DNA of 64,000 bases, taken from NCBI RefSeq assembly GCF_900636535.1, contig NZ_LR134289.1:868001-932000 (forward strand), written 5' to 3'. This document shows positions 1 to 64,000 of this stretch, in pieces. The notes below the pieces were generated by a model, which worked only from the letters and a program-made list of their open reading frames with translations, did no database searches and had not been told where the DNA came from. Origin of the DNA: Chryseobacterium gleum. GTDB taxonomy: Bacteria > Bacteroidota > Bacteroidia > Flavobacteriales > Weeksellaceae. Both the position numbers and the translations under genes were made by a program. How positions within the stretch are numbered: the stretch's first letter is position 1; every line of letters begins with the position of its first letter.

Positions 1-358
1 TCAGTTTCTTATTCTTGCCCAGGCCTTTGAAGATACGGGAGTAAGGGCATACAAAGGACAGGCAGGAAACGTAATGTCCAATAAAGTTGTGCTTCAGGCA
101 GCCTTACAGATTCATTCTGTAGAAGCCAGACATGCTTCGCAGGTAAGAAGAATTCGAGCAAACAAAGGATGGATAGAGCTTGCCGATGGAGGAAATATGC
201 CTTCTGCAACCAATCCTGTTTATGCAGGAGAAGATAATACCAATCAGGCGGGTTTCAATACAGGAACCTTATTTGGAGCTGCAGCCGGTTCTGCAGCTTA
301 TGATGAGATTTTAAGTGGCAGCGATGCGCAGGCTATTGCCTCCCTGTTCATAGTATAG
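1..358 (+). CDS. Ferritin-like domain protein, C-terminal part
   Basis: The reading frame is open from base 2 to the TAG at 356-358, so the gene begins upstream of the window. The visible 118 residues hold the signature of the ferritin-like (Ferritin_2, dessication-related) family: an AQAFEDTGVRAYKGQAGN stretch followed by a helix with HSVEARHASQVRRIR, which in the family supplies Glu/His residues of a four-helix bundle. The tail is rich in Gly and Ala. The role is not established for the family; storage or stress functions are usually proposed. An ATG at 74 lies inside the conserved domain and is not the start. A hairpin terminator follows. Confidence 0.8.
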   Translation, partial: QFLILAQAFEDTGVRAYKGQAGNVMSNKVVLQAALQIHSVEARHASQVRRIRANKGWIELADGGNMPSATNPVYAGEDNTNQAGFNTGTLFGAAAGSAAYDEILSGSDAQAIASLFIV

Positions 359-386
359 TTGTGATTTGGATGATGATAAGTGGTGT

Positions 387-420
387 GTCCATTTCCGGGC
401 TCATCCGGAAATGGACTTTA
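387..420 (+). terminator. Hairpin terminator after the ferritin-like gene
   Basis: A perfect 12-bp stem (387-398 with 405-416) closes a 6-base loop 29 bases after the stop codon. The T-run behind it is short (TTT), so termination may be partial. Confidence 0.6.
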
Positions 421-750
421 AAAAATCAATCGTCAGGCCTTAAAAAAACACTGTTAAAACATTACTTTTCATCCTGATTCAAACACCAAGTACCATATGA
501 TCACATGTGGTACTTTTTATTTTATATTGTTTATTACTTCTTTATATCTTTAAAATATTTTAAAATAACCATGCATATTCCTTTATTAACAAATTTACTG
601 CAACGGAATACAAAATTATTTCGTATTTTGCTTTACTTATTAAAATAATAATTTAAAGCACTTAAAAATGTTGAAAATATAAACTTTAAGGACTTGATTA
701 TCATTTTTTAATAATCAAAAAAGAAAAATCTCTAACCGTTGAAATAACAT
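421..750. other. AT-rich gap before the sensor kinase operon
   Basis: No coding frame is supported here. The stretch is very AT-rich and must contain the promoter of the kinase operon, but no full TTG/TAnnTTTG pair was found. Confidence 0.4.
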
Positions 751-3700
751 ATGAAGAAGTACCCAATTCCTGCGAATGAAGAAGATCGAATGAGAAAACT
801 GGAGTTTTTTGATCTTTTAAACCTGGAAAAAGATCCCCAGTTAGACGTTTTTGCAGAAACAGCATGTCTCGTGACCGGCTGCCCGGCAGCACTTATTGCC
901 ATGATGGAAAGCGAAACCCAGACGATCCAGAGTTGTGTGGGACTTGCCCTGGACTTTGTAGACAGGAAAAATACTGTATGCCAGTATTCTATCGCAAGTG
1001 GGGACATTGTAGTCATCAATGACACTTTACTGGATGAAAGATCTTCTGATAATCCACTCATACTGGCAGGCGGAATCCGGTTTTATGCAGGAGTACCCCT
1101 GTTAGATGACGAAGGATTTGCTTTGGGAACACTTTGCGTAATTGATTATAAGCCTAAAACTATTACAGAAGACCAGATCTCTACCCTAAAAAAAATAGGG
1201 GAAGCGGTCACGAAACTTCTGATGGGAAAACGGAAAAATATCCAGGCAGAATATTTCCAGCAGACCTTCAGTATTTCTAATAACCTGATCTGTGTGCTGG
1301 ACAAAAATTTTTTACTGAAAGATATTAACCCGGCTTTTGAAAATGCATTTCAAGTAAATAAAAGCCAGGTTATCAATCAGAATTTCCTTGATCTGGTAGG
1401 CAGTCATAATTCCCAGCTTCAATTACTTTCTAAAGATCTTCCTAATACGGATGAAGAGATAACGTTTACCACTTCTACCAATATCAATGATAACCAAACC
1501 ATTATTGTTGAATGGTATTTAAAACTGAACCAGAGCCATTCGGATATTTTTTGCTTCGGAATCAATATTACCCAGCGTATTGAAGAGAAACTAAAACTGG
1601 AAAGCTCCGAACGCCGTTTCAGAAGCTTCTTCGAAAATGCAATAGGACTGATGAGTATGCATGATATGGAAGGAAATATCATCGCCGTCAATGAAAAAGG
1701 AAGAGAAACCCTTCAATATTCTGCTGAAGAGGTAGAAGATCTGAATTTAAAAGATCTTGTCCCTGAAAAAAACTGGCATCTTCTTGAGCAATATCTGGAG
1801 CGTATCAACAAAAACCGTGAAGATTTCGGAACCATGATTCTGAAAACAAAAGGCGGTGATGAAGTAATATGGATGTACCACAACCTTGTGGAAATCAATA
1901 AAGAAGGAAAACCTTACGTAGTGAGTACCGCACTGAATGTTACCGAAAGAGTAACACTGGAAAAAGATCTGGTCAATACCAAAAAAATGCTGGAACAGAC
2001 CAGTGCGGTTGCCCAGGTCGGAGGCTGGGAAGTCAACCTCAAAAACAATACTGTAATCTGGTCACAGTCTACCAGAGAAATCCATAAAATAGATAAAACT
2101 TTCCAGCCGGATTTAGAGAATGCATTAGGCTTCTATAGTGAAAACAGCCGGGAAAAACTGGAATCCTTATTCGAGAGAGCAGTGAAAGAAGGCATACCTT
2201 ACGATGAAGAATTACAGCTGGTACGAAATGACGGCGTCATGATCTGGGTAAGGGTAAAAGGAATACCGGAATTTGAAGGCGGAGTATGTACGAGAGTCTA
2301 CGGAATTATACAGGATATTGATAATTTCAAAAAAGTTTACTTAGAACTGGCCAGAAAAGAGGCTATGCTTCAGTCATTTGTTGCCTATGTTCCTGCTACG
2401 GTAGCTATGCTTGATAAAGATCTTAATTATCTCTCTGTAAGCAAAAGCTGGAAAGATGAATTCCAGATGAACGACATCAGGCTCATTGGAGAGAACATGT
2501 TTAAGATTTCCCCGGATGTACCGGATGAAAGAATAAAAATATACCGGGATGCACTGGCAGGAAAAGCCTACAAGAATGAAGATATGGCGATAGAAATTCC
2601 CGGCAAGGAATCTATTCAGCATTATAATGTAGAGGTTACGCCATGGTATCTTTCCAGTAATGTTATAGGCGGAATTATTGTTGCTGCACAGAATATTACA
2701 ACCTCTGTAAAAATCAATAAGGAACTTAAGAATGCCAAGAAAATGGCCGATATTGCCAGCCAGGCGAAGTCAGAATTTCTGGCCAATATGAGTCATGAAA
2801 TCAGAACTCCGTTAAATGGTGTTATCGGTTTTTCGGATCTTCTCTTAAAAACACCATTGAATGAAATACAGACACAGTATCTTAATTATATTAATGAATC
2901 CGGTGAAAACCTGTTGAGTATCATCAATGATATCCTTGATTTTTCCAAAATAGAATCCGGGAAGATGGAGCTTTCCATTGAAAAAGCCAATGTTTATGAT
3001 ATTGTCAGTCAGGTAATCAACGTAATTCTTTATCAGTCCCAGAAAAAGAATATAGAATTACTCTTAAATATAGAACCGGGACTTCCTGAAACCATCTGGC
3101 TGGATGAATCGAGACTTAAGCAAATCCTGATCAATCTTCTTGGAAATGCCGTGAAGTTTACCCAGGAAGGAGAAATAGAACTTAAAGTGGAAAAACTAAG
3201 TATTGAGAGTAAAAATATTACCCTTAGATTTTCCGTAAGGGACACCGGAATTGGTATTCCTAAAGAAAAACAAAAGCATATTTTCAATGCTTTTACTCAG
3301 GAAAACAGCTCTATCAGCAAAAAGTACGGGGGAACCGGCCTCGGACTGACCATTTCCAACAATATCCTGAACTATATGGGAAGCAGTCTGTCATTGGTAA
3401 GTGAGCTTCATCAAGGGTCCACCTTCTATTTTGATATCCAGGTTCCTTACGAAATGTCCGAGCGCCATGAAGAGGAAGATCTGAAAATAAAAAAAGTATT
3501 AATTGTAGATGACAATGAGGCCAACAGGATTATCATTCAGCATATGCTCGCTTATAAAAATGTTGATTCAAAGCTTGCCGCGAATGGAATGGAAGCCCTT
3601 CAGATACTGCTTGCGGGAGAACGTTTTGATGTGATTCTGATGGATTATCATATGCCGGTCATTTCAGGACTGGAAACCATAGAAAAAATCAGGGAGCTGT

Positions 3701-4659
3701 TTGATAAACAAAATGAATCATCACCTCTCATTATCCTTCATACCTCTTCTGAAGAGCATGATGTTATCAACTCTTTCCGCCAGGAAAACAATTCATTCTT
3801 TTTATTGAAACCGATCAAATCTGAAGAACTTTACAAGACGCTGAAGCTTGCTGTAAAAAATACTGAGAAAGAGATCAGCAGTAACACACAAGCAGAAACA
3901 AATACACCAAAGCTCATGCAGTCTGCCAAGGTTTTACTTGTAGATGACAACCCTGTCAATATGGTGCTGAACAATAAAATGGTACGTTCATTAATCCCTG
4001 ATGCACAGCTCACAGAAGCTACCGATGGTCTTCAGGCATTGGAGCAGTGCAAAGAAAAAATATTCGATATTATTTTAATGGATGTTCAGATGCCGGTAAT
4101 GGACGGTATTGAAGCAACGAAACAAATCCGGTTACTTCCGGAGTATGCCGGTGTTCCGATTATTGGTGTAACTGCGGGAAATGTACTGGGTGAAAAAGAA
4201 AAGTGCCTGGATTCCGGCATGAATGACTTCCTACCTAAACCTTTAAGACAGGCAGATCTGCTGGGAATACTGGAAAAATATATTTTTAATGAAAATCACA
4301 TTCCCGCAGAAGAATCATCAGATAAAGAAAAATTCTTTGATATAAAGCTTTTGAATGAACATATGGGTGATGATGATGACGATTTCAAACAAATATTTTT
4401 GAACCTTGTGATACAGGAACTTACTCAGGCCGAAGAAAACATCAGAAAAAGCGCTGCAGAAAAAGACACCACAGCCCTGAAAATGATCCTTCATAAGCTT
4501 AAAGGAACGGCAGGAACGGCAGGATTGACACGACTCACAGAACATGCAGCGGACTGGGAAAAGAAATCAGAAACCGACATGGATTTTATTGCCATGGAAA
4601 AAGAAATTATCCGGGATATTACTACAGGATTACAAGCCATTAAAAATTTAATACAATAA
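751..4659 (+). CDS. Soluble hybrid histidine kinase (GAF-PAS4-HisKA-HATPase-REC-REC-HPt)
   Basis: This 1302-residue protein has no membrane segment, so it should sense in the cytoplasm. In order: a GAF domain (about 10-155), four PAS-like domains (about 165-660), HisKA with the phospho-accepting His682 in a SHEIRTPLNG motif, an HATPase domain with the NLLGNAVKFT N-box near 795 and a DTGIGIP G1 box, two receiver domains with Asp965 and Asp1111, and an HPt domain with His1248 in HKLKGTAGTAG. The full His-Asp-Asp-His relay is present in one chain. The HPt can hand the phosphoryl group to a separate receiver, and a REC-only protein is encoded 15 bases downstream. First of four tightly spaced genes ending in a glycosyltransferase fusion, which is probably its output. 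Signal unknown. Confidence 0.93.
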   Translation: MKKYPIPANEEDRMRKLEFFDLLNLEKDPQLDVFAETACLVTGCPAALIAMMESETQTIQSCVGLALDFVDRKNTVCQYSIASGDIVVINDTLLDERSSDNPLILAGGIRFYAGVPLLDDEGFALGTLCVIDYKPKTITEDQISTLKKIGEAVTKLLMGKRKNIQAEYFQQTFSISNNLICVLDKNFLLKDINPAFENAFQVNKSQVINQNFLDLVGSHNSQLQLLSKDLPNTDEEITFTTSTNINDNQTIIVEWYLKLNQSHSDIFCFGINITQRIEEKLKLESSERRFRSFFENAIGLMSMHDMEGNIIAVNEKGRETLQYSAEEVEDLNLKDLVPEKNWHLLEQYLERINKNREDFGTMILKTKGGDEVIWMYHNLVEINKEGKPYVVSTALNVTERVTLEKDLVNTKKMLEQTSAVAQVGGWEVNLKNNTVIWSQSTREIHKIDKTFQPDLENALGFYSENSREKLESLFERAVKEGIPYDEELQLVRNDGVMIWVRVKGIPEFEGGVCTRVYGIIQDIDNFKKVYLELARKEAMLQSFVAYVPATVAMLDKDLNYLSVSKSWKDEFQMNDIRLIGENMFKISPDVPDERIKIYRDALAGKAYKNEDMAIEIPGKESIQHYNVEVTPWYLSSNVIGGIIVAAQNITTSVKINKELKNAKKMADIASQAKSEFLANMSHEIRTPLNGVIGFSDLLLKTPLNEIQTQYLNYINESGENLLSIINDILDFSKIESGKMELSIEKANVYDIVSQVINVILYQSQKKNIELLLNIEPGLPETIWLDESRLKQILINLLGNAVKFTQEGEIELKVEKLSIESKNITLRFSVRDTGIGIPKEKQKHIFNAFTQENSSISKKYGGTGLGLTISNNILNYMGSSLSLVSELHQGSTFYFDIQVPYEMSERHEEEDLKIKKVLIVDDNEANRIIIQHMLAYKNVDSKLAANGMEALQILLAGERFDVILMDYHMPVISGLETIEKIRELFDKQNESSPLIILHTSSEEHDVINSFRQENNSFFLLKPIKSEELYKTLKLAVKNTEKEISSNTQAETNTPKLMQSAKVLLVDDNPVNMVLNNKMVRSLIPDAQLTEATDGLQALEQCKEKIFDIILMDVQMPVMDGIEATKQIRLLPEYAGVPIIGVTAGNVLGEKEKCLDSGMNDFLPKPLRQADLLGILEKYIFNENHIPAEESSDKEKFFDIKLLNEHMGDDDDDFKQIFLNLVIQELTQAEENIRKSAAEKDTTALKMILHKLKGTAGTAGLTRLTEHAADWEKKSETDMDFIAMEKEIIRDITTGLQAIKNLIQ

Positions 4660-4674
4660 AAAATAAATAAAATT

Positions 4675-5031
4675 ATGCTGATTCTCATCGCCGAAGACGA
4701 CGAACTGATTCTAAAAACGATTGAGCACAAATTATTAAAAGAGGGACACGAAGTGATTCTTACCCGTAACGGAAAAGACGCTATTGAAACCCTCAAAACA
4801 AAAGATGTAGACCTGGCCATCACAGATATTATGATGCCGTTTGCCTCCGGAATTGAAATACTTTCCGCCATTAAAACCATGGGCAAACAGATCCCGGTGA
4901 TCATGCTTTCCAGCATGGGGCAGGAAGAGGTGGTACTGAATGCTTTTGATCTCGGAGCAGCGGATTTTATTGTAAAACCATTCAGCCCCAATGAATTGAT
5001 ATTAAGAATAAAAAGATTTTCTTCAAGATAA
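4675..5031 (+). CDS. Single-domain response regulator (REC only)
   Basis: A 118-residue CheY-like receiver without an output domain. It has the acidic pair in IAEDDE near the N-terminus, the phospho-accepting Asp51 in ITDIMMP, Ser79/80 at the switch position and Lys101 in VKPF, so it should be phosphorylatable. It starts 15 bases after the hybrid kinase and ends 9 bases before a HEAT-repeat gene, so it is almost certainly co-transcribed. With no DNA-binding part, it probably works by protein contact; the neighbouring HEAT-repeat membrane protein is the obvious candidate partner (inference from gene order). Confidence 0.92.
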   Translation: MLILIAEDDELILKTIEHKLLKEGHEVILTRNGKDAIETLKTKDVDLAITDIMMPFASGIEILSAIKTMGKQIPVIMLSSMGQEEVVLNAFDLGAADFIVKPFSPNELILRIKRFSSR

Positions 5032-5040
5032 ACCATAACC

Positions 5041-6105
5041 ATGTTTCTCACCACTTCTATACATTTTCTTTTTCTTGTTTTTCTGGGGATGCTTTCCCTG
5101 GTTCTCTTGCTGATTATTGTAGTGCTGATCTACAGTTTTTATCAGTACAGAGAATCCTTGCAGGCTTCCAGATGGTCAGAAGTAATCAATAAGAGAATCT
5201 CAGAAGTGATTGTATATGGTGAAGATGAAATATCTCCGGATGATAATTTCTCATCAGCAGCTGGCAGTTCCTTATTCAGAAATTTATTTCTACAGAAGCT
5301 GGCAGAATCTGAAAAGAAATTTTCCGGAGCAGCACAAAACAAACTGAAAGACTTATTCCGTGATTATGGGCTTCAGGAAGAAGCGTTTAAGAAACTCAGT
5401 CAAAAAAAAGTGCACTTAATTGCAGGGGGAATACAGGAACTTACGTCTATGAATGTAGAAGAAGCATTACCCAAAATATCTACATTTTTAAGCCATCCTT
5501 CAGCTCAGGTATATCAGGAAGCACAATATGCAATGGTTCACTTTAAAGGATTTGAAGGACTTCATTTCCTGAGCAGCATTACCTCCACCATATCAGAATG
5601 GCAGCAGCTTCGTTTGCTTCTTTCAATAAATCAGATTCCTGATAACTCAGGAGATCATATTAAAAGCTGGATGGAAAGCTCTAATGATTCCGTAGTTATT
5701 TTCACCCTTAAACTGTTAAGGAAATTTCAGATACTACCCCTTTATTCTTCTGTTATTAATCTGCTGGACCATTCTTCTTCTGAAGTACGGATACAGGCGG
5801 TACAAACATTATTATCACTGGAAAACTCTTCTACGATTACCCATCTTATGGAAGTCTATCCGCATCAGCCGGTTGAAGTTCAGAAAGAGATCCTTAAGGT
5901 CATGAAAAAGTCAAAAGACCAGCGCAGTACAGATTTCCTGAAAGACCAGTTATTGAACGGCACCGATTCAGGTGTGAAAGTGTATGCCGCAGAAGCTTTA
6001 TGTGCACTTGAAAAGCAGGAGTATCTGACAGAAGTATTGAACAGGGAAACATCAGAAGAATTAATTCAAATCATTAAATACGCATTACAGGAAAAAGTAT
6101 GTTAG
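5041..6105 (+). CDS. Membrane-anchored HEAT-repeat protein
   Basis: 354 residues. One long hydrophobic helix lies near the N-terminus (about 5-35), followed by a largely helical region with repeated motifs of the HEAT type, for example the VLNLLDHSSSEVRIQAVQTLL-like and TGVKVYAAEALCALE-like segments (about 120-345). HEAT solenoids serve as protein-binding scaffolds. It sits between the REC-only regulator (9-base gap) and the glycosyltransferase fusion, whose ATG at 6099 overlaps its TAG by 7 bases, which implies translational coupling. A reasonable reading is an inner-membrane adaptor linking the phosphorelay to the synthase; that role is inferred from position only. Confidence 0.8.
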   Translation: MFLTTSIHFLFLVFLGMLSLVLLLIIVVLIYSFYQYRESLQASRWSEVINKRISEVIVYGEDEISPDDNFSSAAGSSLFRNLFLQKLAESEKKFSGAAQNKLKDLFRDYGLQEEAFKKLSQKKVHLIAGGIQELTSMNVEEALPKISTFLSHPSAQVYQEAQYAMVHFKGFEGLHFLSSITSTISEWQQLRLLLSINQIPDNSGDHIKSWMESSNDSVVIFTLKLLRKFQILPLYSSVINLLDHSSSEVRIQAVQTLLSLENSSTITHLMEVYPHQPVEVQKEILKVMKKSKDQRSTDFLKDQLLNGTDSGVKVYAAEALCALEKQEYLTEVLNRETSEELIQIIKYALQEKVC

Positions 6106-9100
6106 AATTCTCGCACATCATCTATGAAGTTGTTATCTGGCTGTTTTTGATTTACGGAACAGCAGTAACCCTTATCTATGGGTGGATAGGAATATATGCA
6201 CTGGGCGCTGTACTGCGTTATAAAAAAGAAAATACATTTACAGATTACAGTATCATTGCGGCCAATCCCAATGCGCCGGTATTCAGTGTTATTGCTCCGG
6301 CCTATAACGAAGGCATGACCATTGTGGAAAATGTACGCTCCCTGCTGTCCCTTTACTATCATAATCTGGAAATTATTATTGTAAACGATGGAAGTAAGGA
6401 TGATTCCATACAAAAACTGATCGAAGCTTATGAACTGGAATCGGTGGCTTATTTCATCCAGGGGAAAATCGAAACCAATGCTGTAAGAGGAGTTTATAAA
6501 AGTAAAAATCCGGCCTTTAAAAAGCTTATTGTTGTTGATAAGGAAAACGGCGGAAAAGCAGATGCATTAAACGTGGGAGTCAATATCTCTTCAGGGGAAT
6601 ATCTGGTCTGCATTGATGTAGATTGTATTCTGGAGCAGGATTCGATTTTAAAACTGGCAAAACCGATGCTGGAGCAGACCGATAAAAAGTTCATCGCCTG
6701 CGGTGGAGTAATTCGTCTGGCCAACAATTGTGTCATTGAAAACGGAAAAGTAGTAAGTGTCAACATGCCGAAGACTCTGTTGGGAAGAACACAGGCTCTG
6801 GAATACATCCGGGCTTTCGTACTCGGTCGTATGGCATGGTCTCGTGCATCCGGTCTGATTCTGATCTCAGGCGCTTTTGGCGTATTTGACAGAAAAATTG
6901 TGCTGGCATGCGGAGGTTATGATAAAAGTACAGTGGGAGAGGATATGGAGCTGGTGGTAAGAATGAGGAAATACATGGAAGAGAAGAACGAACCTTATGA
7001 AGTGCTTACCATTCCGGATCCTTTATGCTGGACAGAGGTTCCCGAGTCCAAAGATATTCTCAGAAAACAACGAAACAGATGGATGCGCGGAACGATGGAA
7101 ACCCTGTGGAAACACAGGAAGCTGATGTTCAATCCGAAATACAGAAAATTAGGAATGATCAGTCTGCCGTATTGGTTTTTCTTTGAATTTTTGGGGCCGC
7201 TTATCGAGTTTTCAGGATACATCATCTTTATCATTTTTTTATTGCTGGGAATTATCAACTGGCCGTTTTTTGTAATTCTGTTCGCTCTTGTGATCTCGAT
7301 GGGCTTTCTGTATTCTATTTATGCCATATTGGTAGACCTTGTAAGCCATCAGGTCTATACCAAAAGGAAAGATTTCCTCAGATTGATTTTCACCGCCTTT
7401 TCCGAACCTTTTTATTTCCATCCTATTGTGGTGAAAGCAGGGGTAAACGGGTTTATAGATTATTTCAAAAAATCGCATGGATGGGGTGAAATGACCAGAC
7501 AAGGCTTTAATCAAAGTACACAAAATTTACCTCTGAAAGAAAGAATATATGCTATTCTTCAGGTGGGACTTAAAAAGTGGGGAATGCTGGCATTGATTTT
7601 CTTCGCTTTATTTTTGGTTGGCGTAGTTGCAGAATCATTGTGGTATAAGTATATCTTTCCAAAATTTGAAACTCCGGCTATCATTGGCCATCTTTTCACA
7701 GAAAATATTTTATTTGCTCTTAGACTGACCTTCTGCATCGGGTTTGTTTATCTGATCATCAATTTTATCAAAGAAGGCTGGGCAAGGATTCTGGGCATAG
7801 TAACCCTGCTCATTGTAGCTGTTACCCAATATATCTTATTCCTGTATTTTTCTGAAACCCGTAATGTATTGGGGGCAGATGTTTTATATTACAGTAAAGA
7901 AGAAATAAAGCAAATCTTACAGGCCAGCGGGATGCTCAATTTTAAAAACTTTGCGCTACTGGGAATTTTAATAGCCGGCTCATTTATTCCTTTATGGATT
8001 GCCGGTAAAACAGCTTTAAAAACAATGTATCCGGGATTAATAATAATGGGGCTGGGGCTGGCTGCTTTTTTTATTCCTTCCGATATCGTAGGATCAACAA
8101 TTCTGAGCAGTGAAAGTGAGTTTAATCAGAATGCAGCAAAAAGTAAATGGGCTTATTTCTTTAAATCCAACGAAGATAATTTCATCAGTGATCACCCGGA
8201 GCTGACTGAATTGCTAAGCGAAAATGAAGACTATACCGCCAATGCGGAAATGCTTGATAAAAATTTTCCATTCTGGAGAAAAGAAAATACACCCGATTTC
8301 CTGGGATCATATTTTAACAGATCCGAGCAGGTTCCCAATCTTGTTTTCCTTATCATGGAAGGCTTCGGACATGCGTATACATCACCCAAAGGATATATAG
8401 GTAATTTTACTCCTTACCTTGATTCTCTTTCTAATAAAAGCTTGTACTGGGAGAACAGTTTAAGTTCAGCAGGAAGAACATTCGGAGCGTTACCATCTTT
8501 AACAGGTTCACTTCCTTTCGGGAAAAACGGGTTCCTTGAAATAGAGAAAACACCGGAGAACTTCAATCTTTATAATATTCTTAAAGCAAACGGATTTGAA
8601 ACGGGGTTCTATTATGGAGGCCATACATCATTTGACCGGTATCGTGAGTTTCTGGAATACAGTGGAGTAGATCACATTGTAGATGAAGCATTATTCAGCA
8701 GTCCGTACCGCAAACTTCCTGCCAGCAACGGAGAGAGCTGGGGATATGAAGACCAGGCCGTTTTTGGTAAAATGCAGGAGCAGCAAAAACCGCAGAATCA
8801 GCCGTATTTCAATATGATCCTTACGCTTTCAACCCATAATCCTTTTTTAATCAACAATAAAGATTATTATGAAAAGTTGTACAATCAAAGGCTTAATTCC
8901 GGGATTTTAACTCCGGAACAGAAAAAGTGGGCAACAGCTCATAAAGATCAGCTCATTTCAGTATTGAACGCCGATGATGCGATTAAAGGTTTCTTTAAAA
9001 ATTACAGCAAACGCCCGGATTATAACAATACAATTTTTGTCATTACAGGGGATCACAGTATGCCTGAAATTACTTTACAGTCTAAAATAGACAGATTTCA

Positions 9101-9536
9101 TGTACCGTTATTGATCTATTCACCCTTATTAAAGGAATCAAAACGTTTTTATAAAACAGTAAGCCATTTTGATATTGCACCTTCTATTCTGGCCTATTAC
9201 AGAAATAATTATCAGATCAAAACACCTTCTACCGTAACATGGGTAGGAAGAGGCTTTTCTGCAGATGCTGAAATCAGCAAGGCAGGAATTCCAATGATGC
9301 AGAGTAAAAACCAGCTTATTGATTTCGTATCTGAAAAGTATTATATCCATGACGGAAAGCTTTTCACGCTTAAGAATCTGGAAGAAGATCCTTCCAATGA
9401 TGCGGCAGCCATGAGTAAGATCAATGGCAGATTCAATCAGTATAAAAGTATGAATGCAAAGTTTTATTCCACTAAAAAACTGATGCCTGATTCGGTAATG
9501 GTTAACTTTAAGAAAAAAACGAAATCAAAGTTTTAG
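6099..9536 (+). CDS. GT2 glycosyltransferase fused to LtaS/sulfatase-like domain
   Basis: One unbroken 1145-residue frame joins two enzymes. Residues about 50-340 are a processive family-2 glycosyltransferase: VNDGS, the metal/sugar-binding D173-V-D175, a GED acid pair before QRNRW (324-328). Flanking membrane helices (N-terminal one, then about 350-460 and 500-680) resemble PgaC/cellulose-type synthases. Residues about 735-1090 form an alkaline-phosphatase-superfamily domain like lipoteichoic acid synthase: Glu754 in IMEGFGH, the nucleophile-position Thr794 in SAGRTFGALPS and D985-H986 in ITGDHS. In LtaS relatives this domain transfers phosphoglycerol (or cuts phosphodiesters/sulfates) outside the membrane. 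The protein could therefore make a glycan inside and decorate it outside. Last gene of the operon; its end overlaps the convergent YaiO-like gene by 4 bases. Confidence 0.88.
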   Translation: MLEFSHIIYEVVIWLFLIYGTAVTLIYGWIGIYALGAVLRYKKENTFTDYSIIAANPNAPVFSVIAPAYNEGMTIVENVRSLLSLYYHNLEIIIVNDGSKDDSIQKLIEAYELESVAYFIQGKIETNAVRGVYKSKNPAFKKLIVVDKENGGKADALNVGVNISSGEYLVCIDVDCILEQDSILKLAKPMLEQTDKKFIACGGVIRLANNCVIENGKVVSVNMPKTLLGRTQALEYIRAFVLGRMAWSRASGLILISGAFGVFDRKIVLACGGYDKSTVGEDMELVVRMRKYMEEKNEPYEVLTIPDPLCWTEVPESKDILRKQRNRWMRGTMETLWKHRKLMFNPKYRKLGMISLPYWFFFEFLGPLIEFSGYIIFIIFLLLGIINWPFFVILFALVISMGFLYSIYAILVDLVSHQVYTKRKDFLRLIFTAFSEPFYFHPIVVKAGVNGFIDYFKKSHGWGEMTRQGFNQSTQNLPLKERIYAILQVGLKKWGMLALIFFALFLVGVVAESLWYKYIFPKFETPAIIGHLFTENILFALRLTFCIGFVYLIINFIKEGWARILGIVTLLIVAVTQYILFLYFSETRNVLGADVLYYSKEEIKQILQASGMLNFKNFALLGILIAGSFIPLWIAGKTALKTMYPGLIIMGLGLAAFFIPSDIVGSTILSSESEFNQNAAKSKWAYFFKSNEDNFISDHPELTELLSENEDYTANAEMLDKNFPFWRKENTPDFLGSYFNRSEQVPNLVFLIMEGFGHAYTSPKGYIGNFTPYLDSLSNKSLYWENSLSSAGRTFGALPSLTGSLPFGKNGFLEIEKTPENFNLYNILKANGFETGFYYGGHTSFDRYREFLEYSGVDHIVDEALFSSPYRKLPASNGESWGYEDQAVFGKMQEQQKPQNQPYFNMILTLSTHNPFLINNKDYYEKLYNQRLNSGILTPEQKKWATAHKDQLISVLNADDAIKGFFKNYSKRPDYNNTIFVITGDHSMPEITLQSKIDRFHVPLLIYSPLLKESKRFYKTVSHFDIAPSILAYYRNNYQIKTPSTVTWVGRGFSADAEISKAGIPMMQSKNQLIDFVSEKYYIHDGKLFTLKNLEEDPSNDAAAMSKINGRFNQYKSMNAKFYSTKKLMPDSVMVNFKKKTKSKF

Positions 9537-10765
9537 AACTTTCTGGTGTAACCTAAAGTAATATCAAACTGATTTCCTTTCTCACCCGGACGGAATTCCT
9601 GATTATAATACATGGTACCAACTGAAAACAGATTGGTGCGGTAAGAGAAATTATATTCAGCACCTATTTTAAACGTTTTAAGCTTAAAAGTCTCATTTTC
9701 CAGGAGGTTATTACGATTTTCTTCAGGGCTGATTCCTGTTCCTATCTGAAAAGCAAAATAGTCCTGGGCACTTTTTGTATAATATCGTACCGTTGCCGTA
9801 TAAGAGTGTGAAATATTTTTGCTGTCCGGCGTAATATAAGTACGCAGGTTGAACCAGAAATTTTTATAATATTTTCCTACAGCCGCAGTATACATCCAGA
9901 TGCTGTTGCTGAAATACAATTGACGGTAACCTAATTCTGCCTCGAAGCTGTGGGGAAGGTTGGCATTTAAAGAAACTCCGGTACGGTATTTCGGGAAAAG
10001 ACCGACATCACCAGAATATCCTCCGCCAACATACAGATAAAACATTTTCGAAAGTCTCGGATAAGCTTCCAGCTCAATCTGCGTTCCTCCCTGCGCAAAT
10101 TTATTCGCATAGTTCCCGCGAAGAATCACAGAACCGATAGGAGTTACTCTCTTATAGCTTACTCCCACAATATGCCAGTCATCATCAAACTGCTTATCAA
10201 AATGGGAATAGTTGTAAACAATTCCAACTGCATTTTTAGAAGAAAGATCATTTATTCTCACAGCAAGAGCTCTTGCTTCCGTATTTTTAGGATTAATGGA
10301 TAAAAGAGTCTTTACAGCCTGATCAGCTTCCTCATAATGATCCATCCCAAAATACACTTTCGCCTTCAGCAGCAAAAGTGCTTCGGATTTTGGATGGTAT
10401 GAAAGACCTTTATCAAGAATTTCGACAGCCTTTGTATTCTCATCATTCCAGTATTCCAATGAGGCGTAGGCCAGAAAATAATCTTCATCCTGAACACCTC
10501 TTTTTCCAAGGTCTTCAAATACTGCTCTCGCCGCGGGAAGATCTTTATTCCATGTATATAATCTCCCAAGAAAAACTGAAATATCTGTATAATTCGGCGC
10601 TTTTTCCAATGCTTCTTTAGCCAGCGCTATAGAAGTTGTATAGTCTTTCTGTTCAAAAGCCGTGGTACGGGCTTTAGCAAACAATTCGTCAGCAGTGAGA
10701 TTCTGCTGTCCATACATCGTAACAGGAAAAAGTAATGCTAATAAAAAGGTCGTATATCTTTTCAT
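9533..10765 (-). CDS. TPR plus YaiO-type outer-membrane beta-barrel protein
   Basis: 410 residues with an N-terminal signal peptide ending near MYGQ. Residues about 20-175 are tetratricopeptide-like helical repeats; about 180-410 are amphipathic strands (VGVSYKRVTPIGSVILRGNY and so on) ending in an aromatic-final strand, GYTRKF, as expected for an outer-membrane barrel of the YaiO family. The layout, periplasmic TPR then barrel, parallels the PNAG exporter PgaA. It faces the GT2-LtaS fusion gene tail to tail with a 4-bp overlap. Export of the polymer made by that operon is a sensible but unproven role. Confidence 0.82.
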   Translation of the reverse strand: MKRYTTFLLALLFPVTMYGQQNLTADELFAKARTTAFEQKDYTTSIALAKEALEKAPNYTDISVFLGRLYTWNKDLPAARAVFEDLGKRGVQDEDYFLAYASLEYWNDENTKAVEILDKGLSYHPKSEALLLLKAKVYFGMDHYEEADQAVKTLLSINPKNTEARALAVRINDLSSKNAVGIVYNYSHFDKQFDDDWHIVGVSYKRVTPIGSVILRGNYANKFAQGGTQIELEAYPRLSKMFYLYVGGGYSGDVGLFPKYRTGVSLNANLPHSFEAELGYRQLYFSNSIWMYTAAVGKYYKNFWFNLRTYITPDSKNISHSYTATVRYYTKSAQDYFAFQIGTGISPEENRNNLLENETFKLKTFKIGAEYNFSYRTNLFSVGTMYYNQEFRPGEKGNQFDITLGYTRKF

Positions 10766-10959
10766 CGAGGGATTTAAATATTAATGAGCTATATCTTGTA
10801 TCACAAATATATTGAACTTTTACCTCACAGCCCAGAGATTATTCATCAAAACTTAATTTTTTTAGATTATTATTTCGCAAAATACCAACCAAGAGATATT
10901 TATGATGGAATAATTATTGTCGTAATTTAAAAAAATTGATTTTCCAAAAAACCTTCATC

Positions 10960-11739
10960 ATGAAAATAGCAACCTATAATGTAAATGGAGTCAACGGCCG
11001 TCTGCCTGTTTTATTGAAGTGGCTGAAAGAAGCTTCACCGGATATTGTCTGTCTTCAGGAATTAAAAGCACCTCAGGAACGTTTTCCTTTGCAGGAAATC
11101 AATAACGCCGGATATCAGGCCATCTGGAATGGACAGAAGAGCTGGAACGGGGTGGCCATATTAGCGAAAAACAAAGAAATCACAGAAGTACAAAGATCCT
11201 TACCAGGTGATCCAGACGATATTCAAAGCCGTTATATAGAAGCTATTATAGATCAGATGGTGATATGCTGCCTTTATCTTCCTAACGGAAATCCTTATCC
11301 AGGGCCTAAGTTTGATTATAAATTATCATGGCTCAAACGTTTTAAAAAACGAACCGATCAGCTCATTAAAATGGAACTTCCTGCCATTCTTATAGGCGAT
11401 TTTAATATCATTCCGGAACCTATTGACGTCCATAAACCTGAACGCTGGGAAAATGATGCATTATACCGGGTAGAGGTAAGAAAAGCATATAAGGATCTTC
11501 AGAAAAAAGGCTGGCTGGATTCTATACGAAGCCTCTATCCGGGCGAAAAAATCTATACGTTCTGGGATTACTTATACAAAGCTTATGACAGAAATGCAGG
11601 GATAAGACTGGATCATATCTTATTGAGCCCTTACCTTCAATCCCGGTTACAAAGTGGTGGAGTAGACCGCCAAGTGCGGGGCTGGGAGAAAAGCAGCGAC
11701 CATGCTCCCGTATGGATTGAACTTTCTGAGGAATTATAA
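10960..11739 (+). CDS. xth: Exodeoxyribonuclease III
   Basis: 259 residues starting at the ATG MKIATYNVNGVNGR; an upstream TTG at 10936 would only add a poorly matching extension. The exonuclease/endonuclease/phosphatase fold motifs are complete: the N of YNVNG, the metal-binding Glu in CLQELKAP, IGDFNI and the terminal SDHAPVWI with catalytic Asp-His. The family removes 3' blocks and cleaves at abasic sites in base excision repair. Length agrees with E. coli XthA (268). It stands alone and is closed by a strong hairpin. Confidence 0.93.
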   Translation: MKIATYNVNGVNGRLPVLLKWLKEASPDIVCLQELKAPQERFPLQEINNAGYQAIWNGQKSWNGVAILAKNKEITEVQRSLPGDPDDIQSRYIEAIIDQMVICCLYLPNGNPYPGPKFDYKLSWLKRFKKRTDQLIKMELPAILIGDFNIIPEPIDVHKPERWENDALYRVEVRKAYKDLQKKGWLDSIRSLYPGEKIYTFWDYLYKAYDRNAGIRLDHILLSPYLQSRLQSGGVDRQVRGWEKSSDHAPVWIELSEEL

Positions 11740-11740
11740 T

Positions 11741-11775
11741 AAAAATGCTCCTGATTTAACTTCAGGAGCATTTTT
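11741..11775. terminator. Bidirectional terminator between xth and the S24 regulator
   Basis: A perfect 14-bp stem (11741-11754 with 11762-11775) around a 7-base loop, with A-run on the left and T-run on the right. It serves both convergent genes. Confidence 0.9.
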
Positions 11776-11791
11776 ATTATAGATATTAATT

Positions 11792-12580
11792 TTATGACTG
11801 TTTACGACGACGGCCTGAGATCTTTTTATCAAGATCTTTGATATCTTTTCTCAGTTCCCGGAACATCTCTTTGAAATTATAGTTTTCATAATCACCCGGT
11901 TCAAAATCTTCCGGGAAAATTCCAGATGCATATTGCCAGATTTCTACTACTTCCTCAAAAGGAATATCATAAGGCTCATAAAATGAATTATCAGCACTTA
12001 CACAGATTGCATTTTCCTTTCTTTCTTTAAAACGCTTGTACGTAATACCATCATTCAGCGTAACAAAAACATAGGTTTTGCCTTCTTTCAGTTCATTAAT
12101 GCCTTCTACATATTTTCCTACTATATAAGAACCGCTCCTGAACGGCGGCATAGAATCACCATCTGCAGGAAAGGCCCTGTATTTTCCGTTGTTAAGAAAA
12201 GGAAGCGCAATACGCTGAAGACTTTCAATATATTCTATATCGCTGTATCCTTCCAGATATCCCATGGAGGCTTTCTGAGGAATAATTTCTATGGTATCAT
12301 TTCCTTGAGTATCCACCGCTACCGGAAGAACAATCCTGTTATCCGGAAGTTTCAGCATTTCATCCACCGGATGCTTCTCCAGATCTACAGAAAGTATAAG
12401 ATCAATGCTCACATGAAAATATTTTGAGATTTTTACGAGCAGTTCAATAGGAGGTTCAGATATACCATTTTCATATTTTGAATACCGTACTCTTGAAATC
12501 ATGAGTTCATCGGCTACATTCTGTTGGGAGAGCTTTCTTCTGGCTCTTAAAAAGCGTATATTATTTGAAAAAACTGACAT
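11792..12580 (-). CDS. XRE-type repressor with S24 (LexA/CI-like) peptidase domain
   Basis: 262 residues. Residues about 5-62 form a helix-turn-helix of the XRE/Cro class (LSQQNVADELMISRVRYSKYENG). Residues about 95-225 match the S24 auto-peptidase fold of phage CI and LexA: Ser143 in PADGDSM and Lys182 in ITYKRF give the Ser-Lys dyad. The C-terminus is a basic, charged helix (KDIKDLDKKISGRRRK). Such proteins usually respond to DNA damage by self-cleavage. No phage gene is adjacent. Many Bacteroidota carry such regulators outside prophages, so a chromosomal stress regulator is equally likely. The target is unknown; the bacteriocin-like gene lies about 450 bases upstream. Confidence 0.85.
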   Translation of the reverse strand: MSVFSNNIRFLRARRKLSQQNVADELMISRVRYSKYENGISEPPIELLVKISKYFHVSIDLILSVDLEKHPVDEMLKLPDNRIVLPVAVDTQGNDTIEIIPQKASMGYLEGYSDIEYIESLQRIALPFLNNGKYRAFPADGDSMPPFRSGSYIVGKYVEGINELKEGKTYVFVTLNDGITYKRFKERKENAICVSADNSFYEPYDIPFEEVVEIWQYASGIFPEDFEPGDYENYNFKEMFRELRKDIKDLDKKISGRRRKQS

Positions 12581-12968
12581 TGATAAAAGTATGTCAGCAA
12601 AAATACAAAATTTGATTCCGTTATCAGTAATTCATATGGGTTTTACTGCCTGCAGGAAGCAAATTTTATTGATTATTTCGCTATCACTCTACGAAATGGA
12701 TGAATTGCAGCATTTTAAAGACTCATTTTCTATCCATTCAAGCCTTATTTAAGAAGAATTTTAATGATTCTATATAAATTAAAAAATAAACAACAATAAA
12801 TATATTTTAATACATAAATAATAACTCCAAATTTCATAAATTGAGTTATGTTTTTTAACATTTAGAAAATCAATCACATATCAGTGAAAATCATATTTTT
12901 ATTAAAACACCTATATATTAATGAAATATTAAACAATAAGAACAAATAATTAATTTATTTAAAATAAT
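12581..12968. other. AT-rich non-coding gap
   Basis: No gene is supported. The first 150 bases hold the promoter region of the S24 regulator on the minus strand; the rest is extremely AT-rich and leads into the promoter of the glycine-rich peptide gene. Confidence 0.4.
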
Positions 12969-13000
12969 TTGCAATTGTGTAAATATTATTCATATATTCG
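12969..13000 (+). promoter_or_regulatory. Promoter of the glycine-zipper peptide gene
   Basis: TTG at 12969-12971, 21 bases, then TATATTCG at 12993-13000, one mismatch from the Bacteroidota TAnnTTTG -7 element. The ATG follows 29 bases later. Confidence 0.6.
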
Positions 13001-13029
13001 TGATGTAATAATCATATAAAAATATAGTT

Positions 13030-13314
13030 ATGAAAAACTTAAAAAAATTGGACAGAAACGAATTAAAAGCTATTTCAGGTAACGGATTACTAGATCCAAT
13101 CGGCGGACTTCTAGGTGGACTAGGAGGTGTAGTTGGTGGAGTAGTAGGCGGTGTAGGTACTATCGTTGGTGGTGTTGTAACTGGCGTAGGATCTACAGTA
13201 GGTGGAGTAGTAGGCGGTGTAAGCACTGTTGTAACAAACGCTTTATGCCAGACACAATGTGTTGTTAACGGTGTAATCCACATCAAATTACTTGAGTGCG
13301 GTTCTACTTGCTAA
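13030..13314 (+). CDS. Bacteriocin-like glycine-zipper peptide with four C-terminal cysteines
   Basis: 94 residues. The first 19 (MKNLKKLDRNELKAISGNG) resemble the bacteriocin-type leader common in Chryseobacterium small peptides, which normally ends in GG; here the site reads SGNG. The core is a low-complexity run of GG-V-V-GG units with repeated GxxxG spacing (about residues 20-68), able to form a membrane-inserting helix, followed by a hydrophilic tail with four Cys (NALCQTQC... and ...ECGSTC). A 21-base segment is repeated exactly at 13135-13155 and 13201-13221, so the core has grown by internal duplication. It has its own promoter and terminator. No modifying enzyme or ABC peptidase-transporter is adjacent. 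An antimicrobial or signalling peptide is inferred, not shown. Confidence 0.75.
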   Translation: MKNLKKLDRNELKAISGNGLLDPIGGLLGGLGGVVGGVVGGVGTIVGGVVTGVGSTVGGVVGGVSTVVTNALCQTQCVVNGVIHIKLLECGSTC

Positions 13315-13342
13315 TCAGCAAACAATTTGACATTAAAAATTT

Positions 13343-13370
13343 ACCGCTCTTTTCAGAGCGGTTTTTTTTT
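13343..13370 (+). terminator. Rho-independent terminator of the glycine-zipper gene
   Basis: An 8-bp perfect stem (13343-13350 with 13355-13362), TTTC loop, then eight T. It makes the peptide gene a monocistronic unit. Confidence 0.92.
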
Positions 13371-13807
13371 ATGCCCTTAGTCCAAAATCATTTCTTTTAA
13401 GAATTTTTATTCCTATTTATTTTTTTATTCCAAACATTTCAGCAACTTATTATTAACATGGCAGCTATGAGGAGCTGTAACCATGTCTATATTGCTGTAA
13501 TCTGTAAAAATGCTGCTGAATAACGCGCTCATTTTTCCTTCATTAGTCTGCATTTGCCAATGTTTCTATGGCATCTTTTCTTATCAAAATCAACATTCCA
13601 ATACAAATTTTGTCATTACCATTTCCAAGTAGTTTTTAGAGGTTTTTTACATCAAAAAAACTTAAAAAAACAAGCCATTAAATTATAACACGACGAGTTT
13701 TGTCGCTGTTCGCCAGTACTTTTGTATCAGAGATAAGATAAAGAATCCCGGGAAATTAATTGTCTTACCCAACCCAATTTTAACCTTAAAAACAACTTTT
13801 TTAAATT
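13371..13807. other. Non-coding gap before the BspA-like gene
   Basis: No gene is seen. A TACTTTTG at 13717-13724 is a plausible -7 element for the downstream gene, with an unusually short 14-base gap to a TTTG at 13699. Confidence 0.4.
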
Positions 13808-15301
13808 ATGTGTAAAAAACAACTAATAATCATTTTTCTCTTTTTATTTTGCATTTCCTATGCGCAGAATGAATTTACTACCATCTGGAAACCCAATGCA
13901 AACGGCATCATTGATCATTCAATAAGATTCGGCGGCGCAGGAACCGATTACACCATTCACTGGGAAGAAGTAGGATATCCTGAACATAACGGGATGTATG
14001 ATTATGTAACCTCTAGCAGCAATGAACCTTTACTTATATATTTTGGGCCATCATTTCATCCAGATCCTCTGCAGGCCACTTACGAATTAAAAGTATCCAG
14101 CGGGAACGGATCATTTTACGGTTTCAGAGCCAATGCAGATATCATGCCTCCGGGTGGAAATCAGGAACTCATAGAACTCAGCCAATGGGGAAATACTACA
14201 TGGCTTCAGCAATTCGACAGAGCATTCGCCAACTGTCCCAATCTTAACGTAACGGCTGCAGATACTCCTGATTTAACACAGATCACCAGTTTATCGCAAA
14301 TGTTCCTTAACTGTTCATCTTTGACAGGCCATACTTCATTTTCTTACTGGAATCCATTCCGTATTACAGACATGAGCGGTATGTTCAGCGGAGCAACGCG
14401 GTTTAATCAGAACATCGGAAACTGGGATACATCAAAAGTAACCAATTTTAGCAGCATGTTTTCTTCTGCCTCTTCTTTTAATCAGGATATTTCAGCGTGG
14501 AACACAACATCCGGAACTGATTTTTCCTCCATGTTTGCAGATGCCACAGCTTTCAACCAGCCATTAAATTCATGGAATACAGAAAATGCTACCAATTTCC
14601 GCTATACGTTCTATAATGCGGCAGCATTTAATCAGCCACTTGATAACTGGAATACAGGTAAAGTAACAGATTTTGAGCATATGTTTGAAAATGCAGTGTC
14701 ATTCAATCAGCCCATCGGAAACTGGGATGTAAGCAAGGCTGATTATTTCGCCGGATTTAATATGTTTGCAGGGGCTTCGCATTTTGACCAGGATATTTCT
14801 GCGTGGGATATCAAGCTTCAGAACTTTAGCTGGAATTCAATCTATTTTGGATTTAAAAATGTAGGTTTATCATGTACGAATTACAGCAATTTTCTCATTG
14901 CTCTAAATAATAATCCTACCTGGGCGAACTCCACAATAACGTCCGGAACTATAGATGCAGCAGGATTGGTTTATTCTACACCACAAGCGATGCTGGCCAG
15001 AGCCCAGCTGATCAACAAAGGTTTTAATATTATTGGAGATTCCTATATTTCAGGTTGCTTTTTATCAACAAGAGAAGCTTCCCCAAAAACGAAAACTTCC
15101 GCTTATCCTAATCCAACGACAGGAGTGATCAATGTGGAATCCTCATTAGATGAAAATGTTTATTTATATGATAATAACGGTAACCTGATTAAAAATATAT
15201 TGTTTAGAAAAGGGAAAAATACCATCGATCTTACTGAATATCCCTCAGGAGACTATATCTTTAAAGGTGATACTTTTTTCAATAAAATTACCAAGCAATA
15301 G
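13808..15301 (+). CDS. BspA-like (DUF285) repeat protein with T9SS sorting domain
   Basis: 497 residues. A signal peptide ends near CISYAQ. Residues about 180-330 contain at least six repeats of the type FNQ(D/P)I-x-W(D/N)-T-S-x-V-T-x-F-x-x-M-F-x-x-A, the BspA/DUF285 leucine-rich-repeat relative found on bacterial surface proteins. The last about 75 residues (AYPNPTTGVINVES..., then DLTEYPSGDYIFK) are a typical type A sorting domain that directs export by the type IX system of gliding Bacteroidota, so the protein should end up at the surface or outside. Ligand unknown; BspA relatives bind host or matrix proteins. A strong terminator follows. Confidence 0.9.
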   Translation: MCKKQLIIIFLFLFCISYAQNEFTTIWKPNANGIIDHSIRFGGAGTDYTIHWEEVGYPEHNGMYDYVTSSSNEPLLIYFGPSFHPDPLQATYELKVSSGNGSFYGFRANADIMPPGGNQELIELSQWGNTTWLQQFDRAFANCPNLNVTAADTPDLTQITSLSQMFLNCSSLTGHTSFSYWNPFRITDMSGMFSGATRFNQNIGNWDTSKVTNFSSMFSSASSFNQDISAWNTTSGTDFSSMFADATAFNQPLNSWNTENATNFRYTFYNAAAFNQPLDNWNTGKVTDFEHMFENAVSFNQPIGNWDVSKADYFAGFNMFAGASHFDQDISAWDIKLQNFSWNSIYFGFKNVGLSCTNYSNFLIALNNNPTWANSTITSGTIDAAGLVYSTPQAMLARAQLINKGFNIIGDSYISGCFLSTREASPKTKTSAYPNPTTGVINVESSLDENVYLYDNNGNLIKNILFRKGKNTIDLTEYPSGDYIFKGDTFFNKITKQ

Positions 15302-15333
15302 CAAATCAGCCGAAAGGTTAGCTATTTAAATTT

Positions 15334-15367
15334 AGCTCCAAAGTCTTTGTACTTTGGAGCTTTTTTT
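15334..15367 (+). terminator. Rho-independent terminator
   Basis: An 11-bp perfect stem (15334-15344 with 15351-15361), 6-base loop and a T-run to 15367. Confidence 0.92.
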
Positions 15368-15631
15368 GGTCAAACCGAAAAATCTTAATGAAATGCAAAA
15401 TTTTCAGGCTTGCCATGAACCATTTATACATAGTTCATAATGGTGAAAAAGCAATATGTTTTCAGAGTGTACACTGATAACTGGCGGACGCATGCAGAAT
15501 AGTGCTAATCAGTAAAAGCGATTTAAATGATTCTTACGGTATTCCATAATTTTTAACAAATTAGAATAATTATCTTTGATCAAACATACTTAGCTAAAAA
15601 AGGTATTAATTTATAAATCCAAGATACAATT
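15368..15631. other. Non-coding gap
   Basis: No coding frame or clear signal is seen between the terminator and the GIY-YIG-like gene. Confidence 0.35.
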
Positions 15632-16182
15632 ATGGAAGAAATCATTAAAGAAATAAGTAGAAAATCAATTTTTCCTTTTCAGAACTTAGCAGAAAAAGGA
15701 ACCAAAAGTACTAAAGAATTTTATATAAATTGTACAGAATTAGAAGATTTCAATTACAGTGATATTACACTTTCTGAAAAATATAAAGCAATGTTTTCTG
15801 AATTAAAAGAATTAAAGGGACCTTGTTTATATTATTTTGAAATATTATCTGAGAATTTATCTTCAGAAATTGCTGAAAAAATAAGAGAATATGCAAATTC
15901 TGAAAACTCTAAAGCAATTCCTGCAAAAAAACAATCCCTGAAAGTAGGATATTATATGTTGGTAAAGTAAAACGTCATTTTTGGGGAAGATTAATTCAAC
16001 ATTTAGGTTATTATAAAGTAGATAGGACACAGGGGTTACAACTTTATTATTGGACAAAAGAATTAAACCTAAATCTAAAATTAGTAGTTTACGAATTTGA
16101 TTCTGAAATGATTAATTTAATGGAAGTTTTAGAAAATGATTTAGCTAAATATTTAAAACCGATTTTAGGTAAGCATAGGTAA
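15632..16182 (+). pseudogene. GIY-YIG-like protein split by a -1 frame change at A7
   Basis: The frame from ATG 15632 runs into TAA at 15968-15970 after 112 codons, but its homology-like content continues one frame back to TAA at 16180-16182. The joint is a run of seven A at 15925-15931, read GCA-AAA-AAA-C. Read across it, the product (about 183 residues) has GPCLYYFEI, then ILYVGK, GRLIQHLGYY and a C-terminal Glu-rich helix, matching the GIY-YIG nuclease order (GIY, YIG, Arg, Glu). One extra A restores a single frame; alternatively A-AAA-AAA is a sequence at which ribosomes or polymerase can slip by -1. Partners unknown. Family assignment is by eye. Confidence 0.6.
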
Positions 16183-16340
16183 GTTTGAGAAATTTGATAT
16201 AATACCTGCTAGAATAAAAACTAAAAACTTCGAATGTCATTTTTTATGATCTCTTAACAATCCAATCATAAAATAAATTTTATATTCGTAGCCTGAACAA
16301 AACATAACCATCTAAAATTTAAGAATTAAATACAGGAAAC

Positions 16341-17242
16341 ATGAGAAACACTATTTATGCTTTGTTATTATTGTTTTTATTCACAGGCGTTAATGCTCAG
16401 GAATATTCAAAATTAATAAATGAAGCCGATCAATTATACAGAGCAAAAGATTATAAAATGTCTGCTGATGTATATGATAAAGCTTTTAAAATTGAAAGTG
16501 AAAATCCAAGCCAATTATATAACGGTGCTTGCTCATCTGCTTTAGCAGGAAATACGAAAAAAGCCTTTAAATGGCTGAACCTGTCAATAGATAAAGGCTG
16601 GACCAATCTAAAGCACTTAAAATCTGATACTGATTTGGATAATTTACATTCAAAAAAAGAGTGGGGGAAAACAATTGAAAAGTTAGAAAAAAAAATAGCG
16701 GCAATAGAAGCCAATTATGACAAACCCCTGCAGGCTGAATTATTGGCAATTCTCGAGGAAGACCAAAAATACAGAATGCAAATGGACGAAACCCAGAAAA
16801 AATTTGGTCCGCAATCTAAAGAAATGAATGATCTTTGGAAAATAACAATGCAGAAAGACTCACTTAACTTAATAAAAGTAAAAAAATATTAGATGAGCAA
16901 GGCTGGGTTGGTAAAGAGAAAGTAGGCGCACAAGCCAACAGTGCATTATTTCTTGTCATTCAACATTCAGATCTTGAAACGCAGAAAAAATATCTCCCAA
17001 TGATGAAAGAAGCTGTCACAAAAGGAAATGCAAGTGCCGGTTCTTTAGCTTTGTTAATTGACAGAATAGAAATCCGGGAAGGCAGAAAACAAATATACGG
17101 AAGCCAGATAGGAATCAATCAAAGTAATAATACTTACTATGTTTTACCTTTACTAGATCCTGATAATGTAGATAAAAGAAGAACAGAAGTTGGATTGGGT
17201 CCAATCTCTGACTACGTTAAAAACTGGAAGATTGTTACTTGA
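16341..17242 (+). pseudogene. Secreted TPR / DUF6624-like protein split by a -1 frame change at A7
   Basis: The first part (ATG 16341 to TAG 16890-16892, 183 codons) has a signal peptide ending near GVNAQ and TPR-like helices. The missing half is encoded one frame back up to TGA 17240-17242: ILDEQGWVGKEKVGAQANSA..., ...QKKYLPMMKEAV..., IREGRKQIYGSQIG, which resemble the DUF6624 C-terminal domain. The joint is seven A at 16880-16886, read GTA-AAA-AAA-T. Adding one A gives a continuous protein of about 300 residues. The same type of run breaks the preceding gene. Either a one-base loss (real or from base calling) or programmed slippage would explain it. Confidence 0.65.
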
Positions 17243-17395
17243 AAAATCTGGTGCTATAATCGAGAATTTAAAATAATGAAAATCTGGGACGGGTTTTGAA
17301 TTTTTGGAACTCAAATAATATTCAATTTAACATAATATAAATTATAGGATTTTTATAATACCCCTGCAATAGAGTATTAATCGTCTGAGAATCCC

Positions 17396-17730
17396 TTATT
17401 CTTTACTTTTTTCTTCCAAATATGTTATAACGTTTTCTGAGAACTCTTCTTTAGTCATGAATCTGTCCAGGAAATCCTCCAGTTTTCCTTTGCTTTCAAT
17501 TTCCTGGAAATATACTTCATGGTCTGTGCTGTAAACTGTTGGGTTCGACTGATCAGGATCTGTAGTACACACAAAAGAAACTCATCAATCCCGTACAACT
17601 GCCAGTCTTTGTGATAAAGATGATTGTTGAACCTTATATTCTTCCAGTTTTCAGCAAAATTTTCAGAAATATTGACAGCGTCTGTATTTGCTCCTAATGC
17701 ATTGATTTTATGTATAATATTTTTATTCAT
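17396..17730 (-). pseudogene. Small immunity-like protein broken by a one-base loss
   Basis: From ATG at 17730 the frame reads MNKNIIHKINALGANT... to YGIDEFL and then loses sense, stopping after 91 codons at 17455. In the next frame the text continues convincingly (FVCTTDPDQSNPTVYSTDHE, then KLEDFLDRFMTKEEF) to TAA at 17396-17398. One added base near 17575-17582 (TTTCTTTTG on the minus strand) gives about 111 residues. The protein is not firmly recognised; its size, acidity and position just after an SMI1/KNR4 gene on the same strand suggest an immunity protein of a polymorphic-toxin set. The gene is 30 bases downstream of that neighbour. Confidence 0.55.
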
Positions 17731-17760
17731 TATTTTTTATTCATACATTATGTTAAATTG

Positions 17761-18312
17761 CTATAATGAGAAATTTAAAGGATAACCATTTTCTTTCTCC
17801 ACAGCAATAAATTCATCGGTATGATCTGCAGATAATCCTTTATAATAATCGTTGAGCTGTTTTAAAAAGCTTCCAAGGCTGGAAGCAATTACATTTCTGT
17901 CGGCGTCACGGTTCCAGAATTCAAGAATCTGACCTTTGTTCCCGGTAAAAGTTCCTTCTGTGTCATAGCAGATATAGCTTCCGCCACCATTATGAAAGAT
18001 CGGAATCCAATGACGGTTCCACCAGTTTTCGATATCAAAATCTGTCCCGATCATGGAGGTAAGTTCCTGAGCAGTATCCAGTGACTGCTCCAAAGGCATA
18101 AAAACAGAATTGTTCACAAAGGCATCATAAGAACTACTCTCCTGCCCGTTTTTCCACAGATATAATGCCTTCAAATCCTGTGGAATCCGTATATCATATT
18201 TCTCTTCCAGTTTATTTATAGCGTTTTCTCCAAGTGAATCCTGTAAACTAGCGTAAAAATCCGGTCTTATTCTTTTGAGATGAATATCTAATTCCTGAAG
18301 AGTATTTTCCAT
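17761..18312 (-). CDS. SMI1/KNR4 (SUKH) family protein
   Basis: 183 residues with the SUKH pattern: an N-terminal helix, IPQDLKALYLWKNGQ (about 55-70), and GGGSYICYDTEGTFTGNKGQILEFWNRDAD (about 128-158), followed by a helix FLKQLNDYY. In bacteria SUKH proteins are mostly immunity proteins against nuclease-type polymorphic toxins, and in Bacteroidota they often lie in lone arrays. The next gene on the strand is another small, now broken, candidate immunity gene. No toxin is seen in the window next to it. Confidence 0.85.
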   Translation of the reverse strand: MENTLQELDIHLKRIRPDFYASLQDSLGENAINKLEEKYDIRIPQDLKALYLWKNGQESSSYDAFVNNSVFMPLEQSLDTAQELTSMIGTDFDIENWWNRHWIPIFHNGGGSYICYDTEGTFTGNKGQILEFWNRDADRNVIASSLGSFLKQLNDYYKGLSADHTDEFIAVEKENGYPLNFSL

Positions 18313-18412
18313 AATTTTTCATTTTCCTCCTTAAAAATACAAAATCTTGCCACATGACAGTTTTTATGAAAATTAAACACAATACCTTTATCCTAACCAA
18401 AATCTCAATCCT

Positions 18413-18808
18413 ATGAAACCTAAAATGATCTGGGCCAATCTGGCCGTAACCAACCTTGAGCGCACACAGAAATTTTATACAGAACTGGGATTCAAGCCTA
18501 ATAATCCGCACAGCTCTAATGAACTGGTCAGCTTTTTTTTCGGGGAAAATGAATTCGTCATCCATTTTTTCTTAAAAAATATCATCGAAAGAAATTTAAA
18601 AACCATGAACTTTGGAGATCCGCAAAGCGCCAATGAAATCATATTCACCCTTTCTGCAGAAACTAAAGAACAGGTAAACAGCTGGGCCAATGAAGTAAAA
18701 AACGCAGGTGGAACCATTGTTTCAGAACCTGAAAGTTTTGGAGACAATTATTATGGTTTTGTATTTGCGGATCCTGACGGACACAAGTTCAACGTATTTT
18801 ATATGTAG
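18413..18808 (+). CDS. VOC (glyoxalase/bleomycin-resistance fold) protein
   Basis: 131 residues with paired beta-alpha-beta-beta-beta modules: IWANLAVTNLERTQKFYTELGFKPN at the start and GFVFADPDGHKFNVFYM at the end, typical of small vicinal-oxygen-chelate proteins. Candidate metal ligands at the usual positions are incomplete (N instead of H at the first site), so catalysis cannot be predicted. Single gene, divergent from the SUKH gene. Confidence 0.85.
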   Translation: MKPKMIWANLAVTNLERTQKFYTELGFKPNNPHSSNELVSFFFGENEFVIHFFLKNIIERNLKTMNFGDPQSANEIIFTLSAETKEQVNSWANEVKNAGGTIVSEPESFGDNYYGFVFADPDGHKFNVFYM

Positions 18809-18828
18809 AGATTCAAAATAATTTTTCC

Positions 18829-18836
18829 TATATTTG
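18829..18836 (+). promoter_or_regulatory. -7 element TATATTTG upstream of a short ORF and EamA gene
   Basis: A perfect TAnnTTTG lies about 170 bases before the EamA start, implying a long leader that contains the 12-codon ORF at 18856-18894. No good -33 TTG was found. Confidence 0.5.
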
Positions 18837-18855
18837 GCCTTCAACAGATCAAAAT

Positions 18856-18894
18856 ATGAACCGCTCGAACTGTCTGCCTCCTCCGGCACCTTAA
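18856..18894 (+). CDS. Possible leader peptide MNRSNCLPPPAP
   Basis: A 12-codon ORF begins about 20 bases after a perfect -7 element and ends with three consecutive prolines, Ala, Pro and TAA. Poly-proline stretches slow ribosomes. It is followed by an inverted repeat (CGTTAA-TTTA-TTAACG, about 18926-18941) before the transporter ATG at 19008. Translation is unproven. Confidence 0.35.
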   Translation: MNRSNCLPPPAP

Positions 18895-19007
18895 TATTTT
18901 CAATTCAATTTGAAGCGTACTCATGTCGTTAATTTATTAACGATAGGTTTTGTAGTGCTTTACATTCTAAAAAAAATATTAATTCCAATTTTACAGTTCA
19001 TTCTCTA

Positions 19008-19877
19008 ATGAAAAAATCATATTTATTATTACATCTGGCCGTAATACTGGCCGGGTTTACAGGCGTATTCGGAAAATTGATCACACTTAATGAAGGTTTG
19101 CTTGTCTGGTACAGACTCCTCTTCTCCTCTATTATTTTGTTCTTTATTATAAAGCTGCTGAAAATCCCCGGTCATATTTCTTTCCGTGGGAAAATTCAGA
19201 TTTCAAAAGCCGGTTTACTGCTTACATTTCACTGGCTTCTTTTTTATGCGAGTATAAAATATGCCAATATATCCATTGGCGTGGTTTGCTACTGCCTGAC
19301 CAGTTTTTTCACAGCAGTTTTTACACCTGTCATAGAAAAGGAAAAATTCAAGCTTTCAGAATTACTTCTCAGTACGTTGACGATTATAGGAATCAGTTTA
19401 ATATTTCATTTTGATACTTCCTATCAGCTTGGGATTATATTAGGTGTCTTTTCGTCAGCATTCGGTGCTTTGTATACTATTTATAACAAACGGTTGGTGA
19501 ATCATTTTGATACCAGGGTAATCAACTATTATCAGATGATGGCCGGTACTGTATGCTGGGGAGCGCTTTTGCCCGTATATCTCCTCTATTTCCAGTCAGA
19601 TAGCATAGTTCCTGACTTAAAAAATACAGCTTATTTGGGCGTTTTATCACTTTTTTGCACAGTTGGCTTATATGTGATGTTTGCAGAGGTTTTAAAAAAA
19701 ATTCCTGCCTTTACGGTTAATTTAACGTACAATCTGGAGCCTGTGTATGCTATTATTATGGCATTTTTATTTTTTGGAGAAAGCAAAGAAGTGAATCTTT
19801 CTTTTTATATAGGTTTGCTGTTTATTATTGCTTCTGTGGTTTTGCAGACGGTAATTTCTATTAAGAAAACAAAATAA
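19008..19877 (+). CDS. EamA/DMT family transporter
   Basis: 289 residues with about ten hydrophobic helices in two EamA repeats (about 5-135 and 145-285), including the usual second-repeat ending of the type NLTYNLEPVYAIIMAFLFFGE. Drug/metabolite transporters of this family export amino acids and related metabolites; the substrate cannot be read from sequence. The gene is preceded by a roughly 165-base leader with a short Cys/Pro-containing ORF and followed by a bidirectional terminator shared with the convergent YdcF-type gene. Confidence 0.88.
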   Translation: MKKSYLLLHLAVILAGFTGVFGKLITLNEGLLVWYRLLFSSIILFFIIKLLKIPGHISFRGKIQISKAGLLLTFHWLLFYASIKYANISIGVVCYCLTSFFTAVFTPVIEKEKFKLSELLLSTLTIIGISLIFHFDTSYQLGIILGVFSSAFGALYTIYNKRLVNHFDTRVINYYQMMAGTVCWGALLPVYLLYFQSDSIVPDLKNTAYLGVLSLFCTVGLYVMFAEVLKKIPAFTVNLTYNLEPVYAIIMAFLFFGESKEVNLSFYIGLLFIIASVVLQTVISIKKTK

Positions 19878-19896
19878 TAATCAAGCTTTGTTAAAC

Positions 19897-19936
19897 CAAA
19901 ACCGGACACTTAAGTTATTTTAAGCGTCCGGTTTTT
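19897..19936. terminator. Bidirectional terminator between EamA and YdcF genes
   Basis: A long stem, 19901-19913 with 19920-19932 (one mismatch), has an A-rich left flank and a T-run on the right. Confidence 0.88.
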
Positions 19937-19950
19937 ATAGATTTTGGTTT

Positions 19951-20733
19951 TTATCCATTCAATCCCAAACTGTTATACACCTTCACCTGCCATATTCCAA
20001 GGACTTCTTTAAGCATGACAAAAGTGAACGCAGCATTATAGCTGTTAGGAATCAGTGTAATTTCAGTAGTAATAAAATCTGATGCATTGGGAACAGGATG
20101 TAATCCAAAGGTCTGAAACAAAGCAACAGATCTTTTCATATGAAAACCAGAAGTCACCAGGTCTATACTGGAAGGAGCCATCTGCTTCAAAATCCTGCTG
20201 GAATATTTTGCATTTTCATACGTATTCATGCTTTTATCTTCCTTAATAATATCAGCATCTGCCACTCCCATTTTTTTAAAATTCTCACGAAATAATTCCG
20301 CTTCACTCATGCTTCCTTTTCCTTTTCCCGAAACTAATATTTTACAGGATTGATTATTTGTCTTGTATGCATGATAAAGCTGGTAAGCTGTTACCATTCT
20401 GGAATAAGACATTGTATGCAGTTTTTCTGTATGGTCTATGTTTACCACTCCGCCACCTAATACAACAATTACGGGATGTTGAGAACCGGAATTCCTGATT
20501 TCGGAAGTATTGAGGTAGCTTTTCTGCAGATAGCCTGAAATGAGTTTACCGAGAAAACCATTTCCTATAAAGATGATCATCAAAACGGCAAATATGCCCA
20601 TTCCTATGCGTAGATTTTTACGCTTGTTCTTTCTTCTTAAAAGTGCAATGATAACCACTGCGAGAAATACTAAGAAATAAGGCTCTGTAAAAAGCTGGAT
20701 AGTACGAAACAAAAGGTCTAATAAAAACTTCAT
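19951..20733 (-). CDS. YdcF/ElyC-type DUF218 membrane protein
   Basis: 260 residues from the ATG at 20733 (a TTG two codons upstream is less likely). Two N-terminal membrane helices (about 15-60) precede a DUF218 domain: HPVIVVLGGGV, SYSRMVTAYQLYH, CKILVSGKGKG, EDKSMNTYENAKYS and DLVTSGFHMKRSVALF. E. coli relatives (ElyC, SanA, YdcF) affect envelope integrity and lipid-carrier metabolism, with the domain in the periplasm. Single gene. Confidence 0.88.
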   Translation of the reverse strand: MKFLLDLLFRTIQLFTEPYFLVFLAVVIIALLRRKNKRKNLRIGMGIFAVLMIIFIGNGFLGKLISGYLQKSYLNTSEIRNSGSQHPVIVVLGGGVVNIDHTEKLHTMSYSRMVTAYQLYHAYKTNNQSCKILVSGKGKGSMSEAELFRENFKKMGVADADIIKEDKSMNTYENAKYSSRILKQMAPSSIDLVTSGFHMKRSVALFQTFGLHPVPNASDFITTEITLIPNSYNAAFTFVMLKEVLGIWQVKVYNSLGLNG

Positions 20734-20739
20734 CTTCAA

Positions 20740-21236
20740 ATAATATTATTTAATACCTGCAAACATTAAAAGCCCAAAGATAAAGCAATTTTCTGAGTAT
20801 AACTTTTTACAGCAGCAAACCATTCCATATAATCAGGATGATTTCGTGTTATTTTTTCTTTTGATTTTTTCCATTTATTTTATACATTTGCACACAACAC
20901 ACTTTTTAGTGTGTTAAATAAAATACCTACCCAGTGAAAAAGCAGAAAAGTATCACCGTTTTGATGACCGTACTCCATATATTTTTGGAAAGGCATTTTT
21001 GTAAAGGAAAAAACAAAAATTCTTCCTCACGTATAAAAAAACGATTTCTACTTTAAAAAACTGAAAGCCAACCTGATCTGTTTTTAAATCAAAAACAAAA
21101 GATCTCACTGATAATTTCCGGACTGTATTTATTACAAAACCTTAACAGATTTACTGTTAAAATTAATGTTGCCTCAATGCAATATGCCCTTTAAACAAAG
21201 TACATTTGCTGAAAACTTTAATACAACATCTGTGAA
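20740..21236. other. Gap with promoter, hairpin and a possible 40-codon ORF
   Basis: The gap contains a well-formed plus-strand promoter (20861-20890), a 7-bp inverted repeat AACACAC/GTGTGTT (20896-20902, 20909-20915) at the expected transcript start, and a basic 40-codon frame from GTG at 20934 to TAA at 21054-21056. Another -7 element, TACATTTG, is at 21201-21208 just before the methyltransferase. Confidence 0.45.
20861..20890 (+). promoter_or_regulatory. Well-formed flavobacterial promoter with adjacent inverted repeat
   Basis: TTG at 20861-20863, 19 bases, TACATTTG at 20883-20890. The AACACAC-N6-GTGTGTT repeat begins 6 bases further on, where a repressor would block initiation. Confidence 0.6.
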
Positions 21237-22025
21237 ATGTCAACAGTCCTCAAAACATTTGTAGCTTATCTTAAAAGGCCCCCTCTTTATCCTGAACTGG
21301 GCAGAAAAATTATCAAAAACACATTCAACAGAAGAAGTTCGTCCAAAGGAAAAGCCAGAGCAAATTTCTGGGCTGCCTCCATAGCCGTTTCTCAGGAAGA
21401 AGTGATCTCCAGACTTTTCTCCCGCGATGCTGATCATTTCAGATCTGCTTATGCCGATATCCTGCAAAAAGCCAGTGTAAAAGAAAGGGAATGCCCTGTC
21501 AAAATGGGTGAACATGGCTCGTTGGAGCTTATTTATTATGCATGTGAATTCACCAAAGCACAAAACGTTCTTGAAACCGGAGTAGCTTATGGATGGTCTT
21601 CACTGGCGATATTGCTTTCGCTTCAAAAAAGAAACGGCACACTCTATAGTTCAGATATGCCTTTTCTTGCTCAAAATGGAGATCAGTATGCAGGATGTGT
21701 TGTTCCTGATCATCTTAAAAAATACTGGAAGCTATTCCGTTTTGCAGATAGAGAATCTCTGCCTAAAATTTTCAAACAGGCTTCCTCATTTGATGTTTTC
21801 CACTATGATTCCGATAAAAGTTACCACGGAAGAATGTGGGCGTATCATCAGATCTATAAAAAGCTTAGACCTGGCGGAGTGTTTATCAGTGATGATATCG
21901 GAGACAATTCCGCGTATCAGGATTTTTGCAACCGAATGAATATCAGCACTTGTGTTGTAGAATATAATGGAAAATATATCGGCATTTTTGTAAAAGAATA
22001 TATTCCGCTGATCAGAGCTAAATAA
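21237..22025 (+). CDS. Class I SAM-dependent methyltransferase
   Basis: 262 residues. About 90-240 form a Rossmann methyltransferase of the Methyltransf_24 type: NVLETGVAYGWSSLAIL (SAM-binding motif I), GTLYSSDMP, FDVFHYDSDKSYHGRMWAYHQIYKKLRPGGVFISDDIG. Family members include O-methyltransferases attached to sugar, cephalosporin-hydroxylase-like and polyketide pathways. No pathway neighbours are present, so the substrate is unknown. The first 70 residues are basic and not recognised. Confidence 0.85.
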   Translation: MSTVLKTFVAYLKRPPLYPELGRKIIKNTFNRRSSSKGKARANFWAASIAVSQEEVISRLFSRDADHFRSAYADILQKASVKERECPVKMGEHGSLELIYYACEFTKAQNVLETGVAYGWSSLAILLSLQKRNGTLYSSDMPFLAQNGDQYAGCVVPDHLKKYWKLFRFADRESLPKIFKQASSFDVFHYDSDKSYHGRMWAYHQIYKKLRPGGVFISDDIGDNSAYQDFCNRMNISTCVVEYNGKYIGIFVKEYIPLIRAK

Positions 22026-22265
22026 CGCAATTGATGAGATAAAACTATACTTAAATTTAAAAACCATTAAGAAAGCGGTAAGCTGTTAAGGATATGAAGA
22101 GAGCACAAGACATTCATGAAGCCTTACCGCTCTATTAAAATCACTCTCACCATGGACCGAAACGAATCTTAATCCTCTTAACCTCTTACTACAATCTTAA
22201 TGGTTCAAAATAAAAAACTTTAATTTTAAAAATTTAAGCCTCCTGATGGTTTAAAACTAATATTT

Positions 22266-22496
22266 TCACTCATAGCTCACTTCCCTTTCTAAAATAATCT
22301 GGTTTCTGCTTACAGTAACCAGTATCTTATCTCCTGCCTGAAAGCCACATTGCTGTACCCACTTCCCTGTAATTCTTATTTCAGGAAAATATACAATTCT
22401 GCCATACGCTCTTGAAAACGATTTGAGGAAAACCGTAAGGTTACGATTCTGCAGTTCATTATATTTGCTGCTGTTCATTCTTCTTTTTCTTTTCAT
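22266..22496 (-). CDS. symE: SymE-family type I toxin
   Basis: 76 residues with the AbrB-like SymE core: FPEIRITGKWVQQCGFQAGDKILVTVSRNQIILERE (about 37-73), after a basic N-terminus. In E. coli SymE is an SOS-induced toxin whose mRNA is silenced by the antisense RNA SymR. Here it lies divergently upstream of an XRE regulator and a GHKL-nuclease fusion, a position consistent with a defense or addiction cluster. An antisense RNA over its 5' end would run on the plus strand near 22400-22560, but I could not define one. The second ATG, nine codons in, is a possible alternative start. Confidence 0.8.
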   Translation of the reverse strand: MKRKRRMNSSKYNELQNRNLTVFLKSFSRAYGRIVYFPEIRITGKWVQQCGFQAGDKILVTVSRNQIILEREVSYE

Positions 22497-22633
22497 CTTT
22501 GTTATTTTTCAACAAATGAAGGGATAATAAGAAGGATAAACCATCCGGATAAAGGATATTTTATTCAGAAAGAAGGATATTTTAGAATAGTATTTATTTT
22601 AAAACAGAGCATTATTTTTTTGTTCTAAAGCTT

Positions 22634-22641
22634 TATATTTG
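22634..22641 (+). promoter_or_regulatory. -7 element TATATTTG of the XRE/GHKL operon
   Basis: A perfect TAnnTTTG ends 5 bases before the ATG at 22647. If used, the transcript would start at about that ATG, giving a leaderless mRNA or favouring the ATG at 22662. Confidence 0.5.
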
Positions 22642-22646
22642 TTATT

Positions 22647-23054
22647 ATGACTTACACAGATATGCAAAATAAAAAAATACATCAGGGTAGAAATATAAAG
22701 CGTTTCCGCGAAATGCTGGGCATCAAACAGGAAGCTCTGGCTTTTGAGCTGGGAGACGACTGGAACCAAAAGAAAATCTCCCTTCTGGAACAAAAAGAAA
22801 CCGTAGAATCTGATATTCTGGCGCAGGTAGCACAGATTTTGAAAGTTCCCGCAGAAGCGATTGAAAATTTTGATGAGGAACAGGCGGTGAATATTATTTC
22901 GAATACTTTCAATACACATGATCATTCAAACGGTGTGAATGTTCAACCTACTTTTACTTTCAATCCTCTTGATAAAATGGTGGAGCTTTATGAGCGTATG
23001 CTGGAGCAGCAGAGGGAGATGATTGAGAAATTGGAGAGGTTGATTGAGAAATAA
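22647..23054 (+). CDS. XRE-type DNA-binding protein with coiled-coil tail
   Basis: 135 residues (130 if the ATG at 22662 is used). Residues about 14-70 are an XRE-type helix-turn-helix (NIKRFREMLGIKQEALAFELGDDWNQKKISLLEQ). A short linker is followed by a C-terminal amphipathic helix with E-R-M-L-E-Q-Q-R-E-M heptads, likely a dimerising coiled coil. The GHKL-nuclease gene starts 23 bases later, so this protein is probably its co-transcribed regulator. Small HTH plus coiled-coil proteins of this kind are common in Bacteroidota, so it may be a resident gene beside an acquired one. Confidence 0.82.
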   Translation: MTYTDMQNKKIHQGRNIKRFREMLGIKQEALAFELGDDWNQKKISLLEQKETVESDILAQVAQILKVPAEAIENFDEEQAVNIISNTFNTHDHSNGVNVQPTFTFNPLDKMVELYERMLEQQREMIEKLERLIEK

Positions 23055-23077
23055 AGTAAGATAAAATTATAAAATTG

Positions 23078-25144
23078 ATGTCAAATACTCTTAATAAAAT
23101 GAACTCGGTAACTGAAAAGATTACAACTAATACGAGGGTTATTAAAAACTTATTAACAAAATATGGAGATACATTTAAAGCTTTTAAAGAATTGATAAAT
23201 AATTCTATACAAGCTGGCTCAAAAAATATTTTTATCACCATAAATTACACAAACTCTTTAACTGTTAAATCAGGTATTGAGAAAATTGTTATTGAAGATG
23301 ATGGCCACGGTGTTCCTTACTCAGAATTTAAAAAAAAAGTGCTCCAAATTGCAACTAATGTCAAAGAAAGAGGTCAGGGAATTGGACGTTTTAGTTCATT
23401 CCAAATTGGTGAGTTAATGAAAATTGAAACTGTTGCTTTTGATAGATTAAGCAAACAATATAGTAAAACTATTTTTGGAATTGATACTAGAGATTTAGAG
23501 GATATAGAACTTGAAAAAACTGATGTAAAGGTTGATTATCAATATTTCTCTGAAAAAAATCTTCCTACTTATTATAAAGTTGAAATTGAAAACTTACATC
23601 ATAATAGTCCAACACGAGTTCCAAAAAAGAATTTAATAATAGAAGATTTTAAGCAAGAATATATTGCTCAAACTATTTTTGAAAATTACCCTTTTGAAAT
23701 TTTTAATGACAGAGTTAATTTTTATATCAATGGGCAAAAATTGAATAAATCTTATTTTGTTATTGGAGAACCAATTTATAAAAAAGTTGACTATACAAAT
23801 AAAAACGGAAAGATTTATGATCTAAACTTTTACTTCTATAATGTCAAAACATCACTAAATAAAGTTAAAGTATTTTTACAGGCCGAAAATGCTGGAATAA
23901 AATCTGTTGCCCATGAATTTACATATTCATCAGATTGGTACACTCATGATTTAGGAACTTGGTTTGTATATATTGATTCTGATTTATTTGATCAAGATTT
24001 ATTTAGAAACATAGACATTGAATCTTTGGGTGAAGAAGAGACCAAAAATTTAAAAATTTGTATAAAAGATACAATAAATGATTTTTTCAAAACTAGAAAT
24101 AAAAGGTTTGAAAAATTTGTAAAAACCTTGGAAAAAGATAAGTATTATCCATATAAAGATACAAAACCTGCTACAGATTCTCAAGAAATTGTTTTCAAAA
24201 AAATAGCATATTTAATTGAGGATAAGCATTATATTATTGAAAAAGATGATAAAATAAGAACTTTTCTTTTTCCTCTTTTAGATAAAGCTATTAGTGATGG
24301 TAATATTGAATATATATTTAATAAGGTGCTTAATTTATCTAACGAAAACATTGAAAAATTTCATAATCTTTTACAAAAAACTGATCTAGAAAATGTTGTT
24401 CATTTTGCAAGTCAGGTTGCTGATAAGACAGAATTTTTAAATTTTCTACATGAACTCATTTATGGTAAGATTTCAGCCCATTTAAAAGAACGTAGTCAGC
24501 TTCATAAAATTGTAGAAAATGAATTGTGGCTGTTTGGCGAGAATTATAATAATACACCTCATGTGTGGTCTGATAAAAAAATTGGTAATATTTTAGAAGA
24601 ACTAACTATTAAACATTTACACTATGAGCCAACAGCGGAAGATAACAATATTATAGAAGATACCGAAGGCTTGGATAATATAACAGATTTATTTTTTCTT
24701 AATGAAAAAATAAATGACAATGAAGAACGAGAAATAATGGTAGTTGAACTAAAATCTCCTAAATGTGCTATAGGGAAAAAAGAACTTAATCAAATCGATA
24801 CCTATGCATTTACAATAGAAGATTACCCTGTATTACCTGCTGAGAAAGTAAAGTATAAATTATATCTAGTATCTTCAAGATTAAATAGATATGCTAAGTC
24901 ACAAGTGAAATCCAGAAGAGATAGTTATCCAAATCAACCTTTTCTATACGATAAGAAAAAAGACAAAAACATTGAGGTATATGTAATGGAATGGTCGGAA
25001 ATAATAGAATTGAACAAGAGAAAGTTAAACTATTTATCTAACCAACTAAATATAAAAGATAAATCTGTTAAGGATAAATTTGAGAATGAATATTCTGCAT
25101 TAATAGACGAGAAAATTAGTGCTCAATTACGACAAATAAAATAA
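23078..25144 (+). CDS. GHKL ATPase fused to DUF4263/Shedu-like nuclease domain
   Basis: 688 residues from ATG 23078 (a TTG one codon earlier also fits). The N-terminus is a Hsp90/MutL/MORC-type ATPase: FKELINNSIQAGS (N-box), IEDDGHGV (G1, about residue 74) and ERGQGIGRFSSFQIG (G2/lid, about 98). About 200-480 is an uncharacterised middle part. The C-terminus has LHKIVENELWLFGENYN, Asp537 in ITDLFFL, Glu557-x-Lys559 in VVELKSP, Gln572 and Tyr576 in ELNQIDTYAF, then VYVMEWSEII: the PD-(D/E)xK layout of DUF4263, the nuclease domain of the Shedu antiphage system. The coding sequence is much more AT-rich than its neighbours. A role in phage defense is a good inference; exact matches to known systems were not searched. 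Confidence 0.8.
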   Translation: MSNTLNKMNSVTEKITTNTRVIKNLLTKYGDTFKAFKELINNSIQAGSKNIFITINYTNSLTVKSGIEKIVIEDDGHGVPYSEFKKKVLQIATNVKERGQGIGRFSSFQIGELMKIETVAFDRLSKQYSKTIFGIDTRDLEDIELEKTDVKVDYQYFSEKNLPTYYKVEIENLHHNSPTRVPKKNLIIEDFKQEYIAQTIFENYPFEIFNDRVNFYINGQKLNKSYFVIGEPIYKKVDYTNKNGKIYDLNFYFYNVKTSLNKVKVFLQAENAGIKSVAHEFTYSSDWYTHDLGTWFVYIDSDLFDQDLFRNIDIESLGEEETKNLKICIKDTINDFFKTRNKRFEKFVKTLEKDKYYPYKDTKPATDSQEIVFKKIAYLIEDKHYIIEKDDKIRTFLFPLLDKAISDGNIEYIFNKVLNLSNENIEKFHNLLQKTDLENVVHFASQVADKTEFLNFLHELIYGKISAHLKERSQLHKIVENELWLFGENYNNTPHVWSDKKIGNILEELTIKHLHYEPTAEDNNIIEDTEGLDNITDLFFLNEKINDNEEREIMVVELKSPKCAIGKKELNQIDTYAFTIEDYPVLPAEKVKYKLYLVSSRLNRYAKSQVKSRRDSYPNQPFLYDKKKDKNIEVYVMEWSEIIELNKRKLNYLSNQLNIKDKSVKDKFENEYSALIDEKISAQLRQIK

Positions 25145-25477
25145 ATATTTCTATTTCCAAATATTATTATTAAAAAAATTTTATATCATCCATTAATTGG
25201 GTGATATTTTCTTTACAACCCTCCACTAAAAGATCAAAAAGATTCGTATTATAACATTCTAACTATTCAAACCATCAAATTATTTGTTTATATAATTACT
25301 ATAGTTTCAATTAAAGCACAATTATATATGTTGAAAATTTTAGAAATGTTCATTTTTTACTACTTCTTCAGCTTACCTCATTTGCGTTCGGTTTCCGCCC
25401 ACCCAATAGTGAAGGAAAGTAATCATAGATACTTTTAAAAACTGATTTATTAAAATCAAAATTTTTCAAAAAAAAAC
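25145..25477. other. AT-rich gap after the nuclease gene
   Basis: No gene or terminator is evident. The sequence becomes less AT-rich near 25370-25430, where foreign-looking DNA gives way to the ArsR promoter. Confidence 0.35.
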
Positions 25478-25523
25478 TTGCGTAGCTAAATAACTACACA
25501 TATATTTGTAGCCAAATAACTAC
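25478..25523 (+). promoter_or_regulatory. ArsR-type promoter with two GTAG-N8-CTAC operators
   Basis: TTG at 25478-25480, 20 bases, TATATTTG at 25501-25508. Two near-identical inverted repeats, GTAG-CTAAATAA-CTAC at 25482-25497 and GTAG-CCAAATAA-CTAC at 25508-25523, flank the -7 element, as expected for self-repression by the ArsR protein encoded next. Confidence 0.75.
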
Positions 25524-25526
25524 ACA

Positions 25527-25859
25527 ATGAATTTAAGAAGAGATGTATTTCAGGCAATAGCGGATCCTACGAGACGGTCTATATTGATGTTGGTGGCGGC
25601 ACAGTCGATGACGGCGGGAGCCATTGCTTCCAATTTTGATACGGCAAGACCTACCGTTTCAAAGCATCTCCAGATCCTTACAGAATGCGAACTGCTGAGA
25701 TCCGAACAAAACGGCAGAGAAATTATCTATCACCTTAATCCCAATAAAATGAAAGAAATAGCCGATTTTATAGAACCCTTCCGCAAAATGTGGGATGAGA
25801 AATTCAACAAGCTGGAAAGTGTGATGAAAGCGTACCAGAATGTGAATAATAAGACATAA
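25527..25859 (+). CDS. ArsR-family regulator
   Basis: 110 residues, a winged helix-turn-helix typical of ArsR partners of SRPBCC proteins: [66 protein letters not shown]. No Cys/His metal site of the SmtB/ArsR type is visible, as usual for this subgroup. Its promoter carries two inverted repeats that fit self-repression. The SRPBCC gene lies 667 bases downstream, beyond a tandem repeat. Confidence 0.88.
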
Positions 25860-25911
25860 AAGATGATAGACGGATAGATAATAGACAAGGGCATCAAAAT
25901 TTAACTGGTGG

Positions 25912-26474
25912 ATGTCAATAGTCAATTTTGCTTCGCAAGTGAAATCGTCAATTATCAGTGAATAGGATGACAACCTTGAACTTTAAACTTCAAACCTTAA
26001 ACTCGAATGTCAATAGTCAATTTTGCTTCGCAAGTGGAATCGTCAATCACCAGTGAATAGGATGACAACCTTGAACTTTAAACTTCAAACCTTAAACTCG
26101 AATGTCAATAGTCAATTTTGCTTCGCAAGTGGAATCGTCAATCACCAGTGAATAGGATGACAACCTTGAACTTTAAACTTCAAACCTTAAACTCGAATGT
26201 CAATAGTCAATTTTGCTTCGCAAGTGAATCGTCAATCACCAGTAAAAGAATGACAACCTTGAACTTTAAATTTCAAACCTTAAACTCGAATGTCAATAGT
26301 CAATTTTGCTTCGCAAGTGAATCGTCAATCACCAGTAAAAGAATGACAACCTTGAACTTTAAATTTCAAACCTTAAACTCGAATGTCAATAGTCAATTTT
26401 GCTTCGCAAGTGAATCGTCAATCACCAGTGAATAGGATTACAACCTTGAACTTTAAACTTCAAACCTTGAACTC
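25912..26474. repeat. Six-copy 93-95 bp tandem repeat
   Basis: Copies start at about 25912, 26007, 26102, 26197, 26290 and 26383, so the spacing is 95, 95, 95, 93, 93. Each has GTCAATAGTCAATTTTGC, TTCGCAAGTG, ATCGTCAATCACCAGT and CCTTGAACTTTAAA blocks. A degenerate extra copy lies at about 27047-27140. A spurious reading frame of 105 codons runs through it. There is no spacer diversity, so it is not a CRISPR array. Confidence 0.93.
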
Positions 26475-26526
26475 TTTCCTCTAATATTCTCCCACTCTAA
26501 CACTCTCAAACCCTCAAACTCAACAT

Positions 26527-26997
26527 ATGGAACTTAAAACAAAAATTCACGCAGATGACGGCAAACAGGAAATCTTCATCATCAGAGAATTTGACCTTCC
26601 TGTAGAACTGCTTTTCAAAGCCTATACAGAAGCAGAACTTTTCGAGCAATGGATGGGAACGAAAGTAACCAAATTCGAAAACAACCCCCATGGAAGTTAC
26701 CGTTTCGAAACCTTAAATCCTCAGGGCGATGTGGTTTTCAGTGCGAACGGAACCATTCATGATATTGTTCAGAATGAGAAAATTATAAGAACTTTTCAGA
26801 TGGAGAACACTCCTTTTCCCGTTCAGATCGAGTTTTTAGAATTTGAAAAATTAACGGATGCCACCAGTAAAATAACCATTCAGACCATTTATAAATCTGT
26901 AGACTTCAGAGACCAGCACCTGAAAATGCCATTCGCCCAAGGTATTAATATGGCGCATAACCGTTTGCAGGAATTGTTTAGAGAGACAAAAAGATAA
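26527..26997 (+). CDS. SRPBCC (AHSA1-like) domain protein
   Basis: 156 residues with the START/AHSA1 pattern: IIREFDLPVELLFKAYTEAELFEQWMGT, SYRFETLNPQGDVVFSANGTIHDI, and a C-terminal helix MAHNRLQELF. Such proteins bind hydrophobic ligands and are regularly paired with an ArsR regulator, as here. It stands between repeats, with degenerate CT-rich sequence on both sides, and may be translated from the ArsR transcript or separately. Confidence 0.88.
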   Translation: MELKTKIHADDGKQEIFIIREFDLPVELLFKAYTEAELFEQWMGTKVTKFENNPHGSYRFETLNPQGDVVFSANGTIHDIVQNEKIIRTFQMENTPFPVQIEFLEFEKLTDATSKITIQTIYKSVDFRDQHLKMPFAQGINMAHNRLQELFRETKR

Positions 26998-27046
26998 TAG
27001 ACGAAGAGATGATAGACAATGGACAACAAGGTTTAAATTGTGGGTA

Positions 27047-27262
27047 TCAATGTTAATAGTGAATTTTGGTTCGCAAGTGAATCGTCAATCATTATTTGAT
27101 AAACAACAGAACCTTGAACATTAAACTTTAAACCTTAAACCCTTATACTCTCCCACTCTCAAATCCTCTAACCCTCAAACCCTCAAACCCTCTAACCTAA
27201 ACACCCCGAATCTCGCATCCCGAAACCCAAAACTCTCCCACTCTCAAACCCTCAAACATACC
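27047..27262. repeat. Degenerate repeat copy and CT-rich (CCCTCAAA)-type tract
   Basis: 27047-27140 is a diverged copy of the 93-95 bp unit; 27140-27262 is a string of variants of CTCTCAAACCCTCAAAC. A similar tract precedes the SRPBCC gene (26478-26520), and an inverted version lies near 51815-51850. Confidence 0.8.
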
Positions 27263-27267
27263 ACACA

Positions 27268-27846
27268 ATGAATCCAAAAGTGAATTTTTTCTTCGAAAAA
27301 GCCACACAGTGGAAAGAAGAATTTGAAAAGTTAAGAACAATCGCCTTAAGCACCGAATTGGTTGAAGATTTAAAATGGGGCTGTCCCTGTTATACTTATG
27401 AAGGGAAAAATATTTTCCTGATCCACGGTTTCAAGGAATATTGTGCGCTGCTCTTCTTTAAAGGGGCTTTGATGAAAGATCCGGACCATATCCTGATTCA
27501 GCAGACTGAAAATGTGCAGGCTGCAAGACAGATCCGTTTTACTGATGTGGAACAAATCAATGATCTGGAAGACATTCTCCGCCAATATATGTTTGAAGCT
27601 GTTGAAATAGAAGAATCAGGTGCTAAAGTGGAAATGAAGAAAACAAAAGAGTTTGAAATGGCTGAAGAATTTCAGGAAAAGCTGGATCAAAATCCTGCAT
27701 TACAGGAAGCTTTTAAAGCATTAACACCAGGAAGACAAAGAGCCTACCTGCTTCACTTCTCCTCTGCCAAACAGTCCAAAACCCGTGAAGCCCGCATTGA
27801 AAAATGCATTCCACAAATTATGGACGGAATAGGACTAAACGACTAA
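27268..27846 (+). CDS. YdeI/OmpD-associated (DUF1801) protein
   Basis: 192 residues. The N-terminal half (about 10-110) is DUF1801-like: LVEDLKWGCPCYTYEGKNIFLIHGFKEYCALLFFKGALMKD. The C-terminal part has the YdeI/OmdA signature, FKALTPGRQRAYLLHFSSAKQSKTREARIEKC. The function of the family is not established. It precedes the DoxX gene by 16 bases and belongs to the ArsR-SRPBCC-YdeI-DoxX neighbourhood often seen in Bacteroidota. Confidence 0.85.
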   Translation: MNPKVNFFFEKATQWKEEFEKLRTIALSTELVEDLKWGCPCYTYEGKNIFLIHGFKEYCALLFFKGALMKDPDHILIQQTENVQAARQIRFTDVEQINDLEDILRQYMFEAVEIEESGAKVEMKKTKEFEMAEEFQEKLDQNPALQEAFKALTPGRQRAYLLHFSSAKQSKTREARIEKCIPQIMDGIGLND

Positions 27847-27862
27847 CTATAAAAAACAGATC

Positions 27863-28261
27863 ATGAACACACCACACCCCTCACAAAAAAGAACAAAAAT
27901 CATCTATTGGATATTCACCCTCTGGATGGCTCTGGGAATGGTTTCAACAGCCATTGTCCAGCTAATGAAAAACAAAGATGAACTGGCCAATTTTACCAAT
28001 CTCGGCTACCCTTCTTACCTGATGACCATCATCGGAGTATGGAAAATTCTGGGCGTTATTGCGATTTTAATTCCTAAACGTTTGCTTTTAAAAGAATGGG
28101 CTTATGCAGGATTTTTCTTTGTAATGTCCGGAGCTGTCATTTCCCATCTTATCGTGGGTGACACAGCTGGCAGAACTTTCCCTGCAGTATTATTATTCGT
28201 ATTGGTTATTATTTCCTGGTACTTCAGACCTGCAGAAAGGAAAATTACTATCATTGATTAA
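27863..28261 (+). CDS. DoxX-family four-helix membrane protein
   Basis: 132 residues with four hydrophobic helices (about 14-36, 56-75, 83-103, 108-127) and the DoxX-type features LMKNKDELANFTNLGYPSYLMTIIGVWKILGVIAIL. DoxX proteins are small inner-membrane proteins of uncertain, probably redox-linked, function. It follows the YdeI gene by 16 bases and is the last gene of the group. Confidence 0.85.
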   Translation: MNTPHPSQKRTKIIYWIFTLWMALGMVSTAIVQLMKNKDELANFTNLGYPSYLMTIIGVWKILGVIAILIPKRLLLKEWAYAGFFFVMSGAVISHLIVGDTAGRTFPAVLLFVLVIISWYFRPAERKITIID

Positions 28262-28573
28262 TTATTTTGTTTAAACTTTTTTTTTGAAACATTAAGATTG
28301 TATTAAGCTATTTAGAATATTAAGATGAGCTTCGCTTTAAGTTTAAAGTCAGAATAATTCATCTTAATACTTTATCAATTAAATCCTTCCTAATGATTCA
28401 ATATATACTGAACAATCTTTGATAGGTTAAACAGTTTTATTAAAATCATTTAAGATTAAAAAGAAAGAAATTTTATCGAAGATAAAATCTTTGCGCCTTA
28501 AACAATCCTTCATTAACAAAACTTGCGTCTTTGCGATTTCCAACAACACTACACTATAAAACAAAAATTTGAC
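28262..28573. other. Gap with degenerate intergenic repeat words
   Basis: No gene. It contains scattered words such as TTTGCGCC and CTTGCGTCTTTGCGATT that look like a dispersed intergenic repeat family. Confidence 0.4.
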
Positions 28574-29128
28574 ATGAAAAATAAACTAACCCCGGAACAA
28601 ATCAACGAGCTTTTAAAAACACTAAAAACCCGTTTTGAAAAAAACATGAACCGTCATAAAGACCTGAAATGGGAAAGAATCCAGCAGAAACTGGAAGCCA
28701 GCCCAGAAAAGATACGGTCTTTATACGAAATGGAAGTTACTGAAGGTGAACCCGACGTTGTAGATTACAATAAAAAAACAGATGAATATTCTTTTGTAGA
28801 CTGCTCCCCGGAAAGCCCGAAACGCCGAAGCCTGTGCTATGATTATCCTGCCTGGAATGCCAGAAAAGCCAATAAACCGGAAAGCAACGCCATCGACAAA
28901 GCTAAAGAAATGGGAATTGAACTTTTGACAGAGGAACAATACCGTCACCTTCAGGAATTAGGGAAATTTGATCAAAAGACTTCAAGCTGGATCAAAACAC
29001 CTCCACAAATTCGTGAACTTGGAGGGGCTGTTTTCTGCGACAGACGATATAATACTGTATTTATGTATCACAATGGTGCAGATTCTTATTATGCTGCCAG
29101 AGGATTCAGAGGAATAGTAAAAGTCTAA
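28574..29128 (+). CDS. DUF4256 domain protein
   Basis: 184 residues starting at MKNKLTPEQINELLKTLKTRF; an in-frame TTG upstream (28523) gives an unlikely extension. The sequence matches DUF4256 throughout, with VDYNKKTDEYSFVDCSPESPKRRSLCYDYPAWNARK and a conserved C-terminal GGAVFCDRRYNTVFMYHNGADSYYAARGFRG. The function of the family is unknown. Single gene, often found near YdeI/SRPBCC/VOC-type genes, as here. Confidence 0.88.
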   Translation: MKNKLTPEQINELLKTLKTRFEKNMNRHKDLKWERIQQKLEASPEKIRSLYEMEVTEGEPDVVDYNKKTDEYSFVDCSPESPKRRSLCYDYPAWNARKANKPESNAIDKAKEMGIELLTEEQYRHLQELGKFDQKTSSWIKTPPQIRELGGAVFCDRRYNTVFMYHNGADSYYAARGFRGIVKV

Positions 29129-29161
29129 GCAGAGAATTGTCCCAGCTTTTCATCAGAACAA

Positions 29162-30121
29162 TCAGGAATCTCTCAACCAGGGAGATTCCACACTCCAGAA
29201 GATAATTTTTACGCCCAAAAAGTTTTCAGCGTATGCTGTAAATTCTTCTTTGGTAAAAGGTTTTTTAGTTTTCGGATTGGTATACGTTAACGTTGGCTCC
29301 TGAACCGCCATAGCTACCAAAGAAAGCTTTCCTTTGTATTGGTTGAAAAAAGGATAAGAATTTTTCATCTGTGCTTTTTTATCCGGAACAATATCAGGTC
29401 CGCCCAATCCTATATTATTTTTGTAGGCAAAATCGAACAGTCTGGACATATATTGATGGTCATTTTCCCATTCACAGGGAAAGAAATTAACATACTGCAA
29501 AACATAGGATTCACGGAATGCACTTCTCGCAAATTTCAGATTTTCCAGTTCAGCCTGAAAATAACGGTCACACCTGAAACCTGTTTTATCTTTTTTCATT
29601 TCAATATCAATGGAAGTTTCCGGAAGGTTAATTCCCTGGATCTTTCCGTCAAACTTCTTCGCCAGTTCTCCAATCAGTTTCTGAAACCGTTCCCGGACAG
29701 CTGGATTCCATTGCTGGGTTACCCAACCACTTCCTACAGGCTTATTCTCCCCGGGATTGTCATATTGAGGTACCAATCCCCCGTTATATTCTTTATCTTT
29801 CAATATATAATCAGGAACATATCTTGCCTGTGGTTCAAAAAAACGGTCCTGAAGCTGGATAAATAATTTTTTATTGAGGCCTGTCAGATAATTGAGATCT
29901 TTCTCAATAACAGAAAAATCATACCCATCTTTTGAAGTTTCCAGTGCTTTCCAGTTATAAACAATCTGGACTCCGCCAATATCTTTACGGGTGATCATCT
30001 TTTCAATTGCATGCAGATCTCCCGAAGAAGTGTAAATATAATTCTGAGGAGCCTGTGCAGTCACAAAATATAAGTTTAGAATAAACAGCCCCAAGCCCAA
30101 TACTTTAGTCATCTTTTTCAT
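29162..30121 (-). CDS. Secreted glycosidase-like (TIM-barrel) protein
   Basis: 319 residues with a signal peptide (MKKMTKVLGLGLFILNL..., cleavage near VTAQ). The body has features of a retaining glycoside hydrolase barrel: GGVQIVYNWKALE, KKLFIQLQDRFF, a possible acid/base region GINLPETSI, and IIFWSVESPW near the end. No specific family could be named; it resembles the GH42/GH5 clan only in outline. It is a lone minus-strand gene. Confidence 0.6.
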   Translation of the reverse strand: MKKMTKVLGLGLFILNLYFVTAQAPQNYIYTSSGDLHAIEKMITRKDIGGVQIVYNWKALETSKDGYDFSVIEKDLNYLTGLNKKLFIQLQDRFFEPQARYVPDYILKDKEYNGGLVPQYDNPGENKPVGSGWVTQQWNPAVRERFQKLIGELAKKFDGKIQGINLPETSIDIEMKKDKTGFRCDRYFQAELENLKFARSAFRESYVLQYVNFFPCEWENDHQYMSRLFDFAYKNNIGLGGPDIVPDKKAQMKNSYPFFNQYKGKLSLVAMAVQEPTLTYTNPKTKKPFTKEEFTAYAENFLGVKIIFWSVESPWLRDS

Positions 30122-30323
30122 TAAGTCAATTTAAAAAAGTAGATCATTTTCCGTGCCTAAAAATATTTATCATGTTTGAGAGCATTAAATTTTTTTTCTT
30201 AAAACTCTTTTCTGAAATATTAATTTTCATCATAAAATCATTATCTCTTCATATCCTATTTTTAATATACGAATACTATTGTTATTTTAGCAGAATAGAA
30301 ATTTGATTTTAACATTTAAGGAT

Positions 30324-30824
30324 ATGAAAAAATTAATCTTATTGGGCGCTGTAGCAGCTTTTTTAATCAACTGTAATAAAAAAACTGAAGCACCGGCTCC
30401 CAAAGCAGTAGCAGATACGATTGCTGCAGAAGAGCCTGTAATAGATACGCTTGGTCCAAAATCATTCTGTTATATCGGAGTTACAGGAAAAGACAGTGTT
30501 TTTGCTTCTATTGATGATAATTTAGGAACGATCACCGGGAAATTATCTTATAAAAACAGTGAAAAAGACAGTTCAAAAGGAGATGTTACCGGTTTTAAAT
30601 CAGGAGATACATTGAAGCTGACCTATGAATTTGATTCTGAAGGTAAGAAAAGCAAAAGAGATATTTACTTTATCCAGAAAGATAATACTTTAACAGAAGG
30701 TATTGGCGATCATAAAGAAGAAGATGGACAGACCAAATATGCTGACGAAAAGAAAATCAGCTATAAAGACGGACAGAAGCTGAACACTGCGGATTGTAAA
30801 GTAGTGAGCAAGGCTTTAAAATAA
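30324..30824 (+). CDS. Hypothetical lipoprotein
   Basis: 166 residues from the ATG at 30324, preceded by AAGGAT; an upstream TTG (30303) is less likely. The signal ends in a lipobox, FLINC, so Cys is at about residue 17. The mature part is polar, with FCYIGVTGKDSVFASIDDNLGTITGKLSYKNSEKDSSKGDVTGF, a beta-rich segment seen in small Bacteroidota lipoproteins of unknown role. It ends in a bidirectional terminator. Confidence 0.78.
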   Translation: MKKLILLGAVAAFLINCNKKTEAPAPKAVADTIAAEEPVIDTLGPKSFCYIGVTGKDSVFASIDDNLGTITGKLSYKNSEKDSSKGDVTGFKSGDTLKLTYEFDSEGKKSKRDIYFIQKDNTLTEGIGDHKEEDGQTKYADEKKISYKDGQKLNTADCKVVSKALK

Positions 30825-30841
30825 AAATTAATTATAAATAA

Positions 30842-30870
30842 AAAACAGCCTTATTCAAGGCTGTTTTTTT
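30842..30870. terminator. Bidirectional terminator, lipoprotein / threonine aldolase
   Basis: An 11-bp stem (30842-30852 with 30857-30867) around ATTC, with A- and T-runs. It overlaps the stop codon of the minus-strand aldolase gene. Confidence 0.9.
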
Positions 30871-31903
30871 ATGCTAATTCTGTTTCTAACATTTCAATAA
30901 ACCGGTTCACAGCATCATCTCCTGTGCTCCATGAAGTAATAAGACGAACAGCAGAAAAATTTTCATCTATTTTTTTCCAGACATAGAACTCAAAATCCTT
31001 AGACAAAACCTCAATAAGGTTATGAGGTAAGATAGGAAAAATCTGATTGGTATAAGTATCTGCAAGAAAAGCAGTTCCTTTTTTCTGTAATGCTTTCTTA
31101 ATTTTCATAGCCTGCTGATTGGCGTGCTGAGCCAGATCAAAGTACAGATTATCTTTCATCAGTTCCAGAAACTGGATTCCCAAAAGTCTTCCTTTTGCCA
31201 GTAATGCTCCTTTCTGTTTGATATTAAAAGCAAAATCTTCCTGAAGAACAGGATTATTAATAACAATCGCTTCGCCAATCAAAGCTCCGTTCTTAGTTCC
31301 TCCAAGATAGAAAACGTCAGTAAAGGCCGCCACTTTTTCCAGTGTAAGATCACTTATTTCAGAAGTCAGGCCGTGCCCCAATCTTGCTCCATCCATAAAG
31401 AGGAATAAATTATATTGTTTACAGAAAACAGAAAGTTCTTCCAGTTCTTTCGCAAGGTAAATTGTTCCCAACTCTGTGGAATTGGAAATATAAACCAGTT
31501 TAGGCATCACCTGATGCGGCACATTCTTATGATTTTCCAGCACAGGAATAATATCCGCCGGTCTCAGCTTGCCATCTGCAGTTTCAATGCTCAGCACTTT
31601 GTGCCCCGTAGCTTCAATAGCTCCGGTTTCATTGTTCAATATATGTCCGGAAGAAGCTGAAATCACACACTGATAAGGTTTTAAAATTGAAGAAATAACA
31701 ATTAAGTTAGCCTGTGTACCTCCGGAAACAAAATAAATATCCGAATGCTGATTATTGATTTTCTCCTTAATTAAATCTTTGGCCTTTAAGGAATATTCAT
31801 CTTCGCCATATCCGGCCTGCTGGTCAAGATTATGCTGTAAAAGAGCTTGTAAAATAGTGGGATGACATCCCTCAGAATAGTCGTTTTTGAATGAAAATTT
31901 CAT
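30869..31903 (-). CDS. Low-specificity L-threonine aldolase family enzyme
   Basis: 344 residues of the beta-eliminating-lyase/threonine aldolase fold (PLP, type I): SEGCHPTILQAL, YFVSGGTQANLIVI, LGTIYLAKELEEL, FLFMDGARLGHGL (Asp binding PLP nitrogen) and DVFYLGGTKNGAL with the Schiff-base Lys. The family cleaves L-threonine or allo-threonine to glycine and acetaldehyde. Length is normal. Transcribed away from the DtxR-type regulator; the 85-base gap holds an inverted repeat. Confidence 0.88.
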   Translation of the reverse strand: MKFSFKNDYSEGCHPTILQALLQHNLDQQAGYGEDEYSLKAKDLIKEKINNQHSDIYFVSGGTQANLIVISSILKPYQCVISASSGHILNNETGAIEATGHKVLSIETADGKLRPADIIPVLENHKNVPHQVMPKLVYISNSTELGTIYLAKELEELSVFCKQYNLFLFMDGARLGHGLTSEISDLTLEKVAAFTDVFYLGGTKNGALIGEAIVINNPVLQEDFAFNIKQKGALLAKGRLLGIQFLELMKDNLYFDLAQHANQQAMKIKKALQKKGTAFLADTYTNQIFPILPHNLIEVLSKDFEFYVWKKIDENFSAVRLITSWSTGDDAVNRFIEMLETELA

Positions 31904-31957
31904 AGAGTAAAATTAAAAAAAGTTAAAATAACAAGCGTAAACTTTTCATTTTATTTT

Positions 31958-31985
31958 GTTAGATTTGTAGTGAAAATCATCTAAC
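31958..31985 (+). promoter_or_regulatory. Promoter and inverted repeat before the DtxR-type gene
   Basis: TAGATTTG (31960-31967) is a perfect -7 element. GTTAGAT (31958-31964) and ATCTAAC (31979-31985) form an inverted repeat around the expected start of transcription, only 3 bases before the TTG start codon. This fits a self-repressing metal regulator. Confidence 0.6.
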
Positions 31986-31988
31986 ATT

Positions 31989-32642
31989 TTGAGAACAACC
32001 CTAACAGAAGAGAATTACCTGAAAGCTTTGTTTCATTTAGTTGACAATGAAGGAAAGGTTACGATTAATGAGCTCAGTAAATTTTTAAATGTAAAAATGC
32101 CGAGTGTCAATAACATGATGAAGAAATTTGCCGAGAAAAAATGGGTGATTTATGAGACCTACAAACCCTTAATCGTTACAGAAAAAGGAAGACGGGAAGC
32201 TGCCCTTGTAGTCCGTAAGCACAGGCTTACTGAAATGTTCCTGGTAAAAAAAATGAATTTCGGCTGGGAAAATGTTCATGAGATTGCAGAACAGCTTGAG
32301 CATGTACATTCTCAAATCTTTTTTGATAAAATGGATGAAATTCTGGATCATCCTAAATTCGATCCCCACGGGGAACCTATACCAGATAAAGACGGAAATA
32401 TTATTGCCCAGGATCTGCAGAAATTAAGCAGCTGTGAACCGGGAGAAAATGTAACTTTTGCATCTGTTACCCTTTCCGATGATGCTTTCCTGACCTACCT
32501 AAATGACAGAAAACTTCTCCTCAACAGTAAGGTAAAAATTATTAAAATTGAAAGTTTTGATTTATCGATGACGATAGAAATTGATGGTAAAACTGAAATT
32601 TTAAGCAAAAAAGCTACGGAGAAGATACTCGTTAAGAAATAA
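31989..32642 (+). CDS. DtxR/MntR-family metal-dependent regulator
   Basis: 217 residues starting at TTG 31989, chosen because family members begin with LTEENYLKAL and no ATG lies upstream in frame. Domains: winged HTH (about 1-65, VTINELSKFLNVKMPSVNNMMKKFAEKKWV), metal-binding dimerisation domain (about 70-140, with VRKHRLTEMFL, HEIAEQLEHVHS, DHPKFDPHGEPIP), and a FeoA/SH3-like domain (about 150-217). Such proteins repress manganese or iron uptake genes. No transporter is adjacent. An inverted repeat overlaps its promoter. Confidence 0.9.
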   Translation: MRTTLTEENYLKALFHLVDNEGKVTINELSKFLNVKMPSVNNMMKKFAEKKWVIYETYKPLIVTEKGRREAALVVRKHRLTEMFLVKKMNFGWENVHEIAEQLEHVHSQIFFDKMDEILDHPKFDPHGEPIPDKDGNIIAQDLQKLSSCEPGENVTFASVTLSDDAFLTYLNDRKLLLNSKVKIIKIESFDLSMTIEIDGKTEILSKKATEKILVKK

Positions 32643-32660
32643 ATCATTAAAACTGAAAAA

Positions 32661-32693
32661 AAACCTAACAGGTTTTTAAAACCTGTTAGGTTT
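32661..32693 (+). terminator. Long hairpin after the DtxR-type gene
   Basis: A near-uninterrupted 14-16 bp inverted repeat (AAACCTAACAGG... with ...CCTGTTAGGTTT). The T-run is short. Confidence 0.75.
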
Positions 32694-32871
32694 ACTATTT
32701 ATACCAATCTACACTTACCTGGAAAAATACATTTATCCCTTAAACTGTTAAAAAACGGTTAAACTCAATCTCTTTAAAGTCGAAAGATTTATTTTTAATT
32801 AGGTTTGCAAAACAATCTGCAGACTTTGTCTTTTCTGACAAATACAAACATTAATTATTACTCAAAAAATT

Positions 32872-33600
32872 ATGAAAAAAAGCATTCCGTTTTTTATTAT
32901 TTCGATGTTGCTAAGCCCATTGGCAAACGCCCAGGATACACAGGTAAGAGATTTTGTAATTGAGCCTCAAATTCAACCCAACTTTTATATTTACAAAACA
33001 TTCGGAGTATTCGGAGGGAAAGAATATTCTACCAATGCCGTGTATCTGGTAACTAAAAAAGGAGTTGTCCTGTTTGATGTTCCATGGCAGAAAACCCAAT
33101 ACCAAAGTCTGATGGATACAATTCAAAAACGTCATCACCTTCCGGTTATAGCTGTATTTGCTACCCATTCTCATGAAGACAGAGCGGGAGATTTAAGCTT
33201 TTATAATAAGAAAGGAATCAAAACCTACGCTACAGCAAAAACCAATGAAATTTTAAAGAAAGAAGGAAAAGCAACTTCTACAGAAATTATAAAAACCGGT
33301 AAACCTTACCGTATTGGTGGAGAAGAATTTGTAGTAGACTTTCTTGGTGAAGGTCATACGGCGGATAATGTAGTGGTTTGGTTTCCCAAATATAAGATAC
33401 TGGACGGAGGCTGTCTTGTAAAAAGTAAAGCAGCAGCCGATCTTGGCTACACCGGCGAAGCCAACGTTGCACAATGGCCAAAAACAATGGAAAAGTTAAA
33501 ATCCAAATACGCTCAGGCAACCCTGATTATTCCCGGACATGATGAATGGAAAGGCGGCGGCCATGTAGAGCACACACTTGATCTTTTAAATAAAAAATAA
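32872..33600 (+). CDS. bla: Subclass B1 metallo-beta-lactamase (CGB/BlaB-like)
   Basis: 242 residues with a signal peptide cleaved near ANAQ, so the enzyme is periplasmic. Both zinc sites of subclass B1 are complete: His99, His101 and Asp103 in THSHEDRAG, His162 in GEGHTADN, Cys181 in GGCLVKS and His223 in PGHDEW; Lys184 is the usual substrate-carboxylate binder. These enzymes hydrolyse most beta-lactams including carbapenems. From memory the sequence is very close to the chromosomal CGB enzyme of Chryseobacterium gleum and related to BlaB of Elizabethkingia. It is a stand-alone gene with a -7 element TAGGTTTG at 32800-32807 and no mobile element beside it, so it looks intrinsic. Confidence 0.95.
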   Translation: MKKSIPFFIISMLLSPLANAQDTQVRDFVIEPQIQPNFYIYKTFGVFGGKEYSTNAVYLVTKKGVVLFDVPWQKTQYQSLMDTIQKRHHLPVIAVFATHSHEDRAGDLSFYNKKGIKTYATAKTNEILKKEGKATSTEIIKTGKPYRIGGEEFVVDFLGEGHTADNVVVWFPKYKILDGGCLVKSKAAADLGYTGEANVAQWPKTMEKLKSKYAQATLIIPGHDEWKGGGHVEHTLDLLNKK

Positions 33601-33640
33601 ATATTTCGGGCCCCGGCGAATGCCGGGGCCCGAAATATTT
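33599..33640. terminator. GC-rich 19-bp perfect hairpin after bla
   Basis: 33599-33617 pairs perfectly with 33622-33640 around GAAT. The stem core is all G/C in an AT-rich region. It overlaps the bla stop codon and separates it from a convergent gene. Confidence 0.85.
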
Positions 33641-33650
33641 AAACAGCATG

Positions 33651-34826
33651 TTAATGACTGATACTTTTTAAAAGCTCTGATATTCTTTCAATTTCTTCCA
33701 TTGTATTAAAATAATGAGGAGACAAACGGATTGAATGTTCCACATTCTTAGAAGTAAAATCAATTAATGCATCCCCTCTCCGGTTTTCCTTAAAAAACAC
33801 ATTGTTATCACTCAGTATTTTGTGAATTTTTTCAACCTTTCCGTCCGGCTGGCAGAAGGCAATAATACTGCTTAATCTGTTCCCTTTATCCAGAACGGTG
33901 AAACCACTATTCTGAAGATGAGCTCTTAAAGTCTCTGACAACGTACGATTGTAACTTTCAATCTTATCCATACCAATCGTATTCGCATAATGCAAAGCTT
34001 CTGCAAATCCCAGCAACGCTGAATATGGTCTTTCAAAAAGTTCAAATTTTCTGGCGGTATCATTAAGCTGAAAATCATCAAAGGAAGACCATCTGGCTCC
34101 GATACTATCTAAAAATAAAGGATACATATTTCTATCCAAAGCTTTATCCGAAACATATAAAAAACCTGTTCCTCTTGGTCCACGCATAAATTTCCTTCCG
34201 GTGGCCGTCAGAAAATCACAATGGATTTTTTCAACATCTACCACGAGCTGTCCTACCGACTGACAGGCATCTACAAGATAAAGAATATCATATTGCTTAC
34301 ATAACTTACCCACTCCTTCTATATTCTGAATCAATCCGGAATTGGTAGGAATATGAGTGACTGCGATTAATTTAGGATGATGCTTTCTGATTAAGTTTTC
34401 AAAATCCTCCAGATCAAGCTCATGGTCAGAAAGATTGGTAGCTCTTACGATTTCAATATGATATCTTTTCTGCAGAGAAATAAAAGCAATCTGATTGGAT
34501 ATGTAATCATCATTGGTCGTAATGATACAATCTCCTTCTTTAAAATCAATACTGGACAAAGCTTTAGCATAGCCATCGGTAGAACTGCTTACAAATGCAA
34601 TATTGGAAGGTTTTGTATTGATAAGCTTTGCAGCCTCTTCATAAAACCTGCCGATCTTATCTGTGTTCCGAGTGACAGCAGCGTAACCTCCAAACTCCTG
34701 CTCTTCGTATAAGAACTTAACAGTAGCATCTGTAACGGTCTTAGGCATTAATGATGCCCCTGCGCTGTTTAAAAATATTTTATCCGAACATCCGGGCGTC
34801 TCCTGTCTGATAATCTCTAAATTCAT
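33651..34826 (-). CDS. Class V aminotransferase-fold PLP enzyme
   Basis: 391 residues from the ATG at 34826, preceded by AAGGA; a TTG three codons upstream is less likely. Fold type I, class V: FLNSAGASLMP at the start, FVSSSTDGYAKAL, AVTHIPTNSGLIQNIEGV, YLVDACQSVGQLVVDV (PLP-binding Asp), and TATGRKFMRGPRGTGFLY with the Schiff-base Lys. It resembles cysteine desulfurase/isopenicillin-N-epimerase-like proteins, but no catalytic Cys loop of NifS/SufS type is evident. Exact reaction unknown. Lone gene. Confidence 0.85.
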   Translation of the reverse strand: MNLEIIRQETPGCSDKIFLNSAGASLMPKTVTDATVKFLYEEQEFGGYAAVTRNTDKIGRFYEEAAKLINTKPSNIAFVSSSTDGYAKALSSIDFKEGDCIITTNDDYISNQIAFISLQKRYHIEIVRATNLSDHELDLEDFENLIRKHHPKLIAVTHIPTNSGLIQNIEGVGKLCKQYDILYLVDACQSVGQLVVDVEKIHCDFLTATGRKFMRGPRGTGFLYVSDKALDRNMYPLFLDSIGARWSSFDDFQLNDTARKFELFERPYSALLGFAEALHYANTIGMDKIESYNRTLSETLRAHLQNSGFTVLDKGNRLSSIIAFCQPDGKVEKIHKILSDNNVFFKENRRGDALIDFTSKNVEHSIRLSPHYFNTMEEIERISELLKSISH

Positions 34827-34878
34827 TTCTATCAATCCTTACAACAAATTTACTTTTAATTTTTTCTATCTGGGACAT

Positions 34879-34907
34879 AAAAAATCCCGGATTTTCACCC
34901 GGGACTC
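34879..34907 (-). terminator. Terminator of the tssG-tssN-tssK transcript
   Basis: A TCCCGG/CCGGGA stem with an A-run on the left gives a T-run on the minus strand, 18 bases past the tssK stop. Confidence 0.8.
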
Positions 34908-34924
34908 TATTTTTAATAAATGAT

Positions 34925-36064
34925 TTAATCTAAAACACTCCAACCTCTCTTAGGATTGGTATTGGTAGAAACTTCCTGTTCATTAACAATGATATTTTCT
35001 TTTCTCTGACCGATGTAATCAAGCTCGCTCAGCTTAGAGAAAATGGTTTCAAGGCTTCTCAGCATCTGTTGAATGTAAAGTAATGGTTCTCCACAATTGT
35101 GGTGATCGTAATTGGTTTCTGCAACAATAGAAAGCTGATTCAGTAAAGTATGAGGGGCAATTTCGCTCCACTCTAAACTGTAGTTCAGCATTTCTTCCAG
35201 TTCTGCAGGAACAAGAAGCTGGGTTGAGTTGTATAAATGAAGCGCCAGTCTTGCAAAAGACTCAATTAAAAATACAGGCGGCTGCCACGGCGTAATATTT
35301 CTGAACTGGAAATACATATCACCAAAAGTATTGATCATTGTTGTACACAGAAACTTGACGTTTTGTGCCAAAGCGGTATTCTGATTCTTATGGGACGCTT
35401 TCTGAATGATTTTAAAGGCATACTGCTGAAGATTTCCGATAGACTTTGCATAACTGCTGTAATAGTCAACCAAAGCCGGATGACTCTGTACAGAAGTACA
35501 TGGAGGAATAAAGTTGGAATCTACCTGGGCAATATTTCCTTTGAGATCCACCTTTCCGATGATAAGGTAATTTCCTCCTGAATAACTGCTGTTCAAAGAG
35601 GTTACAGGAAGTAGCTCAATATGATGATTAGGCTGTGCACTTGGATGACGTGGCGGAATTTCTTCAGGATCAATATCTCCGAAAGGTACTTTATCAAAAG
35701 GATTTACAGAGATCAGAATATAATATTCTCCATCTGCCTGCTCTTCATTCATTGATTTTGCCAAAGACTTCACACTGATTCTTCTGTCTGTAAGCTCAAT
35801 GCGGTACCCTGCCATTGTCACAGCGCTGCAACGTTTGATTACAAGCTGTACATCATTGGTCGCCGTGTTGTGAACATCAAAAATGGTACGGTCTGTAAAT
35901 TCATTGGAAATAGGCAGAAGTCCGTAATTATATGTAGTAATTCCAAGGGAATTGGAATCTCTGATGGTATCAATTAAGAAATTATCCTGATCATTAAGGT
36001 GTCTCTGGGAAACTTTCATCCCGTCCACCCAATTGATCGCAAAATGTTTAATAGGCTGTATCAT
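34925..36064 (-). CDS. tssK: Type VI secretion baseplate protein TssK (subtype iii)
   Basis: 379 residues. The N-terminus INWVDGMKVSQRHLNDQDN is the TssK hallmark (W-x-x-GM-x-x-x-x-xHF-like), followed by YGLLPIS and a beta-rich shell-like domain with EYYILISVNPFDKVPFGDIDPEEIPPRHPSAQP. TssK links the baseplate to the membrane complex. It is shorter than proteobacterial TssK (about 440), as is usual in Bacteroidota. It follows tssN by 26 bases and is the last gene of a three-gene minus-strand set. Confidence 0.82.
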   Translation of the reverse strand: MIQPIKHFAINWVDGMKVSQRHLNDQDNFLIDTIRDSNSLGITTYNYGLLPISNEFTDRTIFDVHNTATNDVQLVIKRCSAVTMAGYRIELTDRRISVKSLAKSMNEEQADGEYYILISVNPFDKVPFGDIDPEEIPPRHPSAQPNHHIELLPVTSLNSSYSGGNYLIIGKVDLKGNIAQVDSNFIPPCTSVQSHPALVDYYSSYAKSIGNLQQYAFKIIQKASHKNQNTALAQNVKFLCTTMINTFGDMYFQFRNITPWQPPVFLIESFARLALHLYNSTQLLVPAELEEMLNYSLEWSEIAPHTLLNQLSIVAETNYDHHNCGEPLLYIQQMLRSLETIFSKLSELDYIGQRKENIIVNEQEVSTNTNPKRGWSVLD

Positions 36065-36090
36065 GTTTAATACTTTTTAATTTTTTGTGT

Positions 36091-36993
36091 TTATGATTTT
36101 CTTGCAATTCCTTCCTCTTCATGCTGAATAACCCGCTTACAAATCACCACTTCATTTTCAGAAATGTTGTTTGTTGTAATATCGTGGTCGAAATCGATGT
36201 ACTTTCTAAAGCTGAAAAACGATTTTTTGGTGTAAAAGATCCAGTAATACGGCTCATTTCCTTCGTCTGAAAGATGTATGATTGAACCCGGATTTTTATG
36301 ATTGTAATCATCTACCACCCTGTAGAACCAGTCTCCGAAAGTCACTCCTGTCGGAAGTGTTTTGGCTTTAATTCTGAAACGGTTGGTATCTTCTAATTTT
36401 TTGCTCAGTTCAACATTCAATACCATTAACCTGTCAAAATCTGCTCCTTCAAAATCAGGCAGTTTCTGCTCCGGAGAATATCTCCATGTTTTATAAATAT
36501 CAAAAGGAATGCTGATAAACTGGATATAACAGTAGTAAAATACCATAGGAACCACAAAAATCAGCATACTAGTTGCTGCCATTACCCCATTTCCCAATCC
36601 GCTACTCATCCACTTAAAGAGCAGGGTAAAAAGGTATCCCCCCAAAGCAATACATGTCAGAGACAGTATGGATTCAAACAGAATGCTCATCGCAAGGGAA
36701 TCAATATGTTTTTTGAAATACTTATGTAAAAGGTTCACGTGAATAATCCCTAAAATAAGGTAGATCACCTGTGCAATAAGATACCAGTACGGATTAAAAA
36801 GATTTCCGGCAAATCCGAAAAAACCAGGAACAGCCAGACATAAGCTGCACAGCAATACGTATACAATAATTACTTTAATTTTTATCGCAGGTTTATTTCT
36901 CCTGATTACACCGAGTATAACCATCATAATAATTGCGATTAAAGGCATTAAGATATACCTTAAAAAAATACCTTTTACTGAAGAAATTTCCAT
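36091..36993 (-). CDS. tssN: Type VI secretion protein TssN (subtype iii)
   Basis: 300 residues. The first about 170 contain five or so membrane helices; the rest is a cytoplasmic domain with FRIKAKTLPTGVTFGDWFYRVVDDYNHKNPGS and YYWIFYTKKSFFSFRKYIDFD. This architecture is that of TssN, a membrane component specific to the Bacteroidota T6SS and replacing TssJ/L/M functions. It lies between tssG (54 bases upstream) and tssK. Confidence 0.8.
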   Translation of the reverse strand: MEISSVKGIFLRYILMPLIAIIMMVILGVIRRNKPAIKIKVIIVYVLLCSLCLAVPGFFGFAGNLFNPYWYLIAQVIYLILGIIHVNLLHKYFKKHIDSLAMSILFESILSLTCIALGGYLFTLLFKWMSSGLGNGVMAATSMLIFVVPMVFYYCYIQFISIPFDIYKTWRYSPEQKLPDFEGADFDRLMVLNVELSKKLEDTNRFRIKAKTLPTGVTFGDWFYRVVDDYNHKNPGSIIHLSDEGNEPYYWIFYTKKSFFSFRKYIDFDHDITTNNISENEVVICKRVIQHEEEGIARKS

Positions 36994-37047
36994 TTGTTTC
37001 TTTTCGAATTTATACTTTGTTGGTAGTTGTAAATATAGTAAAATAAT

Positions 37048-37989
37048 TTAGAGGAATGTAGAGTATCCAAGGCGGCTGGCATTTCTTTCATCGTCTTCAA
37101 GACTGAAGGAATATTCTTCCTTTTCTGTGACAAAATTCTCTTCCACATCTACAGTTACCGGAAGAAAATAATCATAAAGAGCCTGAAGTACATTTCTGAA
37201 AGGACTTCCCGGGATATACCTCTTCATATCTCTGTAAGGAATAGGACCAATGTTCACTACCCAGTTCCGCTGTCCGTCCATATGCGGCCCGCTGGGAATA
37301 TAGGTAACTCCCAATCGTGAATTTCCTAAAAGCATGGAATCGTCATTCTTCTCTATTTCATCAATAATATTGGGAGAAAAAGTTACTTTTACCGGTACCT
37401 GCAGAAAAGCAGTCATACATCTTTCGAACCATCTTTTGTCCCCTCTGATCTGATGGAAGAAAGGTAAAATATGCATAAAAATATAGGCACTCTGCTTATC
37501 CAGCATCTTTATCAGAGGCCAAAGTTCACTTATTGTATCTAATAAAGAATCTGTATTGCTTGTAATATCAAACTCAGATTCTTTTAGCAGAGCACTGATC
37601 TCCGTAAAGAAAACCTCCAGTTCAAAAGGACGGAAAAATTTGCGCGCATCATCTTCCACTCTTTTTTGTCTGCGGATTTCCCTTACCACAGAATCTACAT
37701 TTTTTCTGGAAGCACCCAGAGACGGCGGATGGAACAACCCTTCCGGAAGATAGTCATAAATACCCTCCCTGTAAGTCTCTATGGTAAATACTTCTTCATC
37801 AAATCCTAAATAACTGCTTGAAATACTTTTGATATCCTTTAGGTAAGCACGGTCGTTTACGCCGACACGCTCTATGAATATATTGCTTACCGCACGATGG
37901 TATTTCAAAAGATTAACCGCCACAGCTTCAGCCTTAAAGTCTGTCTGCAGCTTATTGTAATGCATATCTACAATATTATTCTCATACAT
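37048..37989 (-). CDS. tssG: Type VI secretion baseplate protein TssG (subtype iii)
   Basis: 313 residues. Motifs DFKAEAVAVNLLKYHRAVSNIFIERVGVNDRAYLKDI and TYREGIYDYLPEGLFHPPSLG are shared with Bacteroidota TssG, a baseplate wedge protein. The middle has FRPFELEVFFTEI and the C-terminus VNIGPIPYRDMKRYIPGSPFRNVLQALYDYFLP. First gene of the tssG-tssN-tssK set. Other T6SS genes (tube, sheath, ClpV, VgrG, TssF) are not in the window. Confidence 0.8.
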   Translation of the reverse strand: MYENNIVDMHYNKLQTDFKAEAVAVNLLKYHRAVSNIFIERVGVNDRAYLKDIKSISSSYLGFDEEVFTIETYREGIYDYLPEGLFHPPSLGASRKNVDSVVREIRRQKRVEDDARKFFRPFELEVFFTEISALLKESEFDITSNTDSLLDTISELWPLIKMLDKQSAYIFMHILPFFHQIRGDKRWFERCMTAFLQVPVKVTFSPNIIDEIEKNDDSMLLGNSRLGVTYIPSGPHMDGQRNWVVNIGPIPYRDMKRYIPGSPFRNVLQALYDYFLPVTVDVEENFVTEKEEYSFSLEDDERNASRLGYSTFL

Positions 37990-38440
37990 AGTGTTTCCTC
38001 TGATTATGACTTGTAAAGATAATATATCTCTTAAGTTTGAAAAAATATTTTGACAATAATTTTATTTTAAAAATACTAATTTATTGACATTAAAAGGAAT
38101 AATTTCCGTTAAATTCCGTAAAAATACGGGAATTAAAGGGTTTATTTGTTTTTCTGAATTTAAAATTATTCTTTCATTATCAGATGCTTAACGTTTATTA
38201 TCTACATTTTAAAGTTAGAATGAATTATTCTCAATCTCTAAATAACTTTATCACATACTATCTACCCCCATCCTGTTATTCTATATTCTTTCTGGGTTTT
38301 AAGCTTTCAAACCTACCATAATTGCGACTTTTATTTACATTAAATTTTATTAACATCATCTTTATGGAATTAATTCAGGATAATGCATGCTCATTCCGAA
38401 AGCGGGCCGTATCTTTGCAGACTGAAAATTGTTATTTAAA
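37990..38440. other. Gap between divergent tssG and the S1/P1 nuclease gene
   Basis: No gene is seen. It holds both promoters; TATCTTTG at 38410-38417 is a perfect -7 element for the nuclease. Confidence 0.5.
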
Positions 38441-39232
38441 ATGAAAAGTATTTATTCTAAAATTCTGATTTTAGCATTCATGGCCTCTTCACTTTACTCT
38501 TATGCGTGGGGATTAACGGGACACAGAGTGATTGCAGACATTGCACAAAACCACCTTTCCCGTAAAGCAAGAAGGGAGATTAAAAAGATTATGGGGAAAG
38601 AACGTCTGGCTTACTGGGCGAACTGGCCGGATTTTATCAAATCTGATACGACAGGTGCGTGGAAACAGGCTTCATCATGGCATTATGTAAATATTGATCC
38701 GATGACTGATTTTAAGGCTTTTGAACAAAACTTAAAAGCACAGGCAGGACCAAGCCTTTATACTCAGGTAAACACGTTATCAAGCCAGATCAAAGATAAA
38801 AATACCTCTGAAAAAGACAGAAAAATTGCTTTGATCTTCCTTATTCACATTATGGGAGATCTTGCACAGCCGCTACATGTGGGAAGAGCTGAAGATTTAG
38901 GAGGAAACAAAATCAATGTTACCTATTTCGGGGAAAAAACGAATTTACACTCTGTCTGGGATGGAAAACTTGTAGATTCTCAAAAATACAGCTACACTGA
39001 ATATTCTAAGCTTTTAGATATTAAATCCAAGGAAGAAGTAGCACAGATTCAGGCCGGAACTCTGGAAGACTGGTTGTACGATTCTCACAAAATCGCCAAT
39101 AAGATCTATGCACAGACTCCAAACGATTCTAAATTATCTTACGACTACCAGTACAAGTTTAATGAAACAATGGAAAGACAACTATTGTACGGTGGATTGA
39201 GATTGGCAAAAGTGCTGAACGAGCTTTTCTAA
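38441..39232 (+). CDS. Secreted S1/P1 nuclease
   Basis: 263 residues from ATG 38441 (a TTG four codons upstream is less likely). The signal peptide ends at SYA so the mature protein starts with Trp (WGLTGHRVIADIA), whose main chain and side groups bind zinc in this family. Other zinc ligands appear in SWHYVN, LIHIMGDLAQPLHVG and NLHSVWD. The enzyme should degrade single-stranded nucleic acids outside the cytoplasm. Single gene with a -7 element at 38410 and a terminator at 39305. Confidence 0.93.
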   Translation: MKSIYSKILILAFMASSLYSYAWGLTGHRVIADIAQNHLSRKARREIKKIMGKERLAYWANWPDFIKSDTTGAWKQASSWHYVNIDPMTDFKAFEQNLKAQAGPSLYTQVNTLSSQIKDKNTSEKDRKIALIFLIHIMGDLAQPLHVGRAEDLGGNKINVTYFGEKTNLHSVWDGKLVDSQKYSYTEYSKLLDIKSKEEVAQIQAGTLEDWLYDSHKIANKIYAQTPNDSKLSYDYQYKFNETMERQLLYGGLRLAKVLNELF

Positions 39233-39304
39233 TTGCAGATTACGAGTTGCTAGTTTTGGGTTTGCGGGTAACTTAATATAACCTGAAATAGTACTTTTAG
39301 ATAT

Positions 39305-39332
39305 AAAACGGGACTTCGGTTTCGTTTTTTTT
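39305..39332 (+). terminator. TTCG-loop terminator
   Basis: A 10-bp stem with two G-U pairs (39305-39314 with 39319-39328), TTCG loop and T-run. Confidence 0.85.
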
Positions 39333-39340
39333 GTTTAAAG

Positions 39341-39403
39341 TTTAGGGTTTAGGGTTTAGGGTTTAGGGTTTAGGGTTTAGGGTTTAGGGTTTAGGGTTTA
39401 GGG
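39341..39403. repeat. Nine exact tandem copies of TTTAGGG
   Basis: 63 bases consist of nine perfect TTTAGGG heptamers, the plant-type telomere unit, between a terminator and rpoD. Its upstream flank GTTTAAAG looks like a degenerate copy. Confidence 0.97.
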
Positions 39404-39597
39404 AAATTATAAAGTTTATATTTTTTAAAATCAAAAATAAAAAAATATAACATATTAATTATCAATCATTTAAACTGTTACTAAAAATCATTAGTACTTT
39501 TTACATTGTACATTGTACAAAAAAACTGAATCCTGTGTAACCTTTTTACCTTTTCATACGTATATATTATAGTAACTCTTTTTTGAGGAAAAAATAA
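39404..39597. promoter_or_regulatory. rpoD upstream region
   Basis: Contains a TTGTACA-TTGTACAA-type palindrome near 39506-39520 and a GAGGA ribosome-binding site about 10 bases before the rpoD ATG. A clear TAnnTTTG element was not found. Confidence 0.45.
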
Positions 39598-40464
39598 ATG
39601 AGACAATTAAAAATCACTAAGCAGGTTACCAACAGGGAAACTGCTTCATTAGACAAGTATTTGCAGGAAATTGGTAAAGTGGAACTGATTACTGCGGACG
39701 AGGAAGTAGAATTGGCACAAAGAATACGTGCCGGCGACAGAGCCGCACTTGAGAAATTAATCAAAGCCAACCTTCGTTTCGTAGTATCTGTATCTAAGCA
39801 ATACCAAAACCAGGGTCTTTCTTTACCCGATTTGATCAATGAAGGTAACTTAGGATTAATGAAAGCGGCAAAAAGGTACGATGAAACTAGAGGTTTCAAA
39901 TTTATCTCTTATGCAGTATGGTGGATCCGTCAATCAATTTTACAGGCATTGGCTGAGCAGTCAAGAATTGTAAGATTGCCATTGAACAAGATTGGATCTA
40001 TCAACAAAATCAATAAAGCATACGCTCACCTTGAACAGGAAAATGAAAGACCACCTTCTCCGGAAGAATTGGCTGAAGTTCTTGATATGAGCGAGGAAGA
40101 TATCAAAGAATCTATGAAAAACTCCGGAAGACACCTGTCTATGGATGCGCCTTTAGTAGAAGGTGAAGATTCTAATCTTTATGATGTATTACGTTCAGGA
40201 GAATCTCCAAGTCCTGATAAAGATCTGATGCTTGAATCTCTGCAAATCGAGATTGAAAGAGCATTGAATACTTTGACGCCAAGAGAGGCTGATTTAGTAA
40301 GATTGTATTTCGGACTGAACGGAAAACACCCAATGACTTTAGAAGAAATTGGTGAGACTTTCGATCTTACAAGAGAGAGAGTTCGTCAGATCAAAGAAAA
40401 AGCAATTAAGAGACTAAAACACAATACCAGAAGCAAGATCCTTAAATCTTACCTGGGTAAATAA
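39598..40464 (+). CDS. rpoD: Primary sigma factor RpoD/SigA
   Basis: 288 residues: region 1.2 ([16 protein letters not shown]), region 2 ([37 protein letters not shown], melting and -10 recognition), region 3, and region 4 with the [33 protein letters not shown] sequence. Region 1.1 is missing, as in all Bacteroidota primary sigma factors, which recognise TAnnTTTG promoters such as those seen throughout this window. Preceded by a telomere-like repeat and GAGGA, followed by a strong terminator, so monocistronic. Confidence 0.96.
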
Positions 40465-40486
40465 TTTTAGCGTAAAAATTTTATAG

Positions 40487-40518
40487 GCGGAGTCTGTTTT
40501 CAGGCTCCGTTTTTTTTG
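40487..40518 (+). terminator. rpoD terminator
   Basis: A 9-bp stem with one G-U pair (40488-40496 with 40501-40509), TTTT loop, eight T. Confidence 0.9.
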
Positions 40519-40643
40519 GATGTAACATTTGTCAAAGCTTGTTCAACTAATTAAATTCATATCCTTTAATCACTGATGATAAAATCTAAATGATTAATTT
40601 TAGAAGGGATATAATGTTGATTATGCACCTATAAAAACAAACT

Positions 40644-41243
40644 ATGAAAAAAATATTTTTCGTTTCTGCTCTGATACTTTCGTTATTTTCCTGTACAGAA
40701 AACAAACAGCAAGCACCTATCGTAGACAATGCAGTTGATAATGCTGAATCTTCAGTGTCAAGTTCTATTAAGAAAAATACATATTCGCGCGAAGGAAATC
40801 TTGTTCATGAAATCTATCAGGAGCTTATAAAAAATGATAAAGCTTTACAGGATCTTGACAAAAGAATAGCTGTTATTAGTAAGGAAACCGAGGATGCAAT
40901 TACCGAATATGATGATGTTATTCAAAAATCAGAAACATACTATAATGATGCAATGGCACTATCAAATTCAGTAACCGACTCTGTTACAAAGAAACAAATT
41001 GAAAAAGAGATAAAAGCCAGCTCTGAGAAATATGATATAAAAACACAAACTATCCGGGACCTCATCACAAAAATAAAAACAAACAGAACAACAGTTCATG
41101 ATCAATATCTTATATTCAAGATCAGGAAAACGCTTCCCGAAATTGAAAAATACCAAAATGCTCATCCTTTAAAAACAGACAGTCTCAATCAATTTATCAA
41201 CAAGCAAAATAAACTGCTGGAAGAATTGAAAAAATTAAAATAA
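40644..41243 (+). CDS. Coiled-coil lipoprotein of unknown function
   Basis: 199 residues. The signal ends in the lipobox LFSC (Cys about residue 17). Residues about 50-199 are almost wholly helical with heptad character (DKALQDLDKRIAVISKETEDAITEYDDVIQ...), suggesting a long coiled coil anchored at the outer or inner membrane. No family recognised. The acetyltransferase gene follows 14 bases later. Confidence 0.75.
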   Translation: MKKIFFVSALILSLFSCTENKQQAPIVDNAVDNAESSVSSSIKKNTYSREGNLVHEIYQELIKNDKALQDLDKRIAVISKETEDAITEYDDVIQKSETYYNDAMALSNSVTDSVTKKQIEKEIKASSEKYDIKTQTIRDLITKIKTNRTTVHDQYLIFKIRKTLPEIEKYQNAHPLKTDSLNQFINKQNKLLEELKKLK

Positions 41244-41257
41244 ATACACTGCACCTC

Positions 41258-41758
41258 ATGAAATATACTACCCAATGGCTTACCGATAAAAGCCGCGTGA
41301 AAGAACTCGTCGACTTTTTTATTACCCATAAAACAGATGCATATATTTCTCATGGCGAAATGATGTCCGGCAGAGCGATAGATTCACACCATTGGAATCC
41401 TGATCTTGAACTGATTCTGACAGAACAGCTGATCACCGATTTTAATTCCGATGGCAATTCCAAACTGAATATTCTGATTGCAGAAAATGAAAACGGGGAA
41501 ATTGTCGGCATGATGGTTTTTAACGTCATCAACAGTCCTTTTAAAAAATATGCCATTCTGGAAGATATGCTCCTGGATCAGTCTGTGAGAGGACAATCCC
41601 TTGGGAGCAAGCTGCTTGAGAAAGCCATTCATGAATCTAAAAGCTGGAACATCAGTTTTATCTTATTAGAAAGTGGAGTCAACAATCATCGCGCTCACAA
41701 CTTTTTTAGTAAATATGGTTTCAAAAAGGTGTCGGAGAGTTATATTCTATCATTTTAA
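41258..41758 (+). CDS. GNAT family acetyltransferase
   Basis: 166 residues with the GNAT core: IAENENGEIVGMMVFNVI (strand beta4 region), AILEDMLLDQSVRGQSLGSKLLEKAIHESK carrying the acetyl-CoA loop V-R-G-Q-S-L-G-S, and SGVNNHRAHNFFSKYGFKKV at the end. The substrate is unknown. It follows the lipoprotein gene closely, and a weak hairpin (41800-41828) lies downstream. Confidence 0.88.
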   Translation: MKYTTQWLTDKSRVKELVDFFITHKTDAYISHGEMMSGRAIDSHHWNPDLELILTEQLITDFNSDGNSKLNILIAENENGEIVGMMVFNVINSPFKKYAILEDMLLDQSVRGQSLGSKLLEKAIHESKSWNISFILLESGVNNHRAHNFFSKYGFKKVSESYILSF

Positions 41759-41799
41759 ATTAAACCTAGCTTCAACCTTAAATTTCTATCTCTATAAAC

Positions 41800-41828
41800 A
41801 AAGCTACCCTGTAAACGGATGGCTTTTT
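41800..41828. terminator. Probable bidirectional terminator
   Basis: AAAGCTACCC pairs imperfectly with GGATGGCTTT around a 7-base loop; a T-run follows. It lies between convergent genes. Confidence 0.5.
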
Positions 41829-41833
41829 ATTTT

Positions 41834-42310
41834 TTAATTCTTATTTGCTTTATTATTTTCAGTCTGCACCAACTCTATCCACCGAACTATTTCTTTTATC
41901 TGATCTTCAGAAAGGGCAACTTCCGGATGAAGATAAGTATAAGAGGTAAGCGGCATTTTTTTCTGCTGTACCTGATTCGCAACAGATTCTAATTTATGAG
42001 TCTGTTTACGACGGCTGTAACTACTCCATTCATTAAAATTCAATTCTTCTTTTCCCTTTTGTATATGCTTTTCAATATAATATCCTAAAGGTTGTATGTA
42101 GGAATAGAAGGGATAATGAGTAGAATTACTGTGACAGTCATAACAGGAATTCCTCAAAACAGACTGTACATTCTCAGGAACTTTATAAACTTTTGAAATA
42201 TCTGTTGAAGGTACCTGCCCATAATGAGTATTACGGACAGGCTGAATGAATTGAATAAGCAAAAAAATGAGAACAAACCCTAAAAATATATTTTTGATGT
42301 TCCGGTTCAT
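41834..42310 (-). CDS. Haem-binding domain protein
   Basis: 158 residues. One N-terminal membrane helix (about 8-25) anchors a periplasmic domain with a single c-type haem motif, CYDCHS (C-x-x-C-H), and PFYSYIQPLGYYIEKHIQKGKEELNFNEWSSY, which matches the Bacteroidota Haem_bd family. Last gene of the minus-strand copper cluster, 13 bases after a DUF3347 gene, suggesting a redox role in copper handling. Confidence 0.88.
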   Translation of the reverse strand: MNRNIKNIFLGFVLIFLLIQFIQPVRNTHYGQVPSTDISKVYKVPENVQSVLRNSCYDCHSNSTHYPFYSYIQPLGYYIEKHIQKGKEELNFNEWSSYSRRKQTHKLESVANQVQQKKMPLTSYTYLHPEVALSEDQIKEIVRWIELVQTENNKANKN

Positions 42311-42323
42311 CTCTTTGTATGTT

Positions 42324-42950
42324 TTAAAATACTTTTTTTACAGAGCCACAGTTAATCATTTTCTGGCCTTCATATGGATTGATAATCTCTTCCGATTCAC
42401 TGATCCAGGTGCCTCCGTTTCCGTTATTATACATAGGACAGAAATCCTGATATAATTTCAGACCGCCTGTTCCCTGTTCTTTTATTAAATCGGTGATATC
42501 ATTGCTCAGGGAAAGCAGATGCTCTCTCTGATGTGCTATATCATCAGATTTTTCAATGATATGCTCTGCATTTTCTGCAGCACTTTCTAAAATATCACGC
42601 AACTCAGAATTGCTTTTAGCATCGGTTTTACTGATATCTATTTTCTTTAATACAGAAAACAGTCTTTTAGCCGCATCGGAAGCTTTTTTAGAATCATCCT
42701 GAGCCAGGGCATTTTTTAGAGGAAGGTAGCCTTTGATAATTTGCTGGATCGGAAAAGCTGAAAGCTGGCCTGTTTCTTTTTTACTTTCTTCCGGACTTTC
42801 CTGTACTTCCTGATCTGAGATTTCAGCAGGTTCAGTTTTGCCAGTCGTTTTAATTTCCGGTTCTGTTTTCTTTTCAGATATTGTAGTATCGGATTTATTA
42901 CAAGAGTATAATGTAGCTCCCACAAACAGTATGGTTATTATATTTTTCAT
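42324..42950 (-). CDS. DUF3347 lipoprotein
   Basis: 208 residues with a lipobox, LYSC, a charged low-complexity linker (about 20-65), then a DUF3347 domain: YLPLKNALAQDDSKKASDAAKRL, HIIEKSDDIAHQREHLLSLSNDI, LYQDFCPMYNNGNGGTWISESEEIINPYEG and MINCGSV. The FCPM and NCG cysteines and the Met/His context suggest copper binding. It lies downstream of the multicopper oxidase. A second DUF3347 protein lies upstream of the oxidase. Confidence 0.88.
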   Translation of the reverse strand: MKNIITILFVGATLYSCNKSDTTISEKKTEPEIKTTGKTEPAEISDQEVQESPEESKKETGQLSAFPIQQIIKGYLPLKNALAQDDSKKASDAAKRLFSVLKKIDISKTDAKSNSELRDILESAAENAEHIIEKSDDIAHQREHLLSLSNDITDLIKEQGTGGLKLYQDFCPMYNNGNGGTWISESEEIINPYEGQKMINCGSVKKVF

Positions 42951-42978
42951 TGTTTCTTAAATAATAGAGTTAAAAAAA

Positions 42979-45726
42979 TTAATAGGTTAAAGTAACACCT
43001 GCACCCCAGCCCAGTTCATTATCATAGTTTCCGGAAACAGATAACCATTTTTGAAGAATATACCTCACTCCGGTTGAAAACTCACCGTCTGAATTAACGC
43101 TGAAATTTCCCCTCAGCCTTCTGGAAAGCGGTATATCTTCACGGCTCAATTCCAGTAATACTTTTCCGTTTTGGTCCACACTTGCGTCAGCAGTAATCAA
43201 CATTGGCAGCACATACTGCATACCTACTATAAATGCGAACTTGTTTCTGGAGGCTTTCTGCTGTCCGAACCAGGTCTTTTTGCCATGAAAATCCATTCCC
43301 AGATTTTCTGCCATCTGTCTTTCCATGATCTCATGATTCTTCTGAACCCTGATTCCTGCATAAGGTAATGCCCATTGAAATTTTCCTAAGAAGCGTCCTA
43401 CTTTTACACTTCCTTCAAAATGATCAAAATTCCAGTTGGTATGAAACTCATTAAGGTTAGCCCATCTTGGCCCAAACATGGTCATGGTCTCTGCATGAAT
43501 CTTATTGCTTGCCACATCCAGCATTGCCATAGAACTCGTCATTTTATTGTCCTGTATAAAGTTTTTCCAGGCTAATTTTCTATTCGGAAGCTGTGGATTG
43601 GGTTTTGAATTTTCATAGCTGAAGACTCTTCCCATTCCCGCCATCATATGGTATAAAATATGGCAGTGGAAAAACCAGTCTCCATCCTGATTGGCAGCAA
43701 ATTCTATCGTTACGGTTTCCATCGGCATGATATCCACTACATTCTTCAGTGGAGAATATTCTCCTTTTGAATTGATCAATCTGAAATCATGACCGTGAAG
43801 GTGCATCGGGTGACGCATCATAGAATTATTATACATCTTGATTCTGAGAACCTCTCCTTTTTTGATCAGAATTTTATCCGTCTCTGTTACGGTTTTATTA
43901 TCCAAAGTCCACAGGTAATGGTTCATATTCCCTTCCAGCGTAAATTTCATCTCACGGATGCTGTCTGTGGGAAGAATGGTTTTTTCAGGAGATTTTAAAA
44001 TATTGTAAGACAATCTTTTGATGGCTTTTTCTTCCTTCATATCCATGCCTGAGTGTTGGGAATGATCTTCCTTCTTGTCTTCCTTCGTTTTCACGCCCAT
44101 CATCTCATTAATGTGCTTCATTGTAGTTTTTCTTTGATTTTCAGATAATTCCGGATACATGACTTCATTCATATCCATCATCTGATTTCCCATCGTCATA
44201 TTCATAGGCTTCATATTCCCGCTCATTTCCATCATTCCGTTCATCATTTTCATTCCTTCAAAAAGCATAAGCCTTGGAAGATTGGGAGCTTCAACCTTTT
44301 CACCGGAACCCAGCCAAAGGGATGCGTGTCCTATTCTGTCTTCTGAGGTCGCCCGGAATTCAAAGCTTTTATTTTCAGGGATGGTCACTTCAATATCATA
44401 GGTTTCGGAAACTCCTACAATCAGACGGTCAACCTCTACAGGTACCACATCATTCCCGTCATTTCCCACTACTTTTATCTTTCCGCCTCCATAATTCAGC
44501 CAGAAATAGGTAGAAGACCCTCCATTCGCAACTCTAAGCCTTACTTTGTCACCAGCTTTTAAATTGGAATAATCTGAACTTGGAGTACCGTTAATCAGAA
44601 ATTTATCGTAATAAACATCACTTACATCCATTGCTTCCATTCTTTTCCATTCATTCAGGGCTTTTGTTCCCAAATTCCCGGACTTAATGGCTTCCCAGTA
44701 ACTCTGTACCGCATTTTTCTTTACAGCATACCAGTCTGTATTCGCCATATGAAGCCTTCTTGCGATCTGCATCGGATCATCATCGCTCCAATCTCCAAGT
44801 AATACCGGAATTTCAGCATTGTACTCCGTTTTCGGTTCGCCTTCTCTTTTTTTAAAGACCAGAATACCGTTCATTCCTATCTGTTCCTGAAGAGCTTCGT
44901 GAGAATGATACCAATAGGTTCCGTTTTGAGAGATTCTGAATTTATATAAATGGGTATCTCCAGGTTTTACAGGCTTTGTGGTAAGATATGGAACACCATC
45001 ATGTTCATTAGGAAGAATCACTCCGTGCCAGTGCAATCCGGTATTTTCCTTAAGCATATTGTGCAGATAGATTTCAGCAGTGTCACCTTCTGTAAAATAC
45101 AAAGTAGGAGCTTGAAGTTTCCCGTTGATTGCAATAGCCCTTCTGTTTTTTCCTGTAAAATTGATAATCGTATCTTTTACATACAGATCATAACGAACTG
45201 TTTTTCCTCCGAAAGTAATTCGCCCGTTTTCTGAATTACGTTTTAGAACAGACTTTTCTTCTTTTGTTTCAGCGTCTGTGTGACGGGAATGATCTTCTTT
45301 TTCTACCAGATCCATCCCACATTTAGGGCATTTTCCAGGTTTGTCTGAAACCACCTCTGGGTGCATCGGACAGGTGTAAACAGTTTGAGCTTGAGTTAAG
45401 ACTTTTTTCTCAGGTTGAACAGAAGGCTTTATTATTTTTGCTTTCTCAACCTTAGCTGTTTCCTTTACTTTATTTGCCTTATTTATTTTTGTTTCTGGAG
45501 ATTTTGTTTTAATCTCTGTAGGGATCGCTTTCGTTTCCGGTTTTGCTGCTACTTTGGATTTTATAACTGCTGTTTTTTTCACAAGAGTCATTCCGCATTT
45601 CGGGCAGTCTCCAGGTTTTGATGACACCACTTCCGGGTGCATCGGGCAGGTATAATACGTTTTTGTAGTTTGTGCGAAAGTAAAAACAGAGAATAAAAGC
45701 ACCAGAAACATTATTAATTTCTTCAT
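42979..45726 (-). CDS. Multicopper oxidase with heavy-metal-binding repeats and CopB-like C-terminal barrel
   Basis: 915 residues from the ATG at 45726, which heads a good signal peptide; an ATG nine codons earlier is possible. Two heavy-metal-binding repeats (YTCPMHPEVVS...CPKCGM) lie at about 25-55 and 110-140. The multicopper oxidase has all copper sites: LHWHG, YWYHSH, HPMHLHGHDF and WFFHCHILYH, plus a Met-rich insert (MMNGMMEMSGNMKPMNMTMG). After about residue 730 the chain continues with FEGSVKVGRFLGKFQWALPYAG... and ends in SVSGNYDNELGWGAGVTLTY, like the CopB outer-membrane copper protein. So CopA- and CopB-type functions appear joined. Central gene of the copper operon. Confidence 0.9.
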   Translation of the reverse strand: MKKLIMFLVLLFSVFTFAQTTKTYYTCPMHPEVVSSKPGDCPKCGMTLVKKTAVIKSKVAAKPETKAIPTEIKTKSPETKINKANKVKETAKVEKAKIIKPSVQPEKKVLTQAQTVYTCPMHPEVVSDKPGKCPKCGMDLVEKEDHSRHTDAETKEEKSVLKRNSENGRITFGGKTVRYDLYVKDTIINFTGKNRRAIAINGKLQAPTLYFTEGDTAEIYLHNMLKENTGLHWHGVILPNEHDGVPYLTTKPVKPGDTHLYKFRISQNGTYWYHSHEALQEQIGMNGILVFKKREGEPKTEYNAEIPVLLGDWSDDDPMQIARRLHMANTDWYAVKKNAVQSYWEAIKSGNLGTKALNEWKRMEAMDVSDVYYDKFLINGTPSSDYSNLKAGDKVRLRVANGGSSTYFWLNYGGGKIKVVGNDGNDVVPVEVDRLIVGVSETYDIEVTIPENKSFEFRATSEDRIGHASLWLGSGEKVEAPNLPRLMLFEGMKMMNGMMEMSGNMKPMNMTMGNQMMDMNEVMYPELSENQRKTTMKHINEMMGVKTKEDKKEDHSQHSGMDMKEEKAIKRLSYNILKSPEKTILPTDSIREMKFTLEGNMNHYLWTLDNKTVTETDKILIKKGEVLRIKMYNNSMMRHPMHLHGHDFRLINSKGEYSPLKNVVDIMPMETVTIEFAANQDGDWFFHCHILYHMMAGMGRVFSYENSKPNPQLPNRKLAWKNFIQDNKMTSSMAMLDVASNKIHAETMTMFGPRWANLNEFHTNWNFDHFEGSVKVGRFLGKFQWALPYAGIRVQKNHEIMERQMAENLGMDFHGKKTWFGQQKASRNKFAFIVGMQYVLPMLITADASVDQNGKVLLELSREDIPLSRRLRGNFSVNSDGEFSTGVRYILQKWLSVSGNYDNELGWGAGVTLTY

Positions 45727-45814
45727 AACATTTCGAACTTTTAGAAGCTGCATAGCTTAAATTTAATTATAAATCAAGCTATACAACTTATTGTTTTTAA
45801 GAACAATACAAGAA

Positions 45815-46288
45815 TTAATTAATTTCTGACTTTACACTCCCGCAAGTAAGCATAGATTTCCCATAATATGGATTAGCGATCTGTTTTTCATCGCTTAGCC
45901 AGCTTCCATCTGCCATTGGGCAGTATTGTACATATACCGGCTTTTCAGAAAGCTTAAACTCTTTGGTCAAGGCAATCATATTGTCTGAAAGGTTGAAAAA
46001 AGTTTCTCTTTGTGCTGCCACGGTTCTTGCTTCAGAAATAGCAGAGGCATCTTTTCTGAGAATATTAAGATCTCCTTCAGATACAACTTTATAGTCTATG
46101 GCTGAAGCTGTTTTAATAAATTCGTTTGCTGCTTTTGATGTTTTATCTGCGTCATCTGAAGCCAAAGCTGATTTGATAGCGATATAGTTCTGATACAGCT
46201 TAGAGACCTGAGCATCCTTTTTAGATTGGGCTGCTACTGAAATAATTGAGAATAAAGATAAGGCTGCTGTGATGATATATTTTTTCAT
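45815..46288 (-). CDS. DUF3347 periplasmic protein
   Basis: 157 residues with a signal peptide (ending near SVAAQ) and a DUF3347 domain: YQNYIAIKSALASDDADKTSKAANEF, AAQRETFFNLSDNMIAL, VYVQYCPMADGSWLSDEKQIANPYYG and MLTCGSV. The CPM and TCG motifs are shared with the second DUF3347 protein of the cluster, consistent with metal binding. It lies between the HYC_CC_PP gene and the multicopper oxidase. Confidence 0.9.
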   Translation of the reverse strand: MKKYIITAALSLFSIISVAAQSKKDAQVSKLYQNYIAIKSALASDDADKTSKAANEFIKTASAIDYKVVSEGDLNILRKDASAISEARTVAAQRETFFNLSDNMIALTKEFKLSEKPVYVQYCPMADGSWLSDEKQIANPYYGKSMLTCGSVKSEIN

Positions 46289-46405
46289 TGTTTTAAATTT
46301 TAGAATTAATTTTTAATAAAGAATAGATAACGCATCAGTAAATGCGTCAGGACATGTCGCCCGTAACGGTATACAATTGATGATACCGGAAACGACTGAC
46401 GGATT

Positions 46406-46786
46406 CTAAATTCTAAAATTACAATGATTGATGTAGATAGGTACCGGCCTGTATTCGGGCGGCGCATTGATCTGGATCTGAGTAAATTTGGTTGCCGAAA
46501 AAGACTTATCAATAACGGCAAACTGATGTTTAACCGGAACTTCTGAAATCTGGCCTAAAAAGTCAATTTTAAGCAGATCTGATCTCTGGGAATCATCTAC
46601 TTTTACTACTTTGATCTCTGTTTTGCAACATCCTTTTTTATCTTTAACACCGCATTTTGCACAGATACCATCTGTTTTCTGGCTTACAGAAACAAATTCT
46701 TTCATGCAATAGTGAATGCTAAATGCCGCTCCGGAAGAAAACCCGAAGTAGAAAATAGAAAACAATATGGCAAGAATCTTTTTCAT
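46406..46786 (-). CDS. HYC_CC_PP family protein
   Basis: 126 residues with an N-terminal hydrophobic signal. It shows the motifs that give the family its name: IHYC near residue 27, CAKCG and GCC near 43-55, and INAPPEYRP near 108. The paired cysteines and His suggest metal (copper or zinc) binding in the periplasm. First gene of the minus-strand copper cluster; its promoter has TAACTTTG and two 21-base direct repeats just upstream. Confidence 0.88.
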   Translation of the reverse strand: MKKILAILFSIFYFGFSSGAAFSIHYCMKEFVSVSQKTDGICAKCGVKDKKGCCKTEIKVVKVDDSQRSDLLKIDFLGQISEVPVKHQFAVIDKSFSATKFTQIQINAPPEYRPVPIYINHCNFRI

Positions 46787-46794
46787 TGGTAGAA

Positions 46795-46862
46795 CAAAGT
46801 TAAAAATATCTGTAATATGGTTGTTATAAAATTTGGTAATGTTGTTATAAAATTCGGGAAAT
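46795..46862 (-). promoter_or_regulatory. Copper-operon promoter with tandem 21-base direct repeats
   Basis: On the minus strand TAACTTTG (46795-46802) is a perfect -7 element. About 19 bases upstream, two direct repeats of period 21 (each with GTTGTTATAAAATT when read on the plus strand) cover 46821-46862, replacing the -33 box. This resembles an activator site. Confidence 0.6.
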
Positions 46863-46927
46863 AAAAAATTTTCAGAAATTAACTTTTCAACTATTCCATT
46901 TCAACCTCAATTGTCGCTTTCTCATTT

Positions 46928-47329
46928 TTAATATTCTCTTTGGATTATAAATGCTTCTGAAATTCTTTTCATTCCAATTTTATGGTAGAAATTTAATGCA
47001 TCTTCTGAAGAATGGAGAATTATTTTACATTCTTTTCCTGCGTGTTCTTTTGTTATTTCAATTAATCTTTTCCCAATATTTAAATGCCTGAATTCTTTGT
47101 TTACACAAATATCAGATAAGTAACAACTAAAGTCGCATAGTGACCGGGCAATACAGACTAATTTATTTTCTGACCAGGCAGATACAACAAGGTTTGCATT
47201 ATCAAACATTTTTTGTAAACGAAAGTCATCATCCATGTCAATAATTGGCAAATAATCGGACATGAATAATAAATCTTTAATTGTTTTAATTTCTATCTTT
47301 TCGTTTATTTTAAATATAATATTGCTCAT
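46928..47329 (-). CDS. GNAT family acetyltransferase
   Basis: 133 residues from the ATG at 47329; a TTG seven codons upstream is less likely. The GNAT core reads LVVSAWSENKLVCIARSLCDF, YLSDICVNKEFRHLNIGKRLIEITKEHAG and LHSSEDALNFYHKIGMKRI. The first acetyl-CoA loop is degenerate (R-H-L-N-I-G-K). AT-rich. Single gene. Confidence 0.85.
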   Translation of the reverse strand: MSNIIFKINEKIEIKTIKDLLFMSDYLPIIDMDDDFRLQKMFDNANLVVSAWSENKLVCIARSLCDFSCYLSDICVNKEFRHLNIGKRLIEITKEHAGKECKIILHSSEDALNFYHKIGMKRISEAFIIQREY

Positions 47330-47486
47330 AAAATTTCTATTAACCTTCAAATTTACTTATTCCATCAATATAATTATACTTTACATTTATAATTAACTAA
47401 TTTAAAATCAATCAATTGTTGTTATTATATTGTACATTTTGAAAAATATGGGTTATCAGAGAAACCGTAGTTAAAATTTCAGGCAA

Positions 47487-47527
47487 ATAAAATCCTCTGA
47501 ATTATTTTCAGAGGATCTTTTATTTTT
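47487..47527 (-). terminator. Terminator of the TonB-dependent receptor gene
   Basis: AATCCTCTGA pairs with TCAGAGGAT; the left A-rich flank gives a T-run on the minus strand, 35 bases past the stop codon. Confidence 0.85.
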
Positions 47528-47561
47528 TATCTTCTCACAGATAAGTCTGATTGAGTGGATT

Positions 47562-49799
47562 TTACAGTTTAAATTCCAGCTTCACATTGAAGAAACGCCC
47601 TGTAAGACGTACCGGAACAGGATACATGTAATTGGTATTGTAATCTGTAATCCATTGGTTTGCAACAGTGTTGTTTATGTTAAATGCGTTGAAAACCTGA
47701 ACTCCTAATGTCAGTTCCTCGAAATTACCCCAGAAACCGGATCTCTTATTTTTTTCTTTCGGATCAATAAATACCTTTGTCAATCCTAAATCTACCCTTT
47801 TATAAGAAGGGAGAGTCTGCTGATAATTATACGCTGAACCAAAATCCGGCTGTCCGTTGCTGTTGAACATCACAGGCGCTCCTGTAGGTAATCCCATAGC
47901 ATAGACTAAAGTAAGGTTGACGCGCATAGACGGGAAACTTGGCATATAATCCTGATAGAACATGGCAAACCTCAACCTTTGGTCTGTAGGTCTTGGAATA
48001 TCTCCTCTTCCATCAATATTTTCATACACCCTAGCATAACTTGCAGACAACCAGGAATCTACACCAGGAACAAATTCCCCGAATAATCTTGTATCAATAC
48101 CATAAGCATAACCTTTGGAATTGTTCTGTCCGGAATAACGAATTCTTACGTTATCCATATAATACGGGATCAGATTATCCAGTTTCTTGTAATAAAGTTC
48201 TGTAGTCAGTTTAAATGGTCTGTCATACATCTGGAACTCATAATCATTGGCAAGAATAACCTGGATAGAACGCTGCGATTTTATGTTAGAGTTAAAATTA
48301 CCGTCTAAATCCTTAATCTCTTTATAGAAAGGTGCCTGATAATAGATTCCACCTGAAATTTTGAACAACATATCACTGTCCCAATCAGGCTTAATCGCAA
48401 ACTGGGCTCTTGGAGAGAATATCGTTTCTTTATTGAAACTCCAGTTGGCAACACGTACTCCGGCATTTACAAATACTTTACTGGCTCCCCAATAGAATTT
48501 CTGTGAATACTGTGCATATGCAGAAAGTCTTGTAGGCTCAATATTGTTTTGCCCGGCGATATAATACGCAAGTTTAAGATCACCAGTCATTCCTGTTCTC
48601 GGATCAATAATTTCAGGTCTTGGCAGGCTGTACCCTGCAGAATCTACAACCTTCCATTCATTGGTAAGATCTTTCAGGTTTTCTTTTTCATATTTAAATC
48701 CAACCTCAAAGTCGGTATTTACATTGGGCGAAAATTTGGCCCTGAACTGGGTTCCATAGGTTCTTACAAACAGGTCATTTCTTGCATGTTCTATCTGTCC
48801 GCCGACGTCAAACGATGTTACCGGCTGCTGCGTCACAGGATCAAAAGTCTGCAATTCATATCCTGAATTGATTGTGTAATATTCTCTTTCTCTGTTCTGA
48901 TAGGCAAAAGCATCCAATGTAAGCTTCCATTTGTCGGCTGGCTTATAGTTCATAGAGAATGTACCCATCATATTTTTATACTGGTCATTTTCTTTACCCG
49001 CATACCCTATATCCACCGTAATAGGCTGCTGAAGACTTCCGAAAGTAACACTTTTTGCTCTGGGAATCATCTCATAATCATTTTTGGAATAATACCCAAT
49101 GAATGACATAGAGAATTTATCACTGACATGATAATCCAGATAAGACTGGAAATCCCAATAGGTCGGGTTAAAGTCTGTATCTTCCTTCAGAGTGTTAAGA
49201 ACAAGATTGGTATTTCTGTATCTTCCGGAAAATAAGGCTGTAAACTTTTTATTTTTTGAAGCCAAACCTGTTGTCAATCTTCCACCTATTAAACTTGCTT
49301 CTCCTGAAACTTCAAATTTTTCAGGCTCACGATAATAGATATTTAAAGCAGAAGACATTTTATCTCCATATTTAGCTTCAAATCCTCCTGCAGAGAAATT
49401 CACTGTAGAAACCATATCGGGATTGATGATACTCATCCCTTCCTGTTGCGAGTTTCTGATCAGGAAAGGTCTGTAAATCTCAATATCATTAATGTAGATA
49501 AGGTTTTCATCATAGTTTCCGCCACGAACCATATATTGGGAAGACAGCTCGGTATTGGAGTTTACGGAAGGTAGTGTTTTAAGCAATCCTTCAATTCCAC
49601 CATTAATAGAAGCTACTGATTTGGCTTCTTTCGCTGAAATTCTTACGTTGGTAAGATCATTTGTTCTTCCTGTTGCTTTTTTCTGGAAGACAACTTCCTC
49701 TATATCGGTTACTTTAGTGGTCGCTGTATCTTTTTTTCTTTGTTGGGAGAAAATCAGAAACGGGACCATAAGGCTTAGCGGTAAAACTAGTTTTTTCAA
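47562..49799 (-). CDS. TonB-dependent outer-membrane receptor
   Basis: 745 residues, starting at TTG 49799 because only that start gives the full signal peptide (MKKLVLPLSLMVPFLIFSQ). Residues about 30-150 are a plug domain (VTDIEEVVFQKK, GIEGLLKTLPSVNSNTELSSQYMVRGGNYDENLIYINDIEIYRP), the rest a 22-strand barrel ending in FFNVKLEFKL. No carboxypeptidase-like N-terminal domain and no SusD partner, so it is not a polysaccharide-utilisation receptor; a metal-chelate or similar ligand is possible. Confidence 0.9.
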   Translation of the reverse strand: MKKLVLPLSLMVPFLIFSQQRKKDTATTKVTDIEEVVFQKKATGRTNDLTNVRISAKEAKSVASINGGIEGLLKTLPSVNSNTELSSQYMVRGGNYDENLIYINDIEIYRPFLIRNSQQEGMSIINPDMVSTVNFSAGGFEAKYGDKMSSALNIYYREPEKFEVSGEASLIGGRLTTGLASKNKKFTALFSGRYRNTNLVLNTLKEDTDFNPTYWDFQSYLDYHVSDKFSMSFIGYYSKNDYEMIPRAKSVTFGSLQQPITVDIGYAGKENDQYKNMMGTFSMNYKPADKWKLTLDAFAYQNREREYYTINSGYELQTFDPVTQQPVTSFDVGGQIEHARNDLFVRTYGTQFRAKFSPNVNTDFEVGFKYEKENLKDLTNEWKVVDSAGYSLPRPEIIDPRTGMTGDLKLAYYIAGQNNIEPTRLSAYAQYSQKFYWGASKVFVNAGVRVANWSFNKETIFSPRAQFAIKPDWDSDMLFKISGGIYYQAPFYKEIKDLDGNFNSNIKSQRSIQVILANDYEFQMYDRPFKLTTELYYKKLDNLIPYYMDNVRIRYSGQNNSKGYAYGIDTRLFGEFVPGVDSWLSASYARVYENIDGRGDIPRPTDQRLRFAMFYQDYMPSFPSMRVNLTLVYAMGLPTGAPVMFNSNGQPDFGSAYNYQQTLPSYKRVDLGLTKVFIDPKEKNKRSGFWGNFEELTLGVQVFNAFNINNTVANQWITDYNTNYMYPVPVRLTGRFFNVKLEFKL

Positions 49800-49842
49800 A
49801 AGAAATGTTTTAGAATTTCTAAAATTAATGTTTTTTTAACAA

Positions 49843-50664
49843 TTACAAAATCGATTCTCTAATTCTTGTCAATTTTTGTAACAAATCTTCTAATAAATCT
49901 AATCTTAACATATTGGCACCATCAGATAATGCGGTTTCCGGTGTAGGATGTGTTTCGATGAAAATTCCGTCTGCTCCTACTGCAATTCCTGCTTTAGCAA
50001 CCGTTTCAATAAGGTCTGGTCTTCCTCCTGTAACCCCTGAGCTTTGATTAGGCTGTTGCAAGGAATGTGTAACATCCAAAATAACAGGTGCATATTCTCT
50101 CATCGTAGGAATTCCTCTGTAATCCACGATAAGATCTGTATATCCGAAAGAATTTCCTCTTTCAATAATAGCCACTTTCTGGTTATGGGAATCTGTTACT
50201 TTCTGAACGGCAAACTTCATCGCTTCCGGCGAAAGGAACTGTCCTTTTTTCAGGGTAACACATTTTCCTGTTTTTGCTGCAGCGATCAATAAATCGGTCT
50301 GGCGAACAAGGAATGCAGGAATCTGCAGAACATCCACATATTGTGCTGCCAATGCCGCATGCTCATTCTCATGAATATCTGTTGTAGTAGGAATATTGAA
50401 GGTCTCTCCTACTTTTTTAAGGATTTCAAGAGATTTTTCTTCTCCAATGGTTGTGAAAGAATCTACACGGCTTCTGTTTGCTTTTTTGAAACTTCCTTTG
50501 AAAATGTATGGAATATTATATTTATCCGTAATACTGATTACTTTTTCAGCGATTCTTAGTGCCATATCTTCTCCTTCTATAATACAAGGACCGGCAATAA
50601 GGAAAAAGTTTTTTGAATCTTTGTGCGAAATATTATCTAAATACTGAATCATTTTTGTTGTCAT
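49843..50664 (-). CDS. kdsA: 3-deoxy-8-phosphooctulonate synthase
   Basis: 273 residues (269 if the ATG at 50652 is used). KdsA motifs are complete: FFLIAGPCIIEGEDMALRIA, IFKGSFKKANRSRVDSFTTIG, TTTDIHE, VDVLQIPAFLVRQTDLL, TLKKGQFLSPEAM, IIERGNSFGY, DVTHSLQQPN and GIFIETHPTPETALSDGANML. It condenses phosphoenolpyruvate and arabinose-5-phosphate in the first step to Kdo for lipopolysaccharide. No other Kdo gene lies beside it. Confidence 0.96.
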   Translation of the reverse strand: MTTKMIQYLDNISHKDSKNFFLIAGPCIIEGEDMALRIAEKVISITDKYNIPYIFKGSFKKANRSRVDSFTTIGEEKSLEILKKVGETFNIPTTTDIHENEHAALAAQYVDVLQIPAFLVRQTDLLIAAAKTGKCVTLKKGQFLSPEAMKFAVQKVTDSHNQKVAIIERGNSFGYTDLIVDYRGIPTMREYAPVILDVTHSLQQPNQSSGVTGGRPDLIETVAKAGIAVGADGIFIETHPTPETALSDGANMLRLDLLEDLLQKLTRIRESIL

Positions 50665-51271
50665 TAAAAGTTCAGTAAAAATACTGAGAAAGTTTCACAA
50701 ATGGAAATTATTTGATTGCTTTAACAGGCTATGGCTGCAATAGTTTTTGGCTTTTGGATTTCTTATTATTTATTGATAGATGCTTCGAAAGGCTCAGCAT
50801 GACAACCCTAATCCTAACTGTTAATCGGCACTGGATAAGTTATAAGTGATAGATGCTTCGACAAGCTCAGCATGACAACTCTAATACTAGCTGTTTTATT
50901 AATGTGAAAATTATAATACAAAGTATAAACCATCAATGTACAAAAACCTACGTCGAAGCCACATTATATTAACGTTATTTTTTAGCGGTGTCATGCTGAG
51001 CCTGCCGAAGCATTGCGATAATTATTTAGAATTTCTTAAAATTTTCTCATGCCTGTTCACCTTCCTGCTGGTAAACTGATCTTTAAAACTTTTTTGTCCA
51101 GTACTTTCCAAAGGTAGAATCTATGTAATTTTTGTAAACAATTCCACTGTTTGCAGATTAAAAAATCAATAGGAACGGGCTTTAGCCCGTTTACAAATAA
51201 AACAAACAGCCATTGGCTTCAGCCAAAACCTAAAAATAATCAGAAAATATTAAACCCAACTATGGAATATT
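50665..51271. repeat. Repeat-rich gap: TGCTTCG...CAGCATGACA elements and a gene relic
   Basis: Two direct copies (about 50781-50806 and 50854-50880) and one inverted copy (50989-51012) of a 24-base element with TGCTTCG, CTCAGCATGACA blocks. A decayed DUF1697 tail follows at about 51037-51130. A further inverted pair, GGGCTTTAGCCCG, sits near 51179-51191. Confidence 0.8.
51037..51130 (-). pseudogene. Decayed duplicate of the DUF1697 C-terminus
   Basis: The minus strand encodes NYIDSTFGKYWTKKF then a stop and a shifted remainder, clearly related to TLDSTFGKVLGKKSLKDQF near the end of the intact DUF1697 gene about 230 bases away (CTGCTGGTAAACTGATCTTT and CCAAAGGTAGAATC are shared). A fragment left by a partial duplication. 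Confidence 0.7.
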
Positions 51272-51799
51272 TTACCCCATCTTCTTCAAGACCTTCTCAA
51301 ACGTATTCACATTTCTGCTGGTAAACTGATCTTTAAGGCTCTTTTTACCTAATACTTTTCCAAAGGTAGAATCCAACGTATTTCCTTTAGGAACCTGCCA
51401 ATAAAATATACCATTAACAATCGCAGCTTTTTCATTTTCATCCTGAGCCGCTTTCTGAAACTCCTCCATCAGAACCTTTTCCACACCCGGCATTCCTATA
51501 AAGCCATAAATGTGAAATGTATCATTCTTTTCAAAAGGAATACTGTTCCACAACACTTCTACTTCTTCCTGAGATCTCACAAACAAAAATGCTTCATAAG
51601 AAAAATGCTCTGACATTGCTTTTTCCAGAATTGTCTTTAATTCATCACTATTTTTATCTGAAGAAAACACAATATTTCCGGACGCCAGTATTGAGCTCAC
51701 CTCATTCATGCCGGCATCTTTAAAGACCTGGCAGACATCTGCCATTTTCATGTTAGTTCCTTTTACGTTGACGCCACGGAGAAAAGCACAGTATTTCAT
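51272..51799 (-). CDS. DUF1697 protein
   Basis: 175 residues matching DUF1697: YCAFLRGVNVKGTNMKMADVCQVFKDAGMNEVSSILASGNIVFSS at the N-terminus and FYWQVPKGNTLDSTFGKVLGKKSLKDQFTSRNVNTFEKV at the C-terminus. Function unknown. A broken copy of its 3' end lies just downstream. Confidence 0.9.
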   Translation of the reverse strand: MKYCAFLRGVNVKGTNMKMADVCQVFKDAGMNEVSSILASGNIVFSSDKNSDELKTILEKAMSEHFSYEAFLFVRSQEEVEVLWNSIPFEKNDTFHIYGFIGMPGVEKVLMEEFQKAAQDENEKAAIVNGIFYWQVPKGNTLDSTFGKVLGKKSLKDQFTSRNVNTFEKVLKKMG

Positions 51800-51904
51800 T
51801 TTTTAGGGATTATATTGGGTTTGAGAGTTTGAGGGTATTAGAGTGAAAGAGTTATTATAAAACTTTTTTTCTGAATGCTTTCAATTTTTAAATATTTTAA
51901 TCTT

Positions 51905-53398
51905 TTAATCAACTCTAATGTACAAATTATAGTCTGTTCCGGAAGGTTTCAGGTGGTAAATTTTTTCTAAAATCTTATTATCGCTTTTCAGATGATCCTT
52001 AACCCGGAATTCCTTCAATAGTTTATAATGGGTTTGATAATATCTTGAATTCTCATTATTGCCCTCATACAGGTTTTTGTAAGAGAGAAGATATTTCGGT
52101 TTTCTTGTTTTTACTGTATTGATCCAATAATTTACTTTATCCTTTTTAATTTCTTCCTGAATCTGTTTATCTACCAATCCCACCTCATCTATCGTTTTTA
52201 ATCCTGAAAAATAAGGAACATATCCTGCCGGCTCAAGCAGAATCCATTGGTTTTTGTCTTTTTCATATTGATTTAAAAAAACACCTATCGTTCTTCTGTA
52301 ATTCCATTCTCCATTTCCTGTAGCAATAGAATGAACGGTTTGAAAAACAAGCATCGGGAAAATATAGAATATAATCAATAAGGACAGCCAAAGATTTCTT
52401 CTCTCCTTCTGCTCCAGTACAAAAATAAGAACGGGAACGAAAAGTAAGATCTGCGGAACCCAGTAATACCAGTCAAATAAGCTTTTTTGAGAAATAAAAA
52501 TAATCTGTTTTACCCATCCGAAGATAAAAATCATCCACAAAAAGTAATTTCTCTTTTCTCTCTGTCTGATCAGATAAATAAAGCAAAGCAGCTCAAAGAT
52601 CAATACAACTATGGTGACAGGGTTAAAATCTCCGGGAACTTTCAGCATTCCCCAGAAGTTTCCGAAACTCTTAAAAAAGTAACCAATATGCTGCTGGATC
52701 GTAAAGTCTTCACTATAAAGTAGCTTTTTTGCCGTAATGGTATTGTTCACCAGTTCACCAAAGTAAAACCAGTTAAAAGCTACTGTTGATAAAACACCCA
52801 GAATTCCGCCAAAAATGTAATTCCATCTGATTTTTCTGTTCCAGAATACATCTACCAGAAATACAATTCCCAGGAATATTACCGTATCGATTCTGGTAAA
52901 CATTATTAAGACCGGAAGAAACGTCAATACCCATTTCTTTCCTTTGTGGAAGCCATAGTATAACAATGACATTTCAAGAAAGAACAAAATTCCATACTCC
53001 ATTCCAAGAATTGAAATTTTAATGGCCGGAGGTAAAATACCGATCAGGAATATGAAGATCACTTTATGCCAGGGGTTTTTAAGCACCAAATGGGACAGCA
53101 ATAAAGTTCCTGTCGTAAACAATATGGAATTAAAAATCAAAAGAGGCTCAATAAAGTTCTCTTTTCCAAAAACAAGGTTGAAAAAATAAGATACAAAAAC
53201 ATACAAATGTGTTGTAGATGCAGAGATTTTGGTATCCCCATTGAACCCGATCACACCATAATCCAACAAATTCTGAGCAACTCTCCAGGTAATAAATGCA
53301 TCTTCCTGGATATAATGTGTCAGTAAAAAAAGGAGTTTAAAAGCAACTGTAGCAATTACGGCATAGATTGGGAACCTGCTATTATTTGTTTCAGCCAT
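51905..53398 (-). CDS. GT-C-like polytopic membrane protein
   Basis: 497 residues with about ten membrane helices (to about residue 345) and a soluble C-terminal part. The first loop has QEDAFITWRVAQNLLDYGVIGFNGDTKISASTTHLY, like the acidic D/E-D loop and following segment of GT-C glycosyltransferases that use polyprenyl-phosphate sugars (mycobacterial AftB-like and relatives). The acceptor is unknown. It lies before the DUF2723 gene, another GT-C-like protein, but beyond that gene's terminator, so the two are probably separate transcripts. Confidence 0.7.
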   Translation of the reverse strand: MAETNNSRFPIYAVIATVAFKLLFLLTHYIQEDAFITWRVAQNLLDYGVIGFNGDTKISASTTHLYVFVSYFFNLVFGKENFIEPLLIFNSILFTTGTLLLSHLVLKNPWHKVIFIFLIGILPPAIKISILGMEYGILFFLEMSLLYYGFHKGKKWVLTFLPVLIMFTRIDTVIFLGIVFLVDVFWNRKIRWNYIFGGILGVLSTVAFNWFYFGELVNNTITAKKLLYSEDFTIQQHIGYFFKSFGNFWGMLKVPGDFNPVTIVVLIFELLCFIYLIRQREKRNYFLWMIFIFGWVKQIIFISQKSLFDWYYWVPQILLFVPVLIFVLEQKERRNLWLSLLIIFYIFPMLVFQTVHSIATGNGEWNYRRTIGVFLNQYEKDKNQWILLEPAGYVPYFSGLKTIDEVGLVDKQIQEEIKKDKVNYWINTVKTRKPKYLLSYKNLYEGNNENSRYYQTHYKLLKEFRVKDHLKSDNKILEKIYHLKPSGTDYNLYIRVD

Positions 53399-53451
53399 TA
53401 TGTATTTTTAGTTTCACAAATATAATCTTAATATTCAGGATTCCCAATAAT

Positions 53452-53479
53452 AAAAAAAACGGAACCGAAGTTCCGTTTT
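53452..53479 (-). terminator. Terminator after the DUF2723 gene
   Basis: A perfect 10-bp stem (53456-53465 with 53470-53479), CGAA loop and an A-run on the left, hence a minus-strand T-run, 10 bases past the stop codon. Confidence 0.9.
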
Positions 53480-53488
53480 AAAGTGTTT

Positions 53489-56400
53489 TTATTTTGTCGC
53501 TTTGATAATCGCGTTCGTGATCTGACTTTCTTTTTCTTTTGAATAAGTAGAATCATAAGGTTCCATGACATCAAATAAGTACTGATAGAATGGCGTGATC
53601 TGCTGTACATTTTCAGACTCTTTCATTGCCTTATCTCTGCCCATTTCCTGAAGATCTTTGATAAACACATTGAACTTCTTATCAATAGGCTCAATGGATT
53701 TTACCAGATAAGCATATGCTTTTTCTTTCTGTCCTATCCTCGTGTAAGCATCTGTTACTGCAGAAACGACAAGAGAATATTCCATAGGTTTTGTTCTCAT
53801 TTGTCTTCTCAGGTAGCTTTGGTCTGCTTTGGAAAGGCTTAAATAATAATCGTATTCTTCAAAGATTCCTTTTTTAAGTACTTCTGCAATCTGAAGACCT
53901 TTCTGCTCCTGCCCTGCAATGATGTATCCTGAAACAATTGAACTTAATGAACGTGGATCATTATATTTCTCTGCCGGAATTTCTTTTGCTGCAAGATCCA
54001 GAATTTCCAATGCTTTAGCTTTCTGTCCGCTTAATGCAAGGGCTGCCGCCGCTCTGCTCGCCGACATTCTGTAGCTGATGATATTAGAAGTTGCCGTTTC
54101 ATCAAAGTGAGCATTTAAGTTTTGAAGTTCCCCCATCTGAAGTTTTTCACCACATTATAAAGAGAATTGGCATCTACTCTTCCCATATCGCCATCAGCTG
54201 TCGGAGGCGTTTGAATAGGAATTAACCTGTAACTGAATCCGTCAAACTGAAGATAATCATTCAGATAGAAAATATTCTCACTGTCATAAATACCTCCTGA
54301 TGAGAAGTTGATAGGACGCTTCCAGTCGAAGTTCGCTAAAAGATCCATTAAAATCAGGTTATTCTTATACAATGTGTTTCCTTTGTAAGTAATCATGATC
54401 TGATTAGCAACATTCGGAAGGTCTTCTTTGTTGATAATCCCAGCTTTTAAAGCATTTTCTTTATTGACAGGAAGAATGAATTTGTTTACCGGAAGGATAT
54501 TGTATTTTTCAAATTTCTCTTCTCCGAAATACATTTTCAACAATTCGTCTTTTTCAGGAGATTTGAATTTGATGAACTCAATCGCCTGTTTCAATGTTAA
54601 AGAATCCTGAGTAAGGTATTTTCTGAAAGACTGGAATTCAGTTTCAGGAGCTCCCTGTTCTTTCAGCATAGAGAATACACCTTCCCAATCTTCTTTCTTC
54701 ATCATATAGATCTGATCGTTTACCCCATCTCTGTAATCTTCATGTGTTAGCTGGCTAGGGATTCCCATCGCATTGTAAGTTCTTCTTTTGATCTGGTCAA
54801 GGTTCCAAGGAGTTGAAGCCAGGGTAAAGTTAACCACCTTTACATCATCTCTGAATCTTTCTGTTTCCTGAATTGCCCAAACCGGATAAGTATCGTTATC
54901 ACCGTACACGAAAAGGATATCGTTTTTCGGTAATGATTTTAAAACGGAATACGCATAATCATACGCTGTATATCGGTTGCTTCTGTCGTGAACGTTGTAG
55001 TTCTGGAAGCCCATCATAAAAGGTACTCCTAATAAAACCACTCCCAGAGCAATGTTGGCTCCGTTTGATTTTACTTTAGATTGCAGGAACCACAAAATTG
55101 CTCCGGCTCCCATACCGATCCAGATGGCAAATGCGTAGAATGAACCTACCATTGCATAGTCTCTTTCTCTCGGCTCAAAAGGCTTTACTCCTGTATAGAA
55201 GATAATTCCTACACTTGTTAAAATGAATAAAGACAACAATGCATAGAATCTTCCGAAGTCTCTGTTTAATTGGAAAAAGAATCCGATTAAACCTAAAATT
55301 AATGGAAGGAAGAAGAATTTCACTGTACTTTCATTCTTAAACTTCGCAGGCATTTTATCCTGGTTTCCTACCACAGCATTATCGATAAAAGGAATTCCGG
55401 AAATCCAGTTTCCTTTTGTACTTTCCATGTTTCCTTCAAGGTCATTCTGTCTTCCTACAAAGTTCCACATCAGATATCTTACAAAGTAATATCCGTTCTG
55501 GAAAGTGATGAAATAATCCATATTCTGAAGAAACGAAGGCTTCTGAACATTGATCAGGTTATAAGGTTTTACCTTCAGATAATCTGAAGCGGTAATCGAT
55601 TTATCTTCATATTTTGCTCTCAGCTCATCAAAGATCTGCTTAGCCTGCGGATTGTCTGCCACATCTTCGTTAGCATAATTGAATGTAAAATCAGGAGCAC
55701 CATACATCGAAATATAGTTCGCCATTACATCCTTATCTTCGTTAAACATTCTCGGCATTAAGCTTACCTGAGACTTGCTGAATACATAGTTGAAACGGTC
55801 TCCGGTTTTTCTATATGTTCCGGTTTTTTCATCTTTTTCGTAGATTTCACCGGTTTTTTGTGTCTTGAAGCTTCCGTCCTCATTTTTCTCAATTCCGTTA
55901 GCATCCAAGAATGCAGTGTAATTCTGCCCGTAAATTGTTGGCCAATCACCGTACTGCTCTCTGTTATAATAATCCAGCATACCAATTGCAGTATCCGGAT
56001 CATTAAGGTTCATCGGCGGATTGGCGTTTGCTCTGATTGGGATAACCATCCAGCAGGAGAATCCGATCATCATAAACACCACAGACAGTGCAGCCGTCTG
56101 ATAGATGTTTCTTTTTGCTTTTCTTGCATACTTGATTAAGAAATAGCAGATCACTACCATCAAAACAAAAGCAGCAATTGTTCCGGAGTGAAAAGGAAGT
56201 CCAAGACCATTCACGAAGAAAATCTCAAGTCTTCCGAACATCGTCATAATCAGAGGGAAAATAATTTTGAAAACAATAATCAAAATTCCCAATGTGATAA
56301 GGTTTGCCCAGATAAAGTTTTTCCAGGTAAACTTATAATTTCTTGCATAATATACCAGACATACTGCAGGGATCGCCAGCATACACATCATATGCACTCC

Positions 56401-56973
56401 CACAGAAAGTCCTAAAACGAAGAAAATAAGAATGATCCATCTTTCACTGTTTCCCGCTTTATACTCATTCTCCCATTTGGTGATCAACCAGACCAAAAGC
56501 GCGATAAACATAGAAGCCATAGAATAAACCTCTCCCTCTACTGCTGAGAACCAGAATGTATCTGAGAACGTAAAGCAAAGTGCTCCTACTGCTCCGGCAA
56601 ATAAAATAGAGATTTCCTGATGTTTCGTAATTTCTTCAAAATCTTTGTTCAAAAGTCTTCTCACAAAGTGGGTAATCGTCCAGAACAAAAATAAAATAGT
56701 CAGCGCACTGAACAATGCAGACATCGCGTTGATCACGATGGAGTAATTTTCGCCTTTCCCTAATGCAAAAATGGCTGCCACGGCACCCACTATCTGAAAT
56801 AAAGCAGCTCCGGGAGCGTGCGTTACTTCGAGTTTTACTGCAGAAGAAATGTACTCGCCACAATCCCAGAAACTGAAATTGGGTTCTATGGTGGACAAGT
56901 ACGTGAAAAACGCAATGACGAAAATCACCCATCCTGAGACGGTGTTCCATTGCCTAAAAGTCCAATTTTTCAT
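53489..56973 (-). pseudogene. DUF2723 (GT117-like) membrane protein split by a one-base frameshift
   Basis: From ATG 56973 a 952-codon frame ends at 54115 after VVKNFRWGNFKT. A second frame covering the family's C-terminal part (ELQNLNAHFDETATSN... to NAIIKATK) ends at 53489 and overlaps the first. The shift is at a run of five G on the minus strand (about 54132-54136, TGGGGGA). With six G the text becomes FRWGELQNLNAHFDE and the protein is about 1161 residues, the normal length in Flavobacteriia. The N-terminus (FFTYLSTIEPNFSFWDCGEYISSAVKLEVTHAPG) is the DUF2723 domain with about 13 helices; the C-terminus is helical and TPR-like. Probably an intact gene with a sequence error, otherwise a recent mutation. 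Confidence 0.82.
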
Positions 56974-57157
56974 AGTATTAAATCAATTATGCGAAAATAA
57001 GGCTTTTATCTTATTTTATGCGGGTTTTAACAAAATTTAAAAATTTTGGCGTAGTATTTGCGATTATACTCGTGTCAAAACTGAAAATACGAAAATAATT
57101 TTTTACAAACTATGCCCTAGAAATCAAACAAAAGTTTAGTAATTATTTATTTTTTTG

Positions 57158-57165
57158 TATTTTTG
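57158..57165 (+). promoter_or_regulatory. -7 element TATTTTTG before the cysteate-synthase-like gene
   Basis: A perfect TAnnTTTG 31 bases before the ATG. No clear -33 TTG. Confidence 0.5.
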
Positions 57166-57195
57166 CAGTCAGATTTTTATTGAAAATAACAAATA

Positions 57196-58233
57196 ATGAG
57201 TAATGTTTACGATAATATCCTTGGCCTGATAGGACATACTCCTATGGTGAAGCTAAATACTGTTACAAAAGATATTCCAGCAACCGTTTATGCCAAGTTA
57301 GAATCATATAATCCTGGACATTCCACCAAAGACCGAATCGCACTTCATATTATAGAGAACGCAGAGAAAAAAGGCCTTTTAAAAGAAGATTCTGTAGTTG
57401 TAGAAACTACTTCCGGTAATACCGGGTTTTCTATTGCGATGGTATGTATCATTAAGGGATATAAATGTATTCTTGCAGTAAGTGATAAAACAAAACCCGA
57501 AAAAATTGCTTACCTGAAAGCATTGGGAGCGACGGTGTATATATGTCCGGCCAATGTACCGGCTGATGATCCCAGATCATATTATGAAGTAGCTAAAAGA
57601 ATCGCTAAGGAAACTCCTAATTCTATTTACATCAATCAATATTTTAACGAGCTTAATATTGATGCACATTATCAGACAACAGGTCCTGAGATCTGGGAAC
57701 AGACACAAGGTAAGATCACTCACCTTTTTGCCTGTACAGGAACTGGTGGAACATTATCAGGTTCGGCGAAGTTTCTGAAGGAAAAAAATCCGGATATCAA
57801 GATCATCGGAGTTGATGCAGATGGTTCTATTCTAAAGAGCTATCACGAGACAGGAGAAATTCACAAAGAAGATGTACATCCTTATCAGATTGAGGGAATG
57901 GGTAAAAACCTGATCCCTTCTGCCCTGCTTTTTGACAAGGTAGATGAGTTTGTAAGGGTAAATGATGAAATGTCTGCCTACAGAACCCGCGAAATTGCTT
58001 TAAAAGAAGCGATCATGGGTGGCTACACTACCGGAGCTGTAACACAGGGACTAATGCAGTATGCCCAGTCTCATGAACTTACAGAAAACGACCTGGTTGT
58101 TTTAATTTATCCTGACCATGGCTCAAGATACATCACTAAAGTATACAGTGATAAATGGATGGCTGAACAGGGATTTGTCAACAACTGTGTTCACAACTAT
58201 GACGAAGTTTTCAAAACGGAGTTTATCAAATAA
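57196..58233 (+). CDS. Cysteine-synthase-family PLP enzyme, probable cysteate synthase
   Basis: 345 residues of the cysteine synthase/cystathionine beta-synthase fold: IGHTPMVKL, NPGHSTKDRIA with the Schiff-base Lys45, TSGNTG (72-77) and FACTGTGGTLSG (phosphate loop). The first substrate loop reads HST instead of the usual S-V-K-D of O-acetylserine enzymes, leaving the reaction open. The next gene encodes an alpha-oxoamine-synthase relative. Together they match the first two steps of sulfonolipid (capnine/sulfobacin) synthesis, where cysteate is made from phosphoserine and sulfite; this assignment is by context. Confidence 0.78.
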   Translation: MSNVYDNILGLIGHTPMVKLNTVTKDIPATVYAKLESYNPGHSTKDRIALHIIENAEKKGLLKEDSVVVETTSGNTGFSIAMVCIIKGYKCILAVSDKTKPEKIAYLKALGATVYICPANVPADDPRSYYEVAKRIAKETPNSIYINQYFNELNIDAHYQTTGPEIWEQTQGKITHLFACTGTGGTLSGSAKFLKEKNPDIKIIGVDADGSILKSYHETGEIHKEDVHPYQIEGMGKNLIPSALLFDKVDEFVRVNDEMSAYRTREIALKEAIMGGYTTGAVTQGLMQYAQSHELTENDLVVLIYPDHGSRYITKVYSDKWMAEQGFVNNCVHNYDEVFKTEFIK

Positions 58234-58260
58234 GAACGAATAAAATCACGATACAAATAA

Positions 58261-58300
58261 ATAAAGCCTTTTGCGTATTCAGACAAAAAAGGCTTTATTA
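58261..58300 (+). terminator. Hairpin between the two PLP enzyme genes
   Basis: ATAAAGCCTTTT (58261-58272) pairs with AAAAGGCTTTAT (58287-58298). Only a weak T-run follows, so it may attenuate rather than stop transcription. Confidence 0.6.
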
Positions 58301-58318
58301 CTTAAAAATTACGATACA

Positions 58319-59593
58319 ATGTTGGATATTTTTGAAAGAATAAAAGAAAATCCAGGACCACTTGGACAATTTGCAGATTATGGTGAAGGCTATTTTATTT
58401 TCCCAAGATTAGAGGGACCTATCGGCCCTAGAATGCAGTTTCAGGGTAGAGAAGTAATTTTCTGGAGTGCCAATGACTATTTAGGGCTGTGTAATCATCC
58501 TGAAGTAATTGAAGCGGATGCAAAAGCGGCGGCTGAATATGGAATGTTCTACCCGATGGGAGCAAGAGCAATGTCCGGAGAAACAGACCAGCACCTTCAG
58601 CTGGAAAGAGAATTGGCAGACTTCGTAAAAAAAGAATCAGCATATTTATTGAACTTCGGTTACCAGGGAATGGTTTCTACTATTGATGCCCTGGTAAGCA
58701 GAAATGATGTAATTGTTTATGATATGGATTCTCATGCCTGCATCGTGGATGGAGTAAGACTTCATTCAGGTAAAAGATTTACCTATAAGCACAACGATAT
58801 GGCAAGTCTTGAGAAAAACCTTCAGAGAGCAACTAAGGTAGCTGAAGAAACAGGAGGAGGTATTCTTGTGATTACAGAAGGGGTTTTCGGGATGAGAGGC
58901 CAGCAGGGAAAAATCAAAGAGATCTGCGACCTTAAGTCAAAATACCAGTTCAGATTATTGGTAGATGATGCTCATGGTTTCGGAACACTTGGTAAAACAG
59001 GTGCCGGTGTGGGTGAAGAGCAGGATTGCAACGATCAGATTGATGTGTATTTCTCTACTTTTGCCAAATCAATGGCTGGTTTCGGAGCATTCCTTGCGGG
59101 TGACAAAGAAATCATCAGATATCTGAAATTCAACCTGAGATCACAAATCTTCGCAAAATCCCTTACCATGCCAATGGTGATCGGAGGTCTGAAAAGACTG
59201 GAACTGTTGAGATCAAGACCTGAGATCAAAGCTAAACTTTGGGAGAATGTTTACAAGCTACAGAACGGACTTAAAGAAAGAGGATTCAATATTGGAGACA
59301 CCAATACTTGTGTAACTCCGGTAATGATGCAGGGTACTCCGGTAGAGGCTACTCTATTGGTTAAGGATTTAAGAGAGAATTACGGTATCTTCACCTCTGT
59401 GGTGGTATATCCGGTCATTCCGAAGGGAATGATTCTTTTAAGACTTATTCCTACCGCTTCTCATACAGATGCAGAGATTAATGAAACTCTGGCAGCATTT
59501 GAAGCAATTCATGATAAATTAGTAGGTGGCTACTACAAAGAGCAGGAACAAAAATTACTGCAGGAACAGGGATTAAGTTTTAAACCGATTTAA
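58319..59593 (+). CDS. Alpha-oxoamine synthase family acyltransferase, probable cysteate acyltransferase
   Basis: 424 residues from ATG 58319; the in-frame TTG at 58271 lies inside the preceding hairpin and is rejected. The AOS/serine palmitoyltransferase fold is clear: FWSANDYLGLCNHPEVIEA, GARAMSGETDQHLQLE, DMDSHACIVDG, LLVDDAHGFG (216-222) and YFSTFAKSMAGFGAFLAG with the Schiff-base Lys250. In Flavobacteriia this subgroup (about 420 residues, starting MLDIFERIKENPGP) includes the cysteate fatty-acyl transferase that starts capnine synthesis. Serine or glycine as substrate cannot be excluded. The cysteate-synthase-like gene upstream supports the sulfonolipid reading. Confidence 0.82.
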   Translation: MLDIFERIKENPGPLGQFADYGEGYFIFPRLEGPIGPRMQFQGREVIFWSANDYLGLCNHPEVIEADAKAAAEYGMFYPMGARAMSGETDQHLQLERELADFVKKESAYLLNFGYQGMVSTIDALVSRNDVIVYDMDSHACIVDGVRLHSGKRFTYKHNDMASLEKNLQRATKVAEETGGGILVITEGVFGMRGQQGKIKEICDLKSKYQFRLLVDDAHGFGTLGKTGAGVGEEQDCNDQIDVYFSTFAKSMAGFGAFLAGDKEIIRYLKFNLRSQIFAKSLTMPMVIGGLKRLELLRSRPEIKAKLWENVYKLQNGLKERGFNIGDTNTCVTPVMMQGTPVEATLLVKDLRENYGIFTSVVVYPVIPKGMILLRLIPTASHTDAEINETLAAFEAIHDKLVGGYYKEQEQKLLQEQGLSFKPI

Positions 59594-59609
59594 TTCATCA
59601 AAATAAAAG

Positions 59610-59639
59610 AAAGCCACTGAATCAATCAGTGGCTTTTTT
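59610..59639 (+). terminator. Rho-independent terminator
   Basis: A perfect 10-bp stem (59611-59620 with 59626-59635), ATCAA loop and T-run. Confidence 0.92.
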
Positions 59640-59660
59640 GTTTAATAACTATAAAAGCAC

Positions 59661-60539
59661 ATGAAACTTAGAGGTTACGCACTGGGAATTCTGTCGGCTG
59701 TTTCATATGGCCTGATTCCGATTTTTATCCTGCCTGTTAAGCAGGCCCACTTTTCAATGGATATTACGCTGTTTTACAGATTTTTCTTTTCGGCTTTAAT
59801 GGTGGGAGGATATCTCGTGTATTCCAAAGAAAGTTTTAAAATCAATAAAAGAGAAGCCTTAATACTGGCTGTTCTTGGAGTTTGCTATGCTCTTTCTTCG
59901 GAGTTTCTGTTTTTGGGATATGATTTCCTTACGCCAGGAATTGCTTCTACCGTTTTATTTATTTACCCTGTTATTGTTGCATTGCTTATGTTTTTCTTCT
60001 ATAAAGAGAAACTGGCAAAATTATCAATAGTTTCTTTACTTCTTGCTTTTGCCGGGGTTATTGTTTTATGCTTAAAAGGCAACGGGCTGGAAATCAATTT
60101 TACAGGATTGGGAATTGTGATGCTCAGTTCACTTTTTTATGCTCTGTATATGGTGATTGTCAACAAATCAAACATTAAGGTTTCAGGGTTTAAACTCACC
60201 TTCTATTCTATGTTTTTCACCTCCATGTTCTTTATGAGCAAAGCTGCAATGGCTGAGGCATCCTTCGTTATTCCTTCTGCAGAGATTTTCATTAACTTTT
60301 TCATTTTTGCATTTCTCACAACGGTAATCTCCAGTCTTTGTCTTGTATATGCTATTAAATATATCGGATCAACCCCTGTCGCTATTCTGGGGGCGCTGGA
60401 ACCGGTTGTAGCTGTTTTGATCAGTGTCCTGATATTTCATGAAAAATTCACCAATAACTTATTGATCGGAATTACACTAATCCTCTTAGGGGTTACTTTA
60501 AATGTAATTACGGATCGTAAAAATCTGAATCATGCCTAA
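59661..60539 (+). CDS. EamA/DMT family transporter
   Basis: 292 residues, ten hydrophobic helices in two EamA repeats (about 5-135 and 148-285). Typical second-repeat motif: YAIKYIGSTPVAILGALEPVVAVLISVLIFHEK. The substrate is unknown. It follows the acyltransferase gene behind a strong terminator and is probably transcribed separately. It is not a close copy of the EamA gene near 19 kb. Confidence 0.9.
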   Translation: MKLRGYALGILSAVSYGLIPIFILPVKQAHFSMDITLFYRFFFSALMVGGYLVYSKESFKINKREALILAVLGVCYALSSEFLFLGYDFLTPGIASTVLFIYPVIVALLMFFFYKEKLAKLSIVSLLLAFAGVIVLCLKGNGLEINFTGLGIVMLSSLFYALYMVIVNKSNIKVSGFKLTFYSMFFTSMFFMSKAAMAEASFVIPSAEIFINFFIFAFLTTVISSLCLVYAIKYIGSTPVAILGALEPVVAVLISVLIFHEKFTNNLLIGITLILLGVTLNVITDRKNLNHA

Positions 60540-60729
60540 ACTGAAATGTTATCAATAAGGACCATATCATTCAAATAAAAAGTAGCTATTTGTATCTATT
60601 ATCTGATTGAAAAAATTCAACAATTCATTACACCCTCTGGTATAACAAAATTTATCTGACTATATTGCATAGGTCTATTGATAGGTGTTCCCCTTCTATA
60701 ACAGATAAATGCATTGATTATAAAAGCCT

Positions 60730-61491
60730 ATGAAAGAGTTGCAGAAACTTACTAAAGATCAGTTATATAGTAGAATTAAAGAGAAATCAGAAAACTTATA
60801 CAACGTCACCCGTGAAGCTCTTGAAAATAATTTTTTCAATGAAAGCACTTTAGATGAAGAAAGCATTGCTGAATTTCTTGAAATGCTGGATGATGAAATT
60901 GCAGAAAAAATAAAAGAAGCCTCTCTGCAAACCAATCATGAAAATGATGTCCCCGAAATTGTCCTCACAGAAAGTGAAAACAATACATCTCTCGAACTGA
61001 TTACCAAAGAAGGCGAAGGATATAAAATTGTTCTCATAGAAGGTGATCTTCATTTATCCGGAAAACTATATGTTGAAGACTATATAGTTCTTATTGTAAC
61101 CGGTAATATAGAGGCAGAAAATATAATCATCAACGGTTCTTTATACTGTTCAGGAACCATTACTGCCAGAGTATTGTTCGGAGCGTCTGGTAATGATAAT
61201 GAAACCTATACCGGAGGCAGTATTATGACCGCACTTATTGCAGAAAACGGGCATTACACTGTAGCTGAAGGAAATATTTACTCCAGATATTTAATCAGCT
61301 TTCATAATGAAATAACCGGGAAAACCGGAAAATTCATTGAGAATATCAGCCTGGAAAAACCCAGTGAAATGGTATTGTTGAATCCTGCGATTCTTGATCA
61401 GGACGGATATTTCGATGAAGATGCTTTTTTAAGCTTTATTGAAAATAGTGCTCCGGATCACTTATTTATTAAACCGGCTGATTTGTTTTGA
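60730..61491 (+). CDS. Bactofilin-like beta-helix protein
   Basis: 253 residues. The first about 75 are helical and acidic (FLEMLDDEIAEKIKEASL); about 90-200 have short regularly spaced hydrophobic strands, VLIEGDLHLSGKLYVEDYIVLIVTGNIEAENIIINGSLYCSGTITARVLFG, the pattern of polymer-forming (bactofilin-type) right-handed beta-helices. No signal or membrane segment. Family assignment is by pattern only and the role is unknown; YncE-like or polymer-forming proteins of similar look occur in Gram-negative bacteria next to unrelated genes. Confidence 0.6.
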   Translation: MKELQKLTKDQLYSRIKEKSENLYNVTREALENNFFNESTLDEESIAEFLEMLDDEIAEKIKEASLQTNHENDVPEIVLTESENNTSLELITKEGEGYKIVLIEGDLHLSGKLYVEDYIVLIVTGNIEAENIIINGSLYCSGTITARVLFGASGNDNETYTGGSIMTALIAENGHYTVAEGNIYSRYLISFHNEITGKTGKFIENISLEKPSEMVLLNPAILDQDGYFDEDAFLSFIENSAPDHLFIKPADLF

Positions 61492-61581
61492 GACAGAAAT
61501 TGCAATAAGCCGGAACTCTAAAGACTTTTCCTCACTGTTTATAATCAGGGGGAAAAATTTTTTTCTAAAAAAACTTTGGAA

Positions 61582-61589
61582 TAACTTTG
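61582..61589 (+). promoter_or_regulatory. -7 element TAACTTTG before the radical SAM gene
   Basis: A perfect TAnnTTTG 13 bases before the TTG start codon, implying a very short leader. Confidence 0.5.
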
Positions 61590-61602
61590 CAAAAATTTTC
61601 TG

Positions 61603-63792
61603 TTGAAAGACCTGCTTCTTATTACTCCGCCTTTTACCCAACTTAATACTCCTTATCCTGCCACGGCTTATATTAAAGGGTTTCTAAATACCAAAAATAT
61701 TTCCAGCTATCAGGTAGATCTTGGGATCGATGTTATTTTGGAATTATTTTCTAAAGACGGAATCCAGAAGGTTTTCAATAAAGAAATTGATCTTCAGAAT
61801 ACCTCTGAAAATTCCCAGAGAATTTATGCTTTAAGAGAAGAGTATTTAAAAACGATAGATCAGGTTATCCCTTTTTTACAGGGAAAAACACCAACATTGG
61901 CAAGACAGATCTGCAGCATGAACTTTCTTCCGGAAGCTTCCCGTTTCAACCAGCTGGATGATATGGAATTTGCTTTTGGAAATATGGGACTTCAGGATAA
62001 AGCCAAACATTTGGCAACGCTCTACTTAGAAGATATTTCCGATTATATTGTAGAAAATATTGATCCTGATTTTGGTTTCAGCAGATATGCAGAACGTCTT
62101 GGAAAAAGTGCCAATTCTTTTGATGAATTATATTCTAAGTTATCTGGTGAGCCCACCTTTATTGATGAGTTTACTTTGAAAATTCTTCAGGAAAAAATCG
62201 AAGCCGTACAGCCTAAACTGGTTTGTTTTTCAATACCTTTTCCGGGGAATCTGTATTCCGGTTTCAAATGTGCCCAATGGATCAAAACGCACTACCCTCA
62301 CATTAAAATTGCGATGGGAGGAGGTTTTCCCAATACAGAATTAAGAGAAGTTAAAGACCAGAGAGTTTTTGAGTTTTTCGATTTTATTACTTTAGATGAT
62401 GGCGAACTTCCGTTGGAACTGCTTCATCAGAATTTAGAAATCCCTGCGGAAGAAGCTGAATTTAAAAGAACTTTCCTTCTCGAAAATAATGTAGTTGTTT
62501 ATAAGAACAATTCTAAAAGACATGATTTTAAACAGTCTGAAATAGGAACTCCCGATTATACAGATTTAAAACTGGATCAGTATATTTCCGTTATTGAAAT
62601 CGCCAATCCCATGCACAGTTTATGGAGTGACGGAAGATGGAACAAACTGACAATGGCACATGGATGCTACTGGGGAAAATGTACCTTCTGCGATATTTCT
62701 TTAGATTATATCAAGATCTACGAACCTATTTCTGCTAAAATTCTGGTAGATCGGATTGAAGAATTGATCAGAACAACCGGCGAAACAGGATTCCATTTTG
62801 TAGATGAAGCGGCACCACCTGCTTTAATGAGAGAAGTAGCTCTGGAAATTCTCCGAAGAAACCTGGTCGTTACCTGGTGGACGAATATCCGTTTTGAAAA
62901 AAGCTTCACCCGTGATTTATGCTATCTTCTGAAGCTTTCAGGATGTGTGGCCGTTTCCGGCGGGCTTGAAGTGGCCAGTGACCGATTGCTGAAATTAATT
63001 GATAAAGGAGTTTCGGTGGAGCAGGTTGCTAATGTAACCAGAAATTTTACTGAAGCCGGAATTATGGTCCATGCTTATCTGATGTATGGCTACCCTACTC
63101 AAACCGTTCAGGAAACTGTTGATTCATTGGAAATGGTCAGACAGATGTTTGAGATGGGAATTCTTCAAAGTGGTTTCTGGCATCAGTTTGCTATGACAGC
63201 ACATTCGCCTGTTGGAATGAACCCGGAAGATTTTGGGGTTGTTCCCGTAAAGCAGGAAATCCTGTTTGCCAATAATGATGTGGATTTTAAAGATAAAACC
63301 GGAATCGATCATAACAAGTTTAGTTTTGGATTAAAGAAATCTCTGTTCAACTATATGCATGGAGTCAATTTTGAATTGCCGCTCCAGGAATGGTTTGATT
63401 TTAAAATTCCGAGAACAACTATTCATCCGGATTATATTCACGACTGTCTTTTGGAAGATGGGCAGTTTCAATTGAAAGTGAATTCAAAAGTTGTCTTTTT
63501 AACCAAAAACGTAATCGCTGAGAATCGCGTAAAAAATAAAAAGAAATATTCCGGTACATATACGCTGCTTACATTCCACTTAAAAACCAATATTGTAAAG
63601 ATTGAACTGGAACAGGAAAAAGCTGAATGGCTGATGAATGTGCTGGAAGAAAATGCAATTGAAAATTCTAAAAAACCTACAGTTCAGCAACTTAAAAATA
63701 ATTTTGAGGAAAATTTTGAAGATTTTGAACTGTTCTGGTTCTCAAAACCAATGCAGCAATTGAAGGAAAACGGAGTAATTTTAAGTTTATAA
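61603..63792 (+). CDS. B12-binding radical SAM protein
   Basis: 729 residues starting at TTG 61603, which directly precedes the conserved LLLITPPFTQLNTPYPATAYIKGFL; no upstream in-frame ATG. About 1-300 is a cobalamin-binding-like domain (LVCFSIPFPGNLYSGFKCAQWIKTHYPHIKIAMGGGFPN). The radical SAM domain (about 345-560) has the iron-sulfur cysteines Cys355, Cys360 and Cys363 in HGCYWGKCTFCD, a C-x4-C-x2-C spacing, then FHFVDEAAPP, and GGLEVASDRLLKLIDKGV. A C-terminal domain of about 150 residues follows. The substrate is unknown and no biosynthetic partners lie in the window. Confidence 0.9.
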   Translation: MKDLLLITPPFTQLNTPYPATAYIKGFLNTKNISSYQVDLGIDVILELFSKDGIQKVFNKEIDLQNTSENSQRIYALREEYLKTIDQVIPFLQGKTPTLARQICSMNFLPEASRFNQLDDMEFAFGNMGLQDKAKHLATLYLEDISDYIVENIDPDFGFSRYAERLGKSANSFDELYSKLSGEPTFIDEFTLKILQEKIEAVQPKLVCFSIPFPGNLYSGFKCAQWIKTHYPHIKIAMGGGFPNTELREVKDQRVFEFFDFITLDDGELPLELLHQNLEIPAEEAEFKRTFLLENNVVVYKNNSKRHDFKQSEIGTPDYTDLKLDQYISVIEIANPMHSLWSDGRWNKLTMAHGCYWGKCTFCDISLDYIKIYEPISAKILVDRIEELIRTTGETGFHFVDEAAPPALMREVALEILRRNLVVTWWTNIRFEKSFTRDLCYLLKLSGCVAVSGGLEVASDRLLKLIDKGVSVEQVANVTRNFTEAGIMVHAYLMYGYPTQTVQETVDSLEMVRQMFEMGILQSGFWHQFAMTAHSPVGMNPEDFGVVPVKQEILFANNDVDFKDKTGIDHNKFSFGLKKSLFNYMHGVNFELPLQEWFDFKIPRTTIHPDYIHDCLLEDGQFQLKVNSKVVFLTKNVIAENRVKNKKKYSGTYTLLTFHLKTNIVKIELEQEKAEWLMNVLEENAIENSKKPTVQQLKNNFEENFEDFELFWFSKPMQQLKENGVILSL

Positions 63793-64000
63793 AAATTTCC
63801 GTTTTTTTCTCAGGGATTTTTGTAATTGCAGAATTCTTTTGATTTTTTTCTGAACGAATAACACCCGCTTGAATTTTAATTTCCCACAGATTTCGCGGAT
63901 TTGCACAAATCTTAATTTTAAGATAGAATCTTCTATTTATTTTATCATAACTAAGAAATCAAATCCAAATTTCTAACTATTATAAATAGAACCGCAAAAT
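63793..64000. other. Non-coding end of window
   Basis: No gene is seen. CCCACAGATTTCGCGGATT followed by TGCACAAATCT resembles a dispersed intergenic repeat of this genus. Confidence 0.4.

What the first reader, a model, noticed from the sequence alone, without database searches (positions are those of the whole stretch)
22266..25144. Candidate defense cluster: SymE toxin, XRE regulator and GHKL ATPase fused to a Shedu-like nuclease
Seen: a 688-residue protein joins a Hsp90/MORC-type ATPase (N-box FKELINNS, DDGHG, GQGIG) to a C-terminal D..ExK..QxxxY nuclease of DUF4263 type, starts 23 bases after an XRE gene, is markedly more AT-rich than its flanks, and lies beside a divergent SymE toxin. 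Known: DUF4263 is the nuclease of the Shedu antiphage system; GHKL-nuclease fusions (paraMORC type) are associated with restriction and defense. Inference: an ATP-gated nuclease defense system, possibly with SymE as a second layer. The middle 280 residues match nothing I know.
Basis: partly seen in the sequence, partly recalled or inferred. Interest (0 to 1): 0.72.

Follow-up and report, generated by a model that had tools for sequence, protein, structure and literature searches.

The report
Nuclease gene in swappable defence slot
A bacterial gene that joins an ATP-driven clamp to a DNA-cutting domain looks like an anti-virus defence gene of a kind already known, and it sits in a chromosomal slot where related bacteria carry many different defence genes behind the same two small control genes.

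The parts
22266..22496 (-). SymE-like gene (76 aa), constant left part of the slot
   Evidence: PF08845 36.4 bits, cut-off 29; a SymE match divergent from XRE in 32 of 32 slots
22554..22584 (.). direct repeat GGATATTTTA, copies at 22554-22563 and 22575-22584, start to start 21 bp; putative XRE operator (inferred)
   Evidence: two ATATTTTA-like copies 21 bp apart in 32 of 32 slots, with the variants seen allowed in the search pattern
22634..22641 (+). TATATTTG, reads as a Bacteroidota -7 box (consensus TAnnTTTG recalled, not from a call), 5 nt before the XRE ATG
   Evidence: present in 32 of 32 slots
22647..23054 (+). XRE-family regulator (135 aa), constant head of the slot; a stretch near its end already differs from the closest genome
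   Evidence: HTH_19 E 1.3e-4, 22.3 bits, below the curated cut-off of 30.2; PADLOC HTH_VI model E 2.8e-7; relatives at E<=1e-57 in 34 of 148 genomes
23099..25144 (+).
23129..24109 (+). ATPase plus S5/transducer module (residues 11-337 of 681)
24110..24373 (+). helical linker (residues 338-425)
   Evidence: predicted helices, part of it at low confidence
24374..25042 (+). PD-(D/E)xK nuclease region (residues 426-648) with D530, E550, K552, Q565
25458..25526 (+). right junction: conserved upstream region of arsR, about 60 nt
   Evidence: identity to the closest genome resumes at 25458; visible in all 31 slots aligned
25527..25859 (+). arsR-type regulator gene, right border of the slot
   Evidence: HTH_20 E 2.9e-11; an arsR match on XRE's strand downstream in 31 of 31 slots whose fetched stretch reaches that far

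Best explanation
The 23099-25144 gene encodes a stand-alone anti-phage nuclease of the paraMORC3 kind that works like VcSduA. Inferred mechanism: ATP binding closes a GHKL dimer, the transducer and helical region act as a clamp that senses a phage-linked DNA or protein state, and this licenses the C-terminal D-ExK nuclease to cut nucleic acid. The gene is cargo in a defence slot between a divergent symE-XRE pair and arsR. Shown here: predicted fold, motifs, patchy distribution, positional equivalence with other defence genes, and different cargo at the same place in closely related genomes. Inferred: anti-phage activity, ATP gating, DNA as target, expression from the XRE promoter, and recombination in the shared flanks as the means of exchange.
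For: MORC-type ATPase fold and Shedu SduA as best PDB match of the nuclease half. Invariant catalytic residues, also shared with a GHKL plus SduA_C protein from the same phylum, L195. Profile comparison with 11 Bacteroidota Shedu proteins: probability 90-94%, 44-67% when L195 is left out, against 0.3% or less for seven unrelated control families. Present in 6 of 148 genus genomes, only 2 of them close copies. Slot content: of 32 slots, 2 this gene, 20 other defence-type genes, 6 unassigned, 4 empty. First slot gene in XRE's direction in 26 of 27 plus the window. Four-fold-site divergence from C. aquifrigidense 23/177 for this gene against 235/717 for 12 neighbouring genes (symE and XRE among them), Fisher P 5e-8. 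Genome G002, the closest at this locus, has a TIR gene in the slot. VcSduA is published as anti-phage, with E27A and K557A abolishing activity (PMC12137116, passages).
Against: No activity test. PADLOC-DB of 2023 gives no hit for this protein and Pfam SduA_C none in 38 aligned sequences. The structural match to SduA is within 1 Z unit of Nt.BspD6I and EndoMS, so the exact nuclease family is not settled by fold. The profile match to Shedu depends partly on L195. Neighbours of most nuclease loci outside the genus were not classified; a BLAST of those loci with the slot proteins gave 4 weak matches in 3 loci. Low four-fold divergence may be lowered somewhat by AT-rich codon use. Six occupied slots hold genes that I could not assign.
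Confidence: 0.78

Rival explanations
1. SymE, XRE and the GHKL-nuclease form one three-gene defence system, with SymE as a second killing layer.
For: The three-gene order recurs in C. aquifrigidense (L013) and, with an interrupted nuclease ORF, in Flavobacterium supellecticarium (L014).
Against: The pair occurs in 30 other slots with other or no cargo; XRE is next to only 3 of 47 nuclease loci and SymE next to 2. The nuclease gene is less diverged than the pair between the two species: 23/177 against 17/57 four-fold sites, P 0.0075.
Confidence: 0.07
2. The slot is a neutral insertion-tolerant spot; XRE and SymE have no role in the cargo's function.
For: Four slots have no cargo, and some cargos are lipoprotein-like or unassigned. 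Insertion before arsR would not break a gene. The related XREs of other genera that I looked at are mostly followed by ordinary genes.
Against: 27 of 28 first cargo genes run in XRE's direction; 20 of 26 occupied slots other than those with this nuclease hold defence-type genes; the pair and its intergenic repeats are kept in 32 of 32.
Confidence: 0.3
3. The protein is a MutL-like DNA repair or chromosome maintenance enzyme, not a defence protein.
For: GHKL-plus-nuclease is also the MutL plan; the top PDB sequence matches of the family profile are MutL-type proteins and MORC2. Iyer et al. 2008 left a non-RM role open for stand-alone paraMORC3 (PMC2292703, passages).
Against: Present in 6 of 148 genus genomes, distant relatives on plasmids and two Pasteurella phages, and a TIR gene in its place in the closest genome.
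Confidence: 0.08
4. Defence by abortive infection: the nuclease cuts host nucleic acids and kills the infected cell rather than restricting phage DNA.
For: Other PD-(D/E)xK defence nucleases may act this way; WonB in the same paper is suggested to act on rRNA or tRNA (PMC12137116, passages).
Against: VcSduA protects cultures at all tested phage doses, which its authors read as direct restriction (PMC12137116, passages). No data for this protein.
Confidence: 0.3

Closest known systems
VcSduA, GHKL ATPase plus DUF4263 nuclease of Vibrio cholerae (PMC12137116, passages read)
   Same: N-terminal GHKL ATPase, middle clamp, C-terminal PD-(D/E)xK; single gene; similar spacing from N-box E to catalytic K (E27..K557 there, E31..K552 here)
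   Different: This protein does not reach Pfam's SduA_C model; it has no tested activity; sequence identity to VcSduA was not measured because I did not fetch that protein
paraMORC3 (Iyer et al. 2008, PMC2292703, passages read)
   Same: GHKL plus S5 domain plus C-terminal RE-fold domain with an E-D-ExK pattern, sporadic, in Bacteroidetes and Proteobacteria, a subset stand-alone
   Different: The passages I read describe it by sequence and neighbourhood only; no such slot is described in them
Shedu SduA (E. coli 8ps4, 8ps5; B. cereus 8ti8, 8ti9)
   Different: N-terminal part here is a GHKL ATPase; no Pfam SduA_C match
Core defence hotspots such as cDHS1 of Pseudomonas aeruginosa (PMC10250203, passages read)
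   Same: Conserved borders, exchangeable defence content; a symE gene is reported as common in cDHS1
   Different: Here in Chryseobacterium, 0.3 to 6.8 kb from XRE to arsR, constant divergent SymE-XRE head, cargo read in XRE's direction
SymE/XRE-HTH loci of Serratia (PMC7725324, passages read)
   Same: symE next to an XRE-type HTH gene, proposed as hybrid type I/II toxin-antitoxin loci in a genomic island
   Different: No link to exchangeable defence cargo in the passages I read

Membership tests
paraMORC3 | N-terminal GHKL ATPase with intact motifs | tested here: met
   E38, N41, N42, DxGxG, GxGxG invariant in 38; HATPase_c_3 in 38 of 38
paraMORC3 | S5/transducer domain after the ATPase | tested here: met
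paraMORC3 | C-terminal RE-fold nuclease with E-D-ExK | tested here: met
   E464, D530, E550, K552 (681 numbering) kept in 24 of 24 diverse members; PD-(D/E)xK folds head the structure list
paraMORC3 | clusters with the published paraMORC3 sequences in a tree | not tested
   the published sequences were not fetched
Shedu (type I-D) | match to the signature domain DUF4263 / Pfam SduA_C PF14082 | tested here: not met
   0 of 38 aligned sequences at E<=0.1; of 24 diverse members only L195, chosen for having it; no match in the window's genome at E<=0.001
Shedu (type I-D) | nuclease core related to SduA | tested here: inconclusive
Shedu (type I-D) | anti-phage activity needing ATPase and nuclease residues | not testable with these tools
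   -
SymE type I toxin | SymE_toxin domain | tested here: met
   PF08845 36.4 bits against cut-off 29; NCBIfam's E. coli-type SymE equivalog model gives only 28 bits against 132
SymE type I toxin | antisense SymR RNA and toxicity | not testable with these tools
   no RNA or growth data
defence hotspot | variable content between conserved borders in many genomes | tested here: met
   32 slots, arsR downstream in 31 of 31 that reach it; of the 21 loci with the upstream methyltransferase gene at 79% identity or more, 9 have the pair and 12 do not, arsR following in all 12
defence hotspot | content enriched in defence genes | tested here: met
   20 of 26 occupied slots other than those with this nuclease; no matched background set was scanned, so the enrichment is not put as a P value

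The most novel reading that the evidence does not exclude
The SymE-XRE pair is a dedicated control head for interchangeable immune genes: XRE binds the 21-bp-spaced repeats, keeps itself, SymE and whatever single defence system sits behind it low, and releases all of them on infection, with SymE as a fail-safe that also keeps the slot from being lost. Cargo is swapped by recombination between the XRE region and the arsR upstream region, so the genus carries a plug-in immune slot. The six unassigned cargos (for example the two-gene ATPase system of L122 and L204) would then be new defence systems.
Probability: 0.3. Interest if true: 0.8.

Novelty: new variant of a known kind. Interest (0 to 1): 0.6.

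Why it matters
The nuclease extends a recently validated class of ATP-gated defence nucleases to a large, mainly Bacteroidota branch that the PADLOC models of 2023 do not hit (tested on the window's protein). The slot matters more: a short, fixed place whose constant head is a regulator plus SymE makes three open questions testable at once. These are how single defence systems are exchanged without a visible integrase, whether one regulator can serve unrelated defence systems, and what SymE does next to them. It is also a simple address at which to look for unknown defence genes.

Tried and rejected
DUF4263 by HMM: not found in close relatives. PDB sequence search with the full protein and with the C-terminal profile: no hits. 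Whole-length fold search: the list is filled by Hsp90, TRAP1 and MORC and does not test the nuclease, so the C-terminal half was folded alone. XRE as a general marker of defence operons: not supported outside the genus. Of 20 XRE places in Flavobacterium and other genera fetched, 19 could be anchored (L225 gave no XRE ORF); none of the 19 has a SymE match at E<=1e-3 and many are followed by ordinary genes, with a minority that look defence-like by eye (for example L211, L215, L216, L219, L228). Mantel tests of gene distances between XRE, symE, arsR and SRPBCC: all positive at 0.23-0.51, and arsR against SRPBCC itself only 0.33, so uninformative about exchange. dN/dS by Biopython returned no numbers, so four-fold sites were used. 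SymE-XRE as a partner of the nuclease: not supported. Low GC as a proof of foreign origin: weakened.

Limits of the counts. Context count: 47 loci, L031 dropped as too short; only BLAST relatives (E<=0.01) of the window's XRE and SymE within about 4 kb were sought, so other regulators are not excluded; 11 of 23 Shedu loci gave a usable ORF over 200 aa (10 without L195). G116 and G023 are among the 34 genomes with a close XRE but are not slots. The slot in G044 runs off its contig before arsR. Slots were chosen by XRE similarity (E<=1e-57), so slots with more distant XREs are not counted. HMM scans covered 30 cargo proteins of L121-L161. L126, L137 and one L134 protein were not scanned and are assigned by BLAST to scanned ones. 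Cargo of L200-L205 could not be scanned (cap reached): L200, L202 and L205 are assigned by BLAST to scanned cargo, L204 matches the unassigned L122 pair, L201 is assigned by weak BLAST (20-31%) to the L127 methylase and GHKL proteins plus reading by eye, and L203 is unassigned.
Full report
What is there. The window lies at 868001-932000 of a one-contig 5.6 Mb genome. The closest named locus found is in Chryseobacterium aquifrigidense, 96% identical in the nuclease. A SymE-like gene (22266-22496, -) and an XRE gene (22647-23054, +) are divergent; an AT-rich 2-kb gene follows XRE.

A protein of the same phylum, L195, carries both a GHKL ATPase (99.8 bits) and a SduA_C match (32.5 bits, cut-off 27). 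Its C-terminal part aligns with the window's, and 24 diverse members including it share the N-box E and N, DxGxG, GxG, and E, W, D, ExK, P, Q, Y of the nuclease. Profile comparison with 11 Bacteroidota Shedu proteins gives 90-94% probability, 44-67% with L195 removed, and 0.3% or less for seven unrelated families. So the nuclease is Shedu-like, but by the sequence model it is not a Shedu member.

What is published. Iyer et al. 2008 defined paraMORC3 as GHKL plus S5 plus a C-terminal RE-fold domain with E-D-ExK, sporadic, prevalent in proteobacteria and bacteroidetes, and partly stand-alone (PMC2292703, passages). VcSduA of V. cholerae is a GHKL plus DUF4263 protein that protects against Drexlerviridae in E. 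coli and phage X29 in its host; E27A and K557A abolish activity in E. coli (PMC12137116, passages). Its authors place it in Shedu type I-D, citing Gu et al. 2025, of which I saw only the reference line.

Distribution. The homologue search gave 535 proteins at E<=1e-3 among the 7998 candidates that were scored; those of the 120 listed that bear an organism name are Bacteroidota, one being labelled compost metagenome. The genome scan adds a few more distant copies from Spirochaetes, Verrucomicrobia, Chlamydiae and Geobacter, mostly from metagenome-assembled genomes. Relatives occur in 6 of 148 genus genomes: two close copies including the window, two at 39-40%, one partial at 28% and one fragment. 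Distant relatives sit in 46 of 72,556 plasmid records and 2 of 50,697 phage records, both Pasteurella phages. Of five plasmid copies whose surroundings I opened (one has no annotation), one lies beside drt2, a cytosine methylase and a LlaMI-type endonuclease and another beside a type ISP restriction enzyme.

The setting. Of 47 nuclease loci, XRE of the window's kind is adjacent in 3 and SymE in 2. Conversely, XRE relatives at E<=1e-57 occur in 34 of 148 genus genomes. In 32 of these 34 (window included) the XRE stands in a slot: SymE divergent in 32 of 32, and arsR downstream on XRE's strand in 31 of 31 that reach it. Of the 21 loci whose upstream methyltransferase gene is 79% or more identical, 9 have the pair and 12 do not. 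In the 12, arsR follows the methyltransferase gene, with an S41 peptidase-size ORF between them in three and 88- and 274-aa ORFs in one (L164); three keep partial symE matches, one of only 29 nt.

Slot content. This nuclease: 2. Other defence-type genes: 20 slots. These are nSTAND3/PDC-S73 (4, one interrupted; one of the four scanned, three assigned by BLAST); AbiH and/or CHAT/PDC-S66 (3); PDC-S39, once with a PtuB-like HNH protein (2); cytosine methylase with a second GHKL protein (2; in L201 by weak BLAST and by eye); and one each of Gabija (its GajB reading frame appears split), TIR/PDC-S35, OLD/AriA-like, HNH_2 endonuclease, KAP/PDC-S20, SLFN AlbA_2, Ppl-like, DzbA, and HerA with NurA and SLFN. 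Unassigned: 6 (G042, G128, G027, G022, G127, G082). No cargo: 4 (G036, G068, G100, G047; G100 has only the S41 peptidase, G047 a 151-aa lipoprotein-like ORF). The weaker labels are those of G117 (SLFN AlbA_2), G034, G052 and G122. The first cargo gene runs in XRE's direction in 26 of 27 loci (the exception is L127) and in the window. Of 39 ORFs of 150 aa or more between XRE and arsR in L121-L161, 35 have GC below 0.34.

Exchange. Genome G002 is the closest at this locus: 97% identity in the methyltransferase gene, 94% over 20647-23059 and 96% over 25458-26004, then about 86% beyond. Within XRE identity falls to 0.73-0.78 at 22881-23000, recovers to 0.92 up to 23060, and is lost after that until 25458. 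G002 carries a TIR gene there. Against C. aquifrigidense the nuclease differs at 23/177 four-fold sites, 12 neighbouring genes (symE and XRE among them) at 235/717 (P 5e-8), and symE plus XRE alone at 17/57 (P 0.0075). So the nuclease gene probably spread between these lineages more recently than its surroundings. Elsewhere XRE seems to have moved with its cargo: L126 and L200 share nSTAND3 at 96% protein identity over 823 residues and XRE at 93% DNA identity, but symE at only 68%.

Control region. The symE-XRE intergenic region keeps TATATTTG before the XRE ATG in 32 of 32 slots, and two ATATTTTA-like copies 21 bp apart in 32 of 32. The search pattern for the second count included the variants seen, so it describes rather than tests. 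That XRE binds these repeats is inference.

How it most likely works. ATP closes the GHKL dimer; the transducer and helical region form a clamp on DNA or a phage-linked protein; the clamp state licenses the C-terminal nuclease. This is inferred from the predicted fold and from VcSduA. Whether it restricts phage DNA or kills the cell is open.

Novelty. Searches for SymE with defence islands, hotspots, XRE and Chryseobacterium (42 of 480 matching entries were listed) led to a symE common in P. aeruginosa cDHS1 (PMC10250203, passages) and SymE/XRE pairs in Serratia (PMC7725324, passages). I saw no SymE-XRE-headed exchangeable slot in Chryseobacterium in those listings. Most subscription papers are not in the library. 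The nuclease is a branch of a known kind; the slot is a new variant of the defence hotspot.

Noticed in passing
window 25900-26470: Array of near-identical direct repeats about 95 bp apart between arsR and the SRPBCC gene; related copies occur near the same genes in other genomes of the genus (L070, L073, L080).
   Followed up: no
L122:2435-4755 and L204:5672-7990: Two-gene cargo (about 232 and 538 aa, the second ORC-CDC6-like) in the slot of two species, 32% and 42% identical; no defence label beyond a weak mad8 match. Candidate unknown defence system.
   Followed up: partly
L203:6032-8084, L132:6005-6973, L146:6348-6914: Unassigned slot cargo (286+395 aa; 322 aa; 188 aa, the last two apparently membrane proteins by eye).
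   Followed up: no
L127:798-6875 and L201:2938-9128: Slot cargo that is a restriction-like cluster with its own large GHKL protein (HATPase_c_3 at the N-terminus and HATPase_c at the C-terminus in L127), resembling the HEF_HK/paraMORC clusters of PMC8011034 (passages); a second kind of GHKL protein at the same slot.
   Followed up: partly
L014, L060, L200, L133: Interrupted copies: the nuclease ORF in Flavobacterium supellecticarium (L014) and in a viral contig (L060), nSTAND3 cargo in L200, and apparently GajB in L133 (300- and 124-aa ORFs).
   Followed up: no
L139-L145 (G000 at 364620 and others): A close XRE paralogue without SymE in a constant context beside a 609-aa gene on the opposite strand, not a cargo slot.
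   Followed up: partly
Flavobacterium-family genomes such as G319 and G389: The same XRE family occurs in up to 12 copies per genome (E<=1e-20); none of 19 anchored places has a SymE match and neighbours are mixed.
   Followed up: partly
L007 (Pasteurella phage Pmp3): A distant relative of the nuclease lies among anti-repressor and baseplate genes of a phage, as a likely accessory gene.
   Followed up: no
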